Source of the DNA: Desulfitibacter sp. BRH_c19
Lineage (GTDB): Bacteria; Bacillota; DSM-16504; Desulfitibacterales; Desulfitibacteraceae
Reading direction: 5' to 3'
Assembly: GCA_001515945.1 (NCBI GenBank)
Contig: LOER01000011.1
Location: 1 to 64,000, forward strand
Length of the DNA stretch: 64,000 bases
The notes under the pieces are model-generated. The model saw nothing but the letters and a program-made list of their open reading frames with translations. It searched no databases and had not been told where the DNA came from. This document shows positions 1 through 64,000 of the stretch, piece by piece (the stretch's first letter is position 1; the number at the start of each line of letters is the position of its first letter). Both the position numbers and the translations under genes were made by a program.

Positions 1-329
<329 letters not shown>

Positions 330-500
330 AAAATAACAGAAGTCAGAATTCAGAAGTCAGGAGTCAGAATAAAATCGGACTTCGGACATCTGATATCAGA
401 CATCTAGTATTGCAGGTAGAATACGCTGTGTAGTTTTGAGAGAATAACGCAAGTTTTTAAATTCTAACGAATTTTAAAACTGCTAAAAACTCTATAGATT
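330..500 (+). other. 23S-5S spacer with short CAGAAGTCAG-type repeats
   Basis: This spacer contains no gene. Between 340 and 372 it carries several near-copies of an AGAAGTCAG/AGGAGTCAG unit, followed by partly complementary CTGATATCAGACATC-type sequence up to about 405. A similar AGACAGAAGACAGAAG tract lies at 26229-26250. The repeats are simple-sequence-like and I can assign no function to them. Confidence 0.5.
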
Positions 501-610
501 TTCGGTGGCGATGGCGGAGGGGTAACACCCGTTCCCATACCGAACACGGAAGTAAAGTCCTCCAGCGCCGATGGTACTAGGTTTTCCTGGGAGAGTAGGT
601 CGTTGCCGAA
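501..610 (+). rRNA. rrf: 5S ribosomal RNA
   Basis: About 110 nt between the 23S gene and tRNA-Asn. The 5' end (TTCGGTGGCG) pairs with the 3' end (CGTTGCCGAA) to form helix I, and the conserved CCGAACACGGAAGTAAAG loop lies in the middle. Ends are set by the terminal helix and could shift by a few bases. Confidence 0.95.
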
Positions 611-662
611 TTAATTTTTAAAAGCGAAGCTTAAATCTTAAATGATTTAGGCTTTACCATAT

Positions 663-737
663 TCCCTGGTAGCTCAATGGTAGAGCACTCGGCTGTTAAC
701 CGAGTTGTTGCTGGTTCGAGTCCAGCCCGGGGAGCCA
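663..737 (+). tRNA. tRNA-Asn (GTT anticodon)
   Basis: A complete cloverleaf is readable. The acceptor stem is TCCCTGG with CCGGGGA, the D arm is GCTC/GAGC, the anticodon stem is CTCGG/CCGAG with loop CTGTTAA, and the T arm is GCTGG-TTCGAGT-CCAGC. Anticodon GTT is at 695-697, which means asparagine. The discriminator base is G and CCA is encoded at 735-737. The gene sits directly behind the 5S rRNA and is probably co-transcribed with it. Confidence 0.97.
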
Positions 738-747
738 TTTGAATTTT

Positions 748-773
748 AACTAGCTATGAGAGCTAGTTTTTTT
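748..773 (+). terminator. Rho-independent terminator of the rrn-tRNA operon
   Basis: An 8-bp stem (AACTAGCT at 748-755 with AGCTAGTT at 761-768) runs directly into a T tract. It lies 10 nt after the tRNA and ends the rRNA transcript. Confidence 0.85.
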
Positions 774-873
774 GATTCTATAGCAGAAAGGGAACACATC
801 GTCTAAGGTATGGGTGCGTACCTCAATTACAGATCAAATCTTTGAAGCTGAGGAATGTCCCAAAACTGATAAG

Positions 874-913
874 AAAGGGTCTTACCTAAAAATTGAATTT
901 AGGTAAGACCCTT
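874..913. terminator. Terminator hairpin downstream of ddh
   Basis: A near-perfect 16-bp inverted repeat (arms 875-890 and 898-913) lies just past the stop of the minus-strand ddh gene. Read on the minus strand the arm begins AAGGGTCTTACC. It most likely terminates ddh. Confidence 0.75.
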
Positions 914-921
914 CTGATTTT

Positions 922-1821
922 CTATACTAGTTTTGCAATTAATTCTTCTTTATTGCCATATAAATAATCAATTATAGGCATTTCTATCATTGTATAAGCA
1001 CCAGGTTTTTGTTGAAAGCTAGCCCTTGCTGATGCAACCATAATTTGAGCAGTAAGGGCTGGATTGTTTATTCTCATTTCAAATGTAAATAATTGATTAT
1101 GAGTATATCCTGAAACACCCTTACGTTCCATTAAAACACCATGACCCATATCTATAAGCTTGTTAACATCATTAACAAAGAAAACCTTTGTTTCATCATT
1201 TATAAAGTAAGGGTCATTTAAGATTGCTTCTTCTACAGCTTTTGAATCTGCATTGCTTTCTAACTCAACATAAACGAGTCTTCTATGAATGCCTGTCCCA
1301 ACAGGAATTGTCATTGATAAAGCATCTTTAACACCGGAAATAGCTTTAACTACTACTGAGTGACCCATACTCATTCCTGGCCCGAAATTTGTATATGTAA
1401 TTCCCTTGGGTGCTATGAATTCAAACATAGATCGTATCATGGAATCGCTCCCCGGGTCCCATCCTGCTGAAATAACTGCTACTGAATTACCTGTTTTTGC
1501 ACTTTTTTGGAATGATGTGCGAAGATCAACAATTTTTTCGTGGATATCAAAACTATCCACAGTATTAATACCCAGTTCTAAAATGTCTTTACCATATTCC
1601 TCTACAGAACGTGTTGGTGTGCATAAAAGAGCTACATCTACTTCTTTAAGGTCTCTTATATCACTAACAATTGGAACGTTATTTAACTCTGGGGGAACAG
1701 GCTTTCCCACAGAACCAGATCTCCTTACTACACCAACTAATTGCATGTCTGGTGCAGCTTCAATTGCCTCATAAGCAAACTTACCAATATTTCCATAGCC
1801 TACTATAGCTACTTTGAACAT
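922..1821 (-). CDS. ddh: meso-diaminopimelate dehydrogenase
   Basis: Catalyses the one-step reductive amination of L-2-amino-6-oxopimelate to meso-diaminopimelate with NADPH, feeding lysine and peptidoglycan synthesis in the cytoplasm. The N-terminus has a Rossmann motif (VGYGNIG, residues 7-13). Further segments typical of Ddh are [10 protein letters not shown] (about 65-74), [10 protein letters not shown] (about 118-127) and GPGMSMGHS (about 147-155). At 299 aa it matches the shorter Ddh group. A GGAGG ribosome site precedes the ATG. The gene is monocistronic, faces the rRNA operon, and ends at a strong hairpin. Confidence 0.93.
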
Positions 1822-2090
1822 AAATATTTTTCCTCCTTTATAATATACAAACTAATTCTTTAATAAGTTAACATTAGATGGTTTACAAGTCAATACTAAG
1901 ATTGATTATTATTATCCTTCGGAATATGGGTAGAATATACATAAATAATAAAAAATACAATATTATAGGGTTTCTAACATAAAATATTAAAAAACTATCA
2001 TAAAAATCTAAAGAAATTAACCGAGTACATTTATCTAGTATGTACATAATTTGCTTATAAAAGAAAATAATTATTGGGGAGTTGAAAAAA
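1822..2090. other. Divergent intergenic region between ddh and the yaaL-like gene
   Basis: About 270 nt of very AT-rich sequence holding the promoters of two divergent genes. The minus-strand ribosome site of ddh (complement of TTCCTCC) is at 1830-1837. I see no convincing promoter consensus, riboswitch or small ORF. Confidence 0.4.
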
Positions 2091-2339
2091 GTGAAAGTCT
2101 TAAAAAGTATATTCCGGATTAATAAAATGAGCAGAATATGTGATCAAGATGATCTTTCTAGATTGTTATATGAAATCAATGAGGCAAAGGATCAGTTTAA
2201 CTATGCACAACAAAACTTAAATAATGCTGAGGAAATCTTTATTGATGTAGCTGCTAAAGAAGTAGATTATAGCAAAAGCAGGTTAAATGCACTTTTAAAA
2301 AAGTACAAGGAGGAGAGAATTAAAATGGATCAGGCATGA
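2091..2339 (+). CDS. DUF2508 (YaaL-like) family protein
   Basis: A small, charged, probably cytoplasmic helical protein of 82 aa. The core (EINEAKDQFNYAQQN...AEEIF, then DYSKSRLNALLKKYKEE) resembles the DUF2508/YaaL family, whose biochemical role is unknown. YaaL lies next to bofA and an rRNA operon in B. subtilis, and an rRNA operon lies just upstream here as well. The start GTG at 2091 is chosen over the TTG at 2082 because the GGGGAG ribosome site (2076-2081) is 9 nt before it and abuts the TTG. Family assignment is by pattern only. Confidence 0.6.
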   Translation: MKVLKSIFRINKMSRICDQDDLSRLLYEINEAKDQFNYAQQNLNNAEEIFIDVAAKEVDYSKSRLNALLKKYKEERIKMDQA

Positions 2340-2382
2340 AGTTGTTCTTTCAATATGATAAAATAAGGTAAACTAATGATCT

Positions 2383-3120
2383 ATGGGATGTGACATGGTG
2401 ACTGATAAGATAGAGAAAATTCTTGTGATAGATGATGAGGTAACTTTTGTAAAAGGATTAAAGTTACAATTAGAAAATCATGGACTAAGTGTTGAAACTT
2501 CTCATAATGGTTTAGATGGATTAGATAAAATCAAAGAAAATGAATATAGTTTAGTTGTACTTGACCTAATGCTACCAGGAATGGATGGTATTGAAGTGTG
2601 CCGCAGAATAAGAGATTTTTCAGTAGTGCCTATCATAATGTTAACAGCTAAAGAAGATGAAATAGAGAAGATATTAGGGTTAGAAGTTGGGGCAGATGAT
2701 TATTTAAATAAACCTTTTAATTTTAGAGAACTTTTAGCTAGAATAAAAGCATTGTTAAGAAGGGTATCTTGGGATGATACCGATAAGGAAGAAAAACAAC
2801 AAATTAAAAAGTATACAACCCCTATAGGAAATCTGTCCATCCAATTGGATACAAGAAAAACCTTCCTAGATAGTAAAGAAATTATATTGAGTACAAAAGA
2901 ATTTGAAATATTTACCCTGTTATCCCATTTCCCTGGCAAGATTTTTAGTAGGGATGAATTACTTGATAAGGTTTGGGGATATGATTACTATGGCAGTCCA
3001 AGGACTGTGGATGTCCATATGAGAAGACTTAGAGCTAAAATAGAGGCTGAGCCCGAAGAACCACAAATAATCTGTACTAAATGGGGAATGGGTTATTATT
3101 TTAATGGACAGCGCAGGTGA
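2383..3120 (+). CDS. OmpR/PhoB-family DNA-binding response regulator
   Basis: Cytoplasmic transcription factor of a two-component system. The receiver domain (about 10-125) has the acidic pair in VIDDE, the phospho-acceptor Asp61 in VVLDLMLPGMDG, the Thr in MLTAK and the Lys in NKPFN. The C-terminal winged-helix domain (about 145-240) has the typical DVHMRRLRAKIE recognition region and ends in GMGYYF. It lies 6 nt ahead of the histidine kinase gene and forms an operon with it. ATG at 2395 or GTG at 2398 are possible alternative starts. The signal sensed cannot be told from sequence. Confidence 0.93.
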   Translation: MGCDMVTDKIEKILVIDDEVTFVKGLKLQLENHGLSVETSHNGLDGLDKIKENEYSLVVLDLMLPGMDGIEVCRRIRDFSVVPIIMLTAKEDEIEKILGLEVGADDYLNKPFNFRELLARIKALLRRVSWDDTDKEEKQQIKKYTTPIGNLSIQLDTRKTFLDSKEIILSTKEFEIFTLLSHFPGKIFSRDELLDKVWGYDYYGSPRTVDVHMRRLRAKIEAEPEEPQIICTKWGMGYYFNGQRR

Positions 3121-3126
3121 TAGCAT

Positions 3127-4530
3127 ATGAAGTTTAGCTTAAGGGTTCGGCTTGTTTTAAGTTACCTACTGCTTATAGGTTTTCTTGCTTTGGCTTCAGG
3201 ACTTTTGTTGTTCAATTATTTTAAAAGTGAATATGAAAGCCAATACAGAGTTAATACATTTACTCAAGGAAGCATAGTTTCTAATGCTATTAGATATCAT
3301 TTAGACAGGCCTTCCATAGTAATTGAAGAGATAAAAGAATTGAGCAGACAATTCTCTTTACGAATTTTAATCATAGGCATGGAAAACAGGGTGATATTAG
3401 ATTCTCAAAGTGGACAGGCTAATGATCTTACAGGTGAGATAATAAATCATGGTGAAATTATTACGGCACTTCAAGGTAATAGTTCTGCACAAATTTATTC
3501 AACACCAGATTATGGTGAAGTAATGTATAGCGCAATACCTATCTTTAGAGAAGAGCAAGTAATTGGAGCAGTATTTCTTTCTAAATCTTTAAATGAATTC
3601 TCCATTTTAAAGAATCAAATTTTAAATAGAATACTATTAAGTACAGGTTTAGGAAGCTTGATTACTGTTATCTTTAGTGTTATATTTGCTAGTTACCTGA
3701 CTAAACCATTAAATAAACTAACACGTGCATCTGGGAAGTTAGCTGAGGGTAATCTGGCATATCGCGTAGATTATAAATCAAAGGATGAGTTTGGACAATT
3801 AGCGGATACATTTAACAAAATGGCCGAAGAGTTGGAGAACCAGGACATTATAAAAAGAAGATTTATTGCGGATGCTTCCCATGAAATAAGAACACCCCTT
3901 AGCACAATAAAAATTCTTGTTCAGTCACTACAAAATTCCAAGGATCTTGATAAGGATAAAGTCAATGAATTTTTAGCTGATATGAATATGGAAATTGATA
4001 GACTTTCAACCCTAGTAAATAACCTATTGGAGTTAACAAGACTGGAATCACAAAAGGAAAAAATAATTAATTTTGAGGTAGTTGAACTCGACTCACTAAT
4101 AAGAAAGATTTGTCATAGGTTTAACATACTTGCACAGGAGAAGAACATTAAAGTGTTGGTTGATGTACCTAAGATAAAAGTAAGTAGTGAATATACTTCT
4201 CTGTTTAGGATAATTCATAACCTAGTGGAAAATGCCATTAAATATACTCCAAGTGGAGGAATTGTAGAAATAATACTGCTTGAAAGTGATGACAGAATTA
4301 CATTAACTATTAAGGATTCCGGAGTTGGAATAACGCATGAGAATTTGCAAAAAGTTTTTGATAGGTTTTATAGGGTTGATGGTGCTAGAACTGGTGCACA
4401 GGGCGGCTTTGGTCTGGGGTTATCACTAGTGAAAGAATTAAGCTCAAGGCTGAATATAGATATTTCTGTGGAAAGCCAATTGGGAAAGGGAACAAAGTTC
4501 ACTTTATATTTACCCAAAGCGAATTACTAG
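3127..4530 (+). CDS. HAMP-domain sensor histidine kinase
   Basis: Membrane sensor kinase partner of the preceding regulator, 467 aa. Order of parts: transmembrane segment (about 8-30), extracellular sensor domain (about 31-165), second transmembrane segment (about 170-190), HAMP linker (about 190-243), HisKA domain with the phosphorylated His252 in DASHEIRTP, and a HATPase_c domain with N box (HNLVENAIKY), G1 (DSGVG) and G2 (GGFGLGLS). The architecture is that of PhoR/ResE/WalK-type kinases. The gene 111 nt downstream is a GerMN lipoprotein, so the system may respond to the envelope, but that is inference. Confidence 0.93.
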   Translation: MKFSLRVRLVLSYLLLIGFLALASGLLLFNYFKSEYESQYRVNTFTQGSIVSNAIRYHLDRPSIVIEEIKELSRQFSLRILIIGMENRVILDSQSGQANDLTGEIINHGEIITALQGNSSAQIYSTPDYGEVMYSAIPIFREEQVIGAVFLSKSLNEFSILKNQILNRILLSTGLGSLITVIFSVIFASYLTKPLNKLTRASGKLAEGNLAYRVDYKSKDEFGQLADTFNKMAEELENQDIIKRRFIADASHEIRTPLSTIKILVQSLQNSKDLDKDKVNEFLADMNMEIDRLSTLVNNLLELTRLESQKEKIINFEVVELDSLIRKICHRFNILAQEKNIKVLVDVPKIKVSSEYTSLFRIIHNLVENAIKYTPSGGIVEIILLESDDRITLTIKDSGVGITHENLQKVFDRFYRVDGARTGAQGGFGLGLSLVKELSSRLNIDISVESQLGKGTKFTLYLPKANY

Positions 4531-4641
4531 GTATTAATGCTTTTTAATATTTGTGTAACAATTTTAAATTATATGTAACAGATGTTAAAAAGATTTGTAA
4601 TAATATAGAGTTATCGTAGTAGGTGAAAGGAGTGATACCTA

Positions 4642-5472
4642 GTGAAAAAATTATCACTATTGTTTCTAGTTATTTTAATTGGTCTATTGATAAGTGCTTG
4701 TGGTAATGGAGCGCTATATGGTCAATCGCCTCCACTAAAGCCTTCAGATGATGCCCCTGTAGTTGAACCTGATGTGGCAACTGAAACTGCTGAAGTTGCT
4801 ATATACTTCTCAGACTGGCAAGCCCAACATGTAATACCTGAATTTAGGGAATTGGAGAGTGGCGAAACTAATCTAGCAAAAAGAGTAGTTCTAGAGTTTT
4901 TGAAGGGACCTGAACAACCCCATCTTCATAGGACATTTCCTGAAGATACAGAGCTTATAGGAGTGGAGATAAAAGAGGAAATAGCATATGTGAATTTCAA
5001 AAGTGGGATAAGTATTCCTGGAACGGCAGGTGAGGCTGCTGCAATTAGATCACTATTTTTAACACTTACTGATTTACCAGGAGTGGAAATGGTACAGGTC
5101 CTAGTGGAAGGGAGAAGTGATGTGAGCTTTGGAGGACATTATTTATTATCAGAACCATGGGAAAGACCTGAAATTGTCACTTATCCAGTATTCATGGATG
5201 AAGAGCGTGCTAAGTGGCTGCAGGACAGAGCAGAAGATGGGTTTGAAACATGGAGATTTAATCCAGAGGAGGTTGCTGCTAAAGAAGGAAGAATGCTAGG
5301 TTTTAGTTCAGAAACAGAATTTGAGCTAATTGGAATCATTCAAGATACTGTACCCACAGCATCAGTTAAAGCCATTCATATGGGCGAAGAATATATCATT
5401 GAAATGATTCAACCTCTTGAAAAGGGTGAAGCAGGTGTATGGATGATTATTGAGTGTAGTATAGGTAGTTAA
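4642..5472 (+). CDS. GerMN-domain lipoprotein
   Basis: Predicted lipoprotein of 276 aa on the outer face of the membrane. A signal sequence ends in a lipobox (LISAC, Cys20). The GerMN domain (about 50-165) contains EFLKGPE, FPEDTELIGVEI and the VNFKSGI strand. GerMN domains occur in the sporulation/germination protein GerM. A further C-terminal domain of about 95 residues ends in GVWMIIE and may be a separate beta module. The GTG start at 4642 has a GAAAGGAG ribosome site. It follows the two-component genes in the same direction. Confidence 0.85.
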   Translation: MKKLSLLFLVILIGLLISACGNGALYGQSPPLKPSDDAPVVEPDVATETAEVAIYFSDWQAQHVIPEFRELESGETNLAKRVVLEFLKGPEQPHLHRTFPEDTELIGVEIKEEIAYVNFKSGISIPGTAGEAAAIRSLFLTLTDLPGVEMVQVLVEGRSDVSFGGHYLLSEPWERPEIVTYPVFMDEERAKWLQDRAEDGFETWRFNPEEVAAKEGRMLGFSSETEFELIGIIQDTVPTASVKAIHMGEEYIIEMIQPLEKGEAGVWMIIECSIGS

Positions 5473-5499
5473 CCTAAAAATTAAAAGGTGCAAAAAGTT

Positions 5500-5535
5500 T
5501 TACCCTTACTCGTAAAAGTAAGGGTTTTATTTTTA
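5500..5535 (+). terminator. Rho-independent terminator
   Basis: A 9-bp stem (ACCCTTACT at 5502-5510 with AGTAAGGGT at 5517-5525) is followed by a T-rich run. It ends the transcript of the GerMN lipoprotein gene. Confidence 0.85.
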
Positions 5536-5653
5536 TGCTTAACTTTCCGTTTATTCCCAGATATATAGTTGTAGGATTAGGGAAAAATCTGAATATAGAT
5601 GTTGATATAGTGATGTTCTTACTACTTGGTGCCATATCAAAGGAGTTTTTGTA

Positions 5654-6097
5654 TTGAAAAGGGATATAATAGTTTTTGGCGCATTGGCTGGAATAATAGG
5701 GAATTTGGTTAAATTAGGTGTTGCTCTACCATTATACTATGTGGGATTAATTAAAACAACATATCTACATATAGCAAGCGGATATCATGGTAACCATACA
5801 TTAGGCAGCATCTTTTCTATTATAAATGGAGTTTTTTCAGATTTTGTCTATGCTGCTTTTTTAGGAGTACTCTTTTATATAATTCTAAGGTATACTGATA
5901 TGAAATATGTTGGATTAAAAGGAATTTTTTTAGGTGGTTTTATACACGTTATTAATAATGGGGTTCTATTATTTGGTGATTTTAATAAAATTTCAATAGA
6001 TGATCAAACTTCGGTTTTACTAATAATACCCACCATTATTTTTGGGTTTTCAGCATGTTGGATAATAAAAAGAATAGAAAAAGGCCATATGAAATAG
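5654..6097 (+). CDS. Hypothetical four-helix membrane protein
   Basis: A 147-aa integral membrane protein with about four hydrophobic helices (near 5-30, 45-80, 85-110 and 118-138) and a positively charged C-terminus. I do not recognise the family. The TTG start at 5654 is supported by an AAAGGAG ribosome site at 5639-5645. It stands alone between two terminators, so it is probably monocistronic. Confidence 0.6.
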   Translation: MKRDIIVFGALAGIIGNLVKLGVALPLYYVGLIKTTYLHIASGYHGNHTLGSIFSIINGVFSDFVYAAFLGVLFYIILRYTDMKYVGLKGIFLGGFIHVINNGVLLFGDFNKISIDDQTSVLLIIPTIIFGFSACWIIKRIEKGHMK

Positions 6098-6113
6098 CAG
6101 AATTGAGCATTAG

Positions 6114-6138
6114 CCTTGCGGAAAAGCAAGGTTTTTTT
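6114..6138 (+). terminator. Rho-independent terminator
   Basis: Stem CCTTGC (6114-6119) and GCAAGG (6126-6131) with a run of T residues. It closes the preceding membrane-protein gene. Confidence 0.85.
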
Positions 6139-6230
6139 GGTTTAAAATATGAAAGATTTAGCAGTTATTTTTATTTTGAGGATCAATATATTTATAGTGG
6201 AGGTGAATGGAGAATATTAGGAGGGGTTTT

Positions 6231-7004
6231 ATGAGGCTTTACTATATTGGCAGAAGGGAAAAATTCATTGCTTGTATTGTGAGTATATGCATTTTACTTG
6301 TAGCCCTGAGTTTCTATTTAAAACCATGGGAGGCAGTTACTAGTAGTAGGAGTAATAGGTTATTACCTATTTATAAGGTAGCAAGTGAGGAGAAAAACCT
6401 GGCTATTAGCTTTGATGCTAGCTGGGGTGCCACTAGAACGGACAGGATATTGGATATTCTAGATGAGTATGAAGTAAAAACAACCTTCTTTTTAGTTAAT
6501 ATTTGGCTTGAGGATTATCCAGATAAGGCAAAAAAGATTATTTCCAGGGGACATGAAATTGGTATGCATTCAGTAAGCCATCCGGATTTCACAAAGCTAA
6601 GTGAAGAGCAAATAAAAAAGGAACTACTTAACAACCAAAAAATGATCAAGGATATAACAAGTTTTGAGGCAAATCTGTTTAGACCACCCTTTGGAGCATA
6701 CAATAATCGGCTCATCCAAATATGTAGCGAGCTTAATATTTATCCTATCCAGTGGAGTGTTGATTCTCTTGATTGGAAAAACATCACATCAGGTGCCATG
6801 GTTGAAAGGGTCATAAAAGCGGATGCAGGCGATATAATCTTATTTCATAACGATGGGGAAAATACTCCAGATGCTTTGATTGAGATACTAAAAGATTTCA
6901 AAGAAAGAGGGTTACAGGTAGTACCTATCTCAGAGCTGATATATAAAGATGACTATTATATTGATGTTAATGGTGTGCAGCATACAAGAAAAGGAATGGA
7001 TTAA
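6231..7004 (+). CDS. Polysaccharide deacetylase (NodB-type, CE4) family protein
   Basis: Membrane-anchored or secreted carbohydrate deacetylase of 257 aa; CE4 enzymes remove N- or O-acetyl groups from peptidoglycan or chitin-like glycans. One N-terminal transmembrane segment (about 11-31) precedes the NodB domain (about 55-235). Motifs are SFDASWG with the metal/base aspartate, HSVSHPD with the metal histidines, and RPPFGAYN. The FDASWG form is the one seen in sporulation-type PdaB-like enzymes. The start at 6231 follows AGGAGG (6219-6224) with ideal spacing; an upstream in-frame ATG at 6207 has poorer spacing. It stands alone. Confidence 0.88.
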   Translation: MRLYYIGRREKFIACIVSICILLVALSFYLKPWEAVTSSRSNRLLPIYKVASEEKNLAISFDASWGATRTDRILDILDEYEVKTTFFLVNIWLEDYPDKAKKIISRGHEIGMHSVSHPDFTKLSEEQIKKELLNNQKMIKDITSFEANLFRPPFGAYNNRLIQICSELNIYPIQWSVDSLDWKNITSGAMVERVIKADAGDIILFHNDGENTPDALIEILKDFKERGLQVVPISELIYKDDYYIDVNGVQHTRKGMD

Positions 7005-7117
7005 ACGTCAACCATATCAGGTTAATATTTGAAGCTTTGGCTGGAAGATTTCAATAGGCAGATAAACCCTGCCTATTTTATTTTGTACCATCAGAAGACA
7101 AGTTTTGTTTTACTAAA

Positions 7118-7168
7118 TATAGACATCCAAAACGAAGTTTCAGACATAAAAAGCGAGGATTGAGACAT
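7118..7168 (+). promoter_or_regulatory. Triple 9-bp direct repeat, candidate LytTR operator array 1
   Basis: Three 9-mers (TATAGACAT at 7118, TTCAGACAT at 7139, TTGAGACAT at 7160) are spaced exactly 21 bp start to start, with 12-bp spacers. This is the known geometry of LytTR-domain regulators such as AgrA (two 9-bp repeats, 12-13 bp apart). It lies about 74 bp upstream of the YvrJ-type gene. The likely binder is the LytTR regulator encoded at 9904-10653; that is inference. Confidence 0.7.
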
Positions 7169-7241
7169 GAGACAAAGGAATAAAAGTAAATTTATGGAAG
7201 TTAATTTTAAAGGAGAGATTAACGCTGGAGGAGGTGGTGAA

Positions 7242-7403
7242 ATGAATGGGATCAATGAATGGCTTAACGCTATTGGAAATGTTGGCTTCCCTATTGCTAT
7301 AGCCATATATCTTCTAATGAGGTTTGAAAAGAAAATTGATGTTCTAAAACAAAGGGTTGATCAACTAGGACAAGCAATCCGAGATCATACAATTGGCAGG
7401 TGA
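7242..7403 (+). CDS. YvrJ family small protein
   Basis: A 53-aa peptide with one hydrophobic helix (NVGFPIAIAIYLLMR, about 12-26) followed by a charged amphipathic tail. The NVGFPI...YLLxRxEKK pattern is that of the YvrJ family, whose function is unknown and which resembles small holin-like peptides. The start ATG at 7242 has a very strong GGAGGAGGTGG ribosome site; a longer reading from 7167 begins inside the operator repeat and is not credible. The repeat array upstream places it in the presumed Agr regulon of this locus. Confidence 0.75.
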   Translation: MNGINEWLNAIGNVGFPIAIAIYLLMRFEKKIDVLKQRVDQLGQAIRDHTIGR

Positions 7404-7463
7404 TAATAATTATATTTAATTGCATAAAATTAGAAGGAAATCCCATAAACGTCACGAATTGTA

Positions 7464-7469
7464 TATAAT
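7464..7469 (+). promoter_or_regulatory. Candidate -10 box of the riboswitch promoter
   Basis: A consensus TATAAT lies about 14 nt before the first conserved bases of the c-di-GMP aptamer, where a transcript containing the whole aptamer would start. No clear -35 hexamer is visible, so the promoter may need an activator or be weak. Confidence 0.45.
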
Positions 7470-7479
7470 AACAATATTT

Positions 7480-7557
7480 AAATAGGGCAAAGCCATCGAA
7501 AGGTGGTGACGCAAAGCTATGGGTCTAAAGCTATAAGCTATGACTGCCAGGTTGCAT
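7480..7557 (+). ncRNA. Cyclic di-GMP-I (GEMM-I) riboswitch aptamer
   Basis: The conserved GEMM-I core is readable in order: GGGCAAAGCCATCGAAAGG (with the GAAA tetraloop), GGTGACGCAAAGC, the tetraloop-receptor-like side TATGGGTCTAAAG, and the closing strand GACTGCCAGG. It is followed within 10 nt by a terminator hairpin, then by the Agr-like operon beginning at 7748. Bases CCAGGT (7547-7552) at the aptamer 3' end can pair with ACCTGG (7583-7588) in the terminator, an alternative fold that would let ligand binding favour termination. The on/off direction is inferred. Confidence 0.92.
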
Positions 7558-7563
7558 TAATAA

Positions 7564-7604
7564 AAGGTTGTTCATCAGGAGTACCTGGAACAGCCTTTTT
7601 ATTT
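7564..7604 (+). terminator. Riboswitch-linked intrinsic terminator
   Basis: Stem AGGTTGTTC (7565-7573) with GAACAGCCT (7588-7596), extended by CAGG/CCTG inside, then a T-rich run. Because it sits between the c-di-GMP aptamer and the quorum-sensing operon it is probably the expression platform. Confidence 0.88.
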
Positions 7605-7644
7605 TTTAATCTCTATTTTACACATTAAATATCCTATACGAAAT

Positions 7645-7695
7645 TTCAGACATTGAAAAGGAGGTTTTAGACATTAAAAGCGAGGATTCAGACAT
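7645..7695 (+). promoter_or_regulatory. Triple 9-bp direct repeat, candidate LytTR operator array 2
   Basis: TTCAGACAT (7645), TTTAGACAT (7666) and TTCAGACAT (7687) are again exactly 21 bp apart with 12-bp spacers. Spacer sequence is also partly shared with array 1 (AAAAGCGAGGA). It lies between the riboswitch terminator and the first gene of the Agr-like operon, as expected for autoinduction by the operon's own LytTR regulator. Confidence 0.75.
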
Positions 7696-7747
7696 GACAG
7701 AAAGGAATGGGTTGAGGAATATCAAATAATTAGGGGGTGAGATAAAA

Positions 7748-8215
7748 GTGGATAAAATGCCATTAGTAGCTGTATTGTTAATATCTATACCAGAAGAAAT
7801 TATGATTTCGGCTCTTGGACTTATGCTGTTTGGAATTAAACCACCCATTGGAAAGTTGGTGCTAATAGGTGTAGTACAAGCAACAATTTCATATTTTGTT
7901 AGAATGCTACCTATTATTTTTGGGGTTCACACTTTGCTGCAAGGACTATTATTTACAGTAGTTATCTGGTTAGTTTTACGTGTACCCTTTAGATTTGTCT
8001 TAGCAGCAATGCTGGTAAGCATATCAATTTATACAGTAATTGATGCAACTTTTGTACCAATGCTTTTAGATATCACGGGCATACCTTTAGAAGTTATTTT
8101 AAATAATGCAAGATTGCGGATACTCTTCTTTTTACCCCAGGGGGTAACCATGTTACTTGTTGTTTTACTTGTTTACTTTTTTGACTTCAGGCTTATAAAT
8201 TATAAGTTTCTATGA
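7748..8215 (+). CDS. Membrane protein, candidate receptor half of a split AgrC
   Basis: A 155-aa very hydrophobic protein with about five transmembrane helices and no soluble domain. I do not recognise a named family. It is the first gene of the Agr-like operon and sits 28 nt before a histidine kinase that has only two transmembrane helices. Ordinary AgrC receptors have six or seven helices fused to the kinase, so together the two proteins could form one receptor; this is inference. Start GTG 7748 follows GGGGGTGA with good spacing. Confidence 0.55.
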   Translation: MDKMPLVAVLLISIPEEIMISALGLMLFGIKPPIGKLVLIGVVQATISYFVRMLPIIFGVHTLLQGLLFTVVIWLVLRVPFRFVLAAMLVSISIYTVIDATFVPMLLDITGIPLEVILNNARLRILFFLPQGVTMLLVVLLVYFFDFRLINYKFL

Positions 8216-8243
8216 AGTATTATAATTAATGAGGAAGGTGAAA

Positions 8244-9146
8244 ATGGATACTATTAATAGAGCATTTCCTATAATTATTATCATTACATTTCAACTGATG
8301 ATATTAGCACTTCTAAATTTAAGTAGTTTTATTTCAGCACAGGGAGTATTTATCGCAGGGACACTAACTAGTTTTATGTACCCCATGAACATTATAATTG
8401 GCATTTTGACAATAATTTCAATTGTACTAGTTCGTCGGGTACTGGAGGTGACAGAAGAAGAGGTAAGAAAGCAGGTACAGTTAGAAAATATTGAAAATCT
8501 TGAAAGTTTAATTACTACCATGAGGGTACAGCGTCATAACTTCAATCACGAGCTACAAACTGTTTATGGACTTTTGGCAGTAGATGAATATACTGAAGCA
8601 AAAAAATATCTAGAAGAAACCATGTCAGAAGTAGTTGTAACCAATAATCTTATTAGATTAGATGATCTTGGTGTGAGTGCACTCCTACATGTCAAGAGCA
8701 GTCAAATGGAAAGCATGGGTATTAAATTTGACATAAATATACAAACAAAAATACAGAAATTCCCCCTAAAAACCCATGAAATTAATCTTATTCTATCAAA
8801 CCTTTTGGATAATGCCATTGAAGCATTAAAATCAAGAAAACTTTCACAACAACCTACCATAAGTCTAGACCTTGCCAGAGGAGAAAACAATTATGTTTTA
8901 TCTGTTGCCAATGATGGACCAAGTATTCATGTTAAAGTAAAAGAAAAACTCTTTTTACCAGGCTTTTCTACAAAAACTAAGAACAGAGGCATGGGACTAT
9001 ATATTGTCAAGCAAATTATAGAAAAGTATAATGGCACAGTTGTTGTTAATTCTAATTCCAACTGGACCATGTTTATTATACAAATTCCCACAGCAGGGAG
9101 GAGAGATAATGAATCTTCGTTTGCTATCTCTAAAGCTAGCACATAA
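8244..9146 (+). CDS. AgrC-type (GHKL) sensor histidine kinase
   Basis: Kinase of a peptide quorum-sensing system, 300 aa. Two transmembrane helices (about 7-30 and 38-62) are followed by a coiled stretch and the dimerisation/phospho-acceptor helix with QRHNFNHEL, His98 being the expected phosphorylated residue as in AgrC. The ATPase domain has LSNLLDNAIEAL (N box), the G1-like ANDGP, and GMGLYIVK (G2). Start ATG 8244 is chosen because GAGGAAGGTGA lies just upstream; an ATG at 8229 overlaps that ribosome site. The 3' end overlaps agrB by 38 nt. Confidence 0.88.
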   Translation: MDTINRAFPIIIIITFQLMILALLNLSSFISAQGVFIAGTLTSFMYPMNIIIGILTIISIVLVRRVLEVTEEEVRKQVQLENIENLESLITTMRVQRHNFNHELQTVYGLLAVDEYTEAKKYLEETMSEVVVTNNLIRLDDLGVSALLHVKSSQMESMGIKFDINIQTKIQKFPLKTHEINLILSNLLDNAIEALKSRKLSQQPTISLDLARGENNYVLSVANDGPSIHVKVKEKLFLPGFSTKTKNRGMGLYIVKQIIEKYNGTVVVNSNSNWTMFIIQIPTAGRRDNESSFAISKAST

Positions 9147-9762
9147 TCTTGGTAATAAACTAGATTATGACCAGGACTCTGTAGATGTGTTAAGGTACGG
9201 TTTTGAAGTAATAATAACAGGTTTAATAAAAGTGGTTATTCTTTTTTCATTGGCAAGTTTACTAGGTATTCTCCCTCATGTTTTAGTTATCTTTGTAACT
9301 TCAGGTATTTACCGCTTACTGTCAGGGGGAGTACATTTAGCTACATATAGTCGTTGTTTGATTTTTGGTCTGATAATTTTTATTGCTATGGGAAAGATAT
9401 CCCAAAACTTTACCCTGATAGCTTTACCTACTATTATTACCTTACTAGTTTTTGTAACTTTAATCAGCCTCCTTATAAGTTTGAAATGGGCTCCTGCGGA
9501 AACAGAAAACAAACCCCTTTCCGATGATGAACAACCTAAACTTAAAAGGCTCACGATTATCTGGATTTTTATATGGTCAAGTCTAGTGAGTATATGTCTT
9601 TTAATATTTCCAATAAGCCAGATTAATTCACTCATAATAGGCAGTATCTTTGCCCATGTAACCCAGGCCTTTAGCCTAACCCCTGCAGGATATAGGGTTG
9701 TCGGCTTTATAGATAGATTAATGGGCAAAATTTTAGCGAAAGGAGGAGAAGTAAATGTTTAG
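9109..9762 (+). CDS. agrB: AgrB-type accessory gene regulator processing protease
   Basis: Integral membrane cysteine endopeptidase that cleaves the C-terminal tail of AgrD and helps cyclise it. The 217-aa protein shows the family hallmark SGGVHLATYSRC, with catalytic His76 and Cys83 seven residues apart as in known AgrB proteins, plus about five hydrophobic helices. Start ATG 9109 follows GGGAGGAGA. It overlaps the kinase gene and ends 5 nt into agrD, so translation is coupled. A cytoplasmic loop (about 130-147) is unusually acidic and proline-containing. Confidence 0.93.
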   Translation: MNLRLLSLKLAHNLGNKLDYDQDSVDVLRYGFEVIITGLIKVVILFSLASLLGILPHVLVIFVTSGIYRLLSGGVHLATYSRCLIFGLIIFIAMGKISQNFTLIALPTIITLLVFVTLISLLISLKWAPAETENKPLSDDEQPKLKRLTIIWIFIWSSLVSICLLIFPISQINSLIIGSIFAHVTQAFSLTPAGYRVVGFIDRLMGKILAKGGEVNV

Positions 9763-9889
9763 TAAAATGAACAGAGCTATTTTAACTCAATGTGCTGCTA
9801 CTGTGATGCTTATTGCAGGATGGGTAGTACAACCAGCTAGTTTCGTAACCTGGTATCAGCCGGAAGTTCCAAAAATGCTAAGGAAATAG
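9755..9889 (+). CDS. agrD: AgrD-type cyclic lactone autoinducer pre-peptide
   Basis: A 44-aa precursor. The N-terminal amphipathic/hydrophobic helix (1-26) is followed by the predicted signal core Ser-Phe-Val-Thr-Trp (29-33) and the AgrB recognition tail YQPEVPKMLRK (34-44). The xQPExPKxLR tail directly after a five-residue ring is the arrangement of clostridial AgrD peptides such as C. perfringens AgrD, where the core starts with Cys. Here Ser29 replaces Cys, so the ring would be a lactone, not a thiolactone. AGGAGGAG lies 7 nt before the ATG, which overlaps the 3' end of agrB. Confidence 0.88.
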   Translation: MFSKMNRAILTQCAATVMLIAGWVVQPASFVTWYQPEVPKMLRK

Positions 9890-9903
9890 AGTGAGGTTTT
9901 TAG

Positions 9904-10653
9904 ATGAAGGTCTTAATAGTAGAAGATGATCCCAAGATGAGGCTAATCCTAAAAAAAAGCCTAACAAATATCCCTGGAACAGAGGTTATTGGTGAGGCTG
10001 TTAATGGTACTGAGGCTGTGGAAATGACAGAAGCTTTAAGTCCACAGGTAATATTTATGGATATTGACTTGCCTGAAAAAGATGGATTTAAAGCTTCACG
10101 AGAAATTCTAGACATCAATCCCGAGATTTTTCTAGTTTATGCAACAGGTTTCAGTAACTATATGCAAGAAGCTTTTGAACTGTATGCCTTTGATTACCTC
10201 CTAAAGCCTTATAAAATTGAACGAATAAAGGAAACCATTGAGAAAATAAATTATCTGTTGAAACTCAAAGAAAGGGCAAGATCCAGGGATGTAAAACCTG
10301 AGCATCAAATCACAAATTCTAGAAAAGTAGCGCTTAAGGTTGACCGTAATCTGGTGTTTGTTGATGTCGAAAAGATAATTTTAGTGGGGAGGGAGAAAAG
10401 AAAGACGATAATAGTTACTAGCGATACTAAACAGATGAGCACTTATGAAGCATTAGATACGCTAGACAAAAGAATTGATAAAAACAACTTTTTCCGTGCT
10501 CATCAAAGTTTTCTAATCAACCTGGATATGGTAGCCGAAATCCAACCTTGGTCCAGAAGTACCTACCTGGTGATCTTCAACAATACCAAAAAAACGGCAT
10601 TTATGACAGAAGTGAAATACAAGATTCTACAACAAAGATTTAAACTAGAGTAA
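9904..10653 (+). CDS. LytTR-family response regulator (AgrA-like)
   Basis: DNA-binding regulator at the end of the Agr-like operon, 249 aa. The receiver domain (1-118) has VEDD, the phospho-acceptor Asp53 in FMDIDLPEKDG, and LKPYK. A linker (120-140) leads to a LytTR domain (about 143-247), with the FFRAHQSFLINL segment typical of the fold. It lies 14 nt after agrD. LytTR regulators bind paired 9-bp repeats, and two arrays with that geometry stand upstream of 7242 and 7748. Confidence 0.92.
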   Translation: MKVLIVEDDPKMRLILKKSLTNIPGTEVIGEAVNGTEAVEMTEALSPQVIFMDIDLPEKDGFKASREILDINPEIFLVYATGFSNYMQEAFELYAFDYLLKPYKIERIKETIEKINYLLKLKERARSRDVKPEHQITNSRKVALKVDRNLVFVDVEKIILVGREKRKTIIVTSDTKQMSTYEALDTLDKRIDKNNFFRAHQSFLINLDMVAEIQPWSRSTYLVIFNNTKKTAFMTEVKYKILQQRFKLE

Positions 10654-10671
10654 ATGATTTGAAGATGAAAA

Positions 10672-10719
10672 AGTTGACATGAAACGATAATTTTAGACTT
10701 AAAATGAGGACTCAGATAT
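10672..10719 (+). repeat. Degenerate third copy of the LytTR-type repeat array
   Basis: AGTTGACAT (10672), TTTAGACTT (10692) and CTCAGATAT (10711) resemble the 9-mers of arrays 1 and 2, but spacing has slipped to 20 and 19 bp. Flanking text (AAAATGAGGA before, ATAGAAGGGAAT after) is also related to the earlier copies. No gene follows on the plus strand before the bidirectional terminator, so this looks like a decayed duplicate. Confidence 0.45.
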
Positions 10720-10760
10720 GATAGAAGGGAATATGAGAAGATTGTGTTAAGGAAAATGCA

Positions 10761-10815
10761 TAATAATAAAATGGAGTTCAAACTAAACGCCAGTTTGAAC
10801 TCCATTTTATTATTA
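10761..10815. terminator. Bidirectional terminator, 24-bp inverted repeat
   Basis: A perfect 24-bp stem (10761-10784 with 10792-10815) around a 7-nt loop, with A-rich and T-rich shoulders. It separates the plus-strand Agr operon from the convergent minus-strand metallo-hydrolase gene and can serve both. Confidence 0.92.
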
Positions 10816-10872
10816 ATATATCAATTTTGCACCTAAAACCATACCCGTTATTTCACGGGGTGTCCTTCTCAT

Positions 10873-12450
10873 TTAGCTAATCAATTTTTTCTTAATCTCC
10901 TTAATGAGCTCTTCAGTTTCCTGGTATTTTTTATCTGAGATTAGATTTTTGCCAACAGAATAAAACTGCCTCATCAAACTATCTAACTGTTCATCTAAAT
11001 CTACTTCTTTATCGCGAACTTCATGGGATAGACATAAAGGTTTAGCCTCTGTTGATAGAGGATATTCTTCAAGGTAACAAGGAATATGGGTTTCGATTTG
11101 GTAATCCTGTTCAATTAGTGATTTAAGTGTAGAGCTTTCTTCTAGTTCTCCATGAACTAAGAAAACCAAATCTGGCTTATTAGTAATATTACCTATCCAC
11201 TTTAGAAGGTCCTCCTGGTCCGCATGGGAAGAATATCCTTTGATGCTTTCTATTCTGGCGTTAACAGTAACGTCTTCACCATGAATTTTTACCTTAGAAG
11301 CTCCTTCAAGAATATTTCTTCCTAGGGTACCTTTAGCTTGGTAGCCAATAAACAAAACAGTAGAATTACTTCGCCATAGGTTATGCTTTAAATGGTGCTT
11401 AATACGACCTGCGTCGCACATACCACTAGCAGAGATGATAATTGCTCCACTTCTAATTTTATTGATAGCTTTGGATTCCTCTGCCGTTCTGGTAAATCTT
11501 AAATTATTAATTAATAAAGGGCATTTTCCAGAGGTGCGACCAAAGTCTTGAGTTTCTTCATCGCAACTATCAATATTCTTGCAAAAGATTTCTGTTATGG
11601 CAATAGCTAAGGGGCTGTCCACAAAAATGCTGCTCGGACTTATCTTTCCTGCTTCAACAAGCTTGTTCAAGTCAAAAAGTAAATCTTGAGTTCTTTCTAC
11701 TGCAAAGGAAGGGATAACTAGGTTCCCACCACTTTTAAATGTCTCTTCTATTATTGCTTCGAGTTTACCTGCCCTTGTCATGTCCTCATCATGACTTCTA
11801 GAACCATAGGTGGATTCAATAAGAAGATAATCAGTCTCCTCTAGAAACTCTGGATCATTGACCAAAGGTTTCTCGTAACCACCCAAATCACCTGTAAAAG
11901 TTATTTTTTTAGAACCTTGGGCATTTTTAACCCATACTTCTATGATGGCTGAGCCGAGAATGTGTCCTGCATCTTTGAAGCGGATGCTAATGTTATCGTT
12001 AAGCTTGATCAGTTCATTATATTGCTTACCATCAAAATGTTTTATGCAATCCTCTGCATCTGCGGCGGTATAAATGGGCTCAAGTAGAGGCTTGCCAGCC
12101 CTGAGATTCTTTCTGTTTTTTCGCTCTATTTCCATTTCCTGAATGTGGCCGCTATCAGGAAGCATAACGGAGCACATTTCTTTGGTAATATTAGTGGTAA
12201 TAACAGGGCCTTTATAACCCTTCTTGTAGAGTTTAGGTATACGTCCGCTATGATCGATGTGAGCATGTGTTAAAAGCACCCAATCTATTTCAGCGGGATT
12301 AAAAGGAAAGTCTCCGTAGTTTCTTTCCTTTACCGTTTTATTTCCCTGAAAAAGACCACAATCAACAAGAATTTTTTCCTTAGTATCAGTTGTTACGAGA
12401 TAACAGGAGCCAGTAACAGTTTCAGCACCACCGTAAAAGGTAATTTTCAT
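10873..12450 (-). CDS. MBL-fold beta-CASP metallo-hydrolase (RNA-processing type)
   Basis: A 525-aa cytoplasmic protein with a metallo-beta-lactamase core (motif LLTHAHIDHSGR, about 59-70), GHILGSA (motif 3) and TGDLGGYEKP (motif 4), a beta-CASP insert, and a C-terminal RMMBL segment (YSSHADQEDL, and VHGE). This is the set seen in CPSF/RNase J-like nucleases of the YsH-type, which cleave RNA using two zinc ions. The last 70 residues form a charged helical tail not needed for the core. The substrate is unknown. It is monocistronic with GAGGAGA before the ATG. Confidence 0.88.
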   Translation of the reverse strand: MKITFYGGAETVTGSCYLVTTDTKEKILVDCGLFQGNKTVKERNYGDFPFNPAEIDWVLLTHAHIDHSGRIPKLYKKGYKGPVITTNITKEMCSVMLPDSGHIQEMEIERKNRKNLRAGKPLLEPIYTAADAEDCIKHFDGKQYNELIKLNDNISIRFKDAGHILGSAIIEVWVKNAQGSKKITFTGDLGGYEKPLVNDPEFLEETDYLLIESTYGSRSHDEDMTRAGKLEAIIEETFKSGGNLVIPSFAVERTQDLLFDLNKLVEAGKISPSSIFVDSPLAIAITEIFCKNIDSCDEETQDFGRTSGKCPLLINNLRFTRTAEESKAINKIRSGAIIISASGMCDAGRIKHHLKHNLWRSNSTVLFIGYQAKGTLGRNILEGASKVKIHGEDVTVNARIESIKGYSSHADQEDLLKWIGNITNKPDLVFLVHGELEESSTLKSLIEQDYQIETHIPCYLEEYPLSTEAKPLCLSHEVRDKEVDLDEQLDSLMRQFYSVGKNLISDKKYQETEELIKEIKKKLIS

Positions 12451-12739
12451 TATTATATTCTCCTCTCAATTAGTATTCATATTGTTTAACTATTAAGGTT
12501 CACTTGTCCCATTTTATTACAATTTACTCAGGCCTTGTCGAAAAGTCATAGATTAGCATTAAGCCTGTCATAAACTAGTTTATCATATAAATTACTAGGA
12601 AATGTGATTTTTAAGTGAATTCATAAATTCTCCATTTGAATTAAGGTGAATTCATAGATTCTAAAAGGAATGCAGTATACTAATGGAGAAATAAAAGGTT
12701 ACAAAGCATCCATTAAAATTTTAGGAAGGGGTGGCATCA
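12451..12739. other. Intergenic region ahead of the selenoprotein gene
   Basis: About 290 nt between the divergent metallo-hydrolase and selenoprotein genes. It holds a near-exact direct repeat (see 12613-12662), a candidate -10 box TATACT at 12676-12681, and the ribosome site AGGAAGGGG at 12722-12730. No other gene is visible. Confidence 0.5.
12613..12662 (+). repeat. 19-bp direct repeat upstream of the selenoprotein gene
   Basis: AGTGAATTCATAAATTCT (from 12614) recurs as GGTGAATTCATAGATTCT (from 12645), 31 bp apart, that is close to three helical turns. Each copy contains the palindrome TGAATTCA. The second copy ends 14 bp before a candidate -10 box, so an operator is plausible. Confidence 0.5.
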
Positions 12740-12973
12740 ATGAAGTACATAGAGGTTCTTTTTTGTGCTGGCTGAGGCTATCAACCTCAGGCTGCTAGTG
12801 TAGCAGAAGAAATCGAAAAGGAATATCCTCAAGTAGAGGTTGAATGTGAGCCTGGTTCTGGAGGAGTTTTTGATGTAATTATTGATAATAAGGTTATCTT
12901 TACTAAAAAAAATACTGGGCGCTTTCCTGAAAGAGGAGAGATTGTGAAGTTAATTAAGGAGACACAAAAATAA
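12740..12973 (+). CDS. Selenoprotein, SelW/Rdx family (UGA = Sec at codon 12)
   Basis: A 77-aa thioredoxin-fold redox protein if the UGA at 12773-12775 is read as selenocysteine. The redox motif is Cys-Ala-Gly-Sec (residues 9-12) at the end of the first beta strand. The remaining frame is open to the TAA at 12971 and has the Rdx hallmarks: an alternating helix-strand middle, GGVFDVIIDNKVIF, then GRFPERGEI. Ribosome site AGGAAGGGG precedes the ATG. Directly after the UGA two hairpins are possible (12772-12790 and 12792-12806), the second with GTG in its loop, fitting a bacterial SECIS. Partners of SelW-like proteins in bacteria are poorly known. Confidence 0.88.
12772..12806 (+). promoter_or_regulatory. 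Candidate bacterial SECIS element
   Basis: Stem 1 pairs 12772-12777 with 12785-12790 and includes the UGA. Stem 2 pairs CTGCTA (12792-12797) with TAGCAG (12801-12806) around a GTG loop 25 nt after the UGA. Bacterial SECIS hairpins lie inside the coding region just after the UGA and carry a G-U pair of bases in the apical loop, as here. Confidence 0.6.
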
Positions 12974-13016
12974 AGATCCAATATAAGGTAGAATTTAATA
13001 AAAAGCTGGTAATACT

Positions 13017-13044
13017 AAGGATAAGTGATGCTTATCCTTTTTTT
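13017..13044 (+). terminator. Rho-independent terminator of the selenoprotein gene
   Basis: Stem AAGGATAAG (13017-13025) with CTTATCCTT (13031-13039), followed by T residues. Confidence 0.88.
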
Positions 13045-13114
13045 CCAGTGTTTCTCTTGCAACTTTATAAATGGTGAGCATACAATGAACTATCTTTAAT
13101 AGTAGGTGATGAGC

Positions 13115-13318
13115 ATGGATAGCCTTTATAAAGACAATTTAACTCCAACCTGTATTATATGTAAAACAAAACCCTTTAATGGACTCGATGGTGGCCTGTT
13201 AATCAGATCCAAATTAATATGTTCCGCTTGTGAAAAACGTATAATTCAAACGCCTGTGGATGATCAATATTATTTTAATTTTAAAGAACAATTGAAGGCA
13301 CTTTGGTATTGTGGCTAG
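13115..13318 (+). CDS. gin: Anti-sigma factor Gin (CsfB), sigma-G inhibitor
   Basis: Small zinc-binding protein of 67 aa. In Bacillus, Gin/CsfB blocks sigma-G activity in the forespore until engulfment is finished. Two Cys pairs are visible (CIIC at about 12-15 and CSAC at about 35-38) with the family pattern CxxC...GLLIRSKLICSACEKRI. Start ATG 13115 follows TAGGTGA; earlier in-frame GTG/ATG codons overlap that ribosome site. It precedes the yaaO-tmk block as csfB does in B. subtilis. Confidence 0.85.
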   Translation: MDSLYKDNLTPTCIICKTKPFNGLDGGLLIRSKLICSACEKRIIQTPVDDQYYFNFKEQLKALWYCG

Positions 13319-13417
13319 GGTACAAAGTTTGTATTCTAGCTAATTTTTTTTATTTATGCTAAAATTGGACAAAGTATTGATTTCTTTGAATATAAGGAGC
13401 ATATAGTGAGATAGCTT

Positions 13418-14818
13418 ATGAGAACACCCATTTTAGACAGCCTAAATAACTACATTATAGAAAATAACGTGCGTTTGCATATGCCTGGCCATAAAGGAAA
13501 ACCTATACTGCCAGGACATAACCTAATAGAATCTAATGTATATGGAATAGATGTTACTGAATTACCGGGTATAGATGATCTACATAATCCTACAGGAGCC
13601 ATAGAAGAATCTGAAAAACTAGTTGCCGGATTGTTTGGGGCGAGTTCTTCTTATTTTTTAATAAATGGAGCTACAGCTGGAATCCAGGCTGCCTTTCTAA
13701 CATCTGTGATTCCCAAAAAAGAAGTGCTGATACCAAGAAATAGTCACAAGTCGGTGCTCTCTTCGTTGTTTTTTACTGGAGCCAAACCAGTTTATGTTCC
13801 CATAGAGTTTCATGAAGAATATGGGGTTCCCCTTGGAGTGAACTTGGATCTGCTCAAACAGGATATTAAAGAGAATATTGAAATCGTATTTAATGTTAGA
13901 CCTACCTATGAAGGTATAGTGCAACCATTACTTATGATTGATAAAAAATGTACTCAAATAGTAGATGAGGCCCATGGTGCTCATTTCAAGTTTAACAGAT
14001 TCTTGCCAAAAAGCTCAATTGATTTAGGAGGAGATTATGTGGTTCATGGAACTCATAAGACCCTTGGTTCACTCACACAGACAGGACTTTTACATGTTAG
14101 CAATAATGTTGATAAGGCAAAACTAAGACTGTCACTTTCTCTAGTTCAGTCTACAAGTCCGTCCTATATTTTATTAGCTTCTTTGGAGCTTATGAGATAC
14201 AATATTGAAAGAAACGGAGAAAAGCTTTTAGCAAACTGCCTTGAAGTGGCTAATTATATTAGAGAAAAGGTTAATGAGGTAAGTGGTTTCCACTGCCTAA
14301 TTCCCGAAGATGTACATCCTAGGGAATTGGATCCAACGAAAATAGTTGTTATCTATAACCGATTAACTGGTTATAGATTAGCCCAAATACTAAGGGAGGA
14401 TTATGGAATTCAAGTTGAGATGGCCCTTGACAAGTATCTGGTTGCAATAGTTACACTATATGATGATCTAGATATAGGTAAAAGATTTGTAAAGGCAATA
14501 AAGGATATAAGTGAAAAATTTAAAGGCGAAAGTATTCAGAGCAATTGTCCAGTAGTAATGCCCCCAATACCACCTCAAAAAAAATTACCACGGGAGGCAT
14601 TGTTTGCTAGTAAAAGGAAAGTTAGAATAGAAGAGGCACATGGATTGATATCAGGCGAAACCTTTTGTCCATATCCACCAGGAATACCTATTATTTGTCC
14701 TGGAGAACTAATTACACATGAAGTAATTGAGTTCATCAAATATATTAAGTTATCGGATGGACACTGGCAAGGCTTTAGTGACAGAAACTTAAATGCTATT
14801 TTAATAGTTGATGAATAA
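13418..14818 (+). CDS. Orn/Lys/Arg decarboxylase-family PLP enzyme (YaaO-like)
   Basis: A 466-aa fold-type I PLP enzyme of the short bacterial arginine/lysine/ornithine decarboxylase group (SpeA/YaaO-like). The N-terminus has the HMPGHKG signature (about 20-27). The PLP site has DEAHGAH (about 184-190) and the Schiff-base lysine in HGTHKTLG (about 208-215). The C-terminal decarboxylase domain contains GETFCPYPPGIPIICPGE. The exact amino-acid substrate cannot be read off; arginine or lysine is likely. It is directly followed by tmk (11 nt), the order seen in Bacillus. Confidence 0.88.
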   Translation: MRTPILDSLNNYIIENNVRLHMPGHKGKPILPGHNLIESNVYGIDVTELPGIDDLHNPTGAIEESEKLVAGLFGASSSYFLINGATAGIQAAFLTSVIPKKEVLIPRNSHKSVLSSLFFTGAKPVYVPIEFHEEYGVPLGVNLDLLKQDIKENIEIVFNVRPTYEGIVQPLLMIDKKCTQIVDEAHGAHFKFNRFLPKSSIDLGGDYVVHGTHKTLGSLTQTGLLHVSNNVDKAKLRLSLSLVQSTSPSYILLASLELMRYNIERNGEKLLANCLEVANYIREKVNEVSGFHCLIPEDVHPRELDPTKIVVIYNRLTGYRLAQILREDYGIQVEMALDKYLVAIVTLYDDLDIGKRFVKAIKDISEKFKGESIQSNCPVVMPPIPPQKKLPREALFASKRKVRIEEAHGLISGETFCPYPPGIPIICPGELITHEVIEFIKYIKLSDGHWQGFSDRNLNAILIVDE

Positions 14819-14829
14819 GGAGAAATACT

Positions 14830-15459
14830 ATGCGAGGGATATTTATCACAATTGAAGGCCCAGACGGGTCTGGAAAGTCTACCCAGGCGGTACGATTAGG
14901 TGAGTATTTAAAAGCAAAGGGTCATGCTATCGTTTTAACAAGAGAGCCAGGTGGAACTTCTGTTGGGGAACAAATTAGAAGTACACTCTTAAATCCAGAG
15001 AATAGAGAATTAGGATTTAAAACAGAGGTCCTTTTATATGCTGCTAGTCGGGCCCAGCATCTTGAAGAAATTATAATTCCTGCTTTAAAAGAAGGGAAAA
15101 CTGTAATTAGTGACCGGTTTGTAGATTCAAGTATAGCATATCAGGGCTATGGAAGGAATCTCAACCTGCCACTAGTTGTTGAAATAAATAAGCTTGTTGT
15201 AGAGGATTTTATCCCTAACTTGACAATATTTTTAGATTTACCTGTTGAAGCTGGTTTAACAAGGATTCGTAACAAACAAAAGTCCATGGATCGTCTTGAA
15301 CAAGAGGCTATAAGTTTCCATGAGCAGGTATACCAGGGATTTAAAGAATTAGCTTTGAAGGAAAAACGAATAAAAACTATTTCAGCTAATCGCAATCAAG
15401 ACTTGATTTTTGCCGAGATAGTAAAATTGGTTGAGGAAAAGCTTAAAGGGGGTCTTTAA
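14830..15459 (+). CDS. tmk: Thymidylate kinase
   Basis: Phosphorylates dTMP to dTDP with ATP in the cytoplasm, an essential step of dTTP synthesis. The 209-aa protein has the P-loop EGPDGSGKST (about 8-17), the DRX motif (SDRFVDSSIAYQG) and the TREPGG segment binding dTMP. It abuts holB with no gap, in the conserved tmk-holB-ricT-yabA operon. Confidence 0.97.
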   Translation: MRGIFITIEGPDGSGKSTQAVRLGEYLKAKGHAIVLTREPGGTSVGEQIRSTLLNPENRELGFKTEVLLYAASRAQHLEEIIIPALKEGKTVISDRFVDSSIAYQGYGRNLNLPLVVEINKLVVEDFIPNLTIFLDLPVEAGLTRIRNKQKSMDRLEQEAISFHEQVYQGFKELALKEKRIKTISANRNQDLIFAEIVKLVEEKLKGGL

Positions 15460-16305
15460 TTGTTAAACAGCAACCCAATGAGCTTATTAAAACAAAAGGT
15501 AGAAAAGGACCATGTGGTCCATGCTTATCTTTTCCTAGGATCTAATGACCTTAGAAATCATGCTACTCAATTGGCAATGTCATTAAACTGCCTGGACTTG
15601 AAAGCTGGGGGCGAAGCCTGTGGTGTCTGTGCAAACTGCTATAAAATCAGCACGGATTCTCATCCGGATATTTATACATTAAAGCCAGATGGTAGCAGTA
15701 TAAAAATAAAACAAATAAGAGACTTACAAAAGCATCTATCCTTTAAAATATATGAAGGAAGATATAAGATAATTATTTTTGAGGAGGCTGACAAGCTAAC
15801 CTTACAGGCAGCAAATAGTTTATTAAAGACCTTGGAGGACCCATTACCTCAAACTGTGTTTATTTTACTAGCCGACAGTCAGAGGGAGATGCCTGATACA
15901 ATTTTATCTCGATGTCAAAAGATATATTTTGGTGAGGAATTTTATGATAGAGACTATCTAGAGATAATCTCTATCATGGAAGATGTATTAAATCAAGATA
16001 TTGAGAAAACCATTTTAATTATAGATAAATTGGAAAAAGAAGATAAAGAAAACATCAAGTTAAAAATTAATGGTTTAATGGTAATAGTCAGAGATTTAAT
16101 AGTCTTGAAATCGACACAAGAAAACACACTAATAAATGCAACTGAATTACCTAATAGTAATTTGAATAAAATTGCTGTAAACTATGAGCAACTGGTAAAG
16201 ATACTGGAAAAACTATATACTAGCTTAAAAAATGTAGATCGAAATGTAAATAAAAGATTGTTGCTGGAGAATCTATTTTTTACTATCAAGAAATGTAACC
16301 TGTAA
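15460..16305 (+). CDS. holB: DNA polymerase III delta-prime subunit
   Basis: Clamp-loader subunit of the replicative polymerase, 281 aa. The AAA+ domain lacks a working Walker A (LFLGSNDLRNHA instead of GxxGxGKT), typical of delta-prime. The zinc site is formed by CLDLKAGGEACGVCANC (Cys44 to about 60). HPDIYTLKP, the Walker-B-like IIFEEADKL and the SRCQ arginine-finger motif are present. It starts with TTG straight after the tmk stop, with GGGGGT as ribosome site. Confidence 0.93.
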   Translation: MLNSNPMSLLKQKVEKDHVVHAYLFLGSNDLRNHATQLAMSLNCLDLKAGGEACGVCANCYKISTDSHPDIYTLKPDGSSIKIKQIRDLQKHLSFKIYEGRYKIIIFEEADKLTLQAANSLLKTLEDPLPQTVFILLADSQREMPDTILSRCQKIYFGEEFYDRDYLEIISIMEDVLNQDIEKTILIIDKLEKEDKENIKLKINGLMVIVRDLIVLKSTQENTLINATELPNSNLNKIAVNYEQLVKILEKLYTSLKNVDRNVNKRLLLENLFFTIKKCNL

Positions 16306-16348
16306 AGGTAGATATTAAGACAGTAGTCTCGAAGAGGAGGCATTTATA

Positions 16349-17158
16349 ATGTATAAGGTAATAGGTATACGATTTAAAAAAGCAGGCAAAATATATTATT
16401 TTGATCCTGGTAAATTTGATCTCTCTGTGGGCAATAATGTAGTTGTGGAGACTGCTAGAGGGCTTGAATATGGGGAAGTAGTGATTGGAATAAAAGAGGT
16501 GACAGAAGAAGAAGTAGTTTTACCTCTTAAAAATGTGGTTAGAAAAGCAACAGAAGAAGATGAAAAACAGGCAGAAGACAATCTTCAGAAGGAACAAGAG
16601 GCCTTTGAAGCATGTCAGAATAAAATTGATGAGCATCAATTGCCAATGAAACTAGTAGATGTGGAATATACTTTTGATGTAAGTAAAATAATATTTTATT
16701 TTACTGCTGAGGGTAGGGTTGATTTCAGAGAGTTGGTTAAAGACCTTGCAAGTATTTTTAGAACTAGAATAGAGCTTAGACAAATTGGAGTAAGGGACGA
16801 AGCAAAAATGCTTGGTGGTTTGGGCTCTTGCGGTCGGGTTTTATGTTGTCATTCTTTTTTAGGGGATTTTGAACCAGTTTCAATAAGAATGGCAAAGGAC
16901 CAGAACTTATCTTTAAGTCCTAGTAAAATATCTGGCATATGTGGACGACTCATGTGTTGCTTAAAATATGAAAATGACTTTTATCAAGAGGAAAGAAAAA
17001 ATGCACCGAATGTAGGAAAGATAGTTAAGACTCCACAGGGAACTGGAAAAATCATAGATGTTAACATTCTTAAGTCCACAGTAAAGGTGGAAATGACTGA
17101 AGATGTCCAGATTCTAGATTTTGGGTTTGGGGAAATTGAAGAAGTCCAAACCAAGTAG
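16349..17158 (+). CDS. ricT: RicT/YaaT (PSP1 domain) protein
   Basis: A 269-aa PSP1-domain protein. In B. subtilis RicT (YaaT) forms the RicAFT complex with [4Fe-4S] clusters, stimulating Spo0A activation, competence and RNase Y-dependent mRNA maturation. The PSP1 domain spans about 60-150. Conserved cysteines follow in GSCGRVLCC (about 166-174) and GRLMCC (about 196-201). It lies between holB and yabA, the conserved position. Partners RicA and RicF are not in this window. Confidence 0.93.
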   Translation: MYKVIGIRFKKAGKIYYFDPGKFDLSVGNNVVVETARGLEYGEVVIGIKEVTEEEVVLPLKNVVRKATEEDEKQAEDNLQKEQEAFEACQNKIDEHQLPMKLVDVEYTFDVSKIIFYFTAEGRVDFRELVKDLASIFRTRIELRQIGVRDEAKMLGGLGSCGRVLCCHSFLGDFEPVSIRMAKDQNLSLSPSKISGICGRLMCCLKYENDFYQEERKNAPNVGKIVKTPQGTGKIIDVNILKSTVKVEMTEDVQILDFGFGEIEEVQTK

Positions 17159-17174
17159 ATTGGAGTTGGTCTAA

Positions 17175-17480
17175 ATGAAACTTACAGAATCCATAATGGA
17201 AATGGAACAAAAACTTGAGGGCATGCTTAAGGAAATTAGAGATCTAAAAATGCACGTTTATGCCTTGGAACAACAAAACGAATTACTACTTGCACGTATT
17301 TATAATGATGACACAGAAGATAGAGGTTATGCGAATTTACAGAAGTTATATAAGGAAGGCTTTCATATTTGTCCAGCACAATTTGGGGGTATTAGATCTG
17401 AAGGAAAGGACTGCCTTTTTTGTCTAGGATTTTTTAAAAAACAGTTTTCCGCGGATTCCCCTAAAGAAGGCTTAAAATGA
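17175..17480 (+). CDS. yabA: Replication initiation control protein YabA
   Basis: In Bacillus YabA binds DnaA and the DNA clamp DnaN to limit over-initiation. The 101-aa protein has an N-terminal leucine-zipper-like coiled coil (about 1-45) and a C-terminal zinc-binding domain with HICPAQFG (about 57-64) and CLFC (about 78-81). The last 4 nt overlap the start of the next gene. Confidence 0.9.
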
Positions 17481-18115
17481 TCTTGCTTGAAGGTGAGAGG
17501 CTTGAAGATATAGGTTCAGGTCTAAAAATAATTCAGAATAAGGAATATTATAGGTTTTCCGAGGATAGTGTTTTGCTAGTGCATTTTATAGGGTTTCATC
17601 CAGGGGATAGTATACTAGATCTGGGGACAGGATCGGGGATAATACCCCTATTATTGATTCAAAGAGAAAATAATTTGAAGATAACTGGCATTGAAATTCA
17701 AAAAGAACTTGCTTATATGGCACAAAGAAGTATTGAATATAATAATTTTGAAAAAAGTATAAGTATTATCCAAGGGGATTTAAGAGATTCAGCAAGACTA
17801 TTTGGCAACAAAAAATGGGACCGGGTTGTCACTAACCCACCGTATTTTCGTGTAAATGAAGGAAGGGTTAGTCCCAAGGAAAATATAGCAATAGCACGAC
17901 ATGAAATAAAGTGTACCCTAGAAGAGATTATAGAAACTGCAAGCTCACTTCTAAAAGCACAGGGCAGTTTTTATATTGTCCATAGATATGATAGATTACT
18001 GGAGATATTATTATTATGCAGAAAAAATGGCCTTTTCCCTACCAGGGAACAGCCTATTTCTGCACAAGTAAAAAAGAGTCCGCATTTGATCCTGGTTGAA
18101 TGCCGTAAAACATAG
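17477..18115 (+). CDS. yabB: tRNA1(Val) adenine-N6 methyltransferase family protein (YabB)
   Basis: SAM-dependent methyltransferase of 212 aa. Motif I is [14 protein letters not shown] (about 44-57), and the catalytic NPPY for N6-adenine methylation is at about 121-124 (VTNPPYF). The family includes TrmN6, which methylates A37 of tRNA-Val in E. coli; the substrate of YabB in Firmicutes is presumed by similarity. It overlaps yabA by 4 nt. Confidence 0.88.
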
Positions 18116-18144
18116 TTCAAAATTAACGGAAAAGGATTTTGCCC

Positions 18145-18984
18145 ATGGAAACTGGAAACCTATATCTATGTGCTACTCCAATTGGCAATTTAGAAGACAT
18201 AACATATAGAGCTGTACGTATTCTAAATGAGGTTGATTTGGTAGCAGCAGAAGATACCAGACAAAGTCTTAAATTATTTAACTATTATGAAATAAAAACG
18301 GCTATTACTAGCTATCATAAATTCAATATTAAACAAAAGACTCCCTTTCTTATTACAAAACTACAGGAGGGGCTTAATATTGCGGTAGTTTCCGATGCTG
18401 GCTTACCTGGAATTTCAGATCCTGGTGTTGAGTTGGTAGCAGAGGCAATTGAAAATAATATTAAAGTAATACCAATCCCAGGGCCTTCGGCTGTGACTAC
18501 GGCTTTGGTAGCTTCAGGTTTAGATACAAATTCTTTTTCCTTCTATGGCTTTATGCCCTCAAAAAAATCGGGGAGAAAGAAGTTTTTGAAAAGACTTGCT
18601 AAGGAAGAAAATACTCTAATTTTCTATGAATCTCCCCATAGAATTATTGATACACTAGAAATCATCTATGATGTTTTTGGAGAACGTAATGCCTGTGTTT
18701 CTAGGGAGCTTACAAAAAAGTTTGAAGAGTTTCGTAGGGGAACTATACCAGATTTGATAAATTATTATAAACAAGCTGGAGTGAAGGGTGAGATAACTTT
18801 GGTGGTTTCGGGAGCAGATACTAACGAAACTGATGATCCAATAGAAACTAGTGTGCTTTTAGGTAAAGTGGATGAATTAATTGAGGATGGGATTCCAAAA
18901 AAAGAGGCTCTTAAAACTATTGCTAAAGAGTATAATGTTTCTAAGAGGGAACTATACCAAGAGTATGAAAGTAAGCCAAAATAA
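18145..18984 (+). CDS. rsmI: 16S rRNA (cytidine-1402-2'-O)-methyltransferase
   Basis: Uses SAM to 2'-O-methylate C1402 of 16S rRNA in the decoding centre. The 279-aa tetrapyrrole-methylase fold has ATPIGNLEDIT (about 8-18), AAEDTR, SDAGLPGISDPG (about 79-90), IPGPSA and FYESPHR, all typical of RsmI. Start ATG 18145 is preferred over TTG 18139 because AAAGGA (18131-18136) is correctly spaced. It ends the tmk operon at a terminator. Confidence 0.95.
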   Translation: METGNLYLCATPIGNLEDITYRAVRILNEVDLVAAEDTRQSLKLFNYYEIKTAITSYHKFNIKQKTPFLITKLQEGLNIAVVSDAGLPGISDPGVELVAEAIENNIKVIPIPGPSAVTTALVASGLDTNSFSFYGFMPSKKSGRKKFLKRLAKEENTLIFYESPHRIIDTLEIIYDVFGERNACVSRELTKKFEEFRRGTIPDLINYYKQAGVKGEITLVVSGADTNETDDPIETSVLLGKVDELIEDGIPKKEALKTIAKEYNVSKRELYQEYESKPK

Positions 18985-18987
18985 AAG

Positions 18988-19010
18988 ACCGTGCATGTGC
19001 ACGGTTTTTT
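18988..19010 (+). terminator. Rho-independent terminator after rsmI
   Basis: Stem ACCGTGCA (18988-18995) with TGCACGGT (18998-19005), followed by a T run. It ends the yaaO-to-rsmI operon. Confidence 0.92.
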
Positions 19011-19027
19011 AGATAAGTTGTATTTAC

Positions 19028-19045
19028 ACTATCAGAAACTATAAC
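19028..19045 (+). repeat. Post-terminator repeat, copy 1 (ACTATCAGAAANTATAA)
   Basis: CACTATCAGAAACTATAAC is one of three near-identical short sequences in the window (others at 28701 and 56201). Each lies just 3' of a Rho-independent terminator. Confidence 0.5.
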
Positions 19046-19127
19046 CAAAACTTGGCGTCCCACATGGACTGGTGTCTACGATTATAAAATACACAATCTT
19101 AGAGCTGCTAGCGCAAACCAAGATTTT

Positions 19128-19379
19128 TTAGGAAGCCTGGGAACTCATTGTTTTAGCACATTCGCTACAAACATTTTTCCCTTTGAAGTTAGTAATGTTT
19201 TCAGCATTGCCACAGAACACACAGGCTGGTTCATACTTTTTAAGGATGATTTTTTCGCTATCGACATAAATCTCTAAAGCGTCTTTTTCATCAATGCCTA
19301 GGGTTCTTCGAAGTTCAATTGGTATTACTACTCTCCCAAGTTCGTCTACCTTACGTACTATACCTGTAGATTTTAACAT
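19128..19379 (-). CDS. abrB: AbrB/SpoVT-family transition-state regulator with C-terminal zinc ribbon
   Basis: DNA-binding regulator of 83 aa. The swapped-hairpin AbrB domain (about 1-50) has VRKVDELGRVVIPIELR and LGIDEKDALEIYVD. The C-terminal half has two Cys pairs (CVFCGN and CSEC), as in clostridial AbrB, unlike the Cys-poor B. subtilis C-terminus. Start ATG at 19379 follows GGAGGGG; a longer frame to 19406 lacks a ribosome site. Located between rsmI and metG, on the opposite strand, the same relative place and orientation as in B. subtilis. Confidence 0.92.
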   Translation of the reverse strand: MLKSTGIVRKVDELGRVVIPIELRRTLGIDEKDALEIYVDSEKIILKKYEPACVFCGNAENITNFKGKNVCSECAKTMSSQAS

Positions 19380-19503
19380 ATTTTTTCCCCTCCTCTTTTT
19401 CAACAATCTTCGACATCTTATCTAAATGGTACCAATGATGGTATTAAAAGTCAATACATAATTTTACTTATTCCTACATTATTTTCATGTTTTTAGGGCA
19501 CAC

Positions 19504-19532
19504 TTGACAGGAAACCATATATTACCTATAAT
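19504..19532 (+). promoter_or_regulatory. Consensus sigma-A promoter of metG
   Basis: A perfect -35 (TTGACA, 19504-19509) and -10 (TATAAT, 19527-19532) with the ideal 17-bp spacer. About 110 nt of leader follow, with a small hairpin (CACCT/AGGTG near 19566-19580). I looked for a T-box in this leader and did not find the conserved core. Confidence 0.88.
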
Positions 19533-19659
19533 ATGGTTGTCGTATGTGTGATTTTGTAGGTCTTTCACCTGCTTTAGGTGGGGCCTTTTCTTATATGTAA
19601 CTAGTTTGCAAAAAGGTGGCACAGGAATGTCCCACAACTATAGATAGGAGGAATTATAA

Positions 19660-21603
19660 ATGAGTAATAAAGAAAGGTTTTATGTAACGACTCCCATATA
19701 CTATCCAAGTGACAGGTTACACATTGGCCACGCACTCACTACTACAATGGCCGATACCCTAGCCCGTTATAACAGACTTAAAGGTAAGGAAGTTTGGTTT
19801 CTGACAGGATCAGATGAGCATGGCCAGAAAATACAAAGAAAAGCTGAAGAAGTGGGCGTCACCCCTATTCAATATGTGGATAAGATTGTAGCGACTTTTC
19901 AACACTTGTGGGAACAGTTAGATATTCAGTATGATGATTTTATTAGAACTTCAGAAGATAGACATAAAGAGGTTGTACAGTACATATTTAAGAAGATATA
20001 TGATAGTGGGGATATCTATAAATCAGAATATGAAGGTTGGTATTGTACTCCATGTGAAACCTTTTGGGGTAAGCGCCAGGTTGGTGACGAAAAACTTTGC
20101 CCAGATTGTTCAAGACCAGTAGAGTTGCTAAAAGAAGAAAGTTACTTTTTTAAGATGAGCAAGTATGCAGATAGACTTTTGGAATTTATAGAAAATAATC
20201 CTGACTTTATACAACCAGTTACCCGGCGGAATGAAATGGTTAATTTTATTAAACAGGGCCTAGAAGATTTATGCGTTTCTAGAACTACATTTAAATGGGG
20301 CATTCCTGTTCCCATTGATGATAAACACGTAATTTATGTATGGTTTGATGCTTTGACAAACTATATATCCGCTTTAGGCTACTCGACGGATGATGATGAG
20401 AAGTTTCAGAAGTTCTGGCCAAGTGCAGTACATCTTGTTGGCAAGGACATTGTAAGATTTCATACAATAATCTGGCCAATAATCCTTATGGCTGCAGACA
20501 TACCACTACCTCAAAAGGTTTTTGGCCATGGATGGTTGCTTGTTGGTGGAGGAAAAATGTCAAAGTCAAAGGGCAATGTTGTAGATCCTCTTGTACTTGT
20601 AGATAAGTATGGTAGTGATGCAATTCGTTATTTCCTTCTAAGAGAAATGCCTTTTGGTTCTGATGGATACTATTCTGAAGAAATCTTAATTGAGAGAATT
20701 AATACTGACTTGGCAAATGATTTTGGTAATCTCTTGAGTAGAAGTACTGCAATGGTAAATAAATTCTGTAATGGTGAAGTTCCACTGTTAGGGGAACTTG
20801 AAGCAATAGATGAGGAATTAAAGAAGATGGCACTAGAGCTACCTGGAAAAGTGGATAAGCTCCTAGATACCCTCCAGTTTAATGCCGCTTTGGATGAAAT
20901 CTGGAAGTTAGTTAATAGAGCCAATAAGTATATTGATGAAACAGCTCCTTGGGCTCTTGCTAAAAATGCTGATACCAGGGATAGGCTAAGTACAGTCCTT
21001 CATACTTTGGTAGAAGTAATTAGATTTGTTACTATTTTGACTAGCCCATTTATGCCGAAAACACCAGCTAAGGTTTGGGATCAATTAGGAATTACCCATA
21101 AAGAGAATATTCAAAATTGGGATAGCCTAACTAAATGGGGAGTTGTTCCTGCAGGGACAAAAATAAATAGAGGAGATCCTCTGTTCCCAAGGCTTGATAA
21201 GGAACAAATGCTTCTAGCAACTGAAGAAGTTGAAAATCCAGCTGCAAAAGAAGTAGAGGAAAAGAAAATTGAAATACTTTCTGAAATATCAATTGAAGAC
21301 TTTATGAAAGTAGACTTAAGAATAGCAGAGGTTTTAGAAGCAGAAAAAGTAGAAAAGGCAGATAAACTACTAAAGCTCAAACTAAAAATGGGTTCAGAAG
21401 AAAGAACAGTTGTGGCTGGAATTGCAAAATACTATGAACCTGAAAAACTAGTGGGTAAAAAGGTTGCTTTTGTCGCAAATCTAAAGCCAGCTAAGCTGAG
21501 GGGTATTATGTCTCAGGGTATGATTTTAGCAGCCTCTGATGATGATAATTTGGCCCTTTTAACACCTGAAAAAGACTTGCCTAGTGGGGCAAAGATAAAA
21601 TGA
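19660..21603 (+). CDS. metG: Methionyl-tRNA synthetase
   Basis: Charges tRNA-Met with methionine. The 647-aa class I synthetase has the HIGH motif (HIGHALTT, about 21-28), the zinc knuckle CTPCETFW...CPDCSRP (about 128-150), the KMSKS loop (KMSKSKGNV, about 298-306), the anticodon-binding domain, and a C-terminal EMAP/Trbp111 tRNA-binding domain (about 545-647). Cytoplasmic and essential. Its stop overlaps the tatD start by 4 nt. Confidence 0.97.
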   Translation: MSNKERFYVTTPIYYPSDRLHIGHALTTTMADTLARYNRLKGKEVWFLTGSDEHGQKIQRKAEEVGVTPIQYVDKIVATFQHLWEQLDIQYDDFIRTSEDRHKEVVQYIFKKIYDSGDIYKSEYEGWYCTPCETFWGKRQVGDEKLCPDCSRPVELLKEESYFFKMSKYADRLLEFIENNPDFIQPVTRRNEMVNFIKQGLEDLCVSRTTFKWGIPVPIDDKHVIYVWFDALTNYISALGYSTDDDEKFQKFWPSAVHLVGKDIVRFHTIIWPIILMAADIPLPQKVFGHGWLLVGGGKMSKSKGNVVDPLVLVDKYGSDAIRYFLLREMPFGSDGYYSEEILIERINTDLANDFGNLLSRSTAMVNKFCNGEVPLLGELEAIDEELKKMALELPGKVDKLLDTLQFNAALDEIWKLVNRANKYIDETAPWALAKNADTRDRLSTVLHTLVEVIRFVTILTSPFMPKTPAKVWDQLGITHKENIQNWDSLTKWGVVPAGTKINRGDPLFPRLDKEQMLLATEEVENPAAKEVEEKKIEILSEISIEDFMKVDLRIAEVLEAEKVEKADKLLKLKLKMGSEERTVVAGIAKYYEPEKLVGKKVAFVANLKPAKLRGIMSQGMILAASDDDNLALLTPEKDLPSGAKIK

Positions 21604-22373
21604 TAGAGTTATTTGATTCCCATGCCCACTTAAACAATGAAAAATTTATAGATGATTTAGATGAGGTCATTTTAAGAGCAGCTACAAATCAAGTGTCTTT
21701 TATTCTTAATGTTGGTTGGGATATAGAATCTAGTAAGAAGGCAGTTGAGCTAGCAGAAAAATATCCTAATCAATACGCAGCAGTTGGAATACATCCCCAT
21801 GATGCGGAAGACTACGGTGAAATGGAGGAAAGAATTCTCGAACACCTTGCTGCAAACAAAAAGGTTGTTGCAATAGGTGAGACTGGTCTTGATTATTATA
21901 GAAACCTTTCACCAAAGGAAGTACAAAGAGATGCATTTAAAAGGCAGATTGCTCTAGCCAAAAGAGTTAAAAAACCATTAATAATCCATGATAGGGATGC
22001 CCATCAAGAAGTTATGGAAATTCTAAAGGAAGAGAAAGCTTCTGAAGTAGGAATAGTATTACATTGTTTCTCTGGAAGTTCCCAGATGGCACTTGAGTGT
22101 ATAAAAATGGGATGGTTTATATCTCTTGCAGGGCCTGTAACCTATCCAAATGCTGTCAAACCTGTCCAGGTAGCGGAAGTAGTACCCATTGACAAGTTAT
22201 TCATAGAAACTGACTGCCCATATCTTGGTCCCCAATCAGTAAGGGGTAAAAGAAATGAACCAGCCAATGTAAAACATGTGGCAGAAAAAATTGCCCAGGT
22301 AAGAAAAAAAACCATAGAAGAAATAGCATATCATACGACTGAAAACGCAAAAAAGTTTTTTAAGATATCTTAA
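21600..22373 (+). CDS. tatD: TatD-family metal-dependent hydrolase
   Basis: A 257-aa TIM-barrel hydrolase of the TatD/YcfH group, which act as metal-dependent DNases or D-aminoacyl-type hydrolases; YabD is the Bacillus equivalent. Metal ligands are visible as DSHAHLN (about 5-11), GETGLDYYR (about 93-101), HDRDAH, HCFSG and ETDCPYLGP. Translationally coupled to metG. Confidence 0.93.
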   Translation: MIELFDSHAHLNNEKFIDDLDEVILRAATNQVSFILNVGWDIESSKKAVELAEKYPNQYAAVGIHPHDAEDYGEMEERILEHLAANKKVVAIGETGLDYYRNLSPKEVQRDAFKRQIALAKRVKKPLIIHDRDAHQEVMEILKEEKASEVGIVLHCFSGSSQMALECIKMGWFISLAGPVTYPNAVKPVQVAEVVPIDKLFIETDCPYLGPQSVRGKRNEPANVKHVAEKIAQVRKKTIEEIAYHTTENAKKFFKIS

Positions 22374-22390
22374 AAAGAAACGAAAAGCAA

Positions 22391-22424
22391 AGCAACCTAT
22401 CATTAAGGTAGGTTGTTTTTTTTT
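22391..22424 (+). terminator. Rho-independent terminator after tatD
   Basis: Stem AACCTAT (22394-22400) with GTAGGTT (22408-22414) and an 8-residue T run. It ends the metG-tatD operon. Confidence 0.82.
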
Positions 22425-22534
22425 GCCCTTAAAACCATACCTGACTAAAAATGGAAGACTATGGAAACAATAGGAAGGCAAATTAATTACCCCTATTAAA
22501 AATCAAGGAGGCAGGGGTTTTAGAGGTGAGAGAT

Positions 22535-23536
22535 ATGAAAGACTTAAAAGAAAGAATTGAAAGATTTATTAGTAAGGAAACAATTGTTACTACACTTGTT
22601 TTTGTGAGTTTAATACTGATGATTGCATTAGGTGCAGCCTTAGCGCCTAAAGAAGTAATTATATATCATCAAAATAATATGGAAAAAGTATATACTACAT
22701 CCCAAACTGTTGGAGAAGTGATAAATGAAGTAGGAATAGATAAAACACAGGAAATATTTGTAGTGCCAAACTTAGATGCAAAAATTATAGCAGGAATGGA
22801 AGTTCATATATTTGAAACTGAAGTACTAAATGTCTATGTAGATCAAAAAGAAGAAAAAATTTCCATGCCAATTGTGAATATGGGGTATCTTCTGCAGAGA
22901 CAAGGAATAGTCTTAGAAGAGAATGATAAACTTGAAAGCAATATTTTTGTGGATGAAGAGGTAAAGTACGTTAATGTTATTCGAGTTAAGACAGAAACCC
23001 TTGAAAGAGATGTAGAAATAGCTTTTAATACAGCGCTACAGCCTAATCATGAGCTATTTAGAGGAGAGAGAAACATAATAAGTCCTGGAGAAAAAGGATT
23101 AAAGAAGGAATTTGTACAAGTAACCTATGAAAACAATGTGCCAATAAAGGAAGAAGTTTTAAATGAAGAAATAATTAAGCAGCCTCAAAACCAAATAATG
23201 GAGTTTGGAACCAAAGAAAGGATCCAAAACGCATCAAGATATGGTGGACTAGCTGAAACTCAAAGAGTTGCAAAGGAAATGGTTGTTGAGTCAACAGCCT
23301 ATACACATACGGGAAATACGACATATACTGGAATATGGCCTTATGAAGGTATTGTTGCAGTTGATCCTAAAGTCATTCCATTAGGTACTAAAATGTATGT
23401 GGAAGGTTACGGATATGCAACTGCCGCTGATACGGGTGGTCTGATTAAAGGAAATATAATAGATGTGTTTATGGATACCCATGACAAGGCAGTTACCTGG
23501 GGCAGGCGTGAGGTAAAAATTTACATTTTAGAGTGA
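22535..23536 (+). CDS. YabE-like G5/3D domain protein (first copy)
   Basis: A 333-aa surface protein anchored by one N-terminal transmembrane helix (about 13-35). It carries DUF348 repeats (about 40-150), a G5 domain (about 150-215), and a C-terminal 3D domain (about 245-333) with the three conserved aspartates in VAVDPKVIPLG, AADTGG and IDVFMDT. This is the YabE/Rpf-like layout; 3D domains cleave peptidoglycan as lytic transglycosylases. Start ATG 22535 follows GAGGTGA. Its stop TGA lies inside a dispersed element. A paralogue follows. Confidence 0.88.
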   Translation: MKDLKERIERFISKETIVTTLVFVSLILMIALGAALAPKEVIIYHQNNMEKVYTTSQTVGEVINEVGIDKTQEIFVVPNLDAKIIAGMEVHIFETEVLNVYVDQKEEKISMPIVNMGYLLQRQGIVLEENDKLESNIFVDEEVKYVNVIRVKTETLERDVEIAFNTALQPNHELFRGERNIISPGEKGLKKEFVQVTYENNVPIKEEVLNEEIIKQPQNQIMEFGTKERIQNASRYGGLAETQRVAKEMVVESTAYTHTGNTTYTGIWPYEGIVAVDPKVIPLGTKMYVEGYGYATAADTGGLIKGNIIDVFMDTHDKAVTWGRREVKIYILE

Positions 23537-23695
23537 ACTCGTTCAGGCAAAGCTGAACATCGGGGAATCAGATGGAGACTCTACTCCACCTGATTTAGCC
23601 ATATTGGGGACATTCCTGGTTCTAGTCACAGGTGTGTCCCCTTTCCTTTAGAGAAGATCCGGTCTTAACCCATATAAAATATTCTGGATAAAATT
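23532..23695 (+). repeat. Dispersed hairpin element, copy A (full length, type 1)
   Basis: About 160 nt of structured non-coding DNA starting AGTGAACTCGTTCAGG, whose TGA is the stop of the preceding gene. It holds three hairpins: GTTCAG/CTGAAC; TCAGATGGAG/CTCCACCTGA; and GGGGACATTCCTG/CAGGTGTGTCCCC. It ends with a conserved tail GGTCTTAACCCATATAAAA...GGATAAA. Near-identical copies lie at 52341 and, with a different middle hairpin, at 58928 and 62504. Confidence 0.8.
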
Positions 23696-23752
23696 GGAAT
23701 TGCCTAATTGATCAACTAAGGATAAAATATAGGTATGCAAGGTGGTGAAGCT

Positions 23753-24715
23753 ATGAGCGGTTTGAAGGGCTGGAAGGGCAAAATTTATCTTAGCCTTGCT
23801 TTAATAGCTCTTGTAATAATACTGGGATTAACAATGGACTATAAAAATATAGTTTTAAAGGTTGATGGACAGGAGATCAGTTCTATCACTACCAAGAGGT
23901 CTGTTGGAGAATTTTTGGAACATAAAAGGATTGATTTAGGCACCCATGATTATATATCAGAAGACCTGGATACCCCTATTACTTCGGGGATGACCGTGGA
24001 AATTGTGAGAGCATTTCCTGTTAATGTTAAGGTGGACTCTACTAATATTACGATACATACAACACCAAAGACTGTAGCTAAGATATTAGCTGATGCAAGC
24101 ATACAAATAGGCGAATTTGATGAGGTCTCGCCCCAACCTGATACTAAAATAACTGCGACGGAAAGCATAAAAATAACGCGTATTATTCAAAAAACTGAGA
24201 CTGTTAATGAAATATTAGAATATGAAACAGAATATCAGGAAGATCCTAGTTTAGATAATGGAGTTACTAAGGTAGTTAAAGAAGGAAAAAAAGGCGAAAT
24301 GGAGCTAATATATAAAGTAACTTTAGTTGATGGGGAAGAAACTGAGCGTATATTAACTGAGGAAAGATTACTTGCAGAACCCATAAATAGGTTGGTTGCC
24401 AAGGGGAGTAGAGATAGAGTAAATGTTGGGTCTGTATCACGTAGTTATAATACTTCAATCACAATGGTTGCTACTGCATATACCCATACTGGTAGCCCTA
24501 CCTCTACAGGAGTTATGCCAAAAAGAGGTACAATAGCAGTTGATCCTAGTATAATACCATTGGGAAGGGAAGTCTTCGTTGAAGGGTATGGCTTGGCCAT
24601 TGCCCAGGATATAGGAGGCTCCATTAAAGGAAATAGAATTGATGTATTTGTTGATACAAACGAGGAAGCACGTAAATGGGGAATAAAAACTGTTAAAGTA
24701 TATTTATTAGATTAA
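23753..24715 (+). CDS. YabE-like G5/3D domain protein (second copy)
   Basis: Paralogue of the preceding protein, 320 aa. It has the same order: N-terminal membrane helix (about 7-27), DUF348 repeats, G5 domain, and C-terminal 3D domain with IAVDPSIIPLG, AQDIGG and IDVFVDT. One aspartate-containing segment reads AQDIGG where the sister has AADTGG. Start ATG 23753 follows GGTGGTG; an earlier ATG at 23735 has no ribosome site. A likely peptidoglycan-remodelling enzyme at the cell surface. Confidence 0.87.
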   Translation: MSGLKGWKGKIYLSLALIALVIILGLTMDYKNIVLKVDGQEISSITTKRSVGEFLEHKRIDLGTHDYISEDLDTPITSGMTVEIVRAFPVNVKVDSTNITIHTTPKTVAKILADASIQIGEFDEVSPQPDTKITATESIKITRIIQKTETVNEILEYETEYQEDPSLDNGVTKVVKEGKKGEMELIYKVTLVDGEETERILTEERLLAEPINRLVAKGSRDRVNVGSVSRSYNTSITMVATAYTHTGSPTSTGVMPKRGTIAVDPSIIPLGREVFVEGYGLAIAQDIGGSIKGNRIDVFVDTNEEARKWGIKTVKVYLLD

Positions 24716-24720
24716 GAGCT

Positions 24721-24761
24721 AAAAGAGTATCTGGTGATGACATCAGATACTCTTTTTAATA
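24721..24761 (+). terminator. Rho-independent terminator
   Basis: A 13-bp stem (24721-24733 with 24744-24756) flanked by A and T runs follows the second YabE-like gene. Confidence 0.92.
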
Positions 24762-24847
24762 ATCTTAGGAATATTTGTAGGGCAACAAAAAGTAGGTTAT
24801 ACTTATACTAAATTTGTATATACTTGTGAAATAGAAAAGAGGATGAA

Positions 24848-25696
24848 ATGGAATTAATGAATGTGGGCAAACTTATGTATCTAATGGATAAGTACGATAT
24901 AAAGCCCAAAAAGAGAATGGGACAGAATTTCTTAATAGATAATAATATAATACAAAAAATTATAAGAGAAGCTGACGTTAATGGAGCAAATGTAGTTGAA
25001 ATAGGACCAGGCATAGGGTCCTTAACCGTTGGATTAGCTCAGGTTGCAAAAAAAGTTATAGCTATTGAATTAGATAAAAAGTTAATTCCTGCACTTGAAG
25101 AAACCGTTGGACAGTATCCTAATGTTGAGATTATTAATGAGGATGCCCTGTCAGTAGATTTTGATGCAATAATGAAAGAGCGGGGAATTGAAGAAGAGTA
25201 CAGTATTGTGGCTAATCTGCCTTATTATATAACTACCCCTATAATTATGTATTTATTAGAAAGTGGATTTAAGGTTGATAAGCTAATATTTATGATACAA
25301 AAAGAAGTGGCTGCTAGGATGGTAGCAAAACCAGCAACAAAGGACTATGGAGCGCTGACTTTAGGCGTACAGTACCATACAGAAGTCTCTCAAGTAGCCA
25401 AAATTCCTCCAACGGTTTTCATCCCTAAGCCAAAAGTTGATTCTGCAGTAATAAAGCTTGTTAAGAGAACCAAACCTTTGGTAGATGTCAAGGATGAACG
25501 ATTTTTATTTCAAATAATCAAGGCTGGCTTTGGTAAAAGACGAAAAACCCTACTTAACAGTTTGTCCAACTCTCCACTAGGGTTAACAAGAGAAGCTATT
25601 ACAGAGGCATGTTTAATTAGTGACATTAGTCCTCAGAAAAGAATGGAAGAGTTATCTTTGCAAGAGATAGCTAATTTAGCTGTTCACCTTGCTTAA
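24848..25696 (+). CDS. rsmA: 16S rRNA dimethyladenosine transferase (KsgA)
   Basis: Dimethylates A1518 and A1519 in helix 45 of 16S rRNA. The 282-aa enzyme has MGQNFLID (about 19-26), SAM motif VVEIGPGIGSLT (about 47-58), and the catalytic NLPYYITTPI (about 120-129). In Bacillus ksgA follows yabE-rnmV; here no rnmV (RNase M5) gene lies between. Ribosome site GAGG precedes the ATG. Confidence 0.96.
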   Translation: MELMNVGKLMYLMDKYDIKPKKRMGQNFLIDNNIIQKIIREADVNGANVVEIGPGIGSLTVGLAQVAKKVIAIELDKKLIPALEETVGQYPNVEIINEDALSVDFDAIMKERGIEEEYSIVANLPYYITTPIIMYLLESGFKVDKLIFMIQKEVAARMVAKPATKDYGALTLGVQYHTEVSQVAKIPPTVFIPKPKVDSAVIKLVKRTKPLVDVKDERFLFQIIKAGFGKRRKTLLNSLSNSPLGLTREAITEACLISDISPQKRMEELSLQEIANLAVHLA

Positions 25697-25702
25697 AAGA
25701 GG

Positions 25703-26185
25703 GTGGTTAAAATTAATTTTATCAGTCCAAGTAAAGGCCCCATGCCTCTTCAAGGTGTTCTGGAAGATATCCTTGATTTCATGGAGACAAAACCGGATGA
25801 AAAATTTAACCTCATAATAGGGACTGACTCCCATACTAAAACCTATGCTTGCTTTGTCACAGCGATTATTATTCACCAGGTAGGTAAAGGTGCCAGGTAT
25901 TATTACCATAAGAAAAGGCAAAGAAAAATAGCAAGCCTTAGGCAAAAGCTTTTTTATGAAGCTGCAATTAGTTTAGAAACTGCCAGTAAGGTTGCTGATT
26001 TTCTAGCAAAGAGAGGCCAAGAGAAACTTAATGTAGAAATCCATCTTGATATGGGAAATCAAGGAGAGACACGTTCTTTAATTAAGGAGATTGTTGGCAT
26101 GGTTTCGGGAAGTGGTTTTAATGCAAAAATAAAACCAGATTCATGTGGTGCTTCGACAGTAGCAGATAAACATACAAAATTTTGA
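25703..26185 (+). CDS. DUF458 / YkuK-family RNase H-like protein
   Basis: A 160-aa protein of the ribonuclease H-like YkuK family. Visible features are IIGTDSHTKT (first acidic strand, about 38-47), a helix of basic residues (YYYHKKRQRKIASLRQKL), VEIHLDMGNQGETRSL (about 111-126) and KPDSCGASTVADKHTK at the C-terminus. Activity is unproven. It starts 6 nt after rsmA; the GTG at 25703 sits very close to the AAGAGGG ribosome site, so the true start may differ by a few codons. Often found near ksgA-yabG in Clostridia. Confidence 0.8.
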   Translation: MVKINFISPSKGPMPLQGVLEDILDFMETKPDEKFNLIIGTDSHTKTYACFVTAIIIHQVGKGARYYYHKKRQRKIASLRQKLFYEAAISLETASKVADFLAKRGQEKLNVEIHLDMGNQGETRSLIKEIVGMVSGSGFNAKIKPDSCGASTVADKHTKF

Positions 26186-26299
26186 GTGAAGTGATTGATT
26201 CCTCTTTCTATGGCAATAATATTTATAGACAGAAGACAGAAGACAGAATTGTATCCTGAATTCTATAGAACTGGCTCCTGCATCTTAGAAGGATGAGAG

Positions 26300-26419
26300 A
26301 TGAGAACTATGCCAAAGAGAGAAATAAAAGAAGAATATAAACGAAGGAAAATGTTTGACCTTTTTATCCAGGCTTCAGAAAGAATACTGCATAATAAATA
26401 TAAAGAAAAGGACCGGTAG
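26300..26419 (+). CDS. Small basic hypothetical protein
   Basis: A 39-aa frame with a highly charged N-terminus (PKREIKEEYKRRK), ending inside a terminator hairpin (26407-26430). GAAGGATGAGAG provides a possible ribosome site. I recognise no family. The frame is short and could be chance, but a clean start, ribosome site and directly adjoining terminator argue for expression. Confidence 0.4.
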   Translation: MRTMPKREIKEEYKRRKMFDLFIQASERILHNKYKEKDR

Positions 26420-26436
26420 CTCGGTCCTTTTCTTTA
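26407..26436. terminator. Terminator between convergent genes
   Basis: Stem AAAGGACC (26407-26414) with GGTCCTTT (26423-26430), then a T-rich run. It separates the plus-strand small ORF from the minus-strand LysM hydrolase gene. Confidence 0.85.
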
Positions 26437-26447
26437 ATGTATATCTT

Positions 26448-27203
26448 TTAGAATCCAAATACATGTTTTCCAAGTTGATGGGTTACAGTTCTTGACCATA
26501 TCCACTTACTGGTTGCTGTTACGGGATTCCAGTAGTATAGGGCACCATTTGATGGATCCCAACCTTCTAGAGCATCATTAGCGGCATTGTAAGCAGCTTG
26601 GTTAGGTTGTAACCAAAATTGACCATCTGCTACAGCTGAAAAAGCCAAAGGTTCAAAAATGACACCTCTAACATTGTTGGGGAAATCCGAATGTTTTATT
26701 CGGTTGAGTACTACAGCAGCTACTGCAACCTGTCCTTCATAGGGTTCTCCCCTTGCTTCACTATATACAGTACGTGCTAAAAGAGTTACTTCTTCTCGGG
26801 AAAAACTATGCGCTGATCCACCACGTGATGCGGTAGTAGCTACCCGAGTTTTTGCTACACTATTACTGGGTATAGTTAGAGTTTGCCCAGGTTCAATATA
26901 ACTACTTGTTAAACCGTTGTGGCTCATTAGTTGCTGCGATGAAATGCCATATTTTTTAGCTATTAAGTAGAAAGTGTCTCCTCTTACAACCGTGTAAGAA
27001 TTATTTGCAGGAATGCTTAATACCTGTCCTGGAACAATTTCTGTTCCAGTTAAGCCATTTGCTGATTGAATTTGCTGAGGTGTTAAGCCGTATTTTTCCC
27101 CAATAAGAAATAGGCTGTCGCCTGGTTTAACTGTGTAATTAGCAGCTAAAATAGCCGTGCTGATGCTAAGAATAAGAAATAATCCCAACATCATAATCTT
27201 CAT
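26448..27203 (-). CDS. LysM-repeat cell wall hydrolase (SleB/CwlJ type)
   Basis: Secreted peptidoglycan hydrolase of 251 aa. A signal sequence (about 1-20) is followed by two LysM domains (YTVKPGDSLFLIGEKYGL, about 23-65, and YTVVRGDTFYLIAKKYGI, about 70-112). The C-terminal hydrolase_2 domain (about 135-250) has LARTVYSEARGEPYEGQVAVAAVVLNR with the catalytic glutamate. SleB/CwlJ enzymes lyse spore cortex. ATG at 27203 gives a clean signal peptide; a stronger AGGAGGGG site lies about 40 nt upstream without a normal start codon in range, so the start is not certain. Confidence 0.87.
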   Translation of the reverse strand: MKIMMLGLFLILSISTAILAANYTVKPGDSLFLIGEKYGLTPQQIQSANGLTGTEIVPGQVLSIPANNSYTVVRGDTFYLIAKKYGISSQQLMSHNGLTSSYIEPGQTLTIPSNSVAKTRVATTASRGGSAHSFSREEVTLLARTVYSEARGEPYEGQVAVAAVVLNRIKHSDFPNNVRGVIFEPLAFSAVADGQFWLQPNQAAYNAANDALEGWDPSNGALYYWNPVTATSKWIWSRTVTHQLGKHVFGF

Positions 27204-27414
27204 TGCCTTAAATGCTAAATTATTTGTAGTGAAGACTATCCCCTCCTTTGCATAAAAGTATAACCTAATTTTGTATGTGAAAGCATTAACAAATGAATGG
27301 TATACATAGAAACAATTACCACGGCAAATAACAAGATAATTAATCCTATTTGACACGAAAACCTAGTCATTAATCATAAAATATTAAAAGCATGACAAAA
27401 TGGAGGGTATTAAT

Positions 27415-28275
27415 GTGAGCCAAAGAATAAAAGTTAATGATTATGTGAAAAGAAAATCCTATGGTGGGGATATAAAATTTAAAGTTATATATTTATCGAT
27501 GGAAGAGGGGAAAACAATCTGTTCTTTAAAGGGAATGAACGTTAGGTTATTGGCAGATTCCAAAATAGAGGATTTAGAATTATTGAAACCTGAAGAAATT
27601 TTAGAAGAAAGACATCAAAATATAGTTCTTAATCGGCAGGTATTAAAGAAAATAGATCAAGATAGAAGTAAAAGGGCCAATTTTGTGAGAAATAATGGAG
27701 TAATGCAATATTATTATGAAATTCCAGGGAAGGTTCTTCATCTTGATGGGGATGAGGATTATTTGCAAAAATGTATCAATGCTTATAATATGTTGGAGGT
27801 ACCTGTGGTTGGGATGCATGTACCAGAAAAAGACTTACCTAAGAAGTCTATTGATTTAATTAAAACCTACTCACCAGATATTGTGGTTCTTACGGGGCAC
27901 GATGCATTAAGGAAAAACATAAAAGACTATGACGAGGTAACTAATTATAAAACCTCTAAATATTTTGTTGAAGCCGTCAGGAAAATAAGATCAATTGAAC
28001 CATCCAGAGATGCCCTTGTAATTATTGCAGGAGCTTGCCAGTCTTTCTATGAGGCTATTGTTGAAGCAGGAGCTAATTTTGCTACTTCGCCCAAGAGAAT
28101 ATTAGTTCATGCATTTGATCCAGTTTATATCGCAGAAAAAATTGCATATACATCTATTTATCAAAAAGTTGACATAGAAGAAGCCGTTGACAATACTATC
28201 ACAGGAAAAGATGGAATTGGAGGAGTAGATACTTGGGGGCATTACAGGGTGGGTTTTCCAAAATCCAACTATTAA
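27415..28275 (+). CDS. yabG: Sporulation-specific cysteine protease YabG
   Basis: In B. subtilis YabG processes spore coat proteins in the mother cell, and in Clostridioides it processes SleC/CspBA. The 286-aa protein shows the family segments FKVIYL near the N-terminus, KVLHLDGDEDYL (about 99-110), VVLTGHDA (about 154-161) and IIAGACQSFYEAI (about 198-210), with the likely catalytic histidine and cysteine. GTG 27415 follows GGAGGG with 7-nt spacing; an ATG at 27400 overlaps the ribosome site. It lies just ahead of veg as in Bacillus. Confidence 0.92.
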   Translation: MSQRIKVNDYVKRKSYGGDIKFKVIYLSMEEGKTICSLKGMNVRLLADSKIEDLELLKPEEILEERHQNIVLNRQVLKKIDQDRSKRANFVRNNGVMQYYYEIPGKVLHLDGDEDYLQKCINAYNMLEVPVVGMHVPEKDLPKKSIDLIKTYSPDIVVLTGHDALRKNIKDYDEVTNYKTSKYFVEAVRKIRSIEPSRDALVIIAGACQSFYEAIVEAGANFATSPKRILVHAFDPVYIAEKIAYTSIYQKVDIEEAVDNTITGKDGIGGVDTWGHYRVGFPKSNY

Positions 28276-28332
28276 CGACAAAATTATTAATTGACAGCTA
28301 TCAAAATAATAAAGTATAATGTAGTTTATGCC

Positions 28333-28361
28333 TTGACACCTTCTATTAATTATAGTATTAT
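28333..28361 (+). promoter_or_regulatory. Strong sigma-A promoter of veg
   Basis: TTGACA (28333-28338) and TATTAT (28356-28361) with a 17-bp spacer. The veg promoter is a classic strong vegetative promoter in B. subtilis, and this matches in place and form. Confidence 0.88.
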
Positions 28362-28392
28362 ATTGTAGTATAGGAAAGAAGGTGGTATTTTG

Positions 28393-28668
28393 GTGGCAAA
28401 AAAAGTACTAGCTGACATTAAACAAGATTTAGATGGATATGTTGGAAAGAGGATCCGCCTAAAGGCCAATCGTGGTAGAAGGAAAGTAATCGAAAGAGTT
28501 GGTATTTTAGAACAAACGTACCCCAATATTTTTGTAATTAAATTGGATGAAAAGAAATGCTTAGGACGAAGAGTTTCTTTTAGTTATAGTGATGTTTTAA
28601 CAGAAACAGTAGAGCTATCGCTTTGTAGAGAAGACGGAGATAAGAAAATTGTTTGTGGAGAAAGATAA
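28393..28668 (+). CDS. veg: Veg protein
   Basis: A small 91-aa conserved Firmicute protein with an SH3-like fold, linked in B. subtilis to biofilm gene expression. The family core [14 protein letters not shown] (about 19-32) and the strand pattern [18 protein letters not shown] are clear. TTG 28390 is an alternative start one codon earlier; both are served by AAGGTGG at 28379-28385. Confidence 0.92.
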
Positions 28669-28674
28669 TAAACG

Positions 28675-28699
28675 CCGGGTCTATTGACCCGGTTTTTTC
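28675..28699 (+). terminator. Rho-independent terminator after veg
   Basis: Stem CCGGGTC (28675-28681) with GACCCGG (28686-28692) and six T residues. Confidence 0.92.
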
Positions 28700-28700
28700 G

Positions 28701-28721
28701 TACTATCAGAAAATATAAGTT
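28701..28721 (+). repeat. Post-terminator repeat, copy 2
   Basis: TACTATCAGAAAATATAAG, directly after the veg terminator. Compare 19028 and 56201. Confidence 0.5.
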
Positions 28722-29112
28722 GGGGAAACCAAATTACTGGTTTCTTTTTTGTATTTTGAGAGCAAATATGCCACTAGTTCATCAAGCAATTAAGTAATTT
28801 GTCAGTAAATTAAATTAAATTCAGAAAATTAAATATAATGTGATTTTAATAAATACCAAAAATGACTGAATATTACCAAGGTAATATTCAGATAATATAG
28901 AAAAGTATATTAAAAATACATTTAAAAAACACGAGGTATCTCAGTAGTAAAAAATAATATTTTTAACTTTTAAACAAACTATAAGGATTAAATAAAGGAG
29001 GGGTTGGAAAACTAAACAAGAAATGATTTTGCAAATTAAATTCTGTCAACATGTAGGTTAATGATATCAATAAAGTTTGATATCCAAATATTATAAAAAG
29101 GAGTGACTAATT
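28722..29112. other. Leader region of the mttB-like operon
   Basis: About 390 nt of AT-rich sequence without a clear gene. It contains a perfect 12-bp palindrome (28866-28891), a second inverted repeat GATATCAA/TTGATATC (29063-29084) just before the mttB-like ribosome site, and a strong AAAGGAGGGG ribosome-like site near 28995 that serves only tiny frames. I searched for a cobalamin riboswitch and did not find its core. Confidence 0.5.
28866..28891. promoter_or_regulatory. Perfect 12-bp palindrome, candidate operator
   Basis: CTGAATATTACC and GGTAATATTCAG flank a 2-nt AA centre. No T run follows, so a protein-binding site is more likely than a terminator. It lies about 220 nt upstream of the first mttB-like gene. 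Confidence 0.5.
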
Positions 29113-30594
29113 GTGAAAAGCAATTACGTAAGAGCCAACTATCAGGTTAATCAAGCAGTAAATTTTAGTGTCTTAAGTAAAGATCAGTGTCAAGAAGTGT
29201 ACTATGCAGCCTTGGAGTGCCTTGAAAGAACAGGGGCTGACTTTTATAGTGATGAAGCACTAGAAATTTACAAGAAAGCTGGTTGCTGGGTAGATGGTAA
29301 TCGTGTTCGTTTTCCTTCGAGGGTTGTGGAAAAAGCAGTTCGGAGTGCACCATCAAGGATAACTATTTGCGATAGAGATGGTAATAGAAGCATGTATTTA
29401 GAGGGTAAGAGTACACATTGGGGCCCAGGACCAACAAACACATACACTTTAGATCCATTTACTGGGGAAAGAAGAAGGCCTAAAAAATCAGATGCTGCAA
29501 AAGCTGGGATAGTTTGTGATGCATTACCAAATATATCATATGCTATGGATAACGGGACAGTAATGGACGTTACCCCAACTTTGTCAGACGTTCACTCCTT
29601 TGATGCACTTGTTCGTAACACAACAAAGCCAATTATTCACTGGGGTTTTGGAATTGATCAGTATAATGACATTATTGAAATGGCATCAGCAGTAGCTGGC
29701 GGCCTAGATGAATTACAAAAAAGACCATTTATTATTCTATATTCAGAATCTAGTCCTCCATTAAGACATTCTGCAGAGGCGATTGATAAAGCTATATTTG
29801 CAGCTGAAAAGGACATCCCAGTTATTTATACTCCATGTACTTTTGCAGGTGGTGTTGCTCCAGCTACAATGGCAGGATCATTAGTAATTTCTGTTGCAGA
29901 TAGTTTAGTTGGTTTAGTTGCGAACCAAGCAGTAAGAGAAGGATCAGGTTTTATAATGGGTGGTTTAATTTCTACCATGGATATGGCAAGCTCAATCCTT
30001 GCTTATGGAGCACCTGAATTAAGTTTGCTTTCTGCTGGTTTAACTGATGTAGCTAATTATATTGGATTACCAATGTTTAGTACTGGCGGTTGTACAGATT
30101 CTAAGTGTATAGATGCTCAGTGGGCTGCAGAAGCCGCTTTCTCAAATCTTATGGCTGGATTAAGTGGAGCTAATATTATTCATGATTGTAACTATATGGA
30201 ATATGGAAACTGCGGTTCTCTAGAACTATTGGTAGCTAATGATGAGATAATTGGTATGGTTAAAAGAATAATGAAAGGTATTAAGGTTGACGATTACCAC
30301 CTTGCAGTTGATATTGTAGATAAAGTTGGCCCTGGAGGACACTTCTTGGGTGAAGAGCATACAATTGAAAACTTTAGAAAAGAAACATGGTGGCCAACCC
30401 TAATCAGTCGCCTTCGTTATGATGAGTGGAAAATGCAAGGCGGATTGTCATTTGGTGACAGAGTGAAGCAAAAGACTCAAGATATTATTAACAACCATAA
30501 AACTGAACCTCTATCTAATGACGTTTGTGATAAAATTGATGCTATTATTGAAAAGGCTGAAGCAAGAGAAGCTGGAAAGTCCAAGAAAGCATAA
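29113..30594 (+). CDS. MttB-family (non-pyrrolysine) corrinoid methyltransferase 1
   Basis: A 493-aa TIM-barrel protein of the trimethylamine methyltransferase superfamily. Such enzymes move a methyl group from a quaternary or tertiary amine to a corrinoid protein. The frame has no internal amber codon, so it belongs to the Pyl-free branch that includes the glycine betaine methyltransferase MtgB. Shared family segments are LDPFTGERR, VYTPCTFAGGVAPATMAG, FIMGGLISTMDM and VDKVGPGGHFLGEEHT. GTG start follows AAAAGGAGTGA. A paralogue follows at 30624 and a BCCT transporter is downstream, supporting a betaine-like substrate. Confidence 0.87.
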   Translation: MKSNYVRANYQVNQAVNFSVLSKDQCQEVYYAALECLERTGADFYSDEALEIYKKAGCWVDGNRVRFPSRVVEKAVRSAPSRITICDRDGNRSMYLEGKSTHWGPGPTNTYTLDPFTGERRRPKKSDAAKAGIVCDALPNISYAMDNGTVMDVTPTLSDVHSFDALVRNTTKPIIHWGFGIDQYNDIIEMASAVAGGLDELQKRPFIILYSESSPPLRHSAEAIDKAIFAAEKDIPVIYTPCTFAGGVAPATMAGSLVISVADSLVGLVANQAVREGSGFIMGGLISTMDMASSILAYGAPELSLLSAGLTDVANYIGLPMFSTGGCTDSKCIDAQWAAEAAFSNLMAGLSGANIIHDCNYMEYGNCGSLELLVANDEIIGMVKRIMKGIKVDDYHLAVDIVDKVGPGGHFLGEEHTIENFRKETWWPTLISRLRYDEWKMQGGLSFGDRVKQKTQDIINNHKTEPLSNDVCDKIDAIIEKAEAREAGKSKKA

Positions 30595-30623
30595 TAAAAT
30601 AATTAATGAAAGGAGAGTTCAAT

Positions 30624-32084
30624 ATGAGAGCAAGGAGTAATTATGTAGCAAATGCTAGTACAATGTTAAATGTACTTTCACCAAGTCAGTGCGAAGAGGT
30701 GTTGTTAGCAGCTCAAGAAATCCTTATGAGAACTGGTGTAACCTTCCATGACGATGAAGCCATAGAGATTATGAAAAAGGCAGGTTGTCATGTTGATGGA
30801 ATTAACGTGAAAATTCCATCATATATAGTTGATAAAGCTTTAAGAACTGTTCCTCATAGAGTAACTTTGTGTAACAGCCGTACTGGAAGTAGAGATGTAC
30901 TTTTAGAGGGGAATAATGCATATTTTGGTACTGGTTCAGATACACCATACTATATTGATCCATTTACAGGAGAAAGAAAGAGGTCTTCTACTGAATCGGT
31001 AAGCTGGGCATGTAAGGTAATTGATGCGCTGCCTAACTTGGACTTTGTTATGTCCTTAGGAATAGTGCAGGATGTACCCCTTTTAATATCAGACAGACAC
31101 CAATTTGAAGCACAAATATTAAATACTTCTAAGCCAATTGTTACAACAGCACATGACATTTACGGATTTGCTGATATAATAGAGATGTGTGAAATAGTTG
31201 TTGGTGGAGAAGAAGAGTTAAGAAAAAATCCTATTATGACTTTATATGCTGAGCCAATTTCACCATTACAGCATGCATGGGAAGCAGCTACCAAGCTGAT
31301 ACTTGCTGCTAAGAAGTCATTGCCTGTTGTTTATACTCCATGTGTTATGGCAGGTGGAACTGTTCCAGCAACTATGGCAGGAGTTTTGGCTAATGGTCTT
31401 GCCGAAAGTTTAAGTGGATTAGTACTACATCAAAACACAAAAGAAGGTTCCCCCTTTATTATGGGTGGGGTATTTACTATAATGGATATGAAGAGTACAA
31501 TATTTGCATATGGTTCACCAGAATTTAATTTATTAATGTCAGCTTTGGCAGACATGGCTCACTATTTGAAACTACCTATGTTTGGAACCGCTGGATGTTC
31601 TGACAGTTGTATTCCTGATGGGCAAGCTGGAATTGAAGCTGCACTAAGTATTGCAATGACAGCTATGTCAGGACCAAACTTAAACCACGATGTTGGTTAT
31701 GTTGAATATGGTTCAACTGCCAGTTTAGATTTACTTTGTATAGCCAATGATATAATTGGTATGGCTAGAAGAATGACTCGTGGTATTGAAATCAATGAAG
31801 AAACATTGGCAATTGATATTATTGACAAGGTAGGTCCTGGAGGTCACTTCTTATCAGAAGACCATACATTCCGTCACTTTAAGACAGAGAGCTGGTTCCC
31901 ATCACTAATTAACCGTCAACGTTATGAAATGTGGGAAGCTTCTGGATCTAAAACGTTAACCCAGGTTGCAAATGAAAAGTCTAGAGATATAATTGAAAAT
32001 TACGAGCCAGATCCCCTGCCAAAGGATGTTCAGAAAAAAATTAGAGCAATAGTTGAACGTGCAGAATCTAAATTAAATGCATAA
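30624..32084 (+). CDS. MttB-family (non-pyrrolysine) corrinoid methyltransferase 2
   Basis: Paralogue of the preceding gene, 486 aa, clearly related along its whole length (shared IDPFTGERKR, VYTPCVMAGGTVPATMAG, FIMGGVFTIMDM and IDKVGPGGHFLSEDHT). It has no in-frame amber codon, so it is also Pyl-free. The pair may act on two substrates or as a heteromer; neither can be told from sequence. Start ATG 30624 follows AAAGGAGAG with good spacing; the ATG at 30606 overlaps the ribosome site. The gap to gene 1 is only 29 nt, so they form an operon. Confidence 0.86.
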   Translation: MRARSNYVANASTMLNVLSPSQCEEVLLAAQEILMRTGVTFHDDEAIEIMKKAGCHVDGINVKIPSYIVDKALRTVPHRVTLCNSRTGSRDVLLEGNNAYFGTGSDTPYYIDPFTGERKRSSTESVSWACKVIDALPNLDFVMSLGIVQDVPLLISDRHQFEAQILNTSKPIVTTAHDIYGFADIIEMCEIVVGGEEELRKNPIMTLYAEPISPLQHAWEAATKLILAAKKSLPVVYTPCVMAGGTVPATMAGVLANGLAESLSGLVLHQNTKEGSPFIMGGVFTIMDMKSTIFAYGSPEFNLLMSALADMAHYLKLPMFGTAGCSDSCIPDGQAGIEAALSIAMTAMSGPNLNHDVGYVEYGSTASLDLLCIANDIIGMARRMTRGIEINEETLAIDIIDKVGPGGHFLSEDHTFRHFKTESWFPSLINRQRYEMWEASGSKTLTQVANEKSRDIIENYEPDPLPKDVQKKIRAIVERAESKLNA

Positions 32085-32250
32085 ATAACATCAATCAAGA
32101 AGCAAAATGTTCTCAAGATGCAAGTTTTACATGATGCAGGATGCAAGATTTTGAATATTGTTGGCTTCATACCAATTACTTCTGTTTCTTGCTTCTGCTT
32201 CTTGCATCTTGATGTTTGTCTCTTGATATTAGCTAAGGGGAGTGAGTAAA
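32085..32250 (+). repeat. Spacer with inverted CAAGATGCAAG/CTTGCATCTTG tracts
   Basis: Between the second mttB-like gene and the ATPase gene, CAAGATGCAAG (about 32115) and GATGCAGGATGCAAG are complementary to CTTGCTTCTGCTTCTTGCATCTTG (about 32189-32212). A long imperfect hairpin with about 60 nt of loop is possible. It looks like simple-sequence repeat DNA captured in inverse orientation; it might lower read-through into the ATPase gene. Confidence 0.5.
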
Positions 32251-34221
32251 GTGGCGATAGCTCTAGGGATTGATACAGGGGGAACTTATACTGATGGAGT
32301 TATTGTAGAATTTTCTAAGCAAAAAGTTGTAAATAAGGCAAAGGCAAGAACAACAAGAGAAAATTTAACTATAGGAATAGGAAAATGTATAGAAAGGCTT
32401 ACATTTGATAAGAACGAAATAAAAATGATAGCCTTATCTACGACTTTGGCAACAAATGCAATTGTAGAAGGTCGTGGGGGTAGAGTTGGTGTTATCCTAA
32501 TTGGGCATGAACCTCTAGGTGAATTACCTGTATCCAATTTTGTCGTGGTTCCAGGAGGACATGATATCAAGGGTAAGGAAAAGGAACCATTCGATGAAGA
32601 AAAAGTAATATCGGCAATAAAATCATTATCTAAAGAGGTTGAAGCTATTGCTATCTCAGGGTATTTATGTGTTAGAAACCCAGAGCATGAATTACTTGCA
32701 GCTAGTTTAGTACGTAAGCATTGTGGTTTGCCAGTAGTGTGTGCACATCAGCTTACAACTACTTTAGGATTTCAGGAAAGAACAGTTACAGCTGCATTAA
32801 ATGCGCGATTAATACCTATAATTACAGAATTAATTCATTCGGTTAAGGATGTGTTACAAAAACAAGGTGTAAACGCGCCCCTGATGATTGTTAAAGGTGA
32901 CGGTAGTTTGATGAGTGAAGGTGTTGCCATAGAAAAACCTATAGAAACAATTCTATCAGGTCCTGCGGCTAGTATTGTTGGTGCAACTTTTTTAACTGAT
33001 ATTGAGGATGCAATTGTTTTTGATATGGGAGGAACTACCACGGATATAGCGCTTCTGGAAAATGGATCGCCCAAATTAAATTCGGAAGGTGCTACAGTTG
33101 GAGGTTGGCTAACAAGGGTTTTAGCAGCTGACATTAATACTTTCGGACTTGGTGGGGACAGTTATATACAGTTAAAGACGAAGGACCGGAAAATTATAAT
33201 TGGACCAAGAAGAGTATGGCCACTAAGCTATGCTGCTGAAAGATTTCCATATTTAAAACAAGAGCTGTCCATGGTATTAAATGATAGAAGGGAATTATTA
33301 TACAATCAGGTCACCGATTGCTTCATTTTTTTGAGAGAACCTAATAAAAATGTTAATCTATCACTTCCTGAGAAAGAACTGCTTAAGATTCTTAGAGGAG
33401 GGCCGCATAGTTTGCATTATCTCTCTAGAATAATGGAAAAGGATCCAAATTTTTTACCTGTACAAACCCTTGAAACTCAGGGAATAATTGCTCGTATTTC
33501 ATTAACACCTACTGATATTCTTCATGTACTCGGGCATTTTAACCAATGGGATACAGAGGCTGCTAAATTAGGGGTACAAATGCTTGCTAATCAGATTAGT
33601 ATAGATATAAATGAGATGGCACAGGAATTTATGAAAGCAATTATAAGAAATCTTACCATGACCATCTTACAGACGTTAGCTAAAACGGAAGGCTATAAAC
33701 CGCTGGATGAAACAAAGGGTACAAATATTTTTTTAGATAAAATTCTTAATCAGGGGAAAAATGCTTTTCAATGTCAGGTTACCGTTCCAATACCTGTTGT
33801 TGCAATAGGAGCTCCGGTAAACTCCTATTTACCTGAAGTGTCAAAAATCTTAAACTGTCCACTTGTCATTCCAGAAAATGCTGAAGTTGCAAATGCTGTA
33901 GGTGCGGCCACAGGAAAAGTTATGGAAACCATTCATTGTTTAATAAAACCGGGTAGTGAAGGTGGCTTTATAGTTCACTTGCCTTGGCAAAGAAAAGGGT
34001 TTATTGATTTAGATGATGCATGCGAATATGGGATGGATGAAGCATTAAAATATGCAAAAATAAATGCTAAGAAAGCAGGAGCAGGGGAAATAGAGGTTTT
34101 TTCTGAAAGAAAGGACGTATATGGTAAAGTCGCTGCTAACTGGGCAGATGAGGTATACGTTGAAACTAAAATATTAGTAACTGCTGTTGGAAGACCCAAC
34201 TGGGAAGAAAACAATGGTTAA
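32251..34221 (+). CDS. Hydantoinase/oxoprolinase-family (ASKHA-type) ATPase
   Basis: A 656-aa protein with the hydantoinase/oxoprolinase N-terminal domain (GIDTGGTYTDGV, about 6-17) and HydA-type core (ILSGPAASIVGA, about 234-245, and VFDMGGTTTDIALL, about 255-268). These phosphate-binding loops belong to the actin-like ATPase fold. True hydantoinases cleave cyclic amides, but in clusters with MttB-type methyltransferases such a protein could instead service the corrinoid cycle; that is inference. The C-terminal half is less conserved. GTG 32251 is chosen because AAGGGGAGTGA lies just before it. Confidence 0.78.
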   Translation: MAIALGIDTGGTYTDGVIVEFSKQKVVNKAKARTTRENLTIGIGKCIERLTFDKNEIKMIALSTTLATNAIVEGRGGRVGVILIGHEPLGELPVSNFVVVPGGHDIKGKEKEPFDEEKVISAIKSLSKEVEAIAISGYLCVRNPEHELLAASLVRKHCGLPVVCAHQLTTTLGFQERTVTAALNARLIPIITELIHSVKDVLQKQGVNAPLMIVKGDGSLMSEGVAIEKPIETILSGPAASIVGATFLTDIEDAIVFDMGGTTTDIALLENGSPKLNSEGATVGGWLTRVLAADINTFGLGGDSYIQLKTKDRKIIIGPRRVWPLSYAAERFPYLKQELSMVLNDRRELLYNQVTDCFIFLREPNKNVNLSLPEKELLKILRGGPHSLHYLSRIMEKDPNFLPVQTLETQGIIARISLTPTDILHVLGHFNQWDTEAAKLGVQMLANQISIDINEMAQEFMKAIIRNLTMTILQTLAKTEGYKPLDETKGTNIFLDKILNQGKNAFQCQVTVPIPVVAIGAPVNSYLPEVSKILNCPLVIPENAEVANAVGAATGKVMETIHCLIKPGSEGGFIVHLPWQRKGFIDLDDACEYGMDEALKYAKINAKKAGAGEIEVFSERKDVYGKVAANWADEVYVETKILVTAVGRPNWEENNG

Positions 34222-34879
34222 ACAAGACAAAAGCAAATGGTTAATAGTTGCCTGCAAAACTCTAGAGGATGAAATTAAGGCAGTTAATAAAGATAATATT
34301 GACTGCAAGATGATAGAATATGCATTACACAGAGTTCCAGATAAATTACGCGAGGAATTGAAAAAGACAGTAAAGGAAGATGCTAGGGGATACGATACTA
34401 TTCTTTTTGGATACGGGTTATGCTCTAATGGAGCGGCTAATTTAGGCTCTCACGAGCATACGCTAGTTATTCCAAAGGTTCATGACTGTATAAGTATATT
34501 GCTTGGGTCAAGAAATATATATGACAAAGAATTTGCTGGCTTTCCAGCGACTTACTATTTAAGTAAAGGTTGGATTGATCAAAAAGCAGGACCTTTAGAC
34601 AGTTATAGAGAATATATAGATAAATACGATGAAAGTACTGCAAAATGGCTTATTGATACAGAATATGCAAACTATAAAAGAATTGTATATGTTCATACAG
34701 TAGATTCGCCACCTGAATATGTGGAACATGCTAAGGAAGTAGCAGATTTTTTAGGGGTGGCTTTTGAGGAAAAGGAAGGTTCACTTAGACTTTTAGAAAA
34801 ACTTGTTTCAGGAGAATGGGATAGGGAATTTATTGTCACTCCACCTGGGCAAATGGTTATGTCAAGGAGCTTTCTATAA
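34214..34879 (+). CDS. DUF1638 domain protein
   Basis: A 221-aa cytoplasmic protein of the DUF1638 family. Conserved-looking features are VACKTLEDEI (about 12-21), GYGLCSNG (about 71-78), VIPKVHDCISILLGS (about 88-102) and a C-terminal IVTPPGQ. The two cysteines in LCSNG and HDCI are typical and might bind a metal or corrinoid. DUF1638 genes commonly accompany MttB-like methyltransferase genes; the function is unknown. The start overlaps the ATPase gene by 8 nt, so it is translationally coupled. Confidence 0.8.
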   Translation: MVKQDKSKWLIVACKTLEDEIKAVNKDNIDCKMIEYALHRVPDKLREELKKTVKEDARGYDTILFGYGLCSNGAANLGSHEHTLVIPKVHDCISILLGSRNIYDKEFAGFPATYYLSKGWIDQKAGPLDSYREYIDKYDESTAKWLIDTEYANYKRIVYVHTVDSPPEYVEHAKEVADFLGVAFEEKEGSLRLLEKLVSGEWDREFIVTPPGQMVMSRSFL

Positions 34880-35237
34880 TACAAAAAAATTGAAAATCAG
34901 GCCTTTTGAGTAATAATAAAGTGAACTTCTAAAAGGTTCTGATTAAATAATATTTTAGTGAAAAACTTAAGGTATTGCATTAATATTTCATAGGGACCTC
35001 AAAGATTGTAACAGTATTACTTTTACTGATACTAGAAGACTTTTCTGTGTACAATTTATAGAAAATTCTTATAAGTATAATTTTAAAAATATTTCGTAAA
35101 AGGTATATTCTGATAATAATCATGGTCTAATAATGTGATTTATCAAGGGGGGTGTATAGTGGCCATTATTTATGAAAGGTGCTTGTTGTGATTCATGGTA
35201 ATTATGGAAGCAAGGAAAAAAATGTGGAGGTGTACAA
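34880..35237. other. Intergenic region ahead of the BCCT transporter gene
   Basis: A 358-nt gap. It begins with a hairpin (AATCAGGCCTTTT near 34895-34908 with AAAAGGTTCTGATT near 34931-34944) that may terminate the methyltransferase operon. Near its end, AAGGGGGGTG (about 35144-35153) is a very strong ribosome site in front of GTG 35159, which opens only a 10-codon frame. No named riboswitch was recognised. Confidence 0.45.
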
Positions 35238-36803
35238 ATGTTTAAGAAAATTGACAAGGAAATATTTGGGATTTCTATTGTAATTTCTGCTATCTTTGTT
35301 ATTTGGACTATCTTAATGCCAGAGCAAGCTGGTGGCATATTTTCAACAGTAAACAGCTTTATTACTGATTATTTTGGTTGGTCTTATGCTCTTGGTATGA
35401 CGCTATTCTTAGTATTCTGTTTATTTGTTGCATTTAGTAAATTCGGAAATATAAAATTAGGTAAGGATGAAGATAAGCCTGAATATAGTACAATGACATG
35501 GTTTTTCATGTTATTTAGTGCTAGTATGGGTATTGGACTTGTTTTTTGGAGTATTGCAGAACCAATGTCATTCCTTGGAACTCCTCCGTGGGGTGGAGCT
35601 GGTACAGCGGCTGGTGCAGAACAAGCAATGAGATATACATTTTTTCATTGGGGACTTCACCCATGGGGAGTATATGCACTTGTTGGTATGGCGCTAGCTT
35701 ACTTTTCTTTCAGAAAAGATATGCCATTCTTAGTAAGTTCAACTTTTGCTCCTATTCTAGGTGAAAAAGGAACTAGAGGTGGACTTGGAAAAGCAATTGA
35801 TATTCTTGCAGTTTTTGCTACTATTTTTGGTGTAGCTACATCTTTAGGTCTTGGTGCGATGCAGATCACAACTGGACTAAGTTTCGCCTATGGAACTCCT
35901 GATACTTTAGCAGTAACGATGGTTGTAATTGCTGTCATTACTGTATTGTTTACAGTATCTGTTGTTTCCGGTATTAATAAAGGAATTAAGTATTTGAGCT
36001 ATGTAAATATGGCATTAGCCTTTACATTCATAGCGTTCTTCCTATTCATTGGTCCATTTAGATACATCATGGATACATTTGTTACAACTGTCGGGTATTA
36101 TCTCTTTAATCTTCCATGGATGAGTCTTTTCGTGGATCCATATAACGTTGTAGCTGATAATGTTGGTTATGATTGGGTAGGCGGTTGGACTATCTTCTAC
36201 TGGGCTTGGTGGATTGCTTGGTCACCATTTGTTGGTTCTTTTATTGCCCGTATTTCTAGAGGACGTACAGTTAGAGAACTAGTAATGGGTGTTTTAATTG
36301 CTCCAGTATTATTAAGCTTTATTTGGTTAAGTGCATTTGGTGGATCAGCAATGAATATTGAATTGTTTGGTATAGGAGGAATAGCTGATGCTGTTGCTGC
36401 CAACGTGTCTTCAGCTTTCTTCGTAACGCTAAGCCATTTTCCACTAGCTGGATTGACTACATTATTAGCAACATTAATGATCACAACTTTCTTTGTTACA
36501 TCAGCTGACTCGGCCACTTTAGTTACTGCAATGTTAACTTCTGGTGGGGATCCTGAACCTGATGCTTCATTAAGAATTACATGGGGTGTAATTAAAGGGG
36601 CTACTGCAGCAGTTCTGTTGTTAGCAGGTGGACTGGGAGCATTGCAGACGGCATCCATTGTAGCTGCCTTTCCATTCATGATAGTCTTATGCTTTATGAT
36701 GTATACCTTGTATAAGGCCTTTTCACAAGAAAGAGGAAGTTTAGTATTTGAAAGTGCAAAAGAGGCAAAAGCAGCAGCCGCTGAGCTTAAGGAAAGTAAA
36801 TAA
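35238..36803 (+). CDS. BCCT-family betaine/carnitine/choline transporter
   Basis: Twelve-helix membrane transporter of 521 aa that imports quaternary ammonium compounds. The family signature is the tryptophan-rich stretch GWTIFYWAWWIAWSPFVG (about 315-332), followed by RISRGRTVRE. The glycine-rich ASMGIGLVFWS (about 95-105) resembles the Na+-coupled betaine carriers. Its position beside two MttB-type methyltransferases suggests it supplies their substrate. GGAGGTG lies before the ATG. A strong terminator follows. Confidence 0.94.
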   Translation: MFKKIDKEIFGISIVISAIFVIWTILMPEQAGGIFSTVNSFITDYFGWSYALGMTLFLVFCLFVAFSKFGNIKLGKDEDKPEYSTMTWFFMLFSASMGIGLVFWSIAEPMSFLGTPPWGGAGTAAGAEQAMRYTFFHWGLHPWGVYALVGMALAYFSFRKDMPFLVSSTFAPILGEKGTRGGLGKAIDILAVFATIFGVATSLGLGAMQITTGLSFAYGTPDTLAVTMVVIAVITVLFTVSVVSGINKGIKYLSYVNMALAFTFIAFFLFIGPFRYIMDTFVTTVGYYLFNLPWMSLFVDPYNVVADNVGYDWVGGWTIFYWAWWIAWSPFVGSFIARISRGRTVRELVMGVLIAPVLLSFIWLSAFGGSAMNIELFGIGGIADAVAANVSSAFFVTLSHFPLAGLTTLLATLMITTFFVTSADSATLVTAMLTSGGDPEPDASLRITWGVIKGATAAVLLLAGGLGALQTASIVAAFPFMIVLCFMMYTLYKAFSQERGSLVFESAKEAKAAAAELKESK

Positions 36804-36816
36804 GTATAATTAGCTT

Positions 36817-36846
36817 AAAAAACCGGGGTAAATCCCCGGTTTTTTG
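36817..36846 (+). terminator. Rho-independent terminator after the BCCT gene
   Basis: A 12-bp stem (AAAAAACCGGGG at 36817-36828 with CCCCGGTTTTTT at 36834-36845), symmetrical and probably usable from both sides. Confidence 0.93.
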
Positions 36847-36897
36847 ATTCGTAACAAAGTATTAATGTAATATCAGTATATAGTCAAGTCTATAAGT

Positions 36898-37458
36898 TTA
36901 AGGCTTACATGAAGGTTTTGGACAGTACTTATTTAGAAGTTTTCTAAATATGGCAAGGTGGAGTTGTTCGTCTTTTATTATGCGCTGTAGCATCGCTTGA
37001 ACATAAGGATCATCAATGGCAATAATCTGCTGTCGATACTGAGTAATGGCAGCGCTTTCTGCCCGGATATCTGCGTGTATCTGTAAACAGGGTTCCCCAG
37101 TTAAATAGTCTACATATCTTCCTGACCACCATGCTCCATCGGATCCATGATATCTAGGGTCACCACCCAACAATATGATTAATTTAGCCAATATTTCTAA
37201 ATGATGCATCTCCACAATAGCAACTGCTTCAACTATATCAGCAAATTCTGGCAACTCATCGTCTGAATCGTAGTGGTGATAGAGGTAAAGGTTAATAGCA
37301 GTCATTTCACTAACGTTTCCTGCATAGCTTTCTAAAAGAATTCTTGCATACCTAGGGTTTGCTTCCATAACTTTTATAGGTGGATAAGGCTCATTAACAT
37401 GAGGAACATTAACAGGCCCATGAAGCTGATTTAATAGTTCTTTTTTTTCATAGTCCAT
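36898..37458 (-). CDS. Ferritin-like domain protein
   Basis: A 186-aa four-helix-bundle protein. Carboxylate/histidine ligands expected for a di-iron (or di-manganese) site are visible: E in the first long helix (LLESYAGNVSEMTAIN), AIVEMHHLEIL (ExxH type, about 78-88), DIRAESAAITQYR (about 128-140) and IIKDEQLHLAIF (ExxH type, about 160-171). It ends in a Cys-rich tail (CPKPSCKP). It could be a small catalase- or bacterioferritin-like protein; the substrate is not evident. Monocistronic. Confidence 0.78.
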   Translation of the reverse strand: MDYEKKELLNQLHGPVNVPHVNEPYPPIKVMEANPRYARILLESYAGNVSEMTAINLYLYHHYDSDDELPEFADIVEAVAIVEMHHLEILAKLIILLGGDPRYHGSDGAWWSGRYVDYLTGEPCLQIHADIRAESAAITQYRQQIIAIDDPYVQAMLQRIIKDEQLHLAIFRKLLNKYCPKPSCKP

Positions 37459-37618
37459 TTAAACAAACCTCCCTTTATTAACATAATATTCCAATGAATT
37501 AAAAAATGTTACTAAACATGAAGAATAAAACGGGCAAAATTTAAAATCAGTAACAATTGTATTAAAAATCTCATAGTATAACAGGGAAGTAATTACAAAT
37601 TGAAAGGGGGATTTTTTC

Positions 37619-37798
37619 ATGGGTCACAAACCACCTAAACCAGCTAATAATAACTTTCTACTAATAATTTTAGTACTGTTTTTGTTCATGGATGACGGCT
37701 TAGATGATATTTTTGACAATGGGTTTTTAATCATTATTCTATTGTTGTTCCTGGCGCCAAACTTCCTTGGCGATTTTGGAACTGCTTTTGCAGAATAA
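37619..37798 (+). CDS. Small membrane protein of a sporulation-type cluster
   Basis: A 59-aa protein. A short proline-rich N-terminus (GHKPPKPANNN) is followed by two hydrophobic segments separated by an acidic stretch (MDDGLDDIFDNG). The ribosome site GAAAGGGGG is strong. I do not recognise the family; the layout recalls small spore-coat-associated peptides. The C-terminus of the protein at 38223-38609 has a similar hydrophobic pattern, so the two may be related or interact. Confidence 0.6.
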   Translation: MGHKPPKPANNNFLLIILVLFLFMDDGLDDIFDNGFLIIILLLFLAPNFLGDFGTAFAE

Positions 37799-37813
37799 TA
37801 ATGGAGTTCAAAT

Positions 37814-37849
37814 TGCTGCATAGTTACTCATTGGAGTAACTATGTAGCA
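37814..37849 (+). terminator. Long hairpin between small genes
   Basis: A 16-bp stem with one mismatch (37814-37829 with 37834-37849) and a 4-nt loop. No strong T run follows, so it may act as an mRNA stabiliser or partial terminator. Confidence 0.6.
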
Positions 37850-37878
37850 CATTTATTAAATATAGGGGAGGGAAAATT

Positions 37879-38205
37879 GTGGAGAATAAGAATAAAGTGG
37901 ATATCAATCAACTACTTTCAATGTTAGATAGTGACGACCTTATGGAAAATATTAACCGGTTAGGACTAATGATGGGTAGCCCTGATAAGGGTGAGAACAT
38001 AAAGAATATGGTAAGTGGTCTTTTAAAGGAGAAAATGCAAGAAGTTAATTCCGTCAGATCTAAAATGGCTCATGTTGACCCGGCAATTAATCTATTGCTA
38101 GCAATTAAACCATATTTGTCTGAGAACAGACAGCGAATGATGGATGAGTCAATTAAAACTTTGAACATGACATTTTTTATTAAGCAAATAAAGGAAATGA
38201 GTTAA
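37879..38205 (+). CDS. Hypothetical helical protein
   Basis: A 108-aa soluble, mainly helical protein (DINQLLSMLDSDDLMENINRLG, then MVSGLLKEKMQEVNSVRSKM, then LLLAIKPYLSENRQRMMDESIKTL). No family is recognised with certainty. A GTG start follows AGGGGAGGG. It lies 17 nt ahead of the acidic membrane protein gene, so the two are co-transcribed. The pattern resembles small proteins seen in Clostridia next to coat genes. Confidence 0.6.
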   Translation: MENKNKVDINQLLSMLDSDDLMENINRLGLMMGSPDKGENIKNMVSGLLKEKMQEVNSVRSKMAHVDPAINLLLAIKPYLSENRQRMMDESIKTLNMTFFIKQIKEMS

Positions 38206-38222
38206 AGAGAGGAGGAATTTTT

Positions 38223-38609
38223 TTGAGGAGAAATTTTAGGTTTGATAGAGGATACCAGGCTAACAAGGTCAAAGAAGCACCACCTAAAACGGAGGATAAT
38301 AATTTACAAGATGATGGTTTTGGAGAATCAGATGCAGAGGCAGAAGCCTCCGTCGATATTTTGGAAGAAGATATTCATGAACATGAAGAGGCTAAACAAG
38401 AAGGCATAGATTCTACAGAGGAACATTCTGATAATGAAGCTTTTGAGTCAGAAGAACAATTCTCATTTCTACCTGCAAAGCTTCCCGGACCACTAGGATT
38501 CATTGATGAAGACACACTATTACTTATTGTACTGGTTATACTTCTGCAAAGTCCGAGAAGAGACTTTAGTTTAATCCTTATATTATTAGTGCTTTTTATT
38601 AATAAATAA
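38223..38609 (+). CDS. Acidic hypothetical protein with C-terminal hydrophobic hairpin
   Basis: A 128-aa protein. Residues 20-85 are strongly acidic and low in complexity (DAEAEASVDILEEDIHEHEE and similar). Residues 95-128 are two short hydrophobic runs (LLLIVLVILLQ and LILILLVLFIN) split by SPRRD. It could be a tail-anchored or coat-embedded protein. The TTG start at 38223 follows AGAGGAGG. No family is recognised. Confidence 0.6.
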   Translation: MRRNFRFDRGYQANKVKEAPPKTEDNNLQDDGFGESDAEAEASVDILEEDIHEHEEAKQEGIDSTEEHSDNEAFESEEQFSFLPAKLPGPLGFIDEDTLLLIVLVILLQSPRRDFSLILILLVLFINK

Positions 38610-38625
38610 TGCTAGAAAAAACTTT

Positions 38626-38658
38626 CTTCCTAGCCTCATTTGAAGCTAGGAAGTTTTA
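38626..38658 (+). terminator. Rho-independent terminator
   Basis: Stem CTTCCTAGC (38626-38634) with GCTAGGAAG (38645-38653) then TTTT. Closes the three-small-gene cluster. Confidence 0.85.
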
Positions 38659-38734
38659 TTATTTTCCGAACATTGTAGAGTTAATGTAGCAGTTATGCTC
38701 CTAATTCATATTATGTATTGGGGGTGTGTGATAT

Positions 38735-39736
38735 ATGAACAGCATATATAAGACTTTACAAAAAAATAAAAAAAGGATACTTAATATTGATAATGTCGTG
38801 GGTGTAGGTGTTGGTTACAAGGAAAAGAAAGGAAAAGCAACAAGTGACGAATCTGTCGTTGTATTTGTAAAGAAAAAGGTGAATAAAGGGGATTTAAGGG
38901 CTCACCAAATGATACCCGAAAAGGTAGAGGAGACCAAAACAGATGTTATTGAAATAGGAGAAATTAAACTCCTGACAAACAAAGGGCGATATAGACCAGT
39001 TAGGCCGGGGTGCAGTATAGGTCATTATGCAATTTCAGCAGGAACACTAGGTGCTGTTGTTAGAGACAGGAAAACAGGGGAGAAGCTATTTCTTTCCAAT
39101 AATCATGTCTTAGCTAATGTGACTAACGGAAGAGATGGAAGATCTAAAGTAGGGGACTCCATTTTACAACCTGGGGCTTATGATGGAGGTAAAATAGATA
39201 AGGATGTGGTTGCAAATCTTTATAAGTTTGCCCCCATAGCAAAGCTAATGTCTGAAAGTGAGTGCCCCGTTGCATCAGCAGCAGTTTCAACTGTCAATAA
39301 TATATTCAGATTTGTGAAGCCCTCCTATTCAGTAAAATTAATGAAAAGCACCAATCAGAACAATATAGTAGATGCTGCACTAGCTAAACCGACTAATCTG
39401 GAAATTAATGAAGAAATACTAGGAATTGGCAAAATAAATGGTACAGCGGAGCCAATACTCGGTGATAAGATTAAAAAGAGTGGTAGAACCACAGGATACA
39501 CAGAAGGAAATATCAAAGCTGTGGATGTTACAATGAAGGTCTCTCTGGGAGAGGACAGTTATGCTGTGTTTACTGAGCAGGTTTTGAGTGACATTAAGTC
39601 AGGACCTGGTGATAGCGGATCTTTAATACTAGACAGTAATAATAGGGCAGTTGGACTCTTGTTTGCAGGATCAGACAGTGTAACACTATTTAATAAAATA
39701 ACAAATGTAATGGATGAATTGGAGATTGACTTTTAA
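38735..39736 (+). CDS. Trypsin-like serine protease without signal peptide
   Basis: A 333-aa protein of the chymotrypsin/trypsin-like fold. The catalytic triad is readable: His124 in LSNNHVL, Asp213 in IVDAALA, and Ser294 in GPGDSGSL. The N-terminal 80 residues form a separate module with VVGVGVGYKEKKG, which recurs in nal1-type bacterial proteases. No signal peptide or membrane helix is seen, so it may act inside the cell or mother cell. Ribosome site GGGGGTG. Monocistronic. Substrate unknown. Confidence 0.82.
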   Translation: MNSIYKTLQKNKKRILNIDNVVGVGVGYKEKKGKATSDESVVVFVKKKVNKGDLRAHQMIPEKVEETKTDVIEIGEIKLLTNKGRYRPVRPGCSIGHYAISAGTLGAVVRDRKTGEKLFLSNNHVLANVTNGRDGRSKVGDSILQPGAYDGGKIDKDVVANLYKFAPIAKLMSESECPVASAAVSTVNNIFRFVKPSYSVKLMKSTNQNNIVDAALAKPTNLEINEEILGIGKINGTAEPILGDKIKKSGRTTGYTEGNIKAVDVTMKVSLGEDSYAVFTEQVLSDIKSGPGDSGSLILDSNNRAVGLLFAGSDSVTLFNKITNVMDELEIDF

Positions 39737-39745
39737 AGTTTTTCT

Positions 39746-39772
39746 AAGGTGCCTAGGCACCTTATTTTTATA
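39746..39772 (+). terminator. Rho-independent terminator
   Basis: Palindrome AAGGTGCCTAGGCACCTT (39746-39763) followed by a T-rich run, after the protease gene. Confidence 0.8.
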
Positions 39773-39886
39773 AAATCTCAGGGAATCCTACTTAGCTGTG
39801 GGAATTTTCACATCTGTGCTGGTGTTATAAAAAACACTTTTTACATATACATTGAATAAGTAATCTACCGAAAGGGGAGAGTTATA

Positions 39887-40750
39887 ATGCTAGTTTCAAT
39901 AATTATACCTTGTAAAAATGAAGGACAGAACATAGTAATGACTCTTAATTCTCTAATAACTTTCCGGAATAAGTTAGAGTACGAAATAATTGTTGTTGAT
40001 GACGGTTCAACAGATGGTTGTTGTGAAGGTATAGACAAAGCATATTCAAGAATACAGTTGTACAAAACTAATGGCTTAGGAGCCGCTAGAGCAAGGAATT
40101 ACGGAGCAGAAAAAGCTAAAGGGATGGTGTTAATCTTTTGTGATGCACATCTAACATTTGGCGAATACTGGATAGATAAACTAGTTAATGTTTTGGAAGA
40201 AAAATATGATGCAGTATCACCTGGTATAGGCGTAATGGGAAATCCTAACTTAGCAGGTTATGGTCTAACATGGAATAGTTCCTTGAAAACCAACTGGTTT
40301 GTTGATAAGCCAAATAGACTGGAGGTAGTTCCTTTGCTACCTGGGGGCTGCCTCGCTATTAAAAGTAGTGTTTTTGAGGATATTGGAGGATTTGATAAAG
40401 GTTTTATTGTGTGGGGACATGAAGATGAAGAAATTTCCTTAAAGCTTTGGTTGTTTGGATATACATGCTGTATTTATCCTGAAGCCTTAGTTTTACACAA
40501 GTTTAGGTCACAACATCCATACAGGGTAACCTTTGAGCATGTACACTATAATTTCTTAAGGATGGCAACCAGCCATTTTAATAAACCAAGACTTGAAAAA
40601 GTTAATAACATGTTAAAAGGTAGCTATGGCTATAACGAGGCAGTAATAAACCTCGTGAAAAGTGATGTGAATATACAAAAGGACAAATATCTAAAAAGAC
40701 GATGCTATGACGATGACTGGTTTTTTAATAAATTCCAAATAGACTTCTAA
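39887..40750 (+). CDS. Family 2 glycosyltransferase
   Basis: A 287-aa GT-A fold glycosyltransferase. The N-terminus VSIIIPCKNEGQNI is typical, with VVDDGSTDG (about 42-50) as first acidic motif, a DXD-like FCDAHLTFG (about 84-92), and a GalNAc-transferase-like GGFDKGFIVWGHEDEEISLKLW (split here: GGFDKGF then WGHEDEE). No membrane helix is present, so it acts at the cytoplasmic face. The acceptor is unknown. It is monocistronic; a polysaccharide cluster is not seen around it. Confidence 0.87.
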   Translation: MLVSIIIPCKNEGQNIVMTLNSLITFRNKLEYEIIVVDDGSTDGCCEGIDKAYSRIQLYKTNGLGAARARNYGAEKAKGMVLIFCDAHLTFGEYWIDKLVNVLEEKYDAVSPGIGVMGNPNLAGYGLTWNSSLKTNWFVDKPNRLEVVPLLPGGCLAIKSSVFEDIGGFDKGFIVWGHEDEEISLKLWLFGYTCCIYPEALVLHKFRSQHPYRVTFEHVHYNFLRMATSHFNKPRLEKVNNMLKGSYGYNEAVINLVKSDVNIQKDKYLKRRCYDDDWFFNKFQIDF

Positions 40751-40893
40751 TGAGAGATGGAAGAATAATACTTGTTTTCAAAATATTATTATTTAACTTT
40801 TTTTGTAAGTACTCCTAAAAACTATGTGTTTTAGCGTAATAAAGTATAAGAGGGGAAGGAAACATTTATTAATATCATCTAAGGGGGAATATT

Positions 40894-41811
40894 ATGCGTA
40901 AATACATTTCAAAATTTAAAAGAATACTAGGTGTTTTTCTGGTAGTAGGATTGTTATTAGGGCTTTCTGGCCCCATCTATGCACAAACTGAAATCAAGGT
41001 ACAACCTTCCTCAAGTAAGGATCTATATGAGCTAAAAATTAACGATGAAGTGGTAATTCGGTTTAGAAGTTTGCCTCAAAGCTTATCGGCAGGAGATCGA
41101 AGTAAGATTATTCTTGAAAGAATTAGCTTACTAAATAGTAAAGGCATATTTAACTCTAATGAAATCAAAGTGCAAGAAATTAATGGGATGCCTACAATTG
41201 CTGTAGGGGGACAAGTTCTAGCTACAGTAACAAGCGTAGACTTGAAGGCAAATAATTCAACCTCCTGGGGTTTGATACAAGTCTGGCAAAACAATTTCAA
41301 AAGGGCTTTAGAAAAGAAGGAGCAAGCACCTACCGCTCCAAAAAAATCACAAAAACAACCGATACCAAGCAAACCAACACCACAACCAAGTCAGCCAGCA
41401 CCAAGCCAGCCTGAGCAAAGTTCAATATTAAGTGTTGATGAACAAAAGATGCTGAATTTAGTTAATCAAGAAAGAGCAAAGGCAGGATTAGCACCTCTAA
41501 AGGTACATAGTGAATTGGTGAAGCTAGCAAGGTTAAAATCTCAAGATATGATTAGTAACAAGTATTTTTCTCATCAATCACCTAGGTACGGTTCACCCTT
41601 TGACATGATGAAGTCAGCAGGAGTATCTTATACAAGAGCTGGAGAAAATTTAGCTGGTGCCCCAACGGTGGAAAGTGCCCATACTAATCTGATGAATTCA
41701 CCAGGCCATAGGGCTAATATTTTAAATAAAGATTTCACACATATCGGCATAGGTATTATTGATGGAGGACAATATGGGAAAATGTTTACACAAATGTTTA
41801 TAAGACCTTAA
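40894..41811 (+). CDS. CAP-domain (SCP/PR1, YkwD-like) secreted protein
   Basis: A 305-aa secreted protein. Signal peptide (about 10-31, ending IYAQ), N-terminal domain (about 32-140), a proline/serine/glutamine-rich linker (about 147-178), and a C-terminal CAP domain (about 185-303) with LVNQERAKAGLAPL, HQSPRYGSPFDMM, RAGENLAG and SPGHRANILN. CAP proteins of this kind are common in spore formers (YkwD, SafA-linked). The biochemical role is not established. Monocistronic, with a terminator after it. Confidence 0.88.
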   Translation: MRKYISKFKRILGVFLVVGLLLGLSGPIYAQTEIKVQPSSSKDLYELKINDEVVIRFRSLPQSLSAGDRSKIILERISLLNSKGIFNSNEIKVQEINGMPTIAVGGQVLATVTSVDLKANNSTSWGLIQVWQNNFKRALEKKEQAPTAPKKSQKQPIPSKPTPQPSQPAPSQPEQSSILSVDEQKMLNLVNQERAKAGLAPLKVHSELVKLARLKSQDMISNKYFSHQSPRYGSPFDMMKSAGVSYTRAGENLAGAPTVESAHTNLMNSPGHRANILNKDFTHIGIGIIDGGQYGKMFTQMFIRP

Positions 41812-41828
41812 ACTATCCTAGTTGGAAG

Positions 41829-41860
41829 AAAGTGGCACATAAATAGTGCCACTTTTTTGT
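41829..41860 (+). terminator. Rho-independent terminator
   Basis: Stem AAAGTGGCAC (41829-41838) with GTGCCACTTT (41846-41855) and a T run, after the CAP gene. Confidence 0.92.
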
Positions 41861-41998
41861 GTTTATTTGTAACCATCTGAGAAATGGGACATACAATGTA
41901 TAAAAATAAATATTGAATTATGCAGGAAAATAGTCAATATTTTTTCACTACTGCATATATTATGGTGAGAGTTTATGGAAAGGAGGTATAAATTAATA

Positions 41999-43720
41999 AT
42001 GCCAATGGACCTAATTGATGTTCGAAGACGACTGTTAAAGGTTCAAAACGTGGTTGGTGAAGATACACAGCAGGTAAAGGTATTAAATGAAATAGCTTTT
42101 CCCGTTCAAATTAAGAAGATTTGGGATACAATGGCCGAAGTCAGAGATGTAGAATTAAATGTCATCAGGGATAAGGTTATTGTGGAAGGTATCATCCACA
42201 AACAAATATTCTATGTTGCGGATGAAGATAGAGTAGTAGATGGTGTTAAGTATCAAAGGGGAGAAGTTTTTGAGTTATCAGTTGATGAACCATTTATTGC
42301 CCATGTAGATATTCCTGGGACTAGACCTGATCACCACGTTCAGGTATCTACAAGAATTGAGTTTATAGGATATGATGATCTCCAGCCAGAGTCAGATGCT
42401 GTACCAGATATTTGGAGACAAACCCTTATTCTTGAAGTGTTTGTTAAAGTTACAGAAACTGTTCAAATGGAAGTAGTTGTTGATGTAGTAGCCCCTTCAT
42501 TAGATATTGATGTAATTAAGGAGCTTCTAAAAGTTCAAAGTGTAGTTGGAGAAGATGTAAACCAGGTATCTATAGTAAGAGACATTGATTTTGAAAGACG
42601 TGTCAAGAAGATTAGAAACATCCAAACAAAGATTGAAAATGTAGAAACAACTATTGCACCTGATAAGATAATTGTTGAGGGAACCCTTCATAAACAAATA
42701 TTCTATGTTGAACAAGGAACAAATAGAGTATTTGAGCAAACTGTAAGGGAAAACTTCACAGCATTCGTAGACATTCCTGGTGCACGTCCTGGTCAAAATG
42801 TTCAAGTTACTACAGAAGTTGAGTTTGTAGATATTGACTTGCGTAATGGAAATGACCAGGAAGGGTTTGAAAGGGGAAGACAGACTGCAGTTCTTGCTGT
42901 ATTTGCTAAGGTTACAGAGGAATTACAAATTGATGTAGTCGTAGATGTCATAGGAGATGTAGAGGTATTTAAAGAACTCTTAAAGGTTGAAAGTGTTATT
43001 TCTGAAGATAGCAAGCAGGTTACTGTAAGAAATGATGTAGCATTAGTCCGTCCTGCCAAAAAGATAGCTGAAACTGATGCTGAAGTTAATATTAATTTTA
43101 CTGAAACTAAGATAATTGATGATAAGGTTATAGTTGTAGGTGAGGTTAAGAAGCAAATATTCTATGTGGACCTTTGTACAGGAGGACTTTTTGAACAGGG
43201 AGTCATTGAACAGTTTACAACCTTTGTTGATTTACCTGGTGCTCGTCCAGATATGAACTTACAGATTACTGGGGAAGTAGAGTTTGTAGAATTTACTCCT
43301 CCAAAGTATCCTGAGGATGTATGTAAGCTTTTCGAATGGCACAAATTTGACCCTGAGAAGTTTCCATGGAAACAAACAGCTGTTGTTCAGATCTTTGTAA
43401 AAGTGACTGAAACGTTACAGTTGGATGTTGTAACAGATGTAGTGGCAGTTACGCCAACACCAACACCAACACCAACACCAACACCAACGCCAACGCCAAC
43501 GCCAACACCAACACCAACACCAAAGCCAACAGAATGCCCGCCTGGTTCAACTATTAAGATTGTGTATATCCAGAGCGGAGATACTCTCTGGAAACTTGCT
43601 CAGAAGTATCACACAACTGTAGATACACTTCTTAGATTGAACCCTGGTATTGACCCACAGAACCTACAAATAGGTCAAAAGATTAGGGTCCCATGTGTAC
43701 CCGACAGGCCTTTAGGTTAA
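41999..43720 (+). CDS. Triple SPOCS (DUF3794) domain protein with C-terminal LysM
   Basis: A 573-aa sporulation-type protein. Three SPOCS/DUF3794 repeats (about 5-155, 165-310 and 315-480) each start with a KELLKV-QSVVGED-type motif and contain a KQIFYV strand and a VDIPGARPG-type turn. A Thr-Pro repeat linker (about 485-512) precedes a LysM domain (about 522-568, IQSGDTLWKLAQKYHT). LysM binds peptidoglycan, so the protein probably locates to the spore surface or cortex. Start at 41999 follows AGGAGG at 12 nt; ATG 42005 is also possible. A terminator follows. Confidence 0.88.
   Translation: MPMDLIDVRRRLLKVQNVVGEDTQQVKVLNEIAFPVQIKKIWDTMAEVRDVELNVIRDKVIVEGIIHKQIFYVADEDRVVDGVKYQRGEVFELSVDEPFIAHVDIPGTRPDHHVQVSTRIEFIGYDDLQPESDAVPDIWRQTLILEVFVKVTETVQMEVVVDVVAPSLDIDVIKELLKVQSVVGEDVNQVSIVRDIDFERRVKKIRNIQTKIENVETTIAPDKIIVEGTLHKQIFYVEQGTNRVFEQTVRENFTAFVDIPGARPGQNVQVTTEVEFVDIDLRNGNDQEGFERGRQTAVLAVFAKVTEELQIDVVVDVIGDVEVFKELLKVESVISEDSKQVTVRNDVALVRPAKKIAETDAEVNINFTETKIIDDKVIVVGEVKKQIFYVDLCTGGLFEQGVIEQFTTFVDLPGARPDMNLQITGEVEFVEFTPPKYPEDVCKLFEWHKFDPEKFPWKQTAVVQIFVKVTETLQLDVVTDVVAVTPTPTPTPTPTPTPTPTPTPTPTPKPTECPPGSTIKIVYIQSGDTLWKLAQKYHTTVDTLLRLNPGIDPQNLQIGQKIRVPCVPDRPLG
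43453..43523 (+). repeat. CCAACA/CCAACG hexanucleotide tandem repeat
   Basis: About 12 tandem hexamers (CCAACA, with a few CCAACG) encode the Thr-Pro linker of the SPOCS-LysM protein. Such in-frame hexamers can change in number without shifting the frame, so linker length may vary between strains. Confidence 0.85.
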
Positions 43721-43745
43721 AAAAAGCAAAATACAAAAATATTGA

Positions 43746-43776
43746 GAGTAGACCATGCAACTATGGTCTACTCTAT
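43746..43776 (+). terminator. Rho-independent terminator
   Basis: Stem GAGTAGACCAT (43746-43756) with ATGGTCTACTC (43762-43772) followed by T-rich sequence, after the SPOCS-LysM gene. Confidence 0.82.
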
Positions 43777-43977
43777 TTGTGTGCTGAAGATCAATAAATT
43801 GTGAAGAAAAAAGCAAATATGGGTTATATAGCTTATCTCCATATTTAGATATGTTACACTATCAATAGAAATTTCCTTTCATACTGAAGTTATTTCTATA
43901 ATCTATCTATCCCATACATAAAAAGTACTACTTAGAAAAAACTAAACATATGAATTGTTGATTAAGAGGTGAGATTA

Positions 43978-44796
43978 TTGCATATTGTTGTTTGTGTAAA
44001 ACAGGTGCCAGATACTACTGAGGTAAGAGTTGATCCAGAAACAAACACCTTGATTCGAGAAGGTGTTCCATCAATAATTAATCCATATGATGCCCATGCT
44101 GTGGAGGCCGCAGTTAGCTTAAAGGAAAAGTATGGTGGTAAAGTTACTGTCATATCAATGGGACCACCCCAAGCTGAAGAAGTAATGCGGCGAAGTATAG
44201 CAATTGGTGCAGATGAAGGAATATTATTAAGTGACAGAAATTTTGCTGGTTCAGATACTCTGGCAACTAGTTATATATTAGCCCAAGGAATACAGAGAGT
44301 CTCAGATAAGGAGCCAGTTGACCTGGTTTTATGTGGTAAGCAGGCAATAGACGGAGACACCGCTCAGGTAGGGCCAGGAATAGCTGTGCGGCTTAATATT
44401 CCTCAATTAACCTACGTTATGGAAATTGAAGAGGTAGATTTAGAGTCTAAGGAAATTATTGTACATCGTAAGTTAGAAGATAAAAAAGTACGTGTGGCAT
44501 GTAGGTTTCCAGCATTATTAACAGTTGTTAGGGATATTAATGAAATTAGGTATTCAAGTCTACCAGATTTAATAAAATCCGCTCGCTATAAACCTAAATT
44601 ATGGACTCAGAAAGAGTTAGGTTTAGATTTACAACAGATTGGTTTGAAGGGTTCGCCAACATCGGTAAGCAAAATATTTGCACCACCACAAAGAAGTGAA
44701 GGTGAAATCATCCCAGGTGGACAGGATAATCCAAACGAAGCTGCTAAAGTACTTGTACAAAAGTTATTGAGCACTAAAATAATTGCTAATAAATAG
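43978..44796 (+). CDS. fixA: Electron transfer flavoprotein beta subunit (FixA)
   Basis: Subunit of the FixABCX/EtfABCX complex, 272 aa. The N-terminus HIVVCVKQVPDT, the NPYDAHAVEAAV segment, GKQAIDGDTAQVGP (about 118-131) and the FAD-facing VACRFPALLTVVRDINE are typical of EtfB. TTG 43978 is taken as start because AAGAGGTGA lies 5-6 nt ahead and the protein then begins in the usual way. First gene of a four-gene operon. Confidence 0.92.
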   Translation: MHIVVCVKQVPDTTEVRVDPETNTLIREGVPSIINPYDAHAVEAAVSLKEKYGGKVTVISMGPPQAEEVMRRSIAIGADEGILLSDRNFAGSDTLATSYILAQGIQRVSDKEPVDLVLCGKQAIDGDTAQVGPGIAVRLNIPQLTYVMEIEEVDLESKEIIVHRKLEDKKVRVACRFPALLTVVRDINEIRYSSLPDLIKSARYKPKLWTQKELGLDLQQIGLKGSPTSVSKIFAPPQRSEGEIIPGGQDNPNEAAKVLVQKLLSTKIIANK

Positions 44797-44809
44797 GGAA
44801 GTGGTTTAA

Positions 44810-46075
44810 ATGACTGTAAGGGTAATTGAAAAAAATTGTATTGCATGTGGATTATGCGTTCAAGCTTGCCCCTTTGAAGCTCTCGAAGTTAAGGGTGATG
44901 TGGCTGTTGTAGACCCAGATAAATGTACTAATTGTGGTGACTGTGTAGAAATTTGCCCAGCTGATGCCTTAGCATTAGATGAGCCTCCCAAGGAAATGAC
45001 TAAAAAAGAGATTAAATCAGTTGAAGACAATGAAGCTGCAGCAAAGGAAATTAAAAAAGAGCTTAAGGAATACAACGGTATCTGGATATTTATTGAGCAA
45101 ATGGACGGAAAGCCCGCTCCAGTTTCCTGGGAATTACTCGGTGAAGGTGCAAGGCTTGCAAAGCAAATAGATACTGAATTAGTAGGGGTATTAATTGGGG
45201 ATAAGGTTGCATCCTTGGCTGGGGAAGCTTTTTCTTATGGGGCTGATAAAGTTTACTTGGTAGAAAATCCTTTACTAAAGAATTATGTCACAGAACCTTA
45301 TACCAAGGTATTAGTAAATCTATGCAAAAAATATAAACCAGAAATTTTTCTCTTTGGAGCCACCTCATTAGGAAGAGATATAGCAGGGGCTGTAGCAACT
45401 CAACTGCAAACTGGTCTTACTGCAGATTGCACTGAACTTACTGTGGATGAAAGTTCAAGGTATCTTATGCAAACCAGACCTGCCTTTGGGGGAAACATTA
45501 TGGCTACAATTGTTTGCAGGCATCGTCGCCCACAAATGGCAACAGTAAGACCTAGGGTCATGAGTATGCCAGAGAGGCAGGATGGGCGTACAGGGGAAAT
45601 AATTCGTGAAGATATGGATTTAAAACAAGAGGAAATCTTGACAAGAATAATAGAAGTAATAGAAGAGAAAGGTTCCGCAGTTTATTTAGATAAAGCAGAA
45701 ATAATAGTAGCTGCAGGAAGAGGGATAGGCTCTAAGACCAACTTAAAAGTAATAGAGGAATTATCAGAAGTTTTAGGAGGAACTGTTGCTGCTTCAAGGG
45801 CAGCAGTAGAAGCGGGTTGGTTCGAACATACTTATCAAGTTGGACAAACAGGGGTTACCGTAAGACCAAAAGTATATTTTGCGGTTGGTATTTCAGGGGC
45901 AATTCAGCACTTGGTGGGGATGCAGACATCAGATGTGATTGTAGCTATCAATAATGATCCTGATGCACCAATTTTTAAATTTGCTACATTTGGTATAGTA
46001 GGAGATTATGCTACAGTAGTACCTGCATTAACTGGGGAGTTCAAAAAACGTCTTAATGAGGAGGGCTTGAGGTGA
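44810..46075 (+). CDS. fixB: Electron transfer flavoprotein alpha subunit with ferredoxin domain (FixB)
   Basis: A 421-aa EtfA with an N-terminal 2[4Fe-4S] ferredoxin module (CIACGLCVQACPFEA and CTNCGDCVEICPADA, about 11-60). The EtfA N-terminal domain follows, then the FAD-binding C-terminal domain (GRGIGSKTNLKVIEEL; VGQTGVTVRPK; GISGAIQHLVGM). The ferredoxin extension is seen in many anaerobes. In this complex FAD in EtfAB bifurcates electrons from NADH. Its stop overlaps the fixC start. Confidence 0.94.
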   Translation: MTVRVIEKNCIACGLCVQACPFEALEVKGDVAVVDPDKCTNCGDCVEICPADALALDEPPKEMTKKEIKSVEDNEAAAKEIKKELKEYNGIWIFIEQMDGKPAPVSWELLGEGARLAKQIDTELVGVLIGDKVASLAGEAFSYGADKVYLVENPLLKNYVTEPYTKVLVNLCKKYKPEIFLFGATSLGRDIAGAVATQLQTGLTADCTELTVDESSRYLMQTRPAFGGNIMATIVCRHRRPQMATVRPRVMSMPERQDGRTGEIIREDMDLKQEEILTRIIEVIEEKGSAVYLDKAEIIVAAGRGIGSKTNLKVIEELSEVLGGTVAASRAAVEAGWFEHTYQVGQTGVTVRPKVYFAVGISGAIQHLVGMQTSDVIVAINNDPDAPIFKFATFGIVGDYATVVPALTGEFKKRLNEEGLR

Positions 46076-47370
46076 CAGAAAAATTTGATGTAATTGTGGT
46101 GGGAGCCGGCCCTGCAGGTATTTCCACAGCTTTAACTACTACTAAAGCAGGACTTAACACTATCCTAATAGAAAGAGGAGATTTTCCAGGGTCAAAAAAT
46201 GTTATGGGAGGTGTCTTATACAGACATCCAACTGAACAAATAGTTCCTGAGTTTTATAAAGTTGCCCCTTTGGAGAGACATATAATAGAACAAAGAATGT
46301 GGATCTTAGATGAAGATTCTGCTGTTACACTAGGCTATAAAGCTAGTAGGTATGGCGCTGAACCATATAATGCTTTTACAGTACTACGAGCTAGGTTTGA
46401 TAGATGGCTGGCTACACAAGCTGTGGAAGCAGGAGTTCTATTGATAACGGAAACTGTGGTGGAGGATTTATTAATTGAAAATGACAGGGTCGTAGGTGTT
46501 AGAACAGGGAGACCAGATGGTGATGTCTATGGAAATGTAGTGGTTTTAGCTGAAGGTGTAAATTCAATCCTCACGCAAAAAGCAGGTTTAAAAAAGGATG
46601 GATTAAAGACAACAGAATTAGCAGTAGCGGTCAAAGAGGTAATTGGTTTACCTAAAGAAAAAATTGAGGACAGGTTTAACCTGGAACAAGGTCAGGGGGT
46701 AACAATTGAACTAGTTGGGGATTCCACAAAAGGAATGGTGGGAACAGGTTTTATCTATACTAATACTGACTCTATATCTGTAGGTGTAGGTGCACTTCTT
46801 TCACAAATGGTTAGGAAAGAAATAAATCCGAATGAGCTACTCGAGCATCTTAAGAATCATCCTATGGTTAGACCCCTTTTAGAAGGTGGAGAAACAAAGG
46901 AGTATTTAGGACACATGATACCAGAAGGAGGATATCATTCTATACCTAAGCTATATAGAGATGGGTTATTAGTTGTGGGTGATGCCGCCCAGTTTGTAAA
47001 TGGCATCCATCGGGAAGGATCTAATATGGCGATGTTGTCAGGAAAAATGGCAGCAGAAACTATTATAGATGCTCATAAAATGGGTGAGTTTGATGAAAGA
47101 GCCTTATCTCATTACGAAAAAACCCTTGAGAACAGCTTCATATTAAAAGATTTACAAAAGTATCAAAATGCATCAGAACTTTTTGAAACACATGATCATT
47201 TTTTCTCTCTATATCCCCAAATGATTAACAAAGCAGCCCATGAATTTACAACGATAGATAGTATACCTAAAAAAGAAAAACAAAATAAAATCCTTAAAGA
47301 CATTACTGCACAAAGGTCAAAGTTTAAGCTAATAAAAGATATGTATCGAGGATGGAGGGTTATGGGATGA
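46072..47370 (+). CDS. fixC: FixC-type FAD-dependent oxidoreductase
   Basis: A 432-aa ETF-quinone oxidoreductase-like flavoprotein. FAD-binding GAGPAGIS (about 11-18), GDFPGSKNVMGG (about 37-48) and the C-terminal GLLVVGDAAQFVNGIHREGSNMA region (about 298-320, read in parts) are clear. In FixABCX it passes the high-potential electrons to quinone. Overlaps fixB and fixX by 4 nt each, so translation is coupled. Confidence 0.93.
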   Translation: MTEKFDVIVVGAGPAGISTALTTTKAGLNTILIERGDFPGSKNVMGGVLYRHPTEQIVPEFYKVAPLERHIIEQRMWILDEDSAVTLGYKASRYGAEPYNAFTVLRARFDRWLATQAVEAGVLLITETVVEDLLIENDRVVGVRTGRPDGDVYGNVVVLAEGVNSILTQKAGLKKDGLKTTELAVAVKEVIGLPKEKIEDRFNLEQGQGVTIELVGDSTKGMVGTGFIYTNTDSISVGVGALLSQMVRKEINPNELLEHLKNHPMVRPLLEGGETKEYLGHMIPEGGYHSIPKLYRDGLLVVGDAAQFVNGIHREGSNMAMLSGKMAAETIIDAHKMGEFDERALSHYEKTLENSFILKDLQKYQNASELFETHDHFFSLYPQMINKAAHEFTTIDSIPKKEKQNKILKDITAQRSKFKLIKDMYRGWRVMG

Positions 47371-47648
47371 AATCTTTAGAAGATAAACTATTTTTAAATA
47401 GATATCAACCTGATAAGGAAAGTCATTTAAAAGTAATAAATAGAGATAAGTGTTTGGAATGTGAAGGAAAACCATGTACATTTATTTGTCCTGCAAAGGT
47501 TTATAGTTGGAATCCTAAAGAGAAGATAATAGAGACAGCCTATGAAGGATGTGTTGAATGTGGTACTTGTAGGTATGGATGTGCCCATGATAATATAGAA
47601 TGGAAGAATCCACGTGGAGGATTTGGAATTATGTATAAATATGGGTAA
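47367..47648 (+). CDS. fixX: FixX ferredoxin-like protein
   Basis: A 93-aa ferredoxin. Cysteines lie in CLECEGKPCTFICPAKV (about 27-43) and CVECGTCRYGCAHD (about 61-74), enough for iron-sulphur cluster binding. FixX pairs with FixC to relay electrons. ATG 47367 follows GGAGGG; an ATG at 47352 overlaps that site. Last gene of the fix operon. Confidence 0.93.
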   Translation: MKSLEDKLFLNRYQPDKESHLKVINRDKCLECEGKPCTFICPAKVYSWNPKEKIIETAYEGCVECGTCRYGCAHDNIEWKNPRGGFGIMYKYG

Positions 47649-47759
47649 TCAGGAAAATAATTTTAAAAAAAAAGAAAAAATTAAGCAAAAAATAAAGGAA
47701 TACGCAATATTTTTGTCGAATAAAAATAATAATTTATGAGAGGGGGGTGAATCCCAATA

Positions 47760-47906
47760 GTGGGAGATTTAAAAGTTGAATTGGAGAATAAGAAAAAGGA
47801 ACTAGACAAACTAGTTGACAAAAAACAAGATCTTCTCGATATGGAAGTTTATAATAAGAGCTGTGAATTGGACAAGTTAGTTGTAAAAGTAATGCGAGGC
47901 TTTTAA
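47760..47906 (+). CDS. Spo0E-like sporulation regulatory peptide
   Basis: A 48-aa two-helix peptide of the Spo0E family. Such proteins dephosphorylate Spo0A-P and delay sporulation. The helix 1 (LENKKKELDKLVDKKQ) and the signature around residues 34-40 (SCELDKLV, where most members have SQELDxLI) are visible. GTG start follows AGGGGGGTGA at 47741-47750. It stands alone between fixX and lgt. Confidence 0.8.
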   Translation: MGDLKVELENKKKELDKLVDKKQDLLDMEVYNKSCELDKLVVKVMRGF

Positions 47907-48019
47907 TTATTTTCAATATTATGGAGCTAACTTTTACATTTTAATGTTGTAGGGTATTTGTCTCCTTTTTTATATTAAAGGAGTTAAGATAAAAGCTGGG
48001 AAACGAAATATAGAACCCA

Positions 48020-48052
48020 AATATGTGAATAACCACATATTGTTTTTTTATT
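48020..48052 (+). terminator. Rho-independent terminator
   Basis: Stem AATATGTG (48020-48027) with CACATATT (48034-48041) and a long T run. It ends the Spo0E-like transcript ahead of lgt. Confidence 0.82.
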
Positions 48053-48106
48053 TTTAGCCAATACTAATTAATACAAAGAGACTGTTTAGAAAGGGGTTGT
48101 GGTTTT

Positions 48107-48856
48107 ATGGATCCAATAGCCTTTGAAATAGGTCCGTTATCAGTTAGATGGTACGGAATTTTAATAAGTACAGGTGTTGCACTAGGGATTTTATTAGCAT
48201 ATAAAGAGAGTATACGGCAAAGAATTGATCCTGATCATATACTTACAATTGCCATCTTTGCTTTGCCAGCAGCTTTTATTGGAGCAAGACTTTACTATGT
48301 GATTTTTCGATGGAGTGAGTATTTTCAATTTCACCCGAATGAGATTCTAGCAGTATGGCATGGAGGTTTGGCAATACATGGAGGTATAATAGGTGGGGTC
48401 CTGGCGGGCTATCTGGTTGTTAGAAAATACAATCTTAACTTTTGGAAGATGGCTGATATAATGGCTCCTAGTCTTATCTTAGGCCAAGCTATTGGTCGGT
48501 GGGGCAATTTTTTTAACCAAGAAGCTTACGGTTATCCTACTGATTTACCATGGGCAATGTTTATAGATGGTGCATATAGGCATCCAACCTTTTTATATGA
48601 ATTCATATGGAATGTTGGTGTTTTTGCATATTTAATTTATAGGAGATATCAACCTAATGTAAAACAAGGAGAATTATTTATAAGCTATTTAGTATTTTAC
48701 TCTGCAGGAAGGGTAATTATAGAATCTTTTAGAACAGACAGCTTAATGCTAGGGCCTCTAAGGGTAGCCCAAGTGATTAGTATAGGGTTAATCATTCTTG
48801 GGTTAATCATTTATTATCTTAAAGTTAAGAAAGCTCCTAAATATAATATTAACTAG
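48107..48856 (+). CDS. lgt: Prolipoprotein diacylglyceryl transferase
   Basis: Membrane enzyme of 249 aa that adds diacylglycerol to the lipobox cysteine of pre-lipoproteins, using phosphatidylglycerol. The family signature GQAIGRWGNFFNQEAYG (about 127-143) is complete, and HGGLAIHGGIIGG (about 85-97) and the C-terminal GRVIIESFRTD are present, with about seven helices. It would modify the GerMN lipoprotein in this window, among others. AAAGGGG ribosome site. Confidence 0.96.
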   Translation: MDPIAFEIGPLSVRWYGILISTGVALGILLAYKESIRQRIDPDHILTIAIFALPAAFIGARLYYVIFRWSEYFQFHPNEILAVWHGGLAIHGGIIGGVLAGYLVVRKYNLNFWKMADIMAPSLILGQAIGRWGNFFNQEAYGYPTDLPWAMFIDGAYRHPTFLYEFIWNVGVFAYLIYRRYQPNVKQGELFISYLVFYSAGRVIIESFRTDSLMLGPLRVAQVISIGLIILGLIIYYLKVKKAPKYNIN

Positions 48857-48880
48857 CCCAGATTATGGGCTAGTTATATT
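48851..48880 (+). terminator. Rho-independent terminator after lgt
   Basis: Stem AACTAGCCCA (48851-48860) with TGGGCTAGTT (48866-48875), beginning inside the lgt stop codon; the T run is weak. Confidence 0.75.
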
Positions 48881-49264
48881 TACCCGATGGCTAACTACCA
48901 CTAAGACTCCCACCTCTTTAGGTGGGAGATAAGTGCTACTAAGCCCCTGGATAACGGTTTCTAATATTCAGATGGAGTCATTCAGTGAAACTTAGTTCAG
49001 GTACTTTTCCCTGAACTCTAGTTGAACTAATCCTGGGAAACTCCACCTGAATAAAGAATCCTGTTTATGGTATATGAAGAAGAATACTTAGATGTTGCAA
49101 TTTGTCGAAATTTAGTAGAATTTGAATGAAGGATGTAGAAAAATTAACAAGAATATTTAATTATTAGGCAAGGGGCCATCATAAGTAACTGTGAGTTAGC
49201 TAAGTATTTAGTGCCACTTAGGAAAATTGTGTCATAGTAGTACCCCTAAGGAGAGTGTCACGCG
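48881..49264 (+). repeat. Hairpin-rich non-coding stretch, diverged relative of the dispersed element
   Basis: No gene is seen. There is an IS200/IS605-end-like hairpin (CTCCCACCTCTTTAGGTGGGAG, 48909-48930, given as CTCCCACCT/AGGTGGGAG). A larger hairpin follows, closed by TTCAGATGGAGT (48967-48978) with ACTCCACCTGAA (49041-49052), containing an inner stem TAGTTCAGG/CCTGAACTA-type. The closing helix equals that of copies A-C elsewhere, but the inside is different. Likely a remnant of a mobile element or a structured RNA. Confidence 0.55.
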
Positions 49265-50068
49265 TTGAGTTACATTATTGCACTAGCTTTTTTATTGCTT
49301 AAAAGCAAATATGAAAATGAAGAGTTTAAAGATATTATGGATATATCTAAAGAAGCATTAAAACTGGCTAATACTAGTGAGTTAACCAAAGAAGTAGAAG
49401 AACTTTTAAAAAAATCTCAGGATAAGTATAATGAAATGTCATCATACATAAAGCTTGAGGAAGCAGATGCTGAGCAAAAGCAAAAGCAAGAACAAAAGCA
49501 AGAACAAAAGCAAGAGCAAGAACAAAAGCAAGAGCAAGAGCAAAAAGAAAAGCAAGAGGAAGAAGAAAAAAGTGCAATAAAAAAGACAGTAGTTGAAAAG
49601 GTTGAACCTGTTGAAAATAAAACAGTTATCATACCACCTGTAGTAAAAGAAAAACAAAAGTCTGTTAAAAAGCCACCTAAAGCAAAAGTACCAATTCAAA
49701 AAAAACAAGCTATTGAAAACGAGCTTGATGAACAACAGTCCGTTACAAAGATTGTTGATAAAAAAAATGCTTATGAAAATATGCTTAAAGATGTATTAAA
49801 GGGTTTAGCAACAAACGCATATTTTAATAAAGAAAATGATTTAATAATAACCTTTGATACACAATCATGGGATGCTCTGTCCAATACCGAACAAGATGAA
49901 ATAGTTAATGTTTTAAAATATCAGGTAGGTAAACTCAAAAGAGATATGAAGGGTAGTAAAGTGAGCGGCCATGTTTCTTTAGTGGACTCTGATGGCCAAT
50001 CACTAAACACATTCTATGTGCAGACACTTTCTGATGGTCAAAATGGTTGTACAACTGTAGTTTATTAA
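49265..50068 (+). CDS. Hypothetical protein with Gln/Glu/Lys-rich tandem repeat
   Basis: A 267-aa protein. N-terminal part (1-68) is a helical region starting with a short hydrophobic stretch (IIALAFLLL). Residues about 71-102 are a QKQEQ-type low-complexity coiled coil encoded by imperfect hexamer repeats. A Lys/Pro-rich linker (about 115-160) leads to a folded C-terminal domain (about 165-267) with ITFDTQSWDALSNTEQDEIVNVL and VSGHVSLVD. I recognise no family. TTG start follows AAGGAG at about 10 nt. Confidence 0.65.
   Translation: MSYIIALAFLLLKSKYENEEFKDIMDISKEALKLANTSELTKEVEELLKKSQDKYNEMSSYIKLEEADAEQKQKQEQKQEQKQEQEQKQEQEQKEKQEEEEKSAIKKTVVEKVEPVENKTVIIPPVVKEKQKSVKKPPKAKVPIQKKQAIENELDEQQSVTKIVDKKNAYENMLKDVLKGLATNAYFNKENDLIITFDTQSWDALSNTEQDEIVNVLKYQVGKLKRDMKGSKVSGHVSLVDSDGQSLNTFYVQTLSDGQNGCTTVVY
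49478..49562 (+). repeat. AGCAAGAACAAA-type tandem repeat inside a coding region
   Basis: Imperfect tandem repeats of CAAGAACAAAAG/CAAGAGCAAGAG encode the Gln/Glu/Lys tract of the preceding entry. They keep the frame in units of 3 and 6, so tract length could vary without frameshift. Confidence 0.8.
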
Positions 50069-50107
50069 AAAGCAAATTTTAGACAATTTTGAAAGCGATT
50101 TTTAGAG

Positions 50108-50145
50108 CGCCCTAGCTTTTTGAAAACTAGGTGCTTTTTATTTTT
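50108..50145. terminator. Bidirectional terminator
   Basis: Stem CCTAG with CTAGG extended by GCGC/GTGC-type pairs (about 50107-50134), then a T run, between the convergent Q/E-rich gene and the YkvI-like gene. Confidence 0.75.
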
Positions 50146-51322
50146 GTTCTTCTTGACCATCTTTCTTATTTTCGCTATTGTGTTTTTCATTACCTAAAAA
50201 TAATTTTTTGTATCCAACACCGGGTAGACGCCAGAAATAAAATTTTTCCTTGATGTCAACTTTAAAATCTTTAACTAACACATAAGTCAGAGATCCTATT
50301 AACAACAGTCCTGCATACCCTACAGCTGGGAAAAGTATGCCCACCAAAGACGAGAAGCCAAGCCTTGACAAAAAAAATGCCATAATACTAGCACCTATTA
50401 CTATAGTTCGAAATCCTTTATCCTCCGGATTTGTAATTCTTGCTGCAAAACCATATAAACATGCAACAGCAGTAGTATATACCCCAGCTAAAAGTGCTAA
50501 GGTATATATTATTCTAAAGACTGGTGAAACCTGTCCGGCAATCAATAGCATTGGAACTTCTACATTTAAGACCTGAGGTATGTTTGCAAGAATAGCCATG
50601 GTGATAATTCCAGCACCAAGGCCCAGTCCAATCCCTGACAATATTGACGCGGATTTCAATTGTTTATGATCTGCCAGCCCACCTAGTGGGGCTAAAACTG
50701 CAACAGCTATTACAATATTATAGGATGTGTATACTATAGCTGATAAGAACCATACTGGGACAGGAGCTTCTGCTGGCAATGTCCAGGTTAAATTAGCAAT
50801 GAAAATACCCCAATTATTATAAAGGCTTGTTATACTTATTGTAAAGACTGCTAGCATTAGGATGGGAACTAGTACACTTAATGTGGACAATACTCCTCTA
50901 ATGCCAAATAGAACTGTAACCATGGTAAACAGTAATAGAGCTGAACTACCAAAGGTACTAGCTAGACCAAATTCCTGGGTAAAGATAGCACCCATTCCAG
51001 CTGCCATGGTAACTACTGCTCCATATAAAAAAGCTGTTATAACTAGATCGATTAAATAACCTATTTTGGCCCCACTTACCTTCTTAATTACCGGCAAGTG
51101 GGATTGTGCCTTTATATTCTTGGCAACCTTCATAATTGTATAACCATAAACACTAAATAAAATTGTTGTAAGTAAAACTCCAGACAATCCAAATATACCA
51201 AAGAGACCAAAAAACTGCAGTACCTCCTGTCCTGAGGCAAAACCTGCCCCCACTATTGTACCTATATATGCAGCAGCAATTTTAAAAACAGTAATTTGAC
51301 TAGTGTTAATATTTTCTGTCAT
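50138..51322 (-). CDS. YkvI-like membrane transporter
   Basis: A 394-aa integral membrane protein with about ten helices. The first helix IAAAYIGTIVGAGFASGQEVLQFF (two parts: AAYIGTIVGAGFASGQE) has the unwound glycine-rich start of APC-superfamily transporters and matches the YkvI group. The substrate is unknown. The C-terminal 40 residues are charged and cytoplasmic. Monocistronic; the minus-strand start faces a small membrane protein on the plus strand. Confidence 0.82.
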   Translation of the reverse strand: MTENINTSQITVFKIAAAYIGTIVGAGFASGQEVLQFFGLFGIFGLSGVLLTTILFSVYGYTIMKVAKNIKAQSHLPVIKKVSGAKIGYLIDLVITAFLYGAVVTMAAGMGAIFTQEFGLASTFGSSALLLFTMVTVLFGIRGVLSTLSVLVPILMLAVFTISITSLYNNWGIFIANLTWTLPAEAPVPVWFLSAIVYTSYNIVIAVAVLAPLGGLADHKQLKSASILSGIGLGLGAGIITMAILANIPQVLNVEVPMLLIAGQVSPVFRIIYTLALLAGVYTTAVACLYGFAARITNPEDKGFRTIVIGASIMAFFLSRLGFSSLVGILFPAVGYAGLLLIGSLTYVLVKDFKVDIKEKFYFWRLPGVGYKKLFLGNEKHNSENKKDGQEEQK

Positions 51323-51397
51323 AATACTTATAGTTTTTCCTAGTCAATCTAACCAACTCAATGAAAATAAAGACAAAAGAGTAAAAAATTAATTTAT

Positions 51398-51748
51398 TTG
51401 GAGTGTGATAGCATTTTTATAATTGATATTTTAACAGCAGTATTTATTGGAGCGCTAATCGTAAATGCAGGGTTAAACTATAAAGCGAAGAAGCTTAGGG
51501 ATATACCCAGTTCATTAATGATCGCATATTTTTTATTGTTAAGACTATTCCTAGAATATATACCACTACAGGAAAATATCAAGGGCCCATTTATATATTC
51601 AGGGTTAGTAATTGCCATTTTGGCTTCCTTGTTAGCTTCTAGATTTTATCGAAAAAGAGGTGACAGAATTAGATACTGGTTTAATCTAATTCTTGCAGGA
51701 TTTTTAGGTATTGCAATGATCCTTGGTATTCTTGGAATAATTCAATAA
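51398..51748 (+). CDS. Hypothetical small membrane protein
   Basis: A 116-aa protein with about four hydrophobic helices (about 5-24, 38-56, 62-81 and 92-114) and basic loops (KAKKLRD; RFYRKRGDRIRYW). No family is recognised. The TTG at 51398 has only a weak ribosome site (AAAGAG far upstream), so the start is uncertain. Divergent from the YkvI-like gene. Confidence 0.5.
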   Translation: MECDSIFIIDILTAVFIGALIVNAGLNYKAKKLRDIPSSLMIAYFLLLRLFLEYIPLQENIKGPFIYSGLVIAILASLLASRFYRKRGDRIRYWFNLILAGFLGIAMILGILGIIQ

Positions 51749-51801
51749 ATACCTTAGTCCCAAAATTTACACCTAAACATTTACTTATATTTCGCATTCA
51801 T

Positions 51802-51822
51802 AGTGAACTCGTTCAGCTAAAG
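51802..51822 (+). repeat. Dispersed hairpin element, 5' fragment (copy F)
   Basis: AGTGAACTCGTTCAGCTAAAG matches the first 21 nt of the dispersed element (copies A and B) with two differences, then the match stops. It precedes the gene at 51898, which is followed by full copy B. Confidence 0.6.
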
Positions 51823-51897
51823 ATAAATAAATCTTTTCAGTAACACTATATTCTGCCAAGCATAATATATAAGAAGAAAATATAAGTAGGTGATGGC

Positions 51898-52320
51898 TTG
51901 GAAACAGGGGGAATAGGGTTATTTGAATGTTGCATGATATTATTTAGAACTGCCAATGTACCCATTGGTGCTGAAGCCGAGGCACGGGGTGTTGCTCTAG
52001 TGTTTCAATCGCCAACAAGAGGAGGCAATGTGCTGATAGCTGCTATCGGGCTTCCTGATCCACAAACATTAGGTGGTGAGACCTACGTTGCATGGATCCG
52101 TGATACCCTTAGCGGCCAAACTATTCCAGTACAGTTGCTTCAAACTGGTCCTGTAGTAATTGAACCGGGAGTTTGGGTTGGTGCCTTTGTTTTTGGCCCT
52201 GGGGAACCAATAGCTCCATTTAGAGATATTGTCGTAACTGCTGAACTCGCACCGCCATTTATAAGACCTTCATTAGATCGTATAGCTTTAATAGGATTGT
52301 TTAATCAATGTAGGCCATAG
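51898..52320 (+). CDS. Hypothetical protein flanked by dispersed-element copies
   Basis: A 140-aa soluble protein, beta-rich by appearance (RGVALVFQSP, VWVGAFVFGPG, DIVVTAELAPP), with a Cys pair near the N-terminus (FECCM) and a C-terminal NQCRP. No family is recognised. It is richer in G+C and in Gly/Pro than its neighbours. The TTG start follows TAGGTGATGG. It sits between a 5' fragment and a full copy of the dispersed hairpin element in the same orientation, which hints that it could have moved with them. Confidence 0.55.
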   Translation: METGGIGLFECCMILFRTANVPIGAEAEARGVALVFQSPTRGGNVLIAAIGLPDPQTLGGETYVAWIRDTLSGQTIPVQLLQTGPVVIEPGVWVGAFVFGPGEPIAPFRDIVVTAELAPPFIRPSLDRIALIGLFNQCRP

Positions 52321-52340
52321 ATAAAAAACAAATAGATGCT

Positions 52341-52503
52341 AGTGAACTCGTTCAGTCAAAGCTGAACATCGGGGAATCAGATGGAGACTCTACTCCACCT
52401 GATATAGCCAAATTGGGGACATTCCTGGTTCTACTCACAGGTGTGTCCCCTTTCCTTATAAAGAAGTTGGGGTCTTAACCCATATAAAATATTTTGGATA
52501 AAT
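52341..52503 (+). repeat. Dispersed hairpin element, copy B (full length, type 1)
   Basis: Nearly identical to copy A over about 160 nt, including the GGGGACATTCCTG/CAGGTGTGTCCCC hairpin and the GGTCTTAACCCATATAAAATATT tail. It begins 21 nt after the stop of the gene at 51898-52320. Confidence 0.85.
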
Positions 52504-52509
52504 CTAAAG

Positions 52510-52600
52510 GTGAACAGCACCCTGTCAAGCTGACAGTAGAAATAATTAAAATTGACTTAAGCGGCGACTATGACAGGGGGTTTCTATTTATTTTTAATGC
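52510..52600 (+). other. Candidate structured leader upstream of the CNNM/CorC gene
   Basis: CACCCTGTCA (52512-52521) can pair with TGACAGGGGG (52570-52579), followed by TTTCTATTTATTTTT as a terminator-like tail. Between the arms an inner CTGTCAAGCTGACAG hairpin competes with the long stem. Two mutually exclusive folds ahead of a transporter-like gene suggest an attenuator; I do not recognise a named riboswitch class. Confidence 0.35.
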
Positions 52601-52657
52601 TATATGTCAATACTAAAGAGAGAAAGTATTAACCATTGGTTAGGAGGATACAACTAA

Positions 52658-53908
52658 ATGATTGCCCCATGGGAGTGGATTTTGCTTTTAAGTCTATTGT
52701 TGATGTCGTCTTTTTTCTCCGGTTCTGAAACTGCTCTTATGTCATTAAACCAATTAAGAGTGCACCATTTAGTTGAAAAAGGAACTAAAAATGCTTATTT
52801 AGTTGATAAACTACTATCCAATCCAAATAAGTTATTATCAACTATCTTGGTGGGTAATAACCTTGTTAATATAGGAGCCTCTGCATTAGCTACTTCTATC
52901 TCATTACGTCTTTTTGGCCAGGCGGGAGTTGGGATAGCTATAGGTATATTAACAGTCTTTATATTGATTTTTAGTGAAGTAACTCCTAAGACCTATGCTG
53001 CTACCAATAATGAGAAATTTGCACTAAAAATTGCGCCGGCAATTAATATTGCCCAAATAATTTTTTACCCTGTTGTTAAGTTGCTTGGCATAATTACAAG
53101 TATTCTTTTAAAAGTTTTAAGAGTTAAATCCGAGAGTAATGGAATTACAATTACTGAAGAAGAAATAATGACACTTGTGAACTTAGGCAAGAACCAAGGT
53201 TCAATAGAACCGGCAGAAGAAGAAATGATTACGAGTATTTTTGATCTTAATGATACTGTTGTTCGAGAAGTGATGATTCCGCGAGTCGATATTATTGGAA
53301 TACCAATCAAAGCAAGCTTAAAAGAAGCTTGGGATACTATTGTTGAAACCGACCACTCTAGGGTACCGGTTTACAAGGATAGCTTAGATAATATCATAGG
53401 TGTCCTCTATTCTAAGGATTTAATTAAATACGTTTATAACTTCGAAACTGGTAACATAAAGGATATTATGCGCCAGCCTTTCTTTGTGCCAGAAACAAAA
53501 AAAATTAGCAAATTACTAAAAGAACTTCGAAGAGAGAGGATCCACATTGCCATTGTTTTAGATGAATATGGTGGCACAGCTGGGTTGGCATTCTTAGAAG
53601 ATCTTATCGAAACCATAATTGGACCAATAGGCGATGAATATGATGATTTACTACTATTAATAGAGGAAACACAAAAAGGAGAATATATTGTAGACTCAAA
53701 GGTATCCTTAGACGAAATCAACCAACTTATGAATATAGACCTACCGCAAGAAGAACATGATACTATTGGTGGCCTAATTTTTCATTTGTTTGGGTATATT
53801 CCATCAAAAGGTGAAACGCTGGAGTTTTCAGATGTATTATTTACTATAGATGAAGTTGAACAAAATAGAATTAAAAGGATTATCATTAGGATCAACCCTA
53901 AAACATAA
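52658..53908 (+). CDS. Hemolysin-family CNNM/CorC-type membrane protein
   Basis: A 416-aa membrane protein. The N-terminal CNNM (DUF21) domain (about 1-185) has the FSGSETALMSLN motif (about 20-31) and three to four helices. Two CBS domains follow (about 205-325; MIPRVDIIGIP, and VLDEYGGTAGLAFLEDLIETIIG at about 300), then a CorC/HlyC transporter-associated domain (about 335-415). The family is tied to Mg2+/Co2+ transport or efflux. Convergent with prfC, only 10 nt apart. Confidence 0.92.
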   Translation: MIAPWEWILLLSLLLMSSFFSGSETALMSLNQLRVHHLVEKGTKNAYLVDKLLSNPNKLLSTILVGNNLVNIGASALATSISLRLFGQAGVGIAIGILTVFILIFSEVTPKTYAATNNEKFALKIAPAINIAQIIFYPVVKLLGIITSILLKVLRVKSESNGITITEEEIMTLVNLGKNQGSIEPAEEEMITSIFDLNDTVVREVMIPRVDIIGIPIKASLKEAWDTIVETDHSRVPVYKDSLDNIIGVLYSKDLIKYVYNFETGNIKDIMRQPFFVPETKKISKLLKELRRERIHIAIVLDEYGGTAGLAFLEDLIETIIGPIGDEYDDLLLLIEETQKGEYIVDSKVSLDEINQLMNIDLPQEEHDTIGGLIFHLFGYIPSKGETLEFSDVLFTIDEVEQNRIKRIIIRINPKT

Positions 53909-53918
53909 CTAAGTAGCT

Positions 53919-55547
53919 CTAACCTCTAATATACGTTACATCATTACTAACATCTTCTCTATTAATAGTTAGAAAATGTACCTTAGGGTTTTTTTCCATC
54001 ATCCATTCCAAATGGAAATCACTTTCAAATAAGGCTACCAAGTTTTTATCCTGGTCTTTTACAAAGAGACTATTAAAACTCTTTAGCTTCAATGGGTCTA
54101 TCTTTTCCTCGCTTTTTAACCAACGTGCAAACTGGTAGGGCAATCTTTCTATAACTAGCTCTACACCATATTCCCCTTTAAGCCTGTGTTGAAATACTTC
54201 GAACTGGAGTTCACCTACAACCCCTAAAACTATATTTTCCGTCCCCTGCAAAAAAGTTCTATAGATTTGTACAGCTCCTTCTTCAGATAACTGGTACATT
54301 CCTTTATAAAATTGCTTATGCTTCATGGCATCTTTGGTAGTTACCTTGGCAAAATGCTCAGGAGTAAATTGGGGCAGCTTTTCAAATTCAAACGAGCCAT
54401 TTGCTGTGAGGGTATCTCCAATTAAGAAAATTCCCGGGTCAAAGATACCAATAATATCCCCAGGATATGCCTCTTCTATAATATGACGTTCCTGGGCTAA
54501 AAATTGCTGAGGTTGAGCTAGCTTAATTTTCTTCCCTAAACGAATATGATTAACAGTCATATTTCGTTCAAACACCCCTGAACAAATTCGTAAAAAGGCA
54601 AGCCTATCCCGGTGGGCAGGATTCATATTCGCCTGGATTTTAAAGATAAACCCAGAAAATTCATTTTCTATTGGATCTATTAATCCCACATTGCTTTTTC
54701 TTGGTCCAGGAGCTGGAGCAAGTTCTAGAAATTCATCTAAAAAGGTTTGTACACCAAAGTTAGTCAAAGCACTACCGAAAAAGACAGGACTAAGTTTACC
54801 TTGGTTTATCTTTTCCAAATCAAATGGATCACCAGCAATATCTAATAGCTCAATGTCATCATTAAGCTGTTTGTAATGCGCCTCGCTTAATAAATCCTTA
54901 ACGACTGGGTCAGTAATTCCATTATCGCCAAGTTGGATGATTTTGCTCTTATTATCACCATCAAAAAGTTCCAATCTATTATTTTGCCTATCAAAAATAC
55001 CTACAAAATCAGAGCCCATTCCAATAGGCCAATTAAGTGGACATGAACGAATGCCTAATACTTGTTCTAACTCCTCTAGTAATTCTAGAGGGTCCTTGCC
55101 ATATCGATCCATTTTATTAATAAAGGTAAAGACAGGGATGTTTTGCATACGACAAACCTGAAAAAGTTTTACTGTTTGTGCTTCCACTCCTTTAGCTACA
55201 TCTATTAGCATAACTGCGCTATCTGCTGCTGTAAGAGTACGATATGTGTCTTCACTAAAGTCCTGATGTCCAGGTGTATCTAAGATATTAATATCATGCT
55301 CTTTATAAGAAAACTGCATTACACTAGAAGTAACTGAGATGCCTCGTTGTTTTTCTATTTCCATCCAGTCTGAGGTAGCAAACTTTTTAGCCTTTCTTCC
55401 TTTTACTGTGCCAGCTAACCTGATGGCTCCACCAAAAAGAAGCATCTTTTCTGTCAATGTGGTTTTACCAGCATCAGGGTGAGATATAATAGCGAAAGTA
55501 CGTCTGTTTTTTACTTTGGTTTTTAGGTCGTGCCTTGTAGTAGTCAT
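53919..55547 (-). CDS. prfC: Peptide chain release factor 3
   Basis: GTPase that recycles RF1/RF2 from the ribosome after termination. The 542-aa protein has G1 SHPDAGKTTLTEK (about 22-34), the switch region KQRGISVTSS (about 67-76), G3 DTPGHQDFS (about 91-99) and G4 NKMDR (about 144-148). The FDRQNNRLELF segment and C-terminal EFG-III-like domain distinguish RF3 from EF-G. prfC is not universal in Clostridia. Monocistronic, convergent with the CNNM gene. Confidence 0.95.
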   Translation of the reverse strand: MTTTRHDLKTKVKNRRTFAIISHPDAGKTTLTEKMLLFGGAIRLAGTVKGRKAKKFATSDWMEIEKQRGISVTSSVMQFSYKEHDINILDTPGHQDFSEDTYRTLTAADSAVMLIDVAKGVEAQTVKLFQVCRMQNIPVFTFINKMDRYGKDPLELLEELEQVLGIRSCPLNWPIGMGSDFVGIFDRQNNRLELFDGDNKSKIIQLGDNGITDPVVKDLLSEAHYKQLNDDIELLDIAGDPFDLEKINQGKLSPVFFGSALTNFGVQTFLDEFLELAPAPGPRKSNVGLIDPIENEFSGFIFKIQANMNPAHRDRLAFLRICSGVFERNMTVNHIRLGKKIKLAQPQQFLAQERHIIEEAYPGDIIGIFDPGIFLIGDTLTANGSFEFEKLPQFTPEHFAKVTTKDAMKHKQFYKGMYQLSEEGAVQIYRTFLQGTENIVLGVVGELQFEVFQHRLKGEYGVELVIERLPYQFARWLKSEEKIDPLKLKSFNSLFVKDQDKNLVALFESDFHLEWMMEKNPKVHFLTINREDVSNDVTYIRG

Positions 55548-55681
55548 GGGTATTACCCTTTCTATAATGAAATCATGTAGTTACAAACAGGAATAAGCTT
55601 TTTACATACATAATGGATATGGAATTCTTAATATACACCATAATAATATAGCACAATATAAATAGGTTGTACAATATTTAA

Positions 55682-55700
55682 GAATAACAATTGGTTATTC
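55682..55700. promoter_or_regulatory. Palindromic operator-like site
   Basis: GAATAAC and GTTATTC flank AATTG in the gap between divergent prfC and the excisionase-like gene. A 19-bp palindrome of this kind fits a dimeric repressor. A candidate -10 (TATAAT, 55768-55773) lies 68 bp downstream. Confidence 0.45.
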
Positions 55701-55809
55701 AAAGTATTCATTTATAACTGAGCAAAACTAGGACAAAAATTACCCTTTTAAAATAAATTAAATATGCTATAATATAACTTGAAACAACTAGGAAAGGGGT
55801 TTAATCCAA

Positions 55810-55992
55810 ATGGAGAAAGATATAATGACTATTACACAAGTGGCTAAGTATCTTCAAATTAGTGAGGTAACAACATATAAATTGGTCAATGAAGGTAAAA
55901 TGAAAGCCTTTAAAATTGGCCGGCATTGGCGTGTGAAAAGAGATGATTTAGATGAATATATTGAAAAACTAAAAAATGGTGAGCGTTTATAA
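55810..55992 (+). CDS. Excisionase-family (HTH_17, MerR-like) DNA-binding protein
   Basis: A 60-aa winged-helix DNA-binding protein. MTITQVAKYLQISEVTTYKLV (helix-turn-helix) and IGRHWRVKRDDLDEYI are the family signature. Such proteins are found in mobile elements as excisionases but also as free-standing regulators. No integrase or recombinase is beside it, so its role is open. AGGAAAGGGG ribosome site. Confidence 0.85.
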   Translation: MEKDIMTITQVAKYLQISEVTTYKLVNEGKMKAFKIGRHWRVKRDDLDEYIEKLKNGERL

Positions 55993-56348
55993 CTATTTAG
56001 AAAATGAAAGACCTCCTTGGCTATTTGAGCAGGGATTAGCTATGGTAAAAATCAAGTTAACTGCTATATGTTGCAATGACTAGAGCAATGCATAAACTAT
56101 TTGTTTATAATATTAATCTAACAGGAAAACGGGATTAAATATAGAATAATATCAATACTGACTAAAAAACAGGTGTGTCCTTCGGCGCTTGTTTTTTGTT
56201 ATACTATCAGAAAGTATAAGTTCAAACAAGGTAGATAGTATTCACAAAGACTAAGGCTTCCACCCGCGTCTAAGGACTTGGCGGAAGCCAAGTTTTGTTT
56301 TATCTAATAGAGAAAATGTTAGTGAATAAGTGGGGAGTATCAAATTTA
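55993..56348. other. Intergenic region with terminator, repeat and hairpin
   Basis: No gene. It holds a terminator-like hairpin with a TTCG loop (about 56169-56195, AACAGGTGTGTC/GGCGCTTGTT), a copy of the post-terminator repeat (56201-56220), and a hairpin GGCTTCCACCC/GGCGGAAGCC (56252-56290) that overlaps the upstream edge of the following hydrolase frame. The last hairpin resembles sequences I associate with Bacillus insertion-sequence ends; that is from memory and unproven. Confidence 0.45.
56201..56220 (+). repeat. Post-terminator repeat, copy 3
   Basis: ATACTATCAGAAAGTATAAG, itself an imperfect palindrome (ATACT/AGTAT), directly after a terminator-like hairpin. Compare 19028 and 28701. 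Confidence 0.5.
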
Positions 56349-58586
56349 ATGGAAAGTTCAAGTGTTTTATTAATTAAATTAAGGATGGTATTTTCTTGGT
56401 TAAAAAACCGAATGGATAAAACACCAGTGAATGATGCGCAATTAAAAATGATGATGCTTTCGTTATGGTTAATGACGTTCATCGCAGCTAGCATCGCTAG
56501 TTTGGCTGCACCTACAGGATTTGGTGTATATCTAGATCTTTTCATATTTTTGTTCGTTAATTCAGTTTTGTTCCTATTAACAACCGCTATGATTGGTTTT
56601 CTACTTTCGTTATTGTATATTCCTCTACCGCGGTTGTTTATAGGGAGTTTATTTTATACAGTTTTTCTCACTTATTTTATTTTATCAGAAGCAAACTTAG
56701 GATCTTTGTTTTCTTGGCTAATTACAGCCGTTTATTTAGTATCTGGCCTTTGCCTGGGGATTATATTAACGATCTATCGATCAAACCGGATGACTCCGAT
56801 TAAAAAAGTAGTAGGATCTATTTTTCCTGCGTTTTTCATATTATTTGTATTGATTTGGTCTCCATCGATTGGGAATGATCAAGTAGAGAGATCCTTTAAA
56901 GAAAATGACTACATTACCCCGTTGGCTGTTGAAAATCCTGCTGAACTAGGGGACTACTCGATTCAAAATTTTACATATGGAAATGGATCAGACAAACAAC
57001 GTCAAGAATTCGGCAATCATGCAGATGTATTATCTAACTCTGTTGATGGTTCAGATTACATAAAGGAGTGGCATAGTTTCAGAAAATTTTTCTGGGGATT
57101 TGATGAAAAGGAACTGCCAGTTAATGGTCGAGTCTGGATGCCTGAAGGTGAAAAACGGTTTCCTCTCGTTTTGATGGTTCACGGAAACCATGTTATGGAA
57201 GACTTCTCTGATGCTGGATATGAGTATTTAGGCGAGCTATTAGCAAGTAGAGGCTATATTGCTGTATCTGTAGATCAAAATTTTCTAAACTATTCAAGTT
57301 GGACCGGGATTCCCAAAGAGGATATGAAGTTGCGAGCATGGATCTTGATACAACATCTATTACAAATAAATAAGTACAAGGAAATGCCAGAAACACCGTT
57401 TTATCAAAAAGTAGATATGCATCGTGTAGCAGTTATGGGTCATTCCCGTGGTGGGCAAGCAGCAGCCATGGTGGGCGATTATCAGAAATGGTTTGATGAT
57501 ATCCCTTCCATAGGTGGAATGGAGGACATTGAAATCCAGGCTGTGATTGGAATTGCTCCTACAGATCGGCAAGTAGATGGTAGGAGGGCTGAATTAAATA
57601 GCGTGTCTTATTTGACTCTACATGGAGCCCGTGATGGGGATGTCCATAATTACCACGGTGACCGCCAATTTTCCAGAACATCGATAGGAAATGGTGCTGA
57701 CCATTTTAAAGCAGGTGTTTATATTGCTGAGGCGAATCATAGCCAATTTAATGAAGATTGGGGCAGAATGGATCAGAAGCTTCCAGGCGGATTGTTTCTT
57801 AAATACAGTCAAATTATGGATGCTACTGACCAAAGGGAAGTGGCGAAAGTGTATATTTCTGCTTTTATTGAAAGTACCTTAGGTGGTAATGATCAGTATA
57901 TGCCATTGTTTCGTGATGTGCGTTATGGAAATGAATGGCTACCGAATACACAATATGTGACAAGGTTCGAAAATAGTGGATTTCACCCCTTAGTGAACTT
58001 TAACAAAACGACTAATAGAACAAAATTTTCCGAAGGAATTACAGCTGAAGGGATTGGTTTTGATGTTTGGGAAATTCAATCAGAAGTCAATCGAGCCGGA
58101 AATAAAAAACAAAAGCAAGGAATGGTGTTCGAATGGGAGGATACTGGAACTTACTCATTATTTATTCCAGAGGATTATGGAGAGGAACATTTAGTAGGTC
58201 CTTTTGAAAGTTTTTATTTCTCAATGGCCAATATGGAAGATGATGAGGATGATGCCACGACTGTCCCAAAATTAGATGTGACGTTAGAAACGAGGAATGG
58301 GAAAACAGCGAAGGTTCCTCTCGAAAGGTTTAGGGAAATTATGCCTTCTATTCACACTCAATATACAAGAAACCGCTATTTAGAGGACATCTTAAAAAAA
58401 GGAAAATATAGTGAATCGACTGAGGCGGTATTTCAAACGTATGAAATACCTTTGGAAGCCTTTAAAGAATTGAAACCAGATCTTCAATTACAAGAAATTG
58501 AAAAAATAACAGTATCCTTTACAGATGGACCGGGCAAATTGATGGTGGATGACATTGGTTTTATAAAAGCAGATGGAGCGAAATAG
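56349..58586 (+). CDS. Alpha/beta-hydrolase with N-terminal multi-helix membrane domain
   Basis: A 745-aa membrane-bound hydrolase. The N-terminal 175 residues have about five helices. The hydrolase domain (about 255-520) has FPLVLMVHGNHV (oxyanion region), the nucleophile Ser366 in MGHSRGGQ, HGARDGDV with the likely acid, and EANHSQF with the likely histidine. A beta-rich C-terminal domain (about 525-745) ends in KLMVDDIGFI. This resembles lipase/PHB-depolymerase-like proteins of Bacillus; the substrate is unknown. ATG 56349 follows GGGGAGT. Base usage is slightly richer in G+C than neighbours, and remnants and repeats surround it, suggesting transfer. Confidence 0.75.
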   Translation: MESSSVLLIKLRMVFSWLKNRMDKTPVNDAQLKMMMLSLWLMTFIAASIASLAAPTGFGVYLDLFIFLFVNSVLFLLTTAMIGFLLSLLYIPLPRLFIGSLFYTVFLTYFILSEANLGSLFSWLITAVYLVSGLCLGIILTIYRSNRMTPIKKVVGSIFPAFFILFVLIWSPSIGNDQVERSFKENDYITPLAVENPAELGDYSIQNFTYGNGSDKQRQEFGNHADVLSNSVDGSDYIKEWHSFRKFFWGFDEKELPVNGRVWMPEGEKRFPLVLMVHGNHVMEDFSDAGYEYLGELLASRGYIAVSVDQNFLNYSSWTGIPKEDMKLRAWILIQHLLQINKYKEMPETPFYQKVDMHRVAVMGHSRGGQAAAMVGDYQKWFDDIPSIGGMEDIEIQAVIGIAPTDRQVDGRRAELNSVSYLTLHGARDGDVHNYHGDRQFSRTSIGNGADHFKAGVYIAEANHSQFNEDWGRMDQKLPGGLFLKYSQIMDATDQREVAKVYISAFIESTLGGNDQYMPLFRDVRYGNEWLPNTQYVTRFENSGFHPLVNFNKTTNRTKFSEGITAEGIGFDVWEIQSEVNRAGNKKQKQGMVFEWEDTGTYSLFIPEDYGEEHLVGPFESFYFSMANMEDDEDDATTVPKLDVTLETRNGKTAKVPLERFREIMPSIHTQYTRNRYLEDILKKGKYSESTEAVFQTYEIPLEAFKELKPDLQLQEIEKITVSFTDGPGKLMVDDIGFIKADGAK

Positions 58587-58615
58587 AAAAGAAAGTAGTT
58601 GAGGAGCCGATTTCT

Positions 58616-58896
58616 AAGGAAAGCCAAGAGTAGAGGAACCAAACGTATATATTCCTACCCATCAGGGACTGCATGGTGAAGTTGTTGAAACAATTCAGCA
58701 CCTTGAAATTGGGGGTATCATTCAAACGCGCTCAGGACGCTTCCGTAACACCGATGAGAGTTATAACCATAATCTGTTTTTGGTTGACAATTCCACTCTG
58801 CAGCTGGCACAGAATGCTCCTAACTGCTTTGTTTATTATTCTGATTTGGTGGATGTGGATACCCGCTTATTCAAGCCCCAATATTTTATCAAATAA
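58616..58896 (+). pseudogene. 3' remnant of an unidentified gene
   Basis: After an in-frame TAA at about 58613, about 93 codons stay open to the TAA at 58894 and read like real protein (VYIPTHQGLHGEVVETIQHL, then GRFRNTDESYNHNLFLVDN, then FVYYSDLVDVDTRLFKPQYF). There is no start codon with a ribosome site, so this is the tail of a truncated gene. I do not recognise the family. An overlapping frame in another phase is rich in hydrophobic residues and less protein-like. Confidence 0.5.
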
Positions 58897-58927
58897 GTGG
58901 GAGCCAAGTCAGCTATTTTGGACTAAA

Positions 58928-59045
58928 AGTGAACTCGCAGCCAAAGCTGAACATCGGGGAATCAGATGGAGACTCTACTCCACCTGATTTAGAGCCCACT
59001 TATAGAAGTGGGGGGTCTTAACCCATAAAATATTTTGGATAAAAT
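58928..59045 (+). repeat. Dispersed hairpin element, copy C (type 2)
   Basis: Same 5' end (AGTGAACTCG, AACATCGGGGAATCAGATGG) and same tail (GGTCTTAACCCATAAAATATT) as copies A and B, but the middle hairpin is replaced by AGCCCACTTATAGAAGTGGGG. It lies 32 nt after the remnant gene. Confidence 0.82.
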
Positions 59046-59135
59046 AAGCACAAAAATAACTAACGTGGATTAAAAGAAGGCTAAAAATACATACTAATAA
59101 TGTATTATTTTATTAAACTATGAAGGAGGATTTGT

Positions 59136-59351
59136 ATGAGGAAAATTACTACCGGTGAAAAGTTGCAGTTTCGTGAATTATTACAAATGGAGTCTATATC
59201 TCTAGCGAAGGCTAAGGCAATTAGCACTTTAATCGAGGATGAAGAATTAAAAACTTTGTCTACGTCTGGAATCGAAGCGTCAGAAGCTAGAATCAAAGGA
59301 ATACAGCAATTTATTAATGAAAATGATATTGTTTCAATGGAGGTGAACTAA
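59136..59351 (+). CDS. Small helical protein, coat-gene partner
   Basis: A 71-aa soluble helical protein (KLQFRELLQMESISLAKAKA; EASEARIKGIQQFINEND). It lies 1 nt before a CotF-like gene and has an AAGGAGG ribosome site. I recognise it only as the small first partner often found with spore coat F-domain genes; its function is unknown. Confidence 0.65.
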   Translation: MRKITTGEKLQFRELLQMESISLAKAKAISTLIEDEELKTLSTSGIEASEARIKGIQQFINENDIVSMEVN

Positions 59352-59352
59352 C

Positions 59353-59655
59353 ATGTCTTTATTTGATAAAGTTAAAAATAATGGTGAGTTAAAACTTAGT
59401 GATAAGGTAATTGTTAATGATGCCTTAATGGGGCTCAAAGGGCTATCAACGGGATATCTAGGGGCTACTCTAGAATCATGTACACCAGAGGTACGGCGTT
59501 TACATTCCGAGTATTTGACCCAAAGTGTGCTGGCACATGAAGGTTTGACAGCATTGGCTATAAAAAAAGGGTGGTACCAGCCTTATAATCATCCTGAGGA
59601 ACAAATTTCCCAGGCCATTCAAGATTCACAATGGGTATTAAATACACAGGCTTGA
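59353..59655 (+). CDS. CotF-like spore coat protein
   Basis: A 100-aa ferritin-like helical protein. The segments DALMGLKGLSTGYLGATLES (about 24-43), RRLHSEYLTQSVLAHEGLT (about 48-66), and the C-terminal KKGWYQPYNHPEEQ (about 72-85) match the coat F domain family. Such proteins belong to the spore coat of Bacillus and Clostridia. The preceding small gene is co-transcribed. Confidence 0.82.
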   Translation: MSLFDKVKNNGELKLSDKVIVNDALMGLKGLSTGYLGATLESCTPEVRRLHSEYLTQSVLAHEGLTALAIKKGWYQPYNHPEEQISQAIQDSQWVLNTQA

Positions 59656-59661
59656 CATAAA

Positions 59662-59726
59662 AAAGACCCTCTTTATTAAAATGTCCTTCAGTAAAGTGAG
59701 ACATTTAATATTTGAGGGTCATTTTT
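59662..59726. terminator. Branched terminator between convergent genes
   Basis: Outer stem GACCCTC (59665-59671) with GAGGGTC (59714-59720), inner stem ATTAAAATGTC (about 59676-59686) with GACATTTAAT (59700-59709), then TTTTT. Serves the coat gene and perhaps the DUF2512 gene on the other strand. Confidence 0.82.
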
Positions 59727-59743
59727 CATGATGAAATATTGCT

Positions 59744-60094
59744 CTATGGGGCCACTTTATCTGATTTTATGAGGAATTGATGGAAGAAAAATTCTCCAGC
59801 GGCAATAAGAATTGCAAAAATCACTAGACTTGTTAGGCTAACCACAAAAGCTGGAATAAGTAAACTGATAATATATGCTACTAATGCGCCCATCACTCCA
59901 TCACCAACAGATGCAACAATATTACCGAACTTAGGAAGTACCACTAAATCCCCAGCGAGGTAGTTTAAGACAGTCCCAATTACCCCTACAAAAAGTACCC
60001 AACTTAAAAGGTTACCATCCATTAAACCAAAAGTAAGCCATCCAAAAACAAGGGTCATTAAAAACTTTATTAATAAGGCAGTTATCGTAGTCAC
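59744..60094 (-). CDS. DUF2512 (YndM-like) membrane protein
   Basis: A 116-aa protein with four transmembrane helices and almost no soluble part, the layout of DUF2512/YndM proteins common in spore formers. Features include KFLMTLVFGWLTFGL (helix 1) and DLVVLPKFGNIVASVGDG in the middle loop. GTG at 60094 is 9 nt after GGAGG (60104-60108); ATG at 60100 is only 3 nt after it, so GTG is preferred. Function unknown. Confidence 0.75.
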   Translation of the reverse strand: MTTITALLIKFLMTLVFGWLTFGLMDGNLLSWVLFVGVIGTVLNYLAGDLVVLPKFGNIVASVGDGVMGALVAYIISLLIPAFVVSLTSLVIFAILIAAGEFFFHQFLIKSDKVAP

Positions 60095-60100
60095 GTACAT

Positions 60101-60426
60101 TCACCTCCTTTTCTAATCTAGCTAAAACTTTCCCCAAACTTAAGCTTTTTATACTTCTTGCCTGGTATCCAGCGATATTATAGTTTACAATTATCCTGAC
60201 GTAGGTGTTTTAGTATAGGCTGTCCTAAAGATTGGTACGGAGTTATTAACACTTAAAGTAATTTTTATAATGGGCAGGAAATGTAAATCCTTTTGGAGAA
60301 ATTGTCCAAATATATAGTTTTGGAATACCTTAAAAAACAACTAGATTATGCAAACAGATAGCTAGAGTTTTTGTGAAATATAAAGCAATGAGAAGGTACC
60401 TCAAACAAATATTAAAGGAGTAAGAA
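60101..60426. other. Divergent intergenic region
   Basis: About 326 nt between the DUF2512 gene and the lipid kinase gene. I see AT-rich promoter-like DNA, but no named regulatory element, small gene or strong hairpin. Confidence 0.35.
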
Positions 60427-62061
60427 ATGAAGATTTTACTTATTTATAATCCTGCTTCAGGTAATGGAAACTTTATTAATAATTTTGATAGTATTATGCA
60501 AGCTGCTCAAAATAGAGGCTTTTATTTAGTACCATATAGAATCAGCTCTAAGGAAGCTTTGGAGAAGATGCTCTTAAGTTTTGATATAAACAGCTTTAAT
60601 AGGATATTGATTGCTGGGGGAGATGGAACCATTCATCAGGTTATCAATTTACTTCTTCGCTTAGAATGTGAAGTTCCGGTTGGAATATATCCTGTGGGGA
60701 CAGCAAATGATTTTGCTCGTTACTTTAATTTCCCTGATACAATCGAAGAAATGACAGAAATTTTGCTTAGAGATAATTTTACTTATTGTGACATTGGAGT
60801 TGCAGACGGTCACTATTTTTTGAATGTTGCAAGCCTAGGATCTCTTATTGATGTCAGTCAAAAGACAGATAAAAAAGTAAAAAATAGTATTGGGGTGCTT
60901 GCATATTATTTAAGGGGTGCAGAAGAACTATCCCACTTGAAGCCTGTAAAGATAAGTATTAGAAGCCAAGAAGCTAACATTGACGATGACATTTATTTTA
61001 TACTGATTATGAACGGCAAATCAGCAGGTGGATTTAAGAAGATAGCGCCATTTGCATCGTTAAGTGATGGACTACTTGATGTCTATATTTTTAGAAAATG
61101 CCCCAAAGTAGAGCTGGTTCCACTCATTATAAAAGTTGTAAACGGGGAACATGCAGAGAGTCCATATGTTGATTATTTTCAGACTGCAGAAATGATGATA
61201 GATTGCAATGATAATGTTGGAACTGATATGGACGGTGAGATAGGATTTGATTTTCCAGTAAAGGTTTCGGTATCTTCAAAAAAAATTAAAGTAATAACCA
61301 GAAATAACCGGGAGGAAGGCTATTCTGATAAGCAGAGCTTTAGCTTTCATGATGTGAAAAAAGCTGCTGAAATGATTTCAAGCGGGTTGGCTAATGAGGT
61401 TAAAAGGCCAATTTATAAGATACTGACAGACCGAAATACGGTCAAAGACGTGATTTCGTTAGCATCTGATATGTCCCGTCATAATACTCTAAATTATATT
61501 AATAAAAATTCTTTAAATGAAAAATATTTTGAGATTGCCGGAAATTCATTGAACAATGGGTATCTTTATATCATCTTATCCAGTACAGGAAGCGCTGCAG
61601 GAGAACTTATCCGAAAGGTGACAAAAAAGGAATATGCCCATGCTTCAATTGCATTTGATGAAAAGCTTGAGACGATCGTTAGCTACAACGGAGGAGAAAA
61701 TATTTATGCGCCGGGTTTGAACCAGGAGATGATTGAGTTCTTTAACAAGAAAGATGATGCCAATATCATCATTTATAGGATTAAAGCGGACAAAGAAAAA
61801 AAGCAAAAAGTCCTTGATGAAATCAGAAAAATCAACCAAAAGGGTAGCTCGTATAATATACTGGGCCTTTTTGTGCCTTATTCACACCGGGAAAATATCA
61901 TGTTTTGCTCTCAGTTTGTTTATTGTATGCTTAAAGTAGCTGGATTGGATTATTTTGAGAAGAAGCCGGAAGAAGTGAAGCCAACAGATTTTGTAGAGTT
62001 AGATTACAAGAGGAATTTAGAATATCATGAGCAGATTTTTGTGAAGGAGTATAAAAAATAG
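60427..62061 (+). CDS. Diacylglycerol/lipid kinase fused to a permuted papain-like (NlpC/P60-type) domain
   Basis: A 544-aa two-domain protein. The N-terminal DGK/YegS-type lipid kinase (about 1-295) has YNPASGNG (7-14), GGDGTIHQV (64-72, nucleotide binding) and PVGTANDFARYF (about 91-102). A linker (about 300-365) leads to a C-terminal domain (about 375-530) with KEYAHASIAF (His405) and FCSQFVYCML (Cys494). The His-before-Cys order is that of circularly permuted NlpC/P60 (YiiX/LRAT-like) enzymes, several of which act on lipids. It may phosphorylate a lipid and hydrolyse or transfer an acyl or peptide bond in the same place; the fusion's substrate is unknown. Ribosome site AAAGGAG. Confidence 0.85.
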   Translation: MKILLIYNPASGNGNFINNFDSIMQAAQNRGFYLVPYRISSKEALEKMLLSFDINSFNRILIAGGDGTIHQVINLLLRLECEVPVGIYPVGTANDFARYFNFPDTIEEMTEILLRDNFTYCDIGVADGHYFLNVASLGSLIDVSQKTDKKVKNSIGVLAYYLRGAEELSHLKPVKISIRSQEANIDDDIYFILIMNGKSAGGFKKIAPFASLSDGLLDVYIFRKCPKVELVPLIIKVVNGEHAESPYVDYFQTAEMMIDCNDNVGTDMDGEIGFDFPVKVSVSSKKIKVITRNNREEGYSDKQSFSFHDVKKAAEMISSGLANEVKRPIYKILTDRNTVKDVISLASDMSRHNTLNYINKNSLNEKYFEIAGNSLNNGYLYIILSSTGSAAGELIRKVTKKEYAHASIAFDEKLETIVSYNGGENIYAPGLNQEMIEFFNKKDDANIIIYRIKADKEKKQKVLDEIRKINQKGSSYNILGLFVPYSHRENIMFCSQFVYCMLKVAGLDYFEKKPEEVKPTDFVELDYKRNLEYHEQIFVKEYKK

Positions 62062-62239
62062 CATACATTATGAATATCAAGAATTGTAAAACAACTGCAA
62101 ATATTACATAATATGGAAGGCGAAAGACGCTAAAGTCCATCTATGCAAAGCTTTCCATCAACAACAGGACATTTTTGCAGCAGCATTTTACTGACCTCAA
62201 TCAATAAAAAGTTTTAAAATACTATCCACCGGGTAGCAT

Positions 62240-62290
62240 TCGGCCAAAAAGATTCACTATATCATTTAGAAATAGTGAATCTTTTTTTAT
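62240..62290 (+). terminator. Rho-independent terminator
   Basis: Stem AAGATTCACTAT (62250-62261) with ATAGTGAATCTT (62271-62282) and a run of T. It lies 180 nt after the lipid kinase gene, and the gap holds no complete gene. Confidence 0.82.
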
Positions 62291-62303
62291 GGAGGTAATG
62301 CAT

Positions 62304-62503
62304 AATGATTCAGATAAAAACTGTAATAACCTAAAGATGACTACCAGCTGGAGGTACAGCTTGAAAACGGCAACAGTATCATACATAATTTTTCAAGCAG
62401 GCTGCATATCGTCCGTTTTGGCCTGCTTGCGACAATGCCTTTTTCCAGCGTTCAGTTAGAGACGACGACTTTGTCAGGTGGGACAATAAAATCGAAATAT
62501 CGA
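62304..62503 (+). pseudogene. Frameshifted DUF2442-type gene remnant
   Basis: ATG 62304 opens IQIKTVIT, then the frame is lost; one base on it continues as PKDDYQLEVQLENGNSIIHN. A second shift near 62435 gives FFQRSVRDDDFVRWDNKIEIS. Put together the three parts read as a DUF2442-like protein (the DDYxLEVxFENG start and the VRWDNxIEIS end). It is preceded by GGAGG, so it was once a real gene. The 3' end is cut by element copy D. Confidence 0.6.
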
Positions 62504-62581
62504 CCGACTCTACTCCACCTGATTTAGAGCCCACTTATAGAAGTTGGGGTCTTAACCCATATAAAAATAATTTGGATAAAA
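62504..62581 (+). repeat. Dispersed hairpin element, copy D (3' part, type 2)
   Basis: GACTCTACTCCACCTGATTTAGAGCCCACTTATAGAAG and the GGTCTTAACCCATATAAAA tail match copy C (split here: GACTCTACTCCACCTG, then AGCCCACTTATAGAAG). The 5' half is missing, replaced by the DUF2442 remnant. Confidence 0.8.
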
Positions 62582-62598
62582 GGATGCGATTTAGAAAA

Positions 62599-62640
62599 AC
62601 AACCAAGCATTCCTCACAAGGAACTGCTTGGTTGTATTTT
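62599..62640. terminator. Terminator between convergent regions
   Basis: Stem ACAACCAAGCA (62599-62609) with TGCTTGGTTGT (62625-62635) and T-rich flanks. It directly adjoins the stop codon of the minus-strand transpeptidase gene. Confidence 0.85.
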
Positions 62641-63149
62641 TAGCTTTTCTGTTTTGGAATTATCAACTCCTGCCCTATTTGAAGGGCATTTGGATTGCTT
62701 AGGTTATTTGCTTTAATTGGTGCATCTAGAGAAACTCCAAATCTTGGGGAGAGCCTCCACAGGGTATCTCCTTTTTGTACTATATATCTTTGTCCCTGCG
62801 TTCCTTGAGATGGGGCTTGAGGTTGAGATCCAGGTGAGGATGTTGGCCCTGGATTGGGATTATAGCTCCCACTTCCTGAGATAATCTCTACTGTAGTTCC
62901 CATGGGAACCTGTGGGAATACTTCCTTAACAATATGATTATACATTCTTACACAACCTAATGAAGCCATAGTACCAATAGTCCAGGGTGCAGGAGGTCCA
63001 TGAATTCCGTATCTTGGTATAGATAGCCCCATCCAGCGTGTTCCAAGCACAGTTAAATGAGGGTTTACAATTTTAGTTACAATATGGTAGGTTCCTGGAG
63101 GGGTAGGTGTATTCGGTTTACCTATGACTAATAAAAACCCCTTTCCCAA
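62640..63149 (-). CDS. L,D-transpeptidase (YkuD) with C-terminal LysM, probably 5'-truncated
   Basis: A 169-aa peptidoglycan cross-linking enzyme. The catalytic motif HGPPAPWTIGTMASLGCVR (His50, Cys67 by approximate count) is intact. A Ser/Pro/Gln linker (about 93-118) and a LysM domain (about 121-165, YIVQKGDTLWRLSPRFGV) follow. YkuD domains normally begin about 20-25 residues earlier, with a strand ending in VGKPxTPTP; here the frame starts at a TTG only six residues before IGKPNTPTPPG, and no upstream frame restores the missing part. There is no signal peptide. It may be inactive or a remnant. Confidence 0.75.
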   Translation of the reverse strand: MGKGFLLVIGKPNTPTPPGTYHIVTKIVNPHLTVLGTRWMGLSIPRYGIHGPPAPWTIGTMASLGCVRMYNHIVKEVFPQVPMGTTVEIISGSGSYNPNPGPTSSPGSQPQAPSQGTQGQRYIVQKGDTLWRLSPRFGVSLDAPIKANNLSNPNALQIGQELIIPKQKS

Positions 63150-63283
63150 AGAACTTGCCCTTTAATTATACCACTTAAATATTTCCAAGTCTAAACCTAG
63201 AGTGACTTTAAGAGTATTTTGCGCTGATTTATGGGAACTGTAAATATTATGTAGACATTGTGGCGACTTATTCAAATATGAAA

Positions 63284-63913
63284 CTAATGATTTTCTTGTC
63301 TTCTAATACCTGTTAATAGTATTTTGAAGTGTTCCAGAACGTGAAATTTTAAGTCAAAATCAGGGTATCTAATGCACCATTCATAAGTGAGTCCCCGCAA
63401 TGCAATAATAAAATGTTTCGCAATGGTATCAATAGGCATCTTTTTATTAAACTCTCCCTGCTGAACACCTAAGGTTATTACCTCGTTGAACAATTTGTAG
63501 ACATCCCTATTGTAGCTTAATAAAGCATTCGTATTTACTGTTTTTGTTATTTGAACTTCATATATGATCTTCATAGCGTCATAGCCTATAAAGTTGGTAA
63601 TAACATCAGCTATTTTTCCTGCTAATGAAATAAGGATATCAGATGCCGGTGTACCTACTGGAAATGATTGCACATAGGATATATAGTCTAAGTCCACGTT
63701 ATTTACAGTATCTGCAATCAGATTGGCAATGAGGGCATCCTTTGATTCAAAATAAATGTAGAAAGCTCCTTTAGATACTCCTGCGGTTTCTACTATGGTG
63801 TCTACTGTTACCTTGTCAAAACTGTACTTTCTAAACAATTTGTCTGCAGCTTCATAGATTTTCTTTTTTGTTTCAATAGTTTTTTCTTTTCTGGTTTTTC
63901 TCTGCTTCACCAA
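63284..63913 (-). CDS. TetR-family transcriptional regulator
   Basis: A 209-aa repressor. The N-terminal HTH (about 14-62) has FRKYSFDKVTVDTIVETAGVSKGAFYIYFESKDAL (in parts: VDTIVETAGVSKGAFYIYF). The C-terminal ligand-binding domain is unspecific. The minus-strand TTG at 63913 and the GTG one codon later are about equally well placed behind AGGAGA. Its target is unclear; it precedes the transpeptidase gene in the same direction but with a 134-nt gap. Confidence 0.88.
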   Translation of the reverse strand: MVKQRKTRKEKTIETKKKIYEAADKLFRKYSFDKVTVDTIVETAGVSKGAFYIYFESKDALIANLIADTVNNVDLDYISYVQSFPVGTPASDILISLAGKIADVITNFIGYDAMKIIYEVQITKTVNTNALLSYNRDVYKLFNEVITLGVQQGEFNKKMPIDTIAKHFIIALRGLTYEWCIRYPDFDLKFHVLEHFKILLTGIRRQENH

Positions 63914-64000
63914 TATCTCTCCTATCTTGACAATATATTCTAAAAAAATATATAATAGCTACAGTCAGTGACTAAGGTCACTAATTGAAGTTTATTTTAT

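Follow-up and report, generated by a model that had tools for sequence, protein, structure and literature searches.

The closest described relatives of the locus reported here are controlled by proteins of the LytTR type, among them RcoM and CoxC, whose hosts belong to the Proteobacteria, AgrA of S. aureus, and RgaR and VirR, which are clostridial LytTR-type regulators. We know of no riboswitch in the S. aureus agr system. Sites of LytTR proteins consist of repeats of 9-11 nt, direct or inverse, which are separated by 11-13 bp and usually number two (PMC4847170), and in the LRS operons of S. mutans they lie 4-11 bp upstream of the -35 box (PMC6193735). Systems of the HdrRM type are positively autoregulated through two such direct repeats, whose word varies by lineage while the geometry stays constant, and rely on a membrane inhibitor rather than on a kinase and a signal peptide (PMC6193735). 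AgrA binds direct repeats upstream of P2 and P3, two repeats per site (PMC4227749), while the sites of C. difficile RgaR and C. perfringens VirR also hold two repeats, with critical G residues at -51 and -72 of PspoZ, 21 bp apart (PMC10602386). In the E. coli YpdB site of PyhjX, GGCATTTCAT occurs twice, at a distance of 21 bp in the oligonucleotide as printed (PMC4847170). Triple LytTR operators have been published for RcoM (TTCNNGCA) and for CoxC, which needs all three repeats for efficient binding (PMC11347149). Finally, autoregulation has been suggested to be generally absent from clostridial Agr systems (PMC10602386).

The window analysed is a stretch of 64,000 nucleotides from Desulfitibacter sp. 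BRH_c19 (genome G000), and the features relevant to this report are the following.

7053-7083, + strand: terminator-like inverted repeat AATAGGCAG/CTGCCTATT with a T-rich tract, upstream of array 1 (by eye)
7118-7168, + strand: array 1, three 9-mers in 21-bp steps (TATAGACAT 7118-7126, TTCAGACAT 7139-7147, TTGAGACAT 7160-7168), proposed LytTR operator of the YvrJ transcription unit
7174-7182 and 7194-7202, + strand: putative σH-like promoter after array 1, AAAGGAATA, N11, ATGGAAGTT
7242-7403, + strand: YvrJ-family ORF, 53 aa (Pfam PF12841, 59 bits)
7476-7559, + strand: c-di-GMP-I riboswitch aptamer (Rfam RF01051, 77 bits against a gathering threshold of 35)
7564-7605, + strand: intrinsic terminator belonging to the riboswitch; array 2 follows directly
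7645-7695, + strand: array 2, three 9-mers in 21-bp steps (TTCAGACAT 7645-7653, TTTAGACAT 7666-7674, TTCAGACAT 7687-7695), proposed LytTR operator of the agr-type operon
7701-7709 and 7721-7729, + strand: putative σH-like promoter after array 2, AAAGGAATG, N11, ATCAAATAA
7725-7730, + strand: putative σA-like -10 box AATAAT, overlapping the proposed σH -10 box of array 2
7748-8215, + strand: first operon gene, a 155-aa membrane protein (TM155) without Pfam match
8229-9146, + strand: AgrC-like sensor kinase (SPOB_a and HATPase_c_5)
9109-9762, + strand: AgrB (Pfam PF04647, 131 bits)
9755-9889, + strand: AgrD-like pre-peptide, 44 aa, assigned from its position and a YQPEVPK-type tail
9904-10653, + strand: response regulator with receiver and LytTR domains (Pfam Response_reg and LytTR), proposed to bind the arrays
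about 10673-10719, + strand: decayed third array, cores GACAT/GACTT/GATAT, steps of 20 and 19 bp

The sequence-only reading had described two triple arrays of 9-mers with 12-bp spacers and exact 21-bp phasing, and both are present at 7118-7168 and 7645-7695, in agreement with the published layout of LytTR direct repeats. A search with the triple pattern (up to one mismatch) returned two matches in the 3.85-Mb genome, namely arrays 1 and 2, and none with the control pattern, so that in-phase triples occur only at the regulator locus. The pair pattern TNAGACAT-N13-TNAGACAT matched three times genome-wide, always within arrays 1 and 2 (reversed control: one match), and 60 Markov-simulated windows contained no + strand match of the triple pattern. 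With one mismatch allowed, GACAT-N16-GACAT occurs as a loose pair seven times in the window, a number reached by 6 of 100 shuffles; the triple arrangement, not the loose pair alone, is the unusual feature of the window. In the genus and order of the window the 12-bp spacer AAAACGARGWTT is kept as well, making a 21-bp repeat unit, while in distant lineages the spacer is lost and only the core TTNNGACAW is retained. A site consisting of the 9-mer alone was rejected, as the whole 21-bp unit is kept in the window's order and the core only in distant lineages. Conservation of the spacer within the order exceeds what separate 9-bp sites would need, and may reflect recent descent only.

Since triple operators have already been published for RcoM and CoxC, the arrays would not represent a new kind of operator. 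Like them, the RcoM1 site has three evenly spaced direct repeats, with gaps of 12-13 bp; it is read by a LytTR domain, as proposed for the window, and the RcoM word agrees with TTCAGACA at five of six specified letters. However, RcoM and CoxC control CO oxidation genes and are not response regulators of peptide systems, whereas the window combines a Bacillota quorum-sensing response regulator with a proposed operator before its own operon and an adjoining c-di-GMP riboswitch. Like that of S. aureus, the locus is of the agr type, with a LytTR response regulator and direct repeats upstream of its putative promoters, but AgrA sites differ in their word as well as in having two repeats instead of three. 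The latter difference also applies to RgaR and VirR, with which the 21-bp step is shared in the case of PspoZ, and to the HdrRM type, which is otherwise similar in the putative distance to the -35 box, in the word that varies between lineages on a constant geometry, and in the positive autoregulation proposed below.

The five-gene operon behind array 2 encodes TM155, the AgrC-like kinase, AgrB, the AgrD-like peptide and the receiver-LytTR regulator, and the joint presence of AgrB, an AgrC-like kinase and a LytTR response regulator, based on Pfam, marks it as an agr-type locus. The LytTR part of the regulator matched AgrA structures with an E-value of about 7e-4, its best match being the LytTR structure 3d6w (5e-6). 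The AgrD-like ORF has no Pfam match, and small ORFs similar to it occur in relatives. TM155, which may serve the agr system as an accessory or as part of the sensor, gave a tblastn match at 21 of 22 regulator-family loci; the remaining locus (L107) is truncated by the end of its contig. The position of array 2 before the operon is the same in relatives, according to the locus comparison. Array 1 does precede the YvrJ ORF, as had been read from the sequence, but YvrJ is not the signal peptide, a role for which the AgrD-like ORF at 9755-9889 is the candidate; no paper on YvrJ together with agr was found in the literature search. The small regulon of two arrays suggested there has to be extended by the decayed third array and, in relatives, by a larger set of array-headed genes.

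The third array, located just behind the regulator gene, has in-phase homologs at the same place in G001 and G002, of the same genus, about 27 bp past the last codon of the regulator. Its local alignment score was 49 against array 2 (the maximum of 1000 mononucleotide shuffles being 27) and 39 against the G001 copy, a value equalled by 1 of 1000 shuffles. No gene was seen behind it on the + strand before the convergent gene at 10873-12450, and a perfect 24-bp inverted repeat is present.

We propose, with a probability of roughly 0.8, that the LytTR response regulator of this agr-type locus uses the arrays as its operators. This is what the sequence-only reading had assumed for the regulator at 9904-10653, and it gains support from the LytTR domain, the linkage of arrays and locus in ten of eleven genomes, and the recurrent 21-bp geometry. 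In the proposed mechanism, AgrB would process and export the AgrD-like peptide, which would be sensed by the AgrC-like kinase, leading to phosphorylation of the regulator. As 21 bp correspond to two helical turns, the three repeats lie on one face of the DNA, and the phosphorylated regulator would bind the three cores side by side just upstream of the -35 box. Through array 2 it would activate its own operon, rather than repress it, in an autoregulatory loop, and through array 1 the YvrJ unit. A second input to the agr operon would come from the c-di-GMP-I riboswitch, the terminator of which must be passed by transcripts starting upstream; the use of σH and the direction of the c-di-GMP effect are both predicted.

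Support for activation comes from the position of the arrays, which in the window (both arrays) and in other lineages, sorted by eye, end about 6-7 bp ahead of a -35-like box. A -10-like hexamer (at least five of six letters) was found 28-30 bp past the third repeat in 15 of 32 arrays, seven of which come from the near relatives G088 and G122; offsets 28, 29 and 30 contribute 3, 6 and 9 cells, three arrays scoring at two offsets, and the best three-base bin clear of this peak holds four arrays. The spacer of σH promoters is 11-12 bp long. The boxes reported for σH are RNAGGAWWW and RNNGAATWW (PMC8510167). Of 30 arrays, 23 were sorted by eye into 15 σH-like and 8 σA-like ones; since this was done by eye and seven arrays were left out (the decayed window array, the G002 satellites without AGGA at L046 5251 and 2819, the near-duplicates L086 9839 and L199 14291, L202 12099 with its unclear third repeat, and a second L051 register), these classes are not an unbiased split. 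In the σH-like set, which was picked after looking and in which several rows are paralogs, 14 of the 15 arrays have AGGA within one base of a common offset, 12 of them exactly at it; a GAAT-type word (at least three of four letters) follows at N11 or N12 in 12, other spacings reaching at most two. To this set belong the two in-phase arrays of the window and the arrays before most agr operons (among them those of G002, G003, BRH_c20a, G202, G342, G366 and G049). In G003, G342 and G049 the σH start predicted at the operon array falls in or behind the ribosome-binding site, and σH use is doubtful there for lack of room between the latter and the -10 box. The eight σA-like arrays (two in G041, one of which lies between agrB and agrD, two in G342, and one each in G088, G122, G160 and G202) have a more or less σA-like -35 box 6 bp past the third repeat and, after 17-18 bp, a TATAAT-like box; G002 satellites of the L046 5251 and 2819 type, without AGGA box, look σA-like as well.

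A regulator that binds the arrays but represses would resemble CoxC, for which repression from a triple operator overlapping the -35 box has been described (PMC11347149), and in satellite arrays of G001 and G002 the third repeat indeed reads TTGACA/TAGACA, a -35-like word. The gap before the -35-like box at both window arrays and in other lineages is nevertheless the position of a LytTR activator, which makes repression unlikely.

Relatives were also identified via the motif alone, scanning 398 genomes drawn from the phylum with the triple pattern (up to one mismatch) and with the reversed pattern as control. This yielded 27 matches in 11 genomes, compared to four matches in four genomes for the control. 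Rather than many arrays in places unrelated to the regulator, which the sequence-only reading had named as evidence against itself, ten of the 11 genomes carry an array at the orthologous locus of TM155, histidine kinase and response regulator, with an AgrB match in the fetched stretches. These ten are G000-G003 and six of the seven genomes outside the window's order whose neighbourhoods were fetched; the AgrB match is on the same stretch in five of the six, and in G088 on another array-bearing contig. Five of these distant genomes gave a single full-length alignment to the window regulator, with 43-47% identity, and the regulator of G342 aligned in two pieces of 36% and 53%. The seventh genome, G168, matched with one mismatch and has none of the locus genes in the 16 kb fetched, and its match is therefore taken as chance. 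Some satellite arrays (G202 3251568, G001 contig C2) do not themselves adjoin the operon.

These data also bear on the option that the arrays are LytTR-type operators of a different LytTR protein, either a paralog or an orphan, and not of the regulator at 9904-10653. More than one such circuit may exist, given that the regulator has 33 genome matches in G000, most of them by the receiver part, and that a second 21-bp repeat type, GGCTAAANAGNNA, is present on contig C44 of G000 and on C17 of G002. Against this stand the array at a locus with a regulator of the 9904-10653 type in ten of the 11 motif-found genomes and the lack of in-phase arrays anywhere else in G000, and we consider a different protein quite improbable.

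Starting from the regulator, 79-80% identity was found in G001 and G002 (same genus) and 60% in G003 (same order); in all three, arrays are present ahead of the operon as well as behind the regulator. Additional satellite arrays occur in G002, on the same contig and, in one case, on contig C6. In a whole-collection scan with the regulator alignment, the best 80 of at least 517 relatives were taken as loci. Among these, all seven periodic non-coding stretches at the eight loci with an AgrB match had a period of 21 (periods 12-40 compared), and nine of 27 at the 72 loci without AgrB. When triple repeats in non-coding DNA were counted over 86 LytTR loci, non-agr loci included, 21 bp accounted for 17 arrays in 12 loci, 25 bp for eight in two loci and 20 bp for four in three loci, with at most one array for each of the remaining periods within 13-40. 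In six of the 17 arrays (L134, L139 with two, L153 with two, L157) the cores differ and the LytTR gene is kilobases away, so the geometry alone is not proof of a LytTR site. Bacillaceae-type loci (L131:6759, L137:7459, L143:6724, L163:6968, L139:3830, L134:11498) display 21-bp triples with the cores TGCATCTTAA, TTCGCCAATAAA and TTACGGAATT, some near the LytTR gene and some kilobases off.

At 22 regulator-family loci, of which 19 have an AgrB match and three (L199, L092, L107) have none in the stretch used, 20 periods were compared in the flank zones, which comprise 230 bp ahead of the operon and at most 230 bp behind the regulator. With ties scored as best, a triple period of 21 bp came first in 28 of 42 zones (29 of 43 before the after-regulator zone of L046, an N run, was dropped), comprising 16 of 21 pre-operon and 12 of 21 post-regulator zones; in the other 14 a different period was best, and in L148 and L158 the best 21-bp match is AT-rich and unconvincing. 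The 16 of 21 pre-operon zones bear on the suggested general lack of autoregulation in clostridial Agr systems (PMC10602386). The repeat word varies, being TTNNGACAW-like in many loci, a different one in L092, and GCATTTYA-like in G014, Thermincola, HGW-14 and before the operon of G160. This last word, in the G014, Thermincola and HGW-14 arrays, resembles the printed YpdB word, from which the window word TTNAGACAT differs. The same triple geometry thus recurs at regulator-family loci even with a changed core word, and a changing word on a constant geometry is what would be expected of a protein-DNA contact evolving with its regulator.

Alternatively, the arrays might belong to a general class of 21-bp tandem repeats in intergenic DNA of Bacillota that spread by duplication and have no regulatory role. 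The six arrays with other cores far from a LytTR gene are compatible with this, as are the G002 arrays, which were multiplied together with pieces of the regulator gene. However, the arrays hold a fixed place relative to promoter-like boxes and are restricted to the regulator locus, their core is kept in distant lineages where the spacer is lost, and the sole window array without a downstream gene has decayed, which together make this origin very improbable. Action at the RNA or peptide level through NEVLDIK-like heptads (21 bp being seven codons) is scarcely credible: array 2 would be transcribed if the riboswitch terminator were read through, and the heptad frame is stop-free in array 2, in the translated arrays of G001, G002, G003 and BRH_c20a and inside six of eight distant-lineage arrays, but array 1 has an in-frame TGA, two of the eight distant arrays (L197 14616, L202 8550) contain a stop, open frames of 17 codons are frequent by chance, heptad residues outside the DNA-core codons are not conserved, and no start codon in a shared position was noticed.

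Returning to the regulator as the protein proposed to act on the arrays, the c-di-GMP-I riboswitch in front of array 2 adds a candidate second level of control. A possible antiterminator pairing of CCAGGT (7547-7552) with ACCTGG (7583-7588) would make c-di-GMP an off-signal; folding favours the terminator, without showing a switch. A c-di-GMP-I or c-di-GMP-I-GGC riboswitch was found ahead of the operon array in six of 13 loci scanned, 69-93 bp before it (window, G001, G002, G003, BRH_c20a and G366), and none at the gathering threshold at G202, G342, G041, G049, G160, G122 and Thermincola. Upstream of the riboswitch, the window contains at 7433-7471 a σH-like GAAGGAAAT-N11-CACGAATTG, close to a TATAAT word (by eye). 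A search of mainly open literature, including part of PMC7438776, returned no publication describing triple arrays at agr loci or a riboswitch that precedes an agr operon, which is weak evidence of absence. Taken as a whole, the idea of an autoregulatory clostridial agr family recognisable by a conserved three-site LytTR operator, which would lie behind a c-di-GMP riboswitch and at a fixed step ahead of σH-type promoters, is tentative, and we rate it at somewhat less than even odds.

The genes behind the arrays in other lineages are compatible with an agr-like output, since 12 of the 16 first ORFs listed look exported, with signal-peptide- or lipobox-like starts (by eye). In the relatives, arrays head cassettes with σ-factor-like ORFs at L087 (G002 C6:72411), together with an amidase-like ORF and a YvrJ-like ORF clearly similar to that of the window, and at L088 (G001 C2:598), together with a holin-like ORF, all functions being assigned by eye. 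Fragments of the regulator 3' end or of a LytTR domain precede some satellite arrays (L085, at G002 C21:161-163k, and L197:2439-2708), which suggests that cassettes of array and effector may have been multiplied by duplication across the regulator 3' end.

Behind satellite arrays a leader RNA of about 147 nt was also observed, with a CCCGGGCAAA...TTTGCCCGGG stem followed by a CTCCTTTAC...GTAAAGGAG pairing, which often precedes exported-looking genes (by eye). Examples are the following.

L086:7365-7511, - strand: leader RNA
L047:4279-4425, + strand: leader RNA
L088:727-874, + strand: leader RNA
L211:1202-1343, + strand: leader RNA (G000 contig C44)

In 61 genomes searched, G000 has one copy, G001 five matches and G002 18 copies (26 matches listed, of which eight are weak and on the opposite strand); in the other 58 only matches at E 0.06 or worse were obtained, in seven genomes. 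No Rfam family matched at the gathering threshold, and elsewhere there were weak, chance-level matches only. No covariation was present in the first seven sequences and modest covariation in a larger set; among its 31 distinct rows, which include eight weak matches, seven on the strand opposite a full copy, five pairs changed on both sides, compared to at most three in slid controls, and 15 of 500 shuffles reached five. The second repeat type, GGCTAAANAGNNA, occurs in two copies at L211:1106-1139 (+ strand, G000 C44) and as pairs in G002 at C17:471080-471113, 482332-482365 and 489720-489753, with no match for the control. The G000 pair and two of the C17 pairs stand ahead of the leader RNA, which would fit a further LytTR-like circuit with this geometry but a word of its own.

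The operator grammar described here, consisting of three cores, 21-bp steps and a fixed distance to a -35-like box, is computable, and allows target genes of little-studied agr systems to be proposed from sequence. With the riboswitch before array 2, c-di-GMP may be linked directly to peptide quorum sensing at the level of transcription. If the proposed family is real, a single operon would be subject to peptide quorum sensing, c-di-GMP and a transition-phase σ factor, and exported effectors would be carried by satellite arrays in the form of exchangeable cassettes.

Follow-up and report, generated by a model that had tools for sequence, protein, structure and literature searches.

A c-di-GMP-I riboswitch and a LytTR-type repeat array in front of an agr quorum-sensing operon of Desulfitibacter: a predicted two-input arrangement

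Connections between quorum sensing and c-di-GMP usually run via proteins, with quorum sensing controlling the enzymes of c-di-GMP metabolism. In the stretch of Desulfitibacter sp. BRH_c19 DNA analyzed here (64,000 nucleotides, referred to below as the window), a class I c-di-GMP riboswitch lies ahead of an agr operon, and the messenger seems to exert a direct, RNA-mediated effect on how the quorum-sensing genes themselves are transcribed. The locus thereby raises the question of how far, and in which direction, c-di-GMP would control peptide signaling. Our overall model, which we hold to be rather likely, is that of a riboswitch-gated leader (OFF logic) combined with an array-driven autoinduction promoter. 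The features on which it is built are the following.

7118 to 7168, + strand: array 1, three TTNAGACAT-like repeats at 7118, 7139 and 7160, upstream of yvrJ; predicted LytTR operator
7242 to 7403, + strand: gene for a YvrJ-family small membrane protein (PF12841, 59 bits), the last gene before the riboswitch
7476 to 7559, + strand: c-di-GMP-I (GEMM-I) riboswitch aptamer (Rfam RF01051, 77 bits)
7547 to 7552, + strand: CCAGGU, the 3′ strand of aptamer P3, candidate anti-terminator strand (from the sequence)
7562 to 7599, + strand: intrinsic terminator hairpin, AAAAGGUUGUUC..CAGG AGUA CCUGGAACAGCCUUUU, with a U tract at 7600-7607
7645 to 7695, + strand: array 2, TTCAGACAT, TTTAGACAT and TTCAGACAT at 7645, 7666 and 7687; predicted LytTR operator
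7748 to 8215, + strand: receptor half of a split AgrC-like sensor, 155 aa, GTG start (homology to fused AgrC)
8229 to 9146, + strand: kinase half, an AgrC-like histidine kinase with SPOB_a and GHKL ATPase domains (domain matches)
9109 to 9762, + strand: AgrB peptide protease (PF04647, 131 bits)
9755 to 9889, + strand: AgrD pre-peptide (TIGR04223, 26.7 bits, cut-off 19), adjoining agrB
9904 to 10653, + strand: AgrA-like response regulator with a LytTR DNA-binding domain (PF00072 and PF04397)
10672 to 10721, + strand: array 3, degenerate, with clear repeats at 10692 and 10713, downstream of the operon (identified from the repeats)

The aptamer and the operon behind it

The GEMM-I aptamer of the original prediction is borne out by a covariance-model scan, which returned 77.0 bits over the full RF01051 model (positions 1-87 of 87; gathering threshold 35, E-value 2.2e-13). 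In an alignment of 17 copies, the window aptamer carries the same pocket letters as the other copies (GGGCAAA, GACGCAAAG and the 3′ GC). Specifically, the conserved ligand-pocket residues are all present, namely a G at the position that we take to be G20 of Vc2, GACGCAAA and the 3′ C, and a G at the Vc2 G20 equivalent is found in the window copy and in the other agr-linked copies compared. The two-helix fold of the aptamer is backed by covariation among ten agr-linked aptamers, in which 97% of pair cells form, 11 of 20 pairs show two-sided changes, and the covariation is 0.567 as compared with 0.278 after shuffling (none of 500 shuffles as high).

These data bear on two alternative accounts of the RNA. 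The first, a non-functional remnant standing beside the operon by chance or duplication, could draw on the number of GEMM-I copies in this genome (10) and on the loss or degeneration of the riboswitch in some related operons (L062, with a terminator-like hairpin only; L079 and L083, degenerate). We regard it as very unlikely in view of the 77-bit score, the intact pocket letters, the two-sided compensatory changes among agr-linked aptamers and the occurrence of the riboswitch in separate AgrB clades. Equally hard to credit is an RNA that senses another cyclic dinucleotide, for example 3′,3′-cGAMP, as the window copy and the compared agr-linked copies have G at the Vc2 G20 equivalent. In favor of such a ligand, Geobacter GEMM-I riboswitches reportedly sense cyclic AMP-GMP, and one copy in the present genome, L002, has A at the specificity position. 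The window aptamer is a predicted c-di-GMP sensor.

With respect to its surroundings, the yvrJ gene (7242-7403) is found directly 5′ of the riboswitch, behind its own array of three 21-bp repeats. Membership of yvrJ in a conserved unit was considered and rejected, since no such gene was seen 5′ of the operon in relatives. Regions 5′ of the aptamer align poorly between loci, and scanning them in the window for promoters brought up no sigma-70 consensus.

On the 3′ side, domain matches and, for the first ORF, homology to fused kinases confirm the anticipated operon order of split receptor, kinase, AgrB, AgrD and LytTR regulator. The 155-residue membrane ORF that opens the operon has no Pfam match; over its full length it can be aligned, at 35-37% identity, with the N-terminal receptor portion of fused AgrC-like kinases, so that its description as part of a split receptor is correct. 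The split is not peculiar to this genome, a notion that we rejected on finding 49 split versus 31 fused receptor genes among 80 surveyed. In AgrB, the catalytic-type residues H76 and C83, seven residues apart, are invariant in 10 sequences. The AgrD core reads ..SFVTW|YQPEVPKMLRK, and because a Ser occupies the predicted ring position, the ring is predicted to be a lactone.

Terminator, competing pairing and direction of the switch

Immediately beyond the aptamer, the hairpin at 7562-7599 consists of 16 pairs with a ΔG of -18.5 kcal/mol and is followed by UAUUUUUU, in agreement with the terminator that had been proposed in cis. This hairpin begins 3 nt past the aptamer and is fully compatible with the bound aptamer. 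It shows one double-sided compensatory change relative to the congeners, and the leader fold as a whole beats 200 of 200 shuffles (z -3.0).

The proposal that this leader is a two-state switch has fared less evenly. The pairing on which it was founded, CCAGGU (7547-7552) with ACCUGG (7583-7588), is present in the sequence and is identical in the congener loci L021 and L022, but once the leader of the window is complete, the terminator fold is favored over the anti-terminator fold by 9.5 kcal/mol. It follows that a two-state switch must be kinetic, or that termination is high without ligand. Such a kinetic choice between the folds is possible according to the folding model, because the anti-terminator deficit falls to only 1.7 to 0.6 kcal/mol when the transcript ends at 7588-7590. 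In terms of the relatives, whose intrinsic terminators 3′ of the riboswitch were also examined (those of Pelotomaculum and G060 were missed by the automatic search, read by eye and then folded), the competing aptamer-terminator pairing is stronger in most cases than it is in the window. In most species (BRH_c20a, Desulfocucumis, BRH_c4b, G367 and Pelotomaculum), partial transcripts that stop before the terminator 3′ arm fold with the 5′ arm base-paired to the 3′ end of the aptamer. Duplex energies place the complementarity of cognate aptamers and terminators only modestly above that obtained with shuffled terminators, with single p values of 0.03-0.62, which is no more than suggestive.

The original prediction gave no sign for the switch. 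Class I ON switches are known in other bacteria, and the weakness of the window anti-terminator in the unbound state would suit a switch of this type, in which bound c-di-GMP would block the terminator and raise agr expression in sessile cells. We nonetheless consider an ON switch improbable, given that the terminator starts so close behind the aptamer and is compatible with its bound form, and that the competing pairings need aptamer 3′ strands that the ligand would lock. The evidence points to an OFF switch. Because the ligand would lock the aptamer 3′ strand, thus permitting termination, our model has c-di-GMP likely switching the leader OFF. The functional class I switches that have been assayed in C. 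difficile are uniformly OFF (PMC6200980), which further argues against the ON alternative.

Repeat arrays and the second input

Overlooked in the original prediction were three 21-bp repeat arrays, together with the upstream yvrJ gene. Array 2, which consists of three TTNAGACAT repeats at an exact 21-bp spacing, is located between the terminator and the first operon gene. Direct repeats two helical turns apart, triplets included, are among the operator types known for LytTR regulators (PMC11347149). When 450 nt upstream of each of 88 receptor genes were scanned, triple arrays at 21-bp spacing were found 5′ of 25 (a number in which some near-identical loci are counted twice), as compared with 0 of 1760 shuffles, and other spacings (15 to 29) yielded 0-1 triple arrays among the same 88 genes. 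In most array-bearing operons the array starts 103-115 nt before the receptor start, a nearly fixed distance. An array between terminator and first gene is shared by the window, the congeners, G003, BRH_c20a, Desulfocucumis, BRH_c4b, Pelotomaculum and G367; the congeners also have one at the place of array 3, and strong arrays in the genome under study are confined to this locus.

We infer that the operon's own regulator uses array 2 as its operator and that an autoinduction promoter is located there. As this conserved array sits between the terminator and the first gene, autoinduced transcription probably starts 3′ of the riboswitch. The operon would then probably have two inputs, with basal expression coming from a c-di-GMP-gated leader and autoinduction from a regulator-driven promoter outside riboswitch control. 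Specifically, RNA polymerase from a promoter upstream of 7476 would transcribe the aptamer. With c-di-GMP bound, the aptamer 3′ strand would be held in P3, the terminator at 7562-7599 would form and transcription would stop. With c-di-GMP scarce, the aptamer 3′ end would compete for the terminator strands and some polymerases would pass into the operon, such that read-through of the receptor, kinase, agrB, agrD and regulator genes would provide basal sensing and signal output. Upon build-up of the peptide, the phosphorylated LytTR regulator would bind the array of three 21-bp repeats at 7645-7695 and fire the second promoter, which, being 3′ of the terminator, would supply the autoinduced bulk of transcripts beyond the reach of c-di-GMP. 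Because the autoinduction promoter would escape the riboswitch, c-di-GMP is predicted to set a threshold for quorum sensing and to hold no veto over it. Cells with low c-di-GMP (motile) would be primed for peptide signaling, and high c-di-GMP would raise the threshold without vetoing cells already induced, which suggests that cells may 'talk' partly according to whether they are swimming or settling. The original prediction is upheld as far as the placement of riboswitch and terminator before agr is concerned, but its claim that peptide signaling would depend on c-di-GMP is too strong in view of the probable array bypass and of arrays that outlast the riboswitch.

The same bypass could be more complete than our model assumes. 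A riboswitch that works and barely controls agr, with nearly all operon mRNA arising from the array promoter 3′ of the terminator, is a reading of lower probability that still deserves serious weight; jointly with it, the leader could be a separate, short terminated transcript, or act as a limiter of read-through from the yvrJ unit. The position of array 2 between the terminator and the start codon, nearly fixed at about -103 to -115, is what would be expected in this case, as are the dominance of the terminator fold in the window, the presence of array 1 before the gene just 5′ of the riboswitch, and the close Desulfotomaculia-type operons L059, L062 and L072, in which the array outlasts a lost riboswitch. 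Less readily accommodated are the retention of the aptamer with the operon across families and varied upstream contexts, the duplication of the whole module in G001, and L106, where the receptor gene directly follows riboswitch and terminator and an intervening array is lacking.

The region 3′ of array 3 (10733-10815) contains only a 5-codon ORF (MRRLC) and a perfect inverted repeat of 24 bp; the repeat is a possible bidirectional terminator, and array 3 may be the source of a very short transcript.

Among known systems, the agr P2 operon of S. aureus shares AgrB, AgrD, an AgrC-type kinase and an AgrA-type LytTR regulator with the present operon, and it autoinduces through LytTR direct repeats in its own promoter region. 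Unlike S. aureus, the window has a receptor split into two ORFs, the order receptor-kinase-B-D-A, Ser in the AgrD core, a riboswitch leader upstream and three repeats. The LytTR operators of CoxC/RcoM share the direct-repeat triplet two helical turns apart, but differ in repeat sequence and regulator and serve CO sensing, not quorum sensing (PMC11347149). The Cd1-type c-di-GMP-I riboswitches of C. difficile (before flgB, an adhesin and ZmpI) likewise place a class I aptamer before an operon, with an OFF logic that is demonstrated there and predicted here (PMC6200980); they control effector genes, whereas what follows here is a cell-cell signaling system, and the operator of a second regulator, as predicted, separates its first gene from the terminator. 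In C. difficile 027, agr influences c-di-GMP enzyme genes and flagella (PMC3754575), which also links the two systems but with agr acting on c-di-GMP enzymes; here, in reverse, c-di-GMP would act on agr through the riboswitch. We found no report of a c-di-GMP riboswitch before agr, with a LytTR array, in the open-licence literature. Riboswitch and agr system are each known, and it is their wiring in cis with a LytTR array that appears to be undescribed in that literature. If confirmed, riboswitch, terminator and LytTR array would form a compact, testable element deciding entry to quorum sensing, one that seems to have been gained or lost several times in Clostridia and that has cultured relatives among its carriers, namely Desulfocucumis palustris NAW-5 and Pelotomaculum terephthalicicum. 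Desulfotruncus arcticus lacks the riboswitch.

Recurrence of the module and its c-di-GMP context

A riboswitch and terminator 5′ of agr operons were found at 11 distinct receptor loci out of 78, a proportion that is shaped by locus choice and is not a frequency estimate. Two congeners have orthologous operons (AgrB 71% identity) in another neighborhood, complete with riboswitch, terminator and arrays, and this order is also present in a genome from a sister family, where the aptamer is of the c-di-GMP-I-GGC type (RF03167, 80.9 bits). Further riboswitch-bearing operons, in Clostridiaceae BRH_c20a, Desulfocucumis palustris, Peptococcaceae BRH_c4b and Pelotomaculum terephthalicicum, came from scanning GTDB genomes, and those in G367 and G060 from searching another 80 AgrB loci with covariance model R1; lineage statements here rely on kinship labels and named genome records. 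Moreover, congener G001 carries another, divergent agr operon (L024), which opens with the regulator gene, has a fused AgrC and lies behind a riboswitch of its own, and a near-identical riboswitch-terminator-array module occurs twice in G001:C21 (L021 899-982 and 6359-6442), within 6 kb and ahead of two different genes. A match in L038 proved to be L021 899-982 again and was rejected as a further copy. The genes 5′ of the operon vary, while riboswitch and array remain attached to it. By these comparisons, the pairing of riboswitch and agr is conserved across families and genomic contexts, and the reading of the two as chance neighbors was rejected because their order recurs in several lineages.

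On the AgrB tree the riboswitch trait needs 7 changes, 6 of which are forced by well-supported branches; shuffles needed 10.6, and 1 of 500 was as low as the observed value. The tree thus indicates that the riboswitch has been gained or lost repeatedly, in 6-7 events. Since several close operons keep the array without it, the riboswitch is, from comparative evidence, dispensable for agr. A terminator-like hairpin is kept in L062 where the riboswitch would be, and a low-threshold Rfam scan found no hidden riboswitch in L056, L059, L062 or L064.

GEMM-I-like RNAs scoring 18-34 bits were also noted at L083 (6054-6141 and 11864-11947) and L079 (2904-2990). These retain the terminator and are linked to agr arrays or agrC, and their core GACGCAAAG is replaced by a GTAGTAA-type sequence; they would be either decayed copies or a variant with a changed ligand.

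The genome under study encodes 15 GGDEF domains and holds 10 GEMM-I copies, the agr-linked one and nine others. Several of these nine stand before flagellar genes (the flgB operon), pilus genes, or genes for c-di-GMP turnover (two HD-GYP and two EAL). Given this abundance of GGDEF domains and the position of several GEMM-I copies, agr by its leader sequence joins a recognizable motile-sessile regulon. The copy L002 (G000:C41:57595-57680, minus strand), which precedes a lipoprotein-like gene, has A at the Vc2 G20 equivalent, a mark of cGAMP-type riboswitches.

At sibling AgrB loci of the same lineage, namely L028 (G000:C33) 1362-6347, L026 (G001:C19) and L053 (G003:C28), a receptor like the 155-residue ORF adjoins a membrane GGDEF and HD-GYP protein, which makes peptide-controlled c-di-GMP turnover possible there. 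In L141 (G118:C1), on the minus strand at 405-488, a c-di-GMP-I riboswitch follows an agr operon and precedes an HD-domain gene. Together, the sibling loci and the G118 arrangement lead us to suggest, tentatively and as something we would not yet expect to hold, a recurrent two-way circuit in Clostridia, in which the riboswitch would gate agr and the receptors of sibling AgrB loci would steer c-di-GMP via GGDEF/HD-GYP proteins. Population density and the lifestyle messenger would, if so, set each other.

A structured leader, with no Rfam match at the gathering threshold, recurs at L022 2281-2345, L023 1210-1275, L021 (minus strand, near 650-700) and L052 (8488-8560 and 8690-8750). It has the form CCCGGGCAAA..TTTGCCCGGGAGTACACCC..CTTTACC or CCTGCCAATG..CATTGACAGGGACACCCTTTACC, and lies after LytTR arrays and before genes of probable exported proteins.

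Follow-up and report, generated by a model that had tools for sequence, protein, structure and literature searches.

The stretch of Desulfitibacter sp. BRH_c19 DNA that we analyzed, 64,000 nucleotides in all and referred to here as the window, carries a gene for a SelW-like protein of the Rdx family at positions 12740 to 12973 on the forward strand. Its ATG at 12740 lies 3′ of a Shine-Dalgarno-like sequence, AGGAAGGGG (12723 to 12731, same strand), codon 12 is an in-frame UGA (12773 to 12775), and 65 further sense codons lead to a TAA stop at 12971 to 12973. When the UGA is taken as selenocysteine (Sec), the product has 77 residues and its translation begins MKYIEVLFCAGU GYQPQAASVAEEIEKEYPQVEVECEPGSGGVFDVIIDNKVIFTKKNTGRFPERGEIVKLIKETQK. 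The residues Cys9-Ala-Gly-Sec12, encoded by TGT GCT GGC TGA (12764 to 12775), constitute a CxxU redox motif, with the UGA at the second redox position. A first-pass annotation had described the ribosome site, the start codon, the TGA within Cys-Ala-Gly-TGA, and the frame continuing to a TAA, and all of these elements are present. Ordinary gene callers overlook or shorten this frame, since UGA is normally a stop. The open frame alone is weak evidence, because 53 of the 2205 TGAs in the window (both strands) likewise precede 65 open codons; such an arrangement is not rare, and the evidence for the gene must therefore come from the protein.

The selW gene stands between a divergently oriented neighbor at 10873 to 12450, which reads as a metallo-beta-lactamase-fold gene, and csfB/gin. 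In both congeners, the two other members of the genus, csfB/gin and Orn/Lys/Arg-decarboxylase-like genes again lie 3′ of it. An intrinsic terminator, consisting of a stem-loop and then a T run at 13017 to 13039 on the forward strand, ends the selW transcript before csfB, and both congeners have a matching stem-loop. Because this strong terminator follows the gene and the upstream neighbor is divergent, selW is probably transcribed alone, as a monocistronic unit. A promoter scan for the selW gene returned no credible sigma-70 site. Upstream of the gene, a near-direct repeat composed of AAGTGAATTCATAAATTCT and AAGGTGAATTCATAGATTCT, about 33 bases apart, occupies window positions 12613 to 12670. 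This repeat is possibly an operator; it is not evident in the alignment with one of the congeners (G001).

The read-through product matches the Pfam Rdx profile (PF10262) over residues 4 to 73 with an E value of 3.6e-22 and 78.8 bits (curated cutoff, 22.6 bits). It also matches the NCBIfam profiles NF041051 (SelT/SelW/SelH family [seleno]protein; E=1.3e-26, 92.6 bits, cutoff of 88) and TIGR02174 (CXXU_selWTH; E=5.3e-20, 71.5 bits, cutoff of 34.2). These matches span the entire read-through product and all exceed their curated cutoffs, bearing out the family assignment that the first reading had proposed; the gene is the single Rdx match in the whole genome. An AlphaFold model of the product, for which the input alignment left out one plasmid-record row, has a mean pLDDT of 94.6. 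It contains a strand at residues 3 to 9 and a helix at residues 15 to 28 and places Cys9 and Sec12 between strand 1 and helix 1, where proteins with a thioredoxin-like fold have their redox site. The top structure matches in the PDB are SelW-related proteins (TM-score by query length, 0.86 to 0.91); human MIEN1 and mouse SelW come next. By sequence, MIEN1 is the closest PDB match, and its disulfide potential has been measured at -225 mV (PMC3527542). The model thus confidently predicts a thioredoxin-like fold, as in the solved Rdx members.

Both congeners have selW, at 66 to 68% identity, and in each of them the same codon is UGA. Downstream of the UGA, comparison of the window gene with the congeners gives dN/dS values of 0.18 and 0.25, and comparison of the congeners with each other gives 0.03 (Nei-Gojobori; rough values, the gene being small), which is consistent with purifying selection acting past the UGA. 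To place the codon in a wider context, we sampled 399 genomes evenly across the phylum; a scan of a separate contig collection yielded a single relative. A match was present in 29 of them, and 28 full-length homologues entered the counts after exclusion of a fragment match in G176 (L048, 46-70). The codon-12 position is UGA in 26 of the 28, TGC in one, and CGA in one. The genome with the TGC homologue, G353, gave only tRNA-Ser matches and no tRNA-Sec when searched for tRNA-Sec; tRNA-Sec was found in both G215 and G148. UGA is also present in three records outside the sample, namely, a Gemmatimonadetes bin and plasmids of Cytobacillus spongiae and Thermomicrobium roseum, and TGC occupies the codon in five Pseudomonadota and Nocardia records. 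Hence, apart from the one CGA homologue, the relatives have UGA or Cys at exactly the codon where the first-pass annotation had expected Cys or Sec, and columns C9 and U/C12 are invariant in the protein alignment.

The CGA homologue (L043, G148:C12:56931-57131, minus strand) is a fused-type Rdx protein with an Arg codon where its relatives have UGA. It retains an intact SECIS hairpin, with all 5 pairs and the loop AGTCT, and the tRNA-Sec of its genome is normal, with the anticodon UCA; the CGA may reflect a recent Sec loss or else an error in sequencing. It belongs to a set of six proteins (L042, L043, L044, L045, L046, and L047) of about 270 to 320 residues, in which an N-terminal Rdx domain is fused to a further domain, identified as DUF2703 in the single member scanned. 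Five of these six have UGA at the CxxU position of the Rdx domain, and their hairpins retain 4 to 5 of 5 pairs. On the Thermomicrobium roseum plasmid (NC_011961.1; L075:301-537), the CDS annotated as “Rdx family protein” begins 3′ of an in-frame UGA and is hence shortened; the true gene appears to encode a SelW-like selenoprotein. On the 690-kb Cytobacillus spongiae plasmid (NZ_CP089998.1; L074:301-504), selD adjoins a SelW-like gene that contains a UGA and whose hairpin is intact. The gene table, itself incomplete, lists no gene there.

The signal for Sec insertion in bacteria lies within the coding sequence, 3′ of the UGA. The published bSECIS model specifies a loop of 3 to 9 nt, a stem of 4 to 16 bp, a G among the first two loop nucleotides, and a spacing of 16 to 37 nt (PMC13188914). 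A hairpin at 12792 to 12806 on the forward strand fits this model in stem, loop, and spacing: a 5-bp stem (12792 to 12796 with 12802 to 12806) beginning 16 nt past the UGA encloses the loop AGUGU (12797 to 12801), which begins 21 nt past the UGA and contains the invariant G12798. We evaluated this helix in a gap-free alignment of 24 distinct UGA-type sequences from 24 species, anchored at the UGA. It is paired in 95.8% of cells, compared with 80.4% in shuffles, and has double-sided compensatory changes in four of its five pairs. Its covariation score is 0.462, against 0.153 for shuffles and at most 0.144 for slid versions, and RNAalifold selects exactly this helix. The loop follows the pattern N-G-N-N-U, with both G and U invariant across the 24 sequences. 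Since the codon holding the loop G specifies Ser, Arg, or Gly, which share little beyond a G at the second base, this pattern suggests a constraint at the RNA level. Among Cys-type homologues, the full stem is missing, with 1 to 4 of 5 pairs in six sequences versus 5 in most UGA forms. Covariation over 24 species thus delineates a clear SECIS core for the SelW-like family: a 5-bp stem, an N-G-N-N-U loop, and a fixed spacing from the UGA.

Folding of the window sequence by itself gives a different picture. The minimum-energy register is shifted, with a stem of 12791 to 12795 paired with 12800 to 12804 and the loop UAGU, so that the loop G is third rather than second as in the covarying register; cross-species comparison alone decides between the two and favors 12792 to 12796 with 12802 to 12806. 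The hairpin alone has an energy of -6.9 kcal/mol, slightly weaker than the model limit of -7.5, and the stretch from the UGA to the end of the stem has -12.2 kcal/mol. The fold energy of the window sequence relative to shuffles is not exceptional (z of about -1.0 to -1.9) and does not clearly separate the SECIS. The first-pass annotation had placed a hairpin directly behind the UGA. A conserved, covarying hairpin does exist, but at 12792 to 12806; the one in the position originally proposed, which includes the UGA (12772 to 12777 with 12785 to 12790), appeared strong from the window sequence alone but is paired in only 52.8% of cells across the 24 species, no better than shuffles, and we rejected it.

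Decoding of UGA as Sec depends on dedicated machinery, and the first reading had implied its presence; tRNA-Sec, SelA, SelB, and SelD are indeed all encoded in the genome (3.85 Mb, 48 contigs, estimated to be 100% complete). A single tRNA-Sec gene (selC) with the anticodon UCA lies on contig C47 directly 3′ of selB, which exceeds the TIGR00475 profile cutoff. A selA-like open reading frame (ORF), named by reading of the ORF rather than by profile, adjoins selB in the same orientation, and selA-selB-selC form one cluster on C47. There are two selD genes (L051, G000:C10:35446-36366; L053, G000:C34:194322-195242), in both of which the UxxK site contains an in-frame UGA. They differ from each other, with the motifs RAAGUAAK and SPGSGUACK; congener G002 has two selD matches over the cutoff, and congener G001 has one. 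Two formate dehydrogenase alpha genes (fdhA) over the family cutoff (G000:C34:51959-53962 and G000:C4:131338-133335) have one in-frame TGA each. Because two selD and two fdhA genes carry UGA, the organism appears to decode this codon as Sec in several genes. A third molybdopterin-type match (G000:C23:8886-9668) also has a TGA. For the C-terminal domain of aldehyde ferredoxin oxidoreductase, eleven places in the genome (e.g., C26:287776-288915) exceed the Pfam cutoff, a large set for a single genome, but the search for these enzymes had no bearing on selW.

Taken together, the first reading of 12740 to 12973 as a selenoprotein gene withstands both of the refuting conditions it had set and is correct. 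It is nearly certain, in our judgment, that this is a bacterial SelW-like selenoprotein gene with SECIS-directed Sec at UGA codon 12 and a product that is most likely a thiol/selenol oxidoreductase. Under the mechanism we propose, a ribosome reaching the UGA would encounter the stem-loop in the coding sequence, whose loop lies 21 nt 3′ and contains a G; this element would recruit SelB with Sec-tRNA(Sec), so that selenocysteine would go in instead of termination occurring and translation would proceed to the TAA. We infer this decoding in the cell from the sequence. The product would then fold as a small thioredoxin-like protein, with strand 1 and helix 1 flanking the Cys9-x-x-Sec12 pair, which would cycle between a selenylsulfide and a reduced form. 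A role as a small thiol/selenol oxidoreductase is the most likely one given the motif and the predicted fold.

Among the alternatives, the one that survives best accepts a true selenoprotein with a regulatory rather than a redox role, in which UGA decoding serves as a gauge of selenium or the protein is a selenium store or carrier. No partner gene adjoins selW, which has its own terminator and appears to be monocistronic; bacterial SelW-like proteins have only a predicted redox function; and one plasmid record has selD next to a SelW-like gene with UGA. In contrast, a CxxU motif carried by a thioredoxin-like fold is a classic arrangement for redox activity, and other organisms keep Cys forms, for which a selenium store would offer no explanation. 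We therefore consider this role very unlikely. A dedicated function in this small Bacillota class beyond general thiol redox, such as selenium-dependent signaling or selenium handling, is conceivable because selW is a single-gene unit without a redox partner beside it; our analysis found nothing pointing specifically to such a role, and we consider it very unlikely.

A pseudogene is far less probable still. According to this model, a CxxC Rdx gene had its Cys codon, TGC or TGT, changed to TGA, leaving a dead frame; such Cys-type homologues do exist (in G353 and several plasmid records), and TGA is one base away from either codon. However, the UGA is retained in two congeners and in distant families, the protein past it is conserved under apparent purifying selection, the SECIS hairpin at 12792 to 12806 covaries, and the genome has the full Sec machinery; we thus rejected the pseudogene model. 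Genome-wide reassignment of UGA to Trp or Gly, or unspecific near-cognate read-through, would also account for a frame that stays open across the UGA, but we rejected it as having almost no likelihood, since UGA is an ordinary stop for 7 of the 46 longer ORFs in the window, 149 Trp codons there are TGG, homologues have Cys rather than Trp or Gly at the position, and the genome encodes tRNA-Sec with a UCA anticodon together with selAB.

Bacterial SelW-like selenoproteins with a CxxU motif have been recognized for about 20 years (since 2005-2006), and the biology of this gene is already known. They are the most abundant selenoprotein family of the Sargasso Sea set (PMC1088965), are listed for Clostridia such as Alkaliphilus metalliredigens and Desulfotomaculum reducens (PMC1794560), and are known altogether from Alkaliphilus, Desulfotomaculum, Geobacter, Symbiobacterium, and the Sargasso Sea set (PMC1794560, PMC1088965). 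A 2026 review equates the SelW-like family with PF10262 and its CxxU motif and places it among the families predicted with high confidence, as opposed to those verified experimentally (PMC13188914). Our results confirm the gene and add a new lineage to these proteins; their main value lies in annotation.

Like the bacterial SelW-like selenoproteins, the product described here has the full-length domain, the CxxU position, and a bacterial SECIS 3′ of the UGA; it differs only in sequence (the closest congener found is 68% identical) and in its host lineage, a small Bacillota class. With the Cys-type Rdx structures (2fa8, 3dex, 2obk, 2oka, 2ojl, and 2p0g), it shares the fold (TM-score of up to 0.91) and the position of the redox pair, yet theirs is CxxC rather than CxxU, and the Cys-type genes examined lack the full SECIS stem. 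Mouse selenoprotein W (2npb) has the same thioredoxin-like fold and CxxU motif but is distant, with an E value of 5e-5 by sequence and a TM-score of 0.75. In eukaryotes, the SECIS element sits in the 3′ untranslated region. Eukaryotic SECIS elements also differ in structure from the bacterial coding-region hairpin (PMC1088965).
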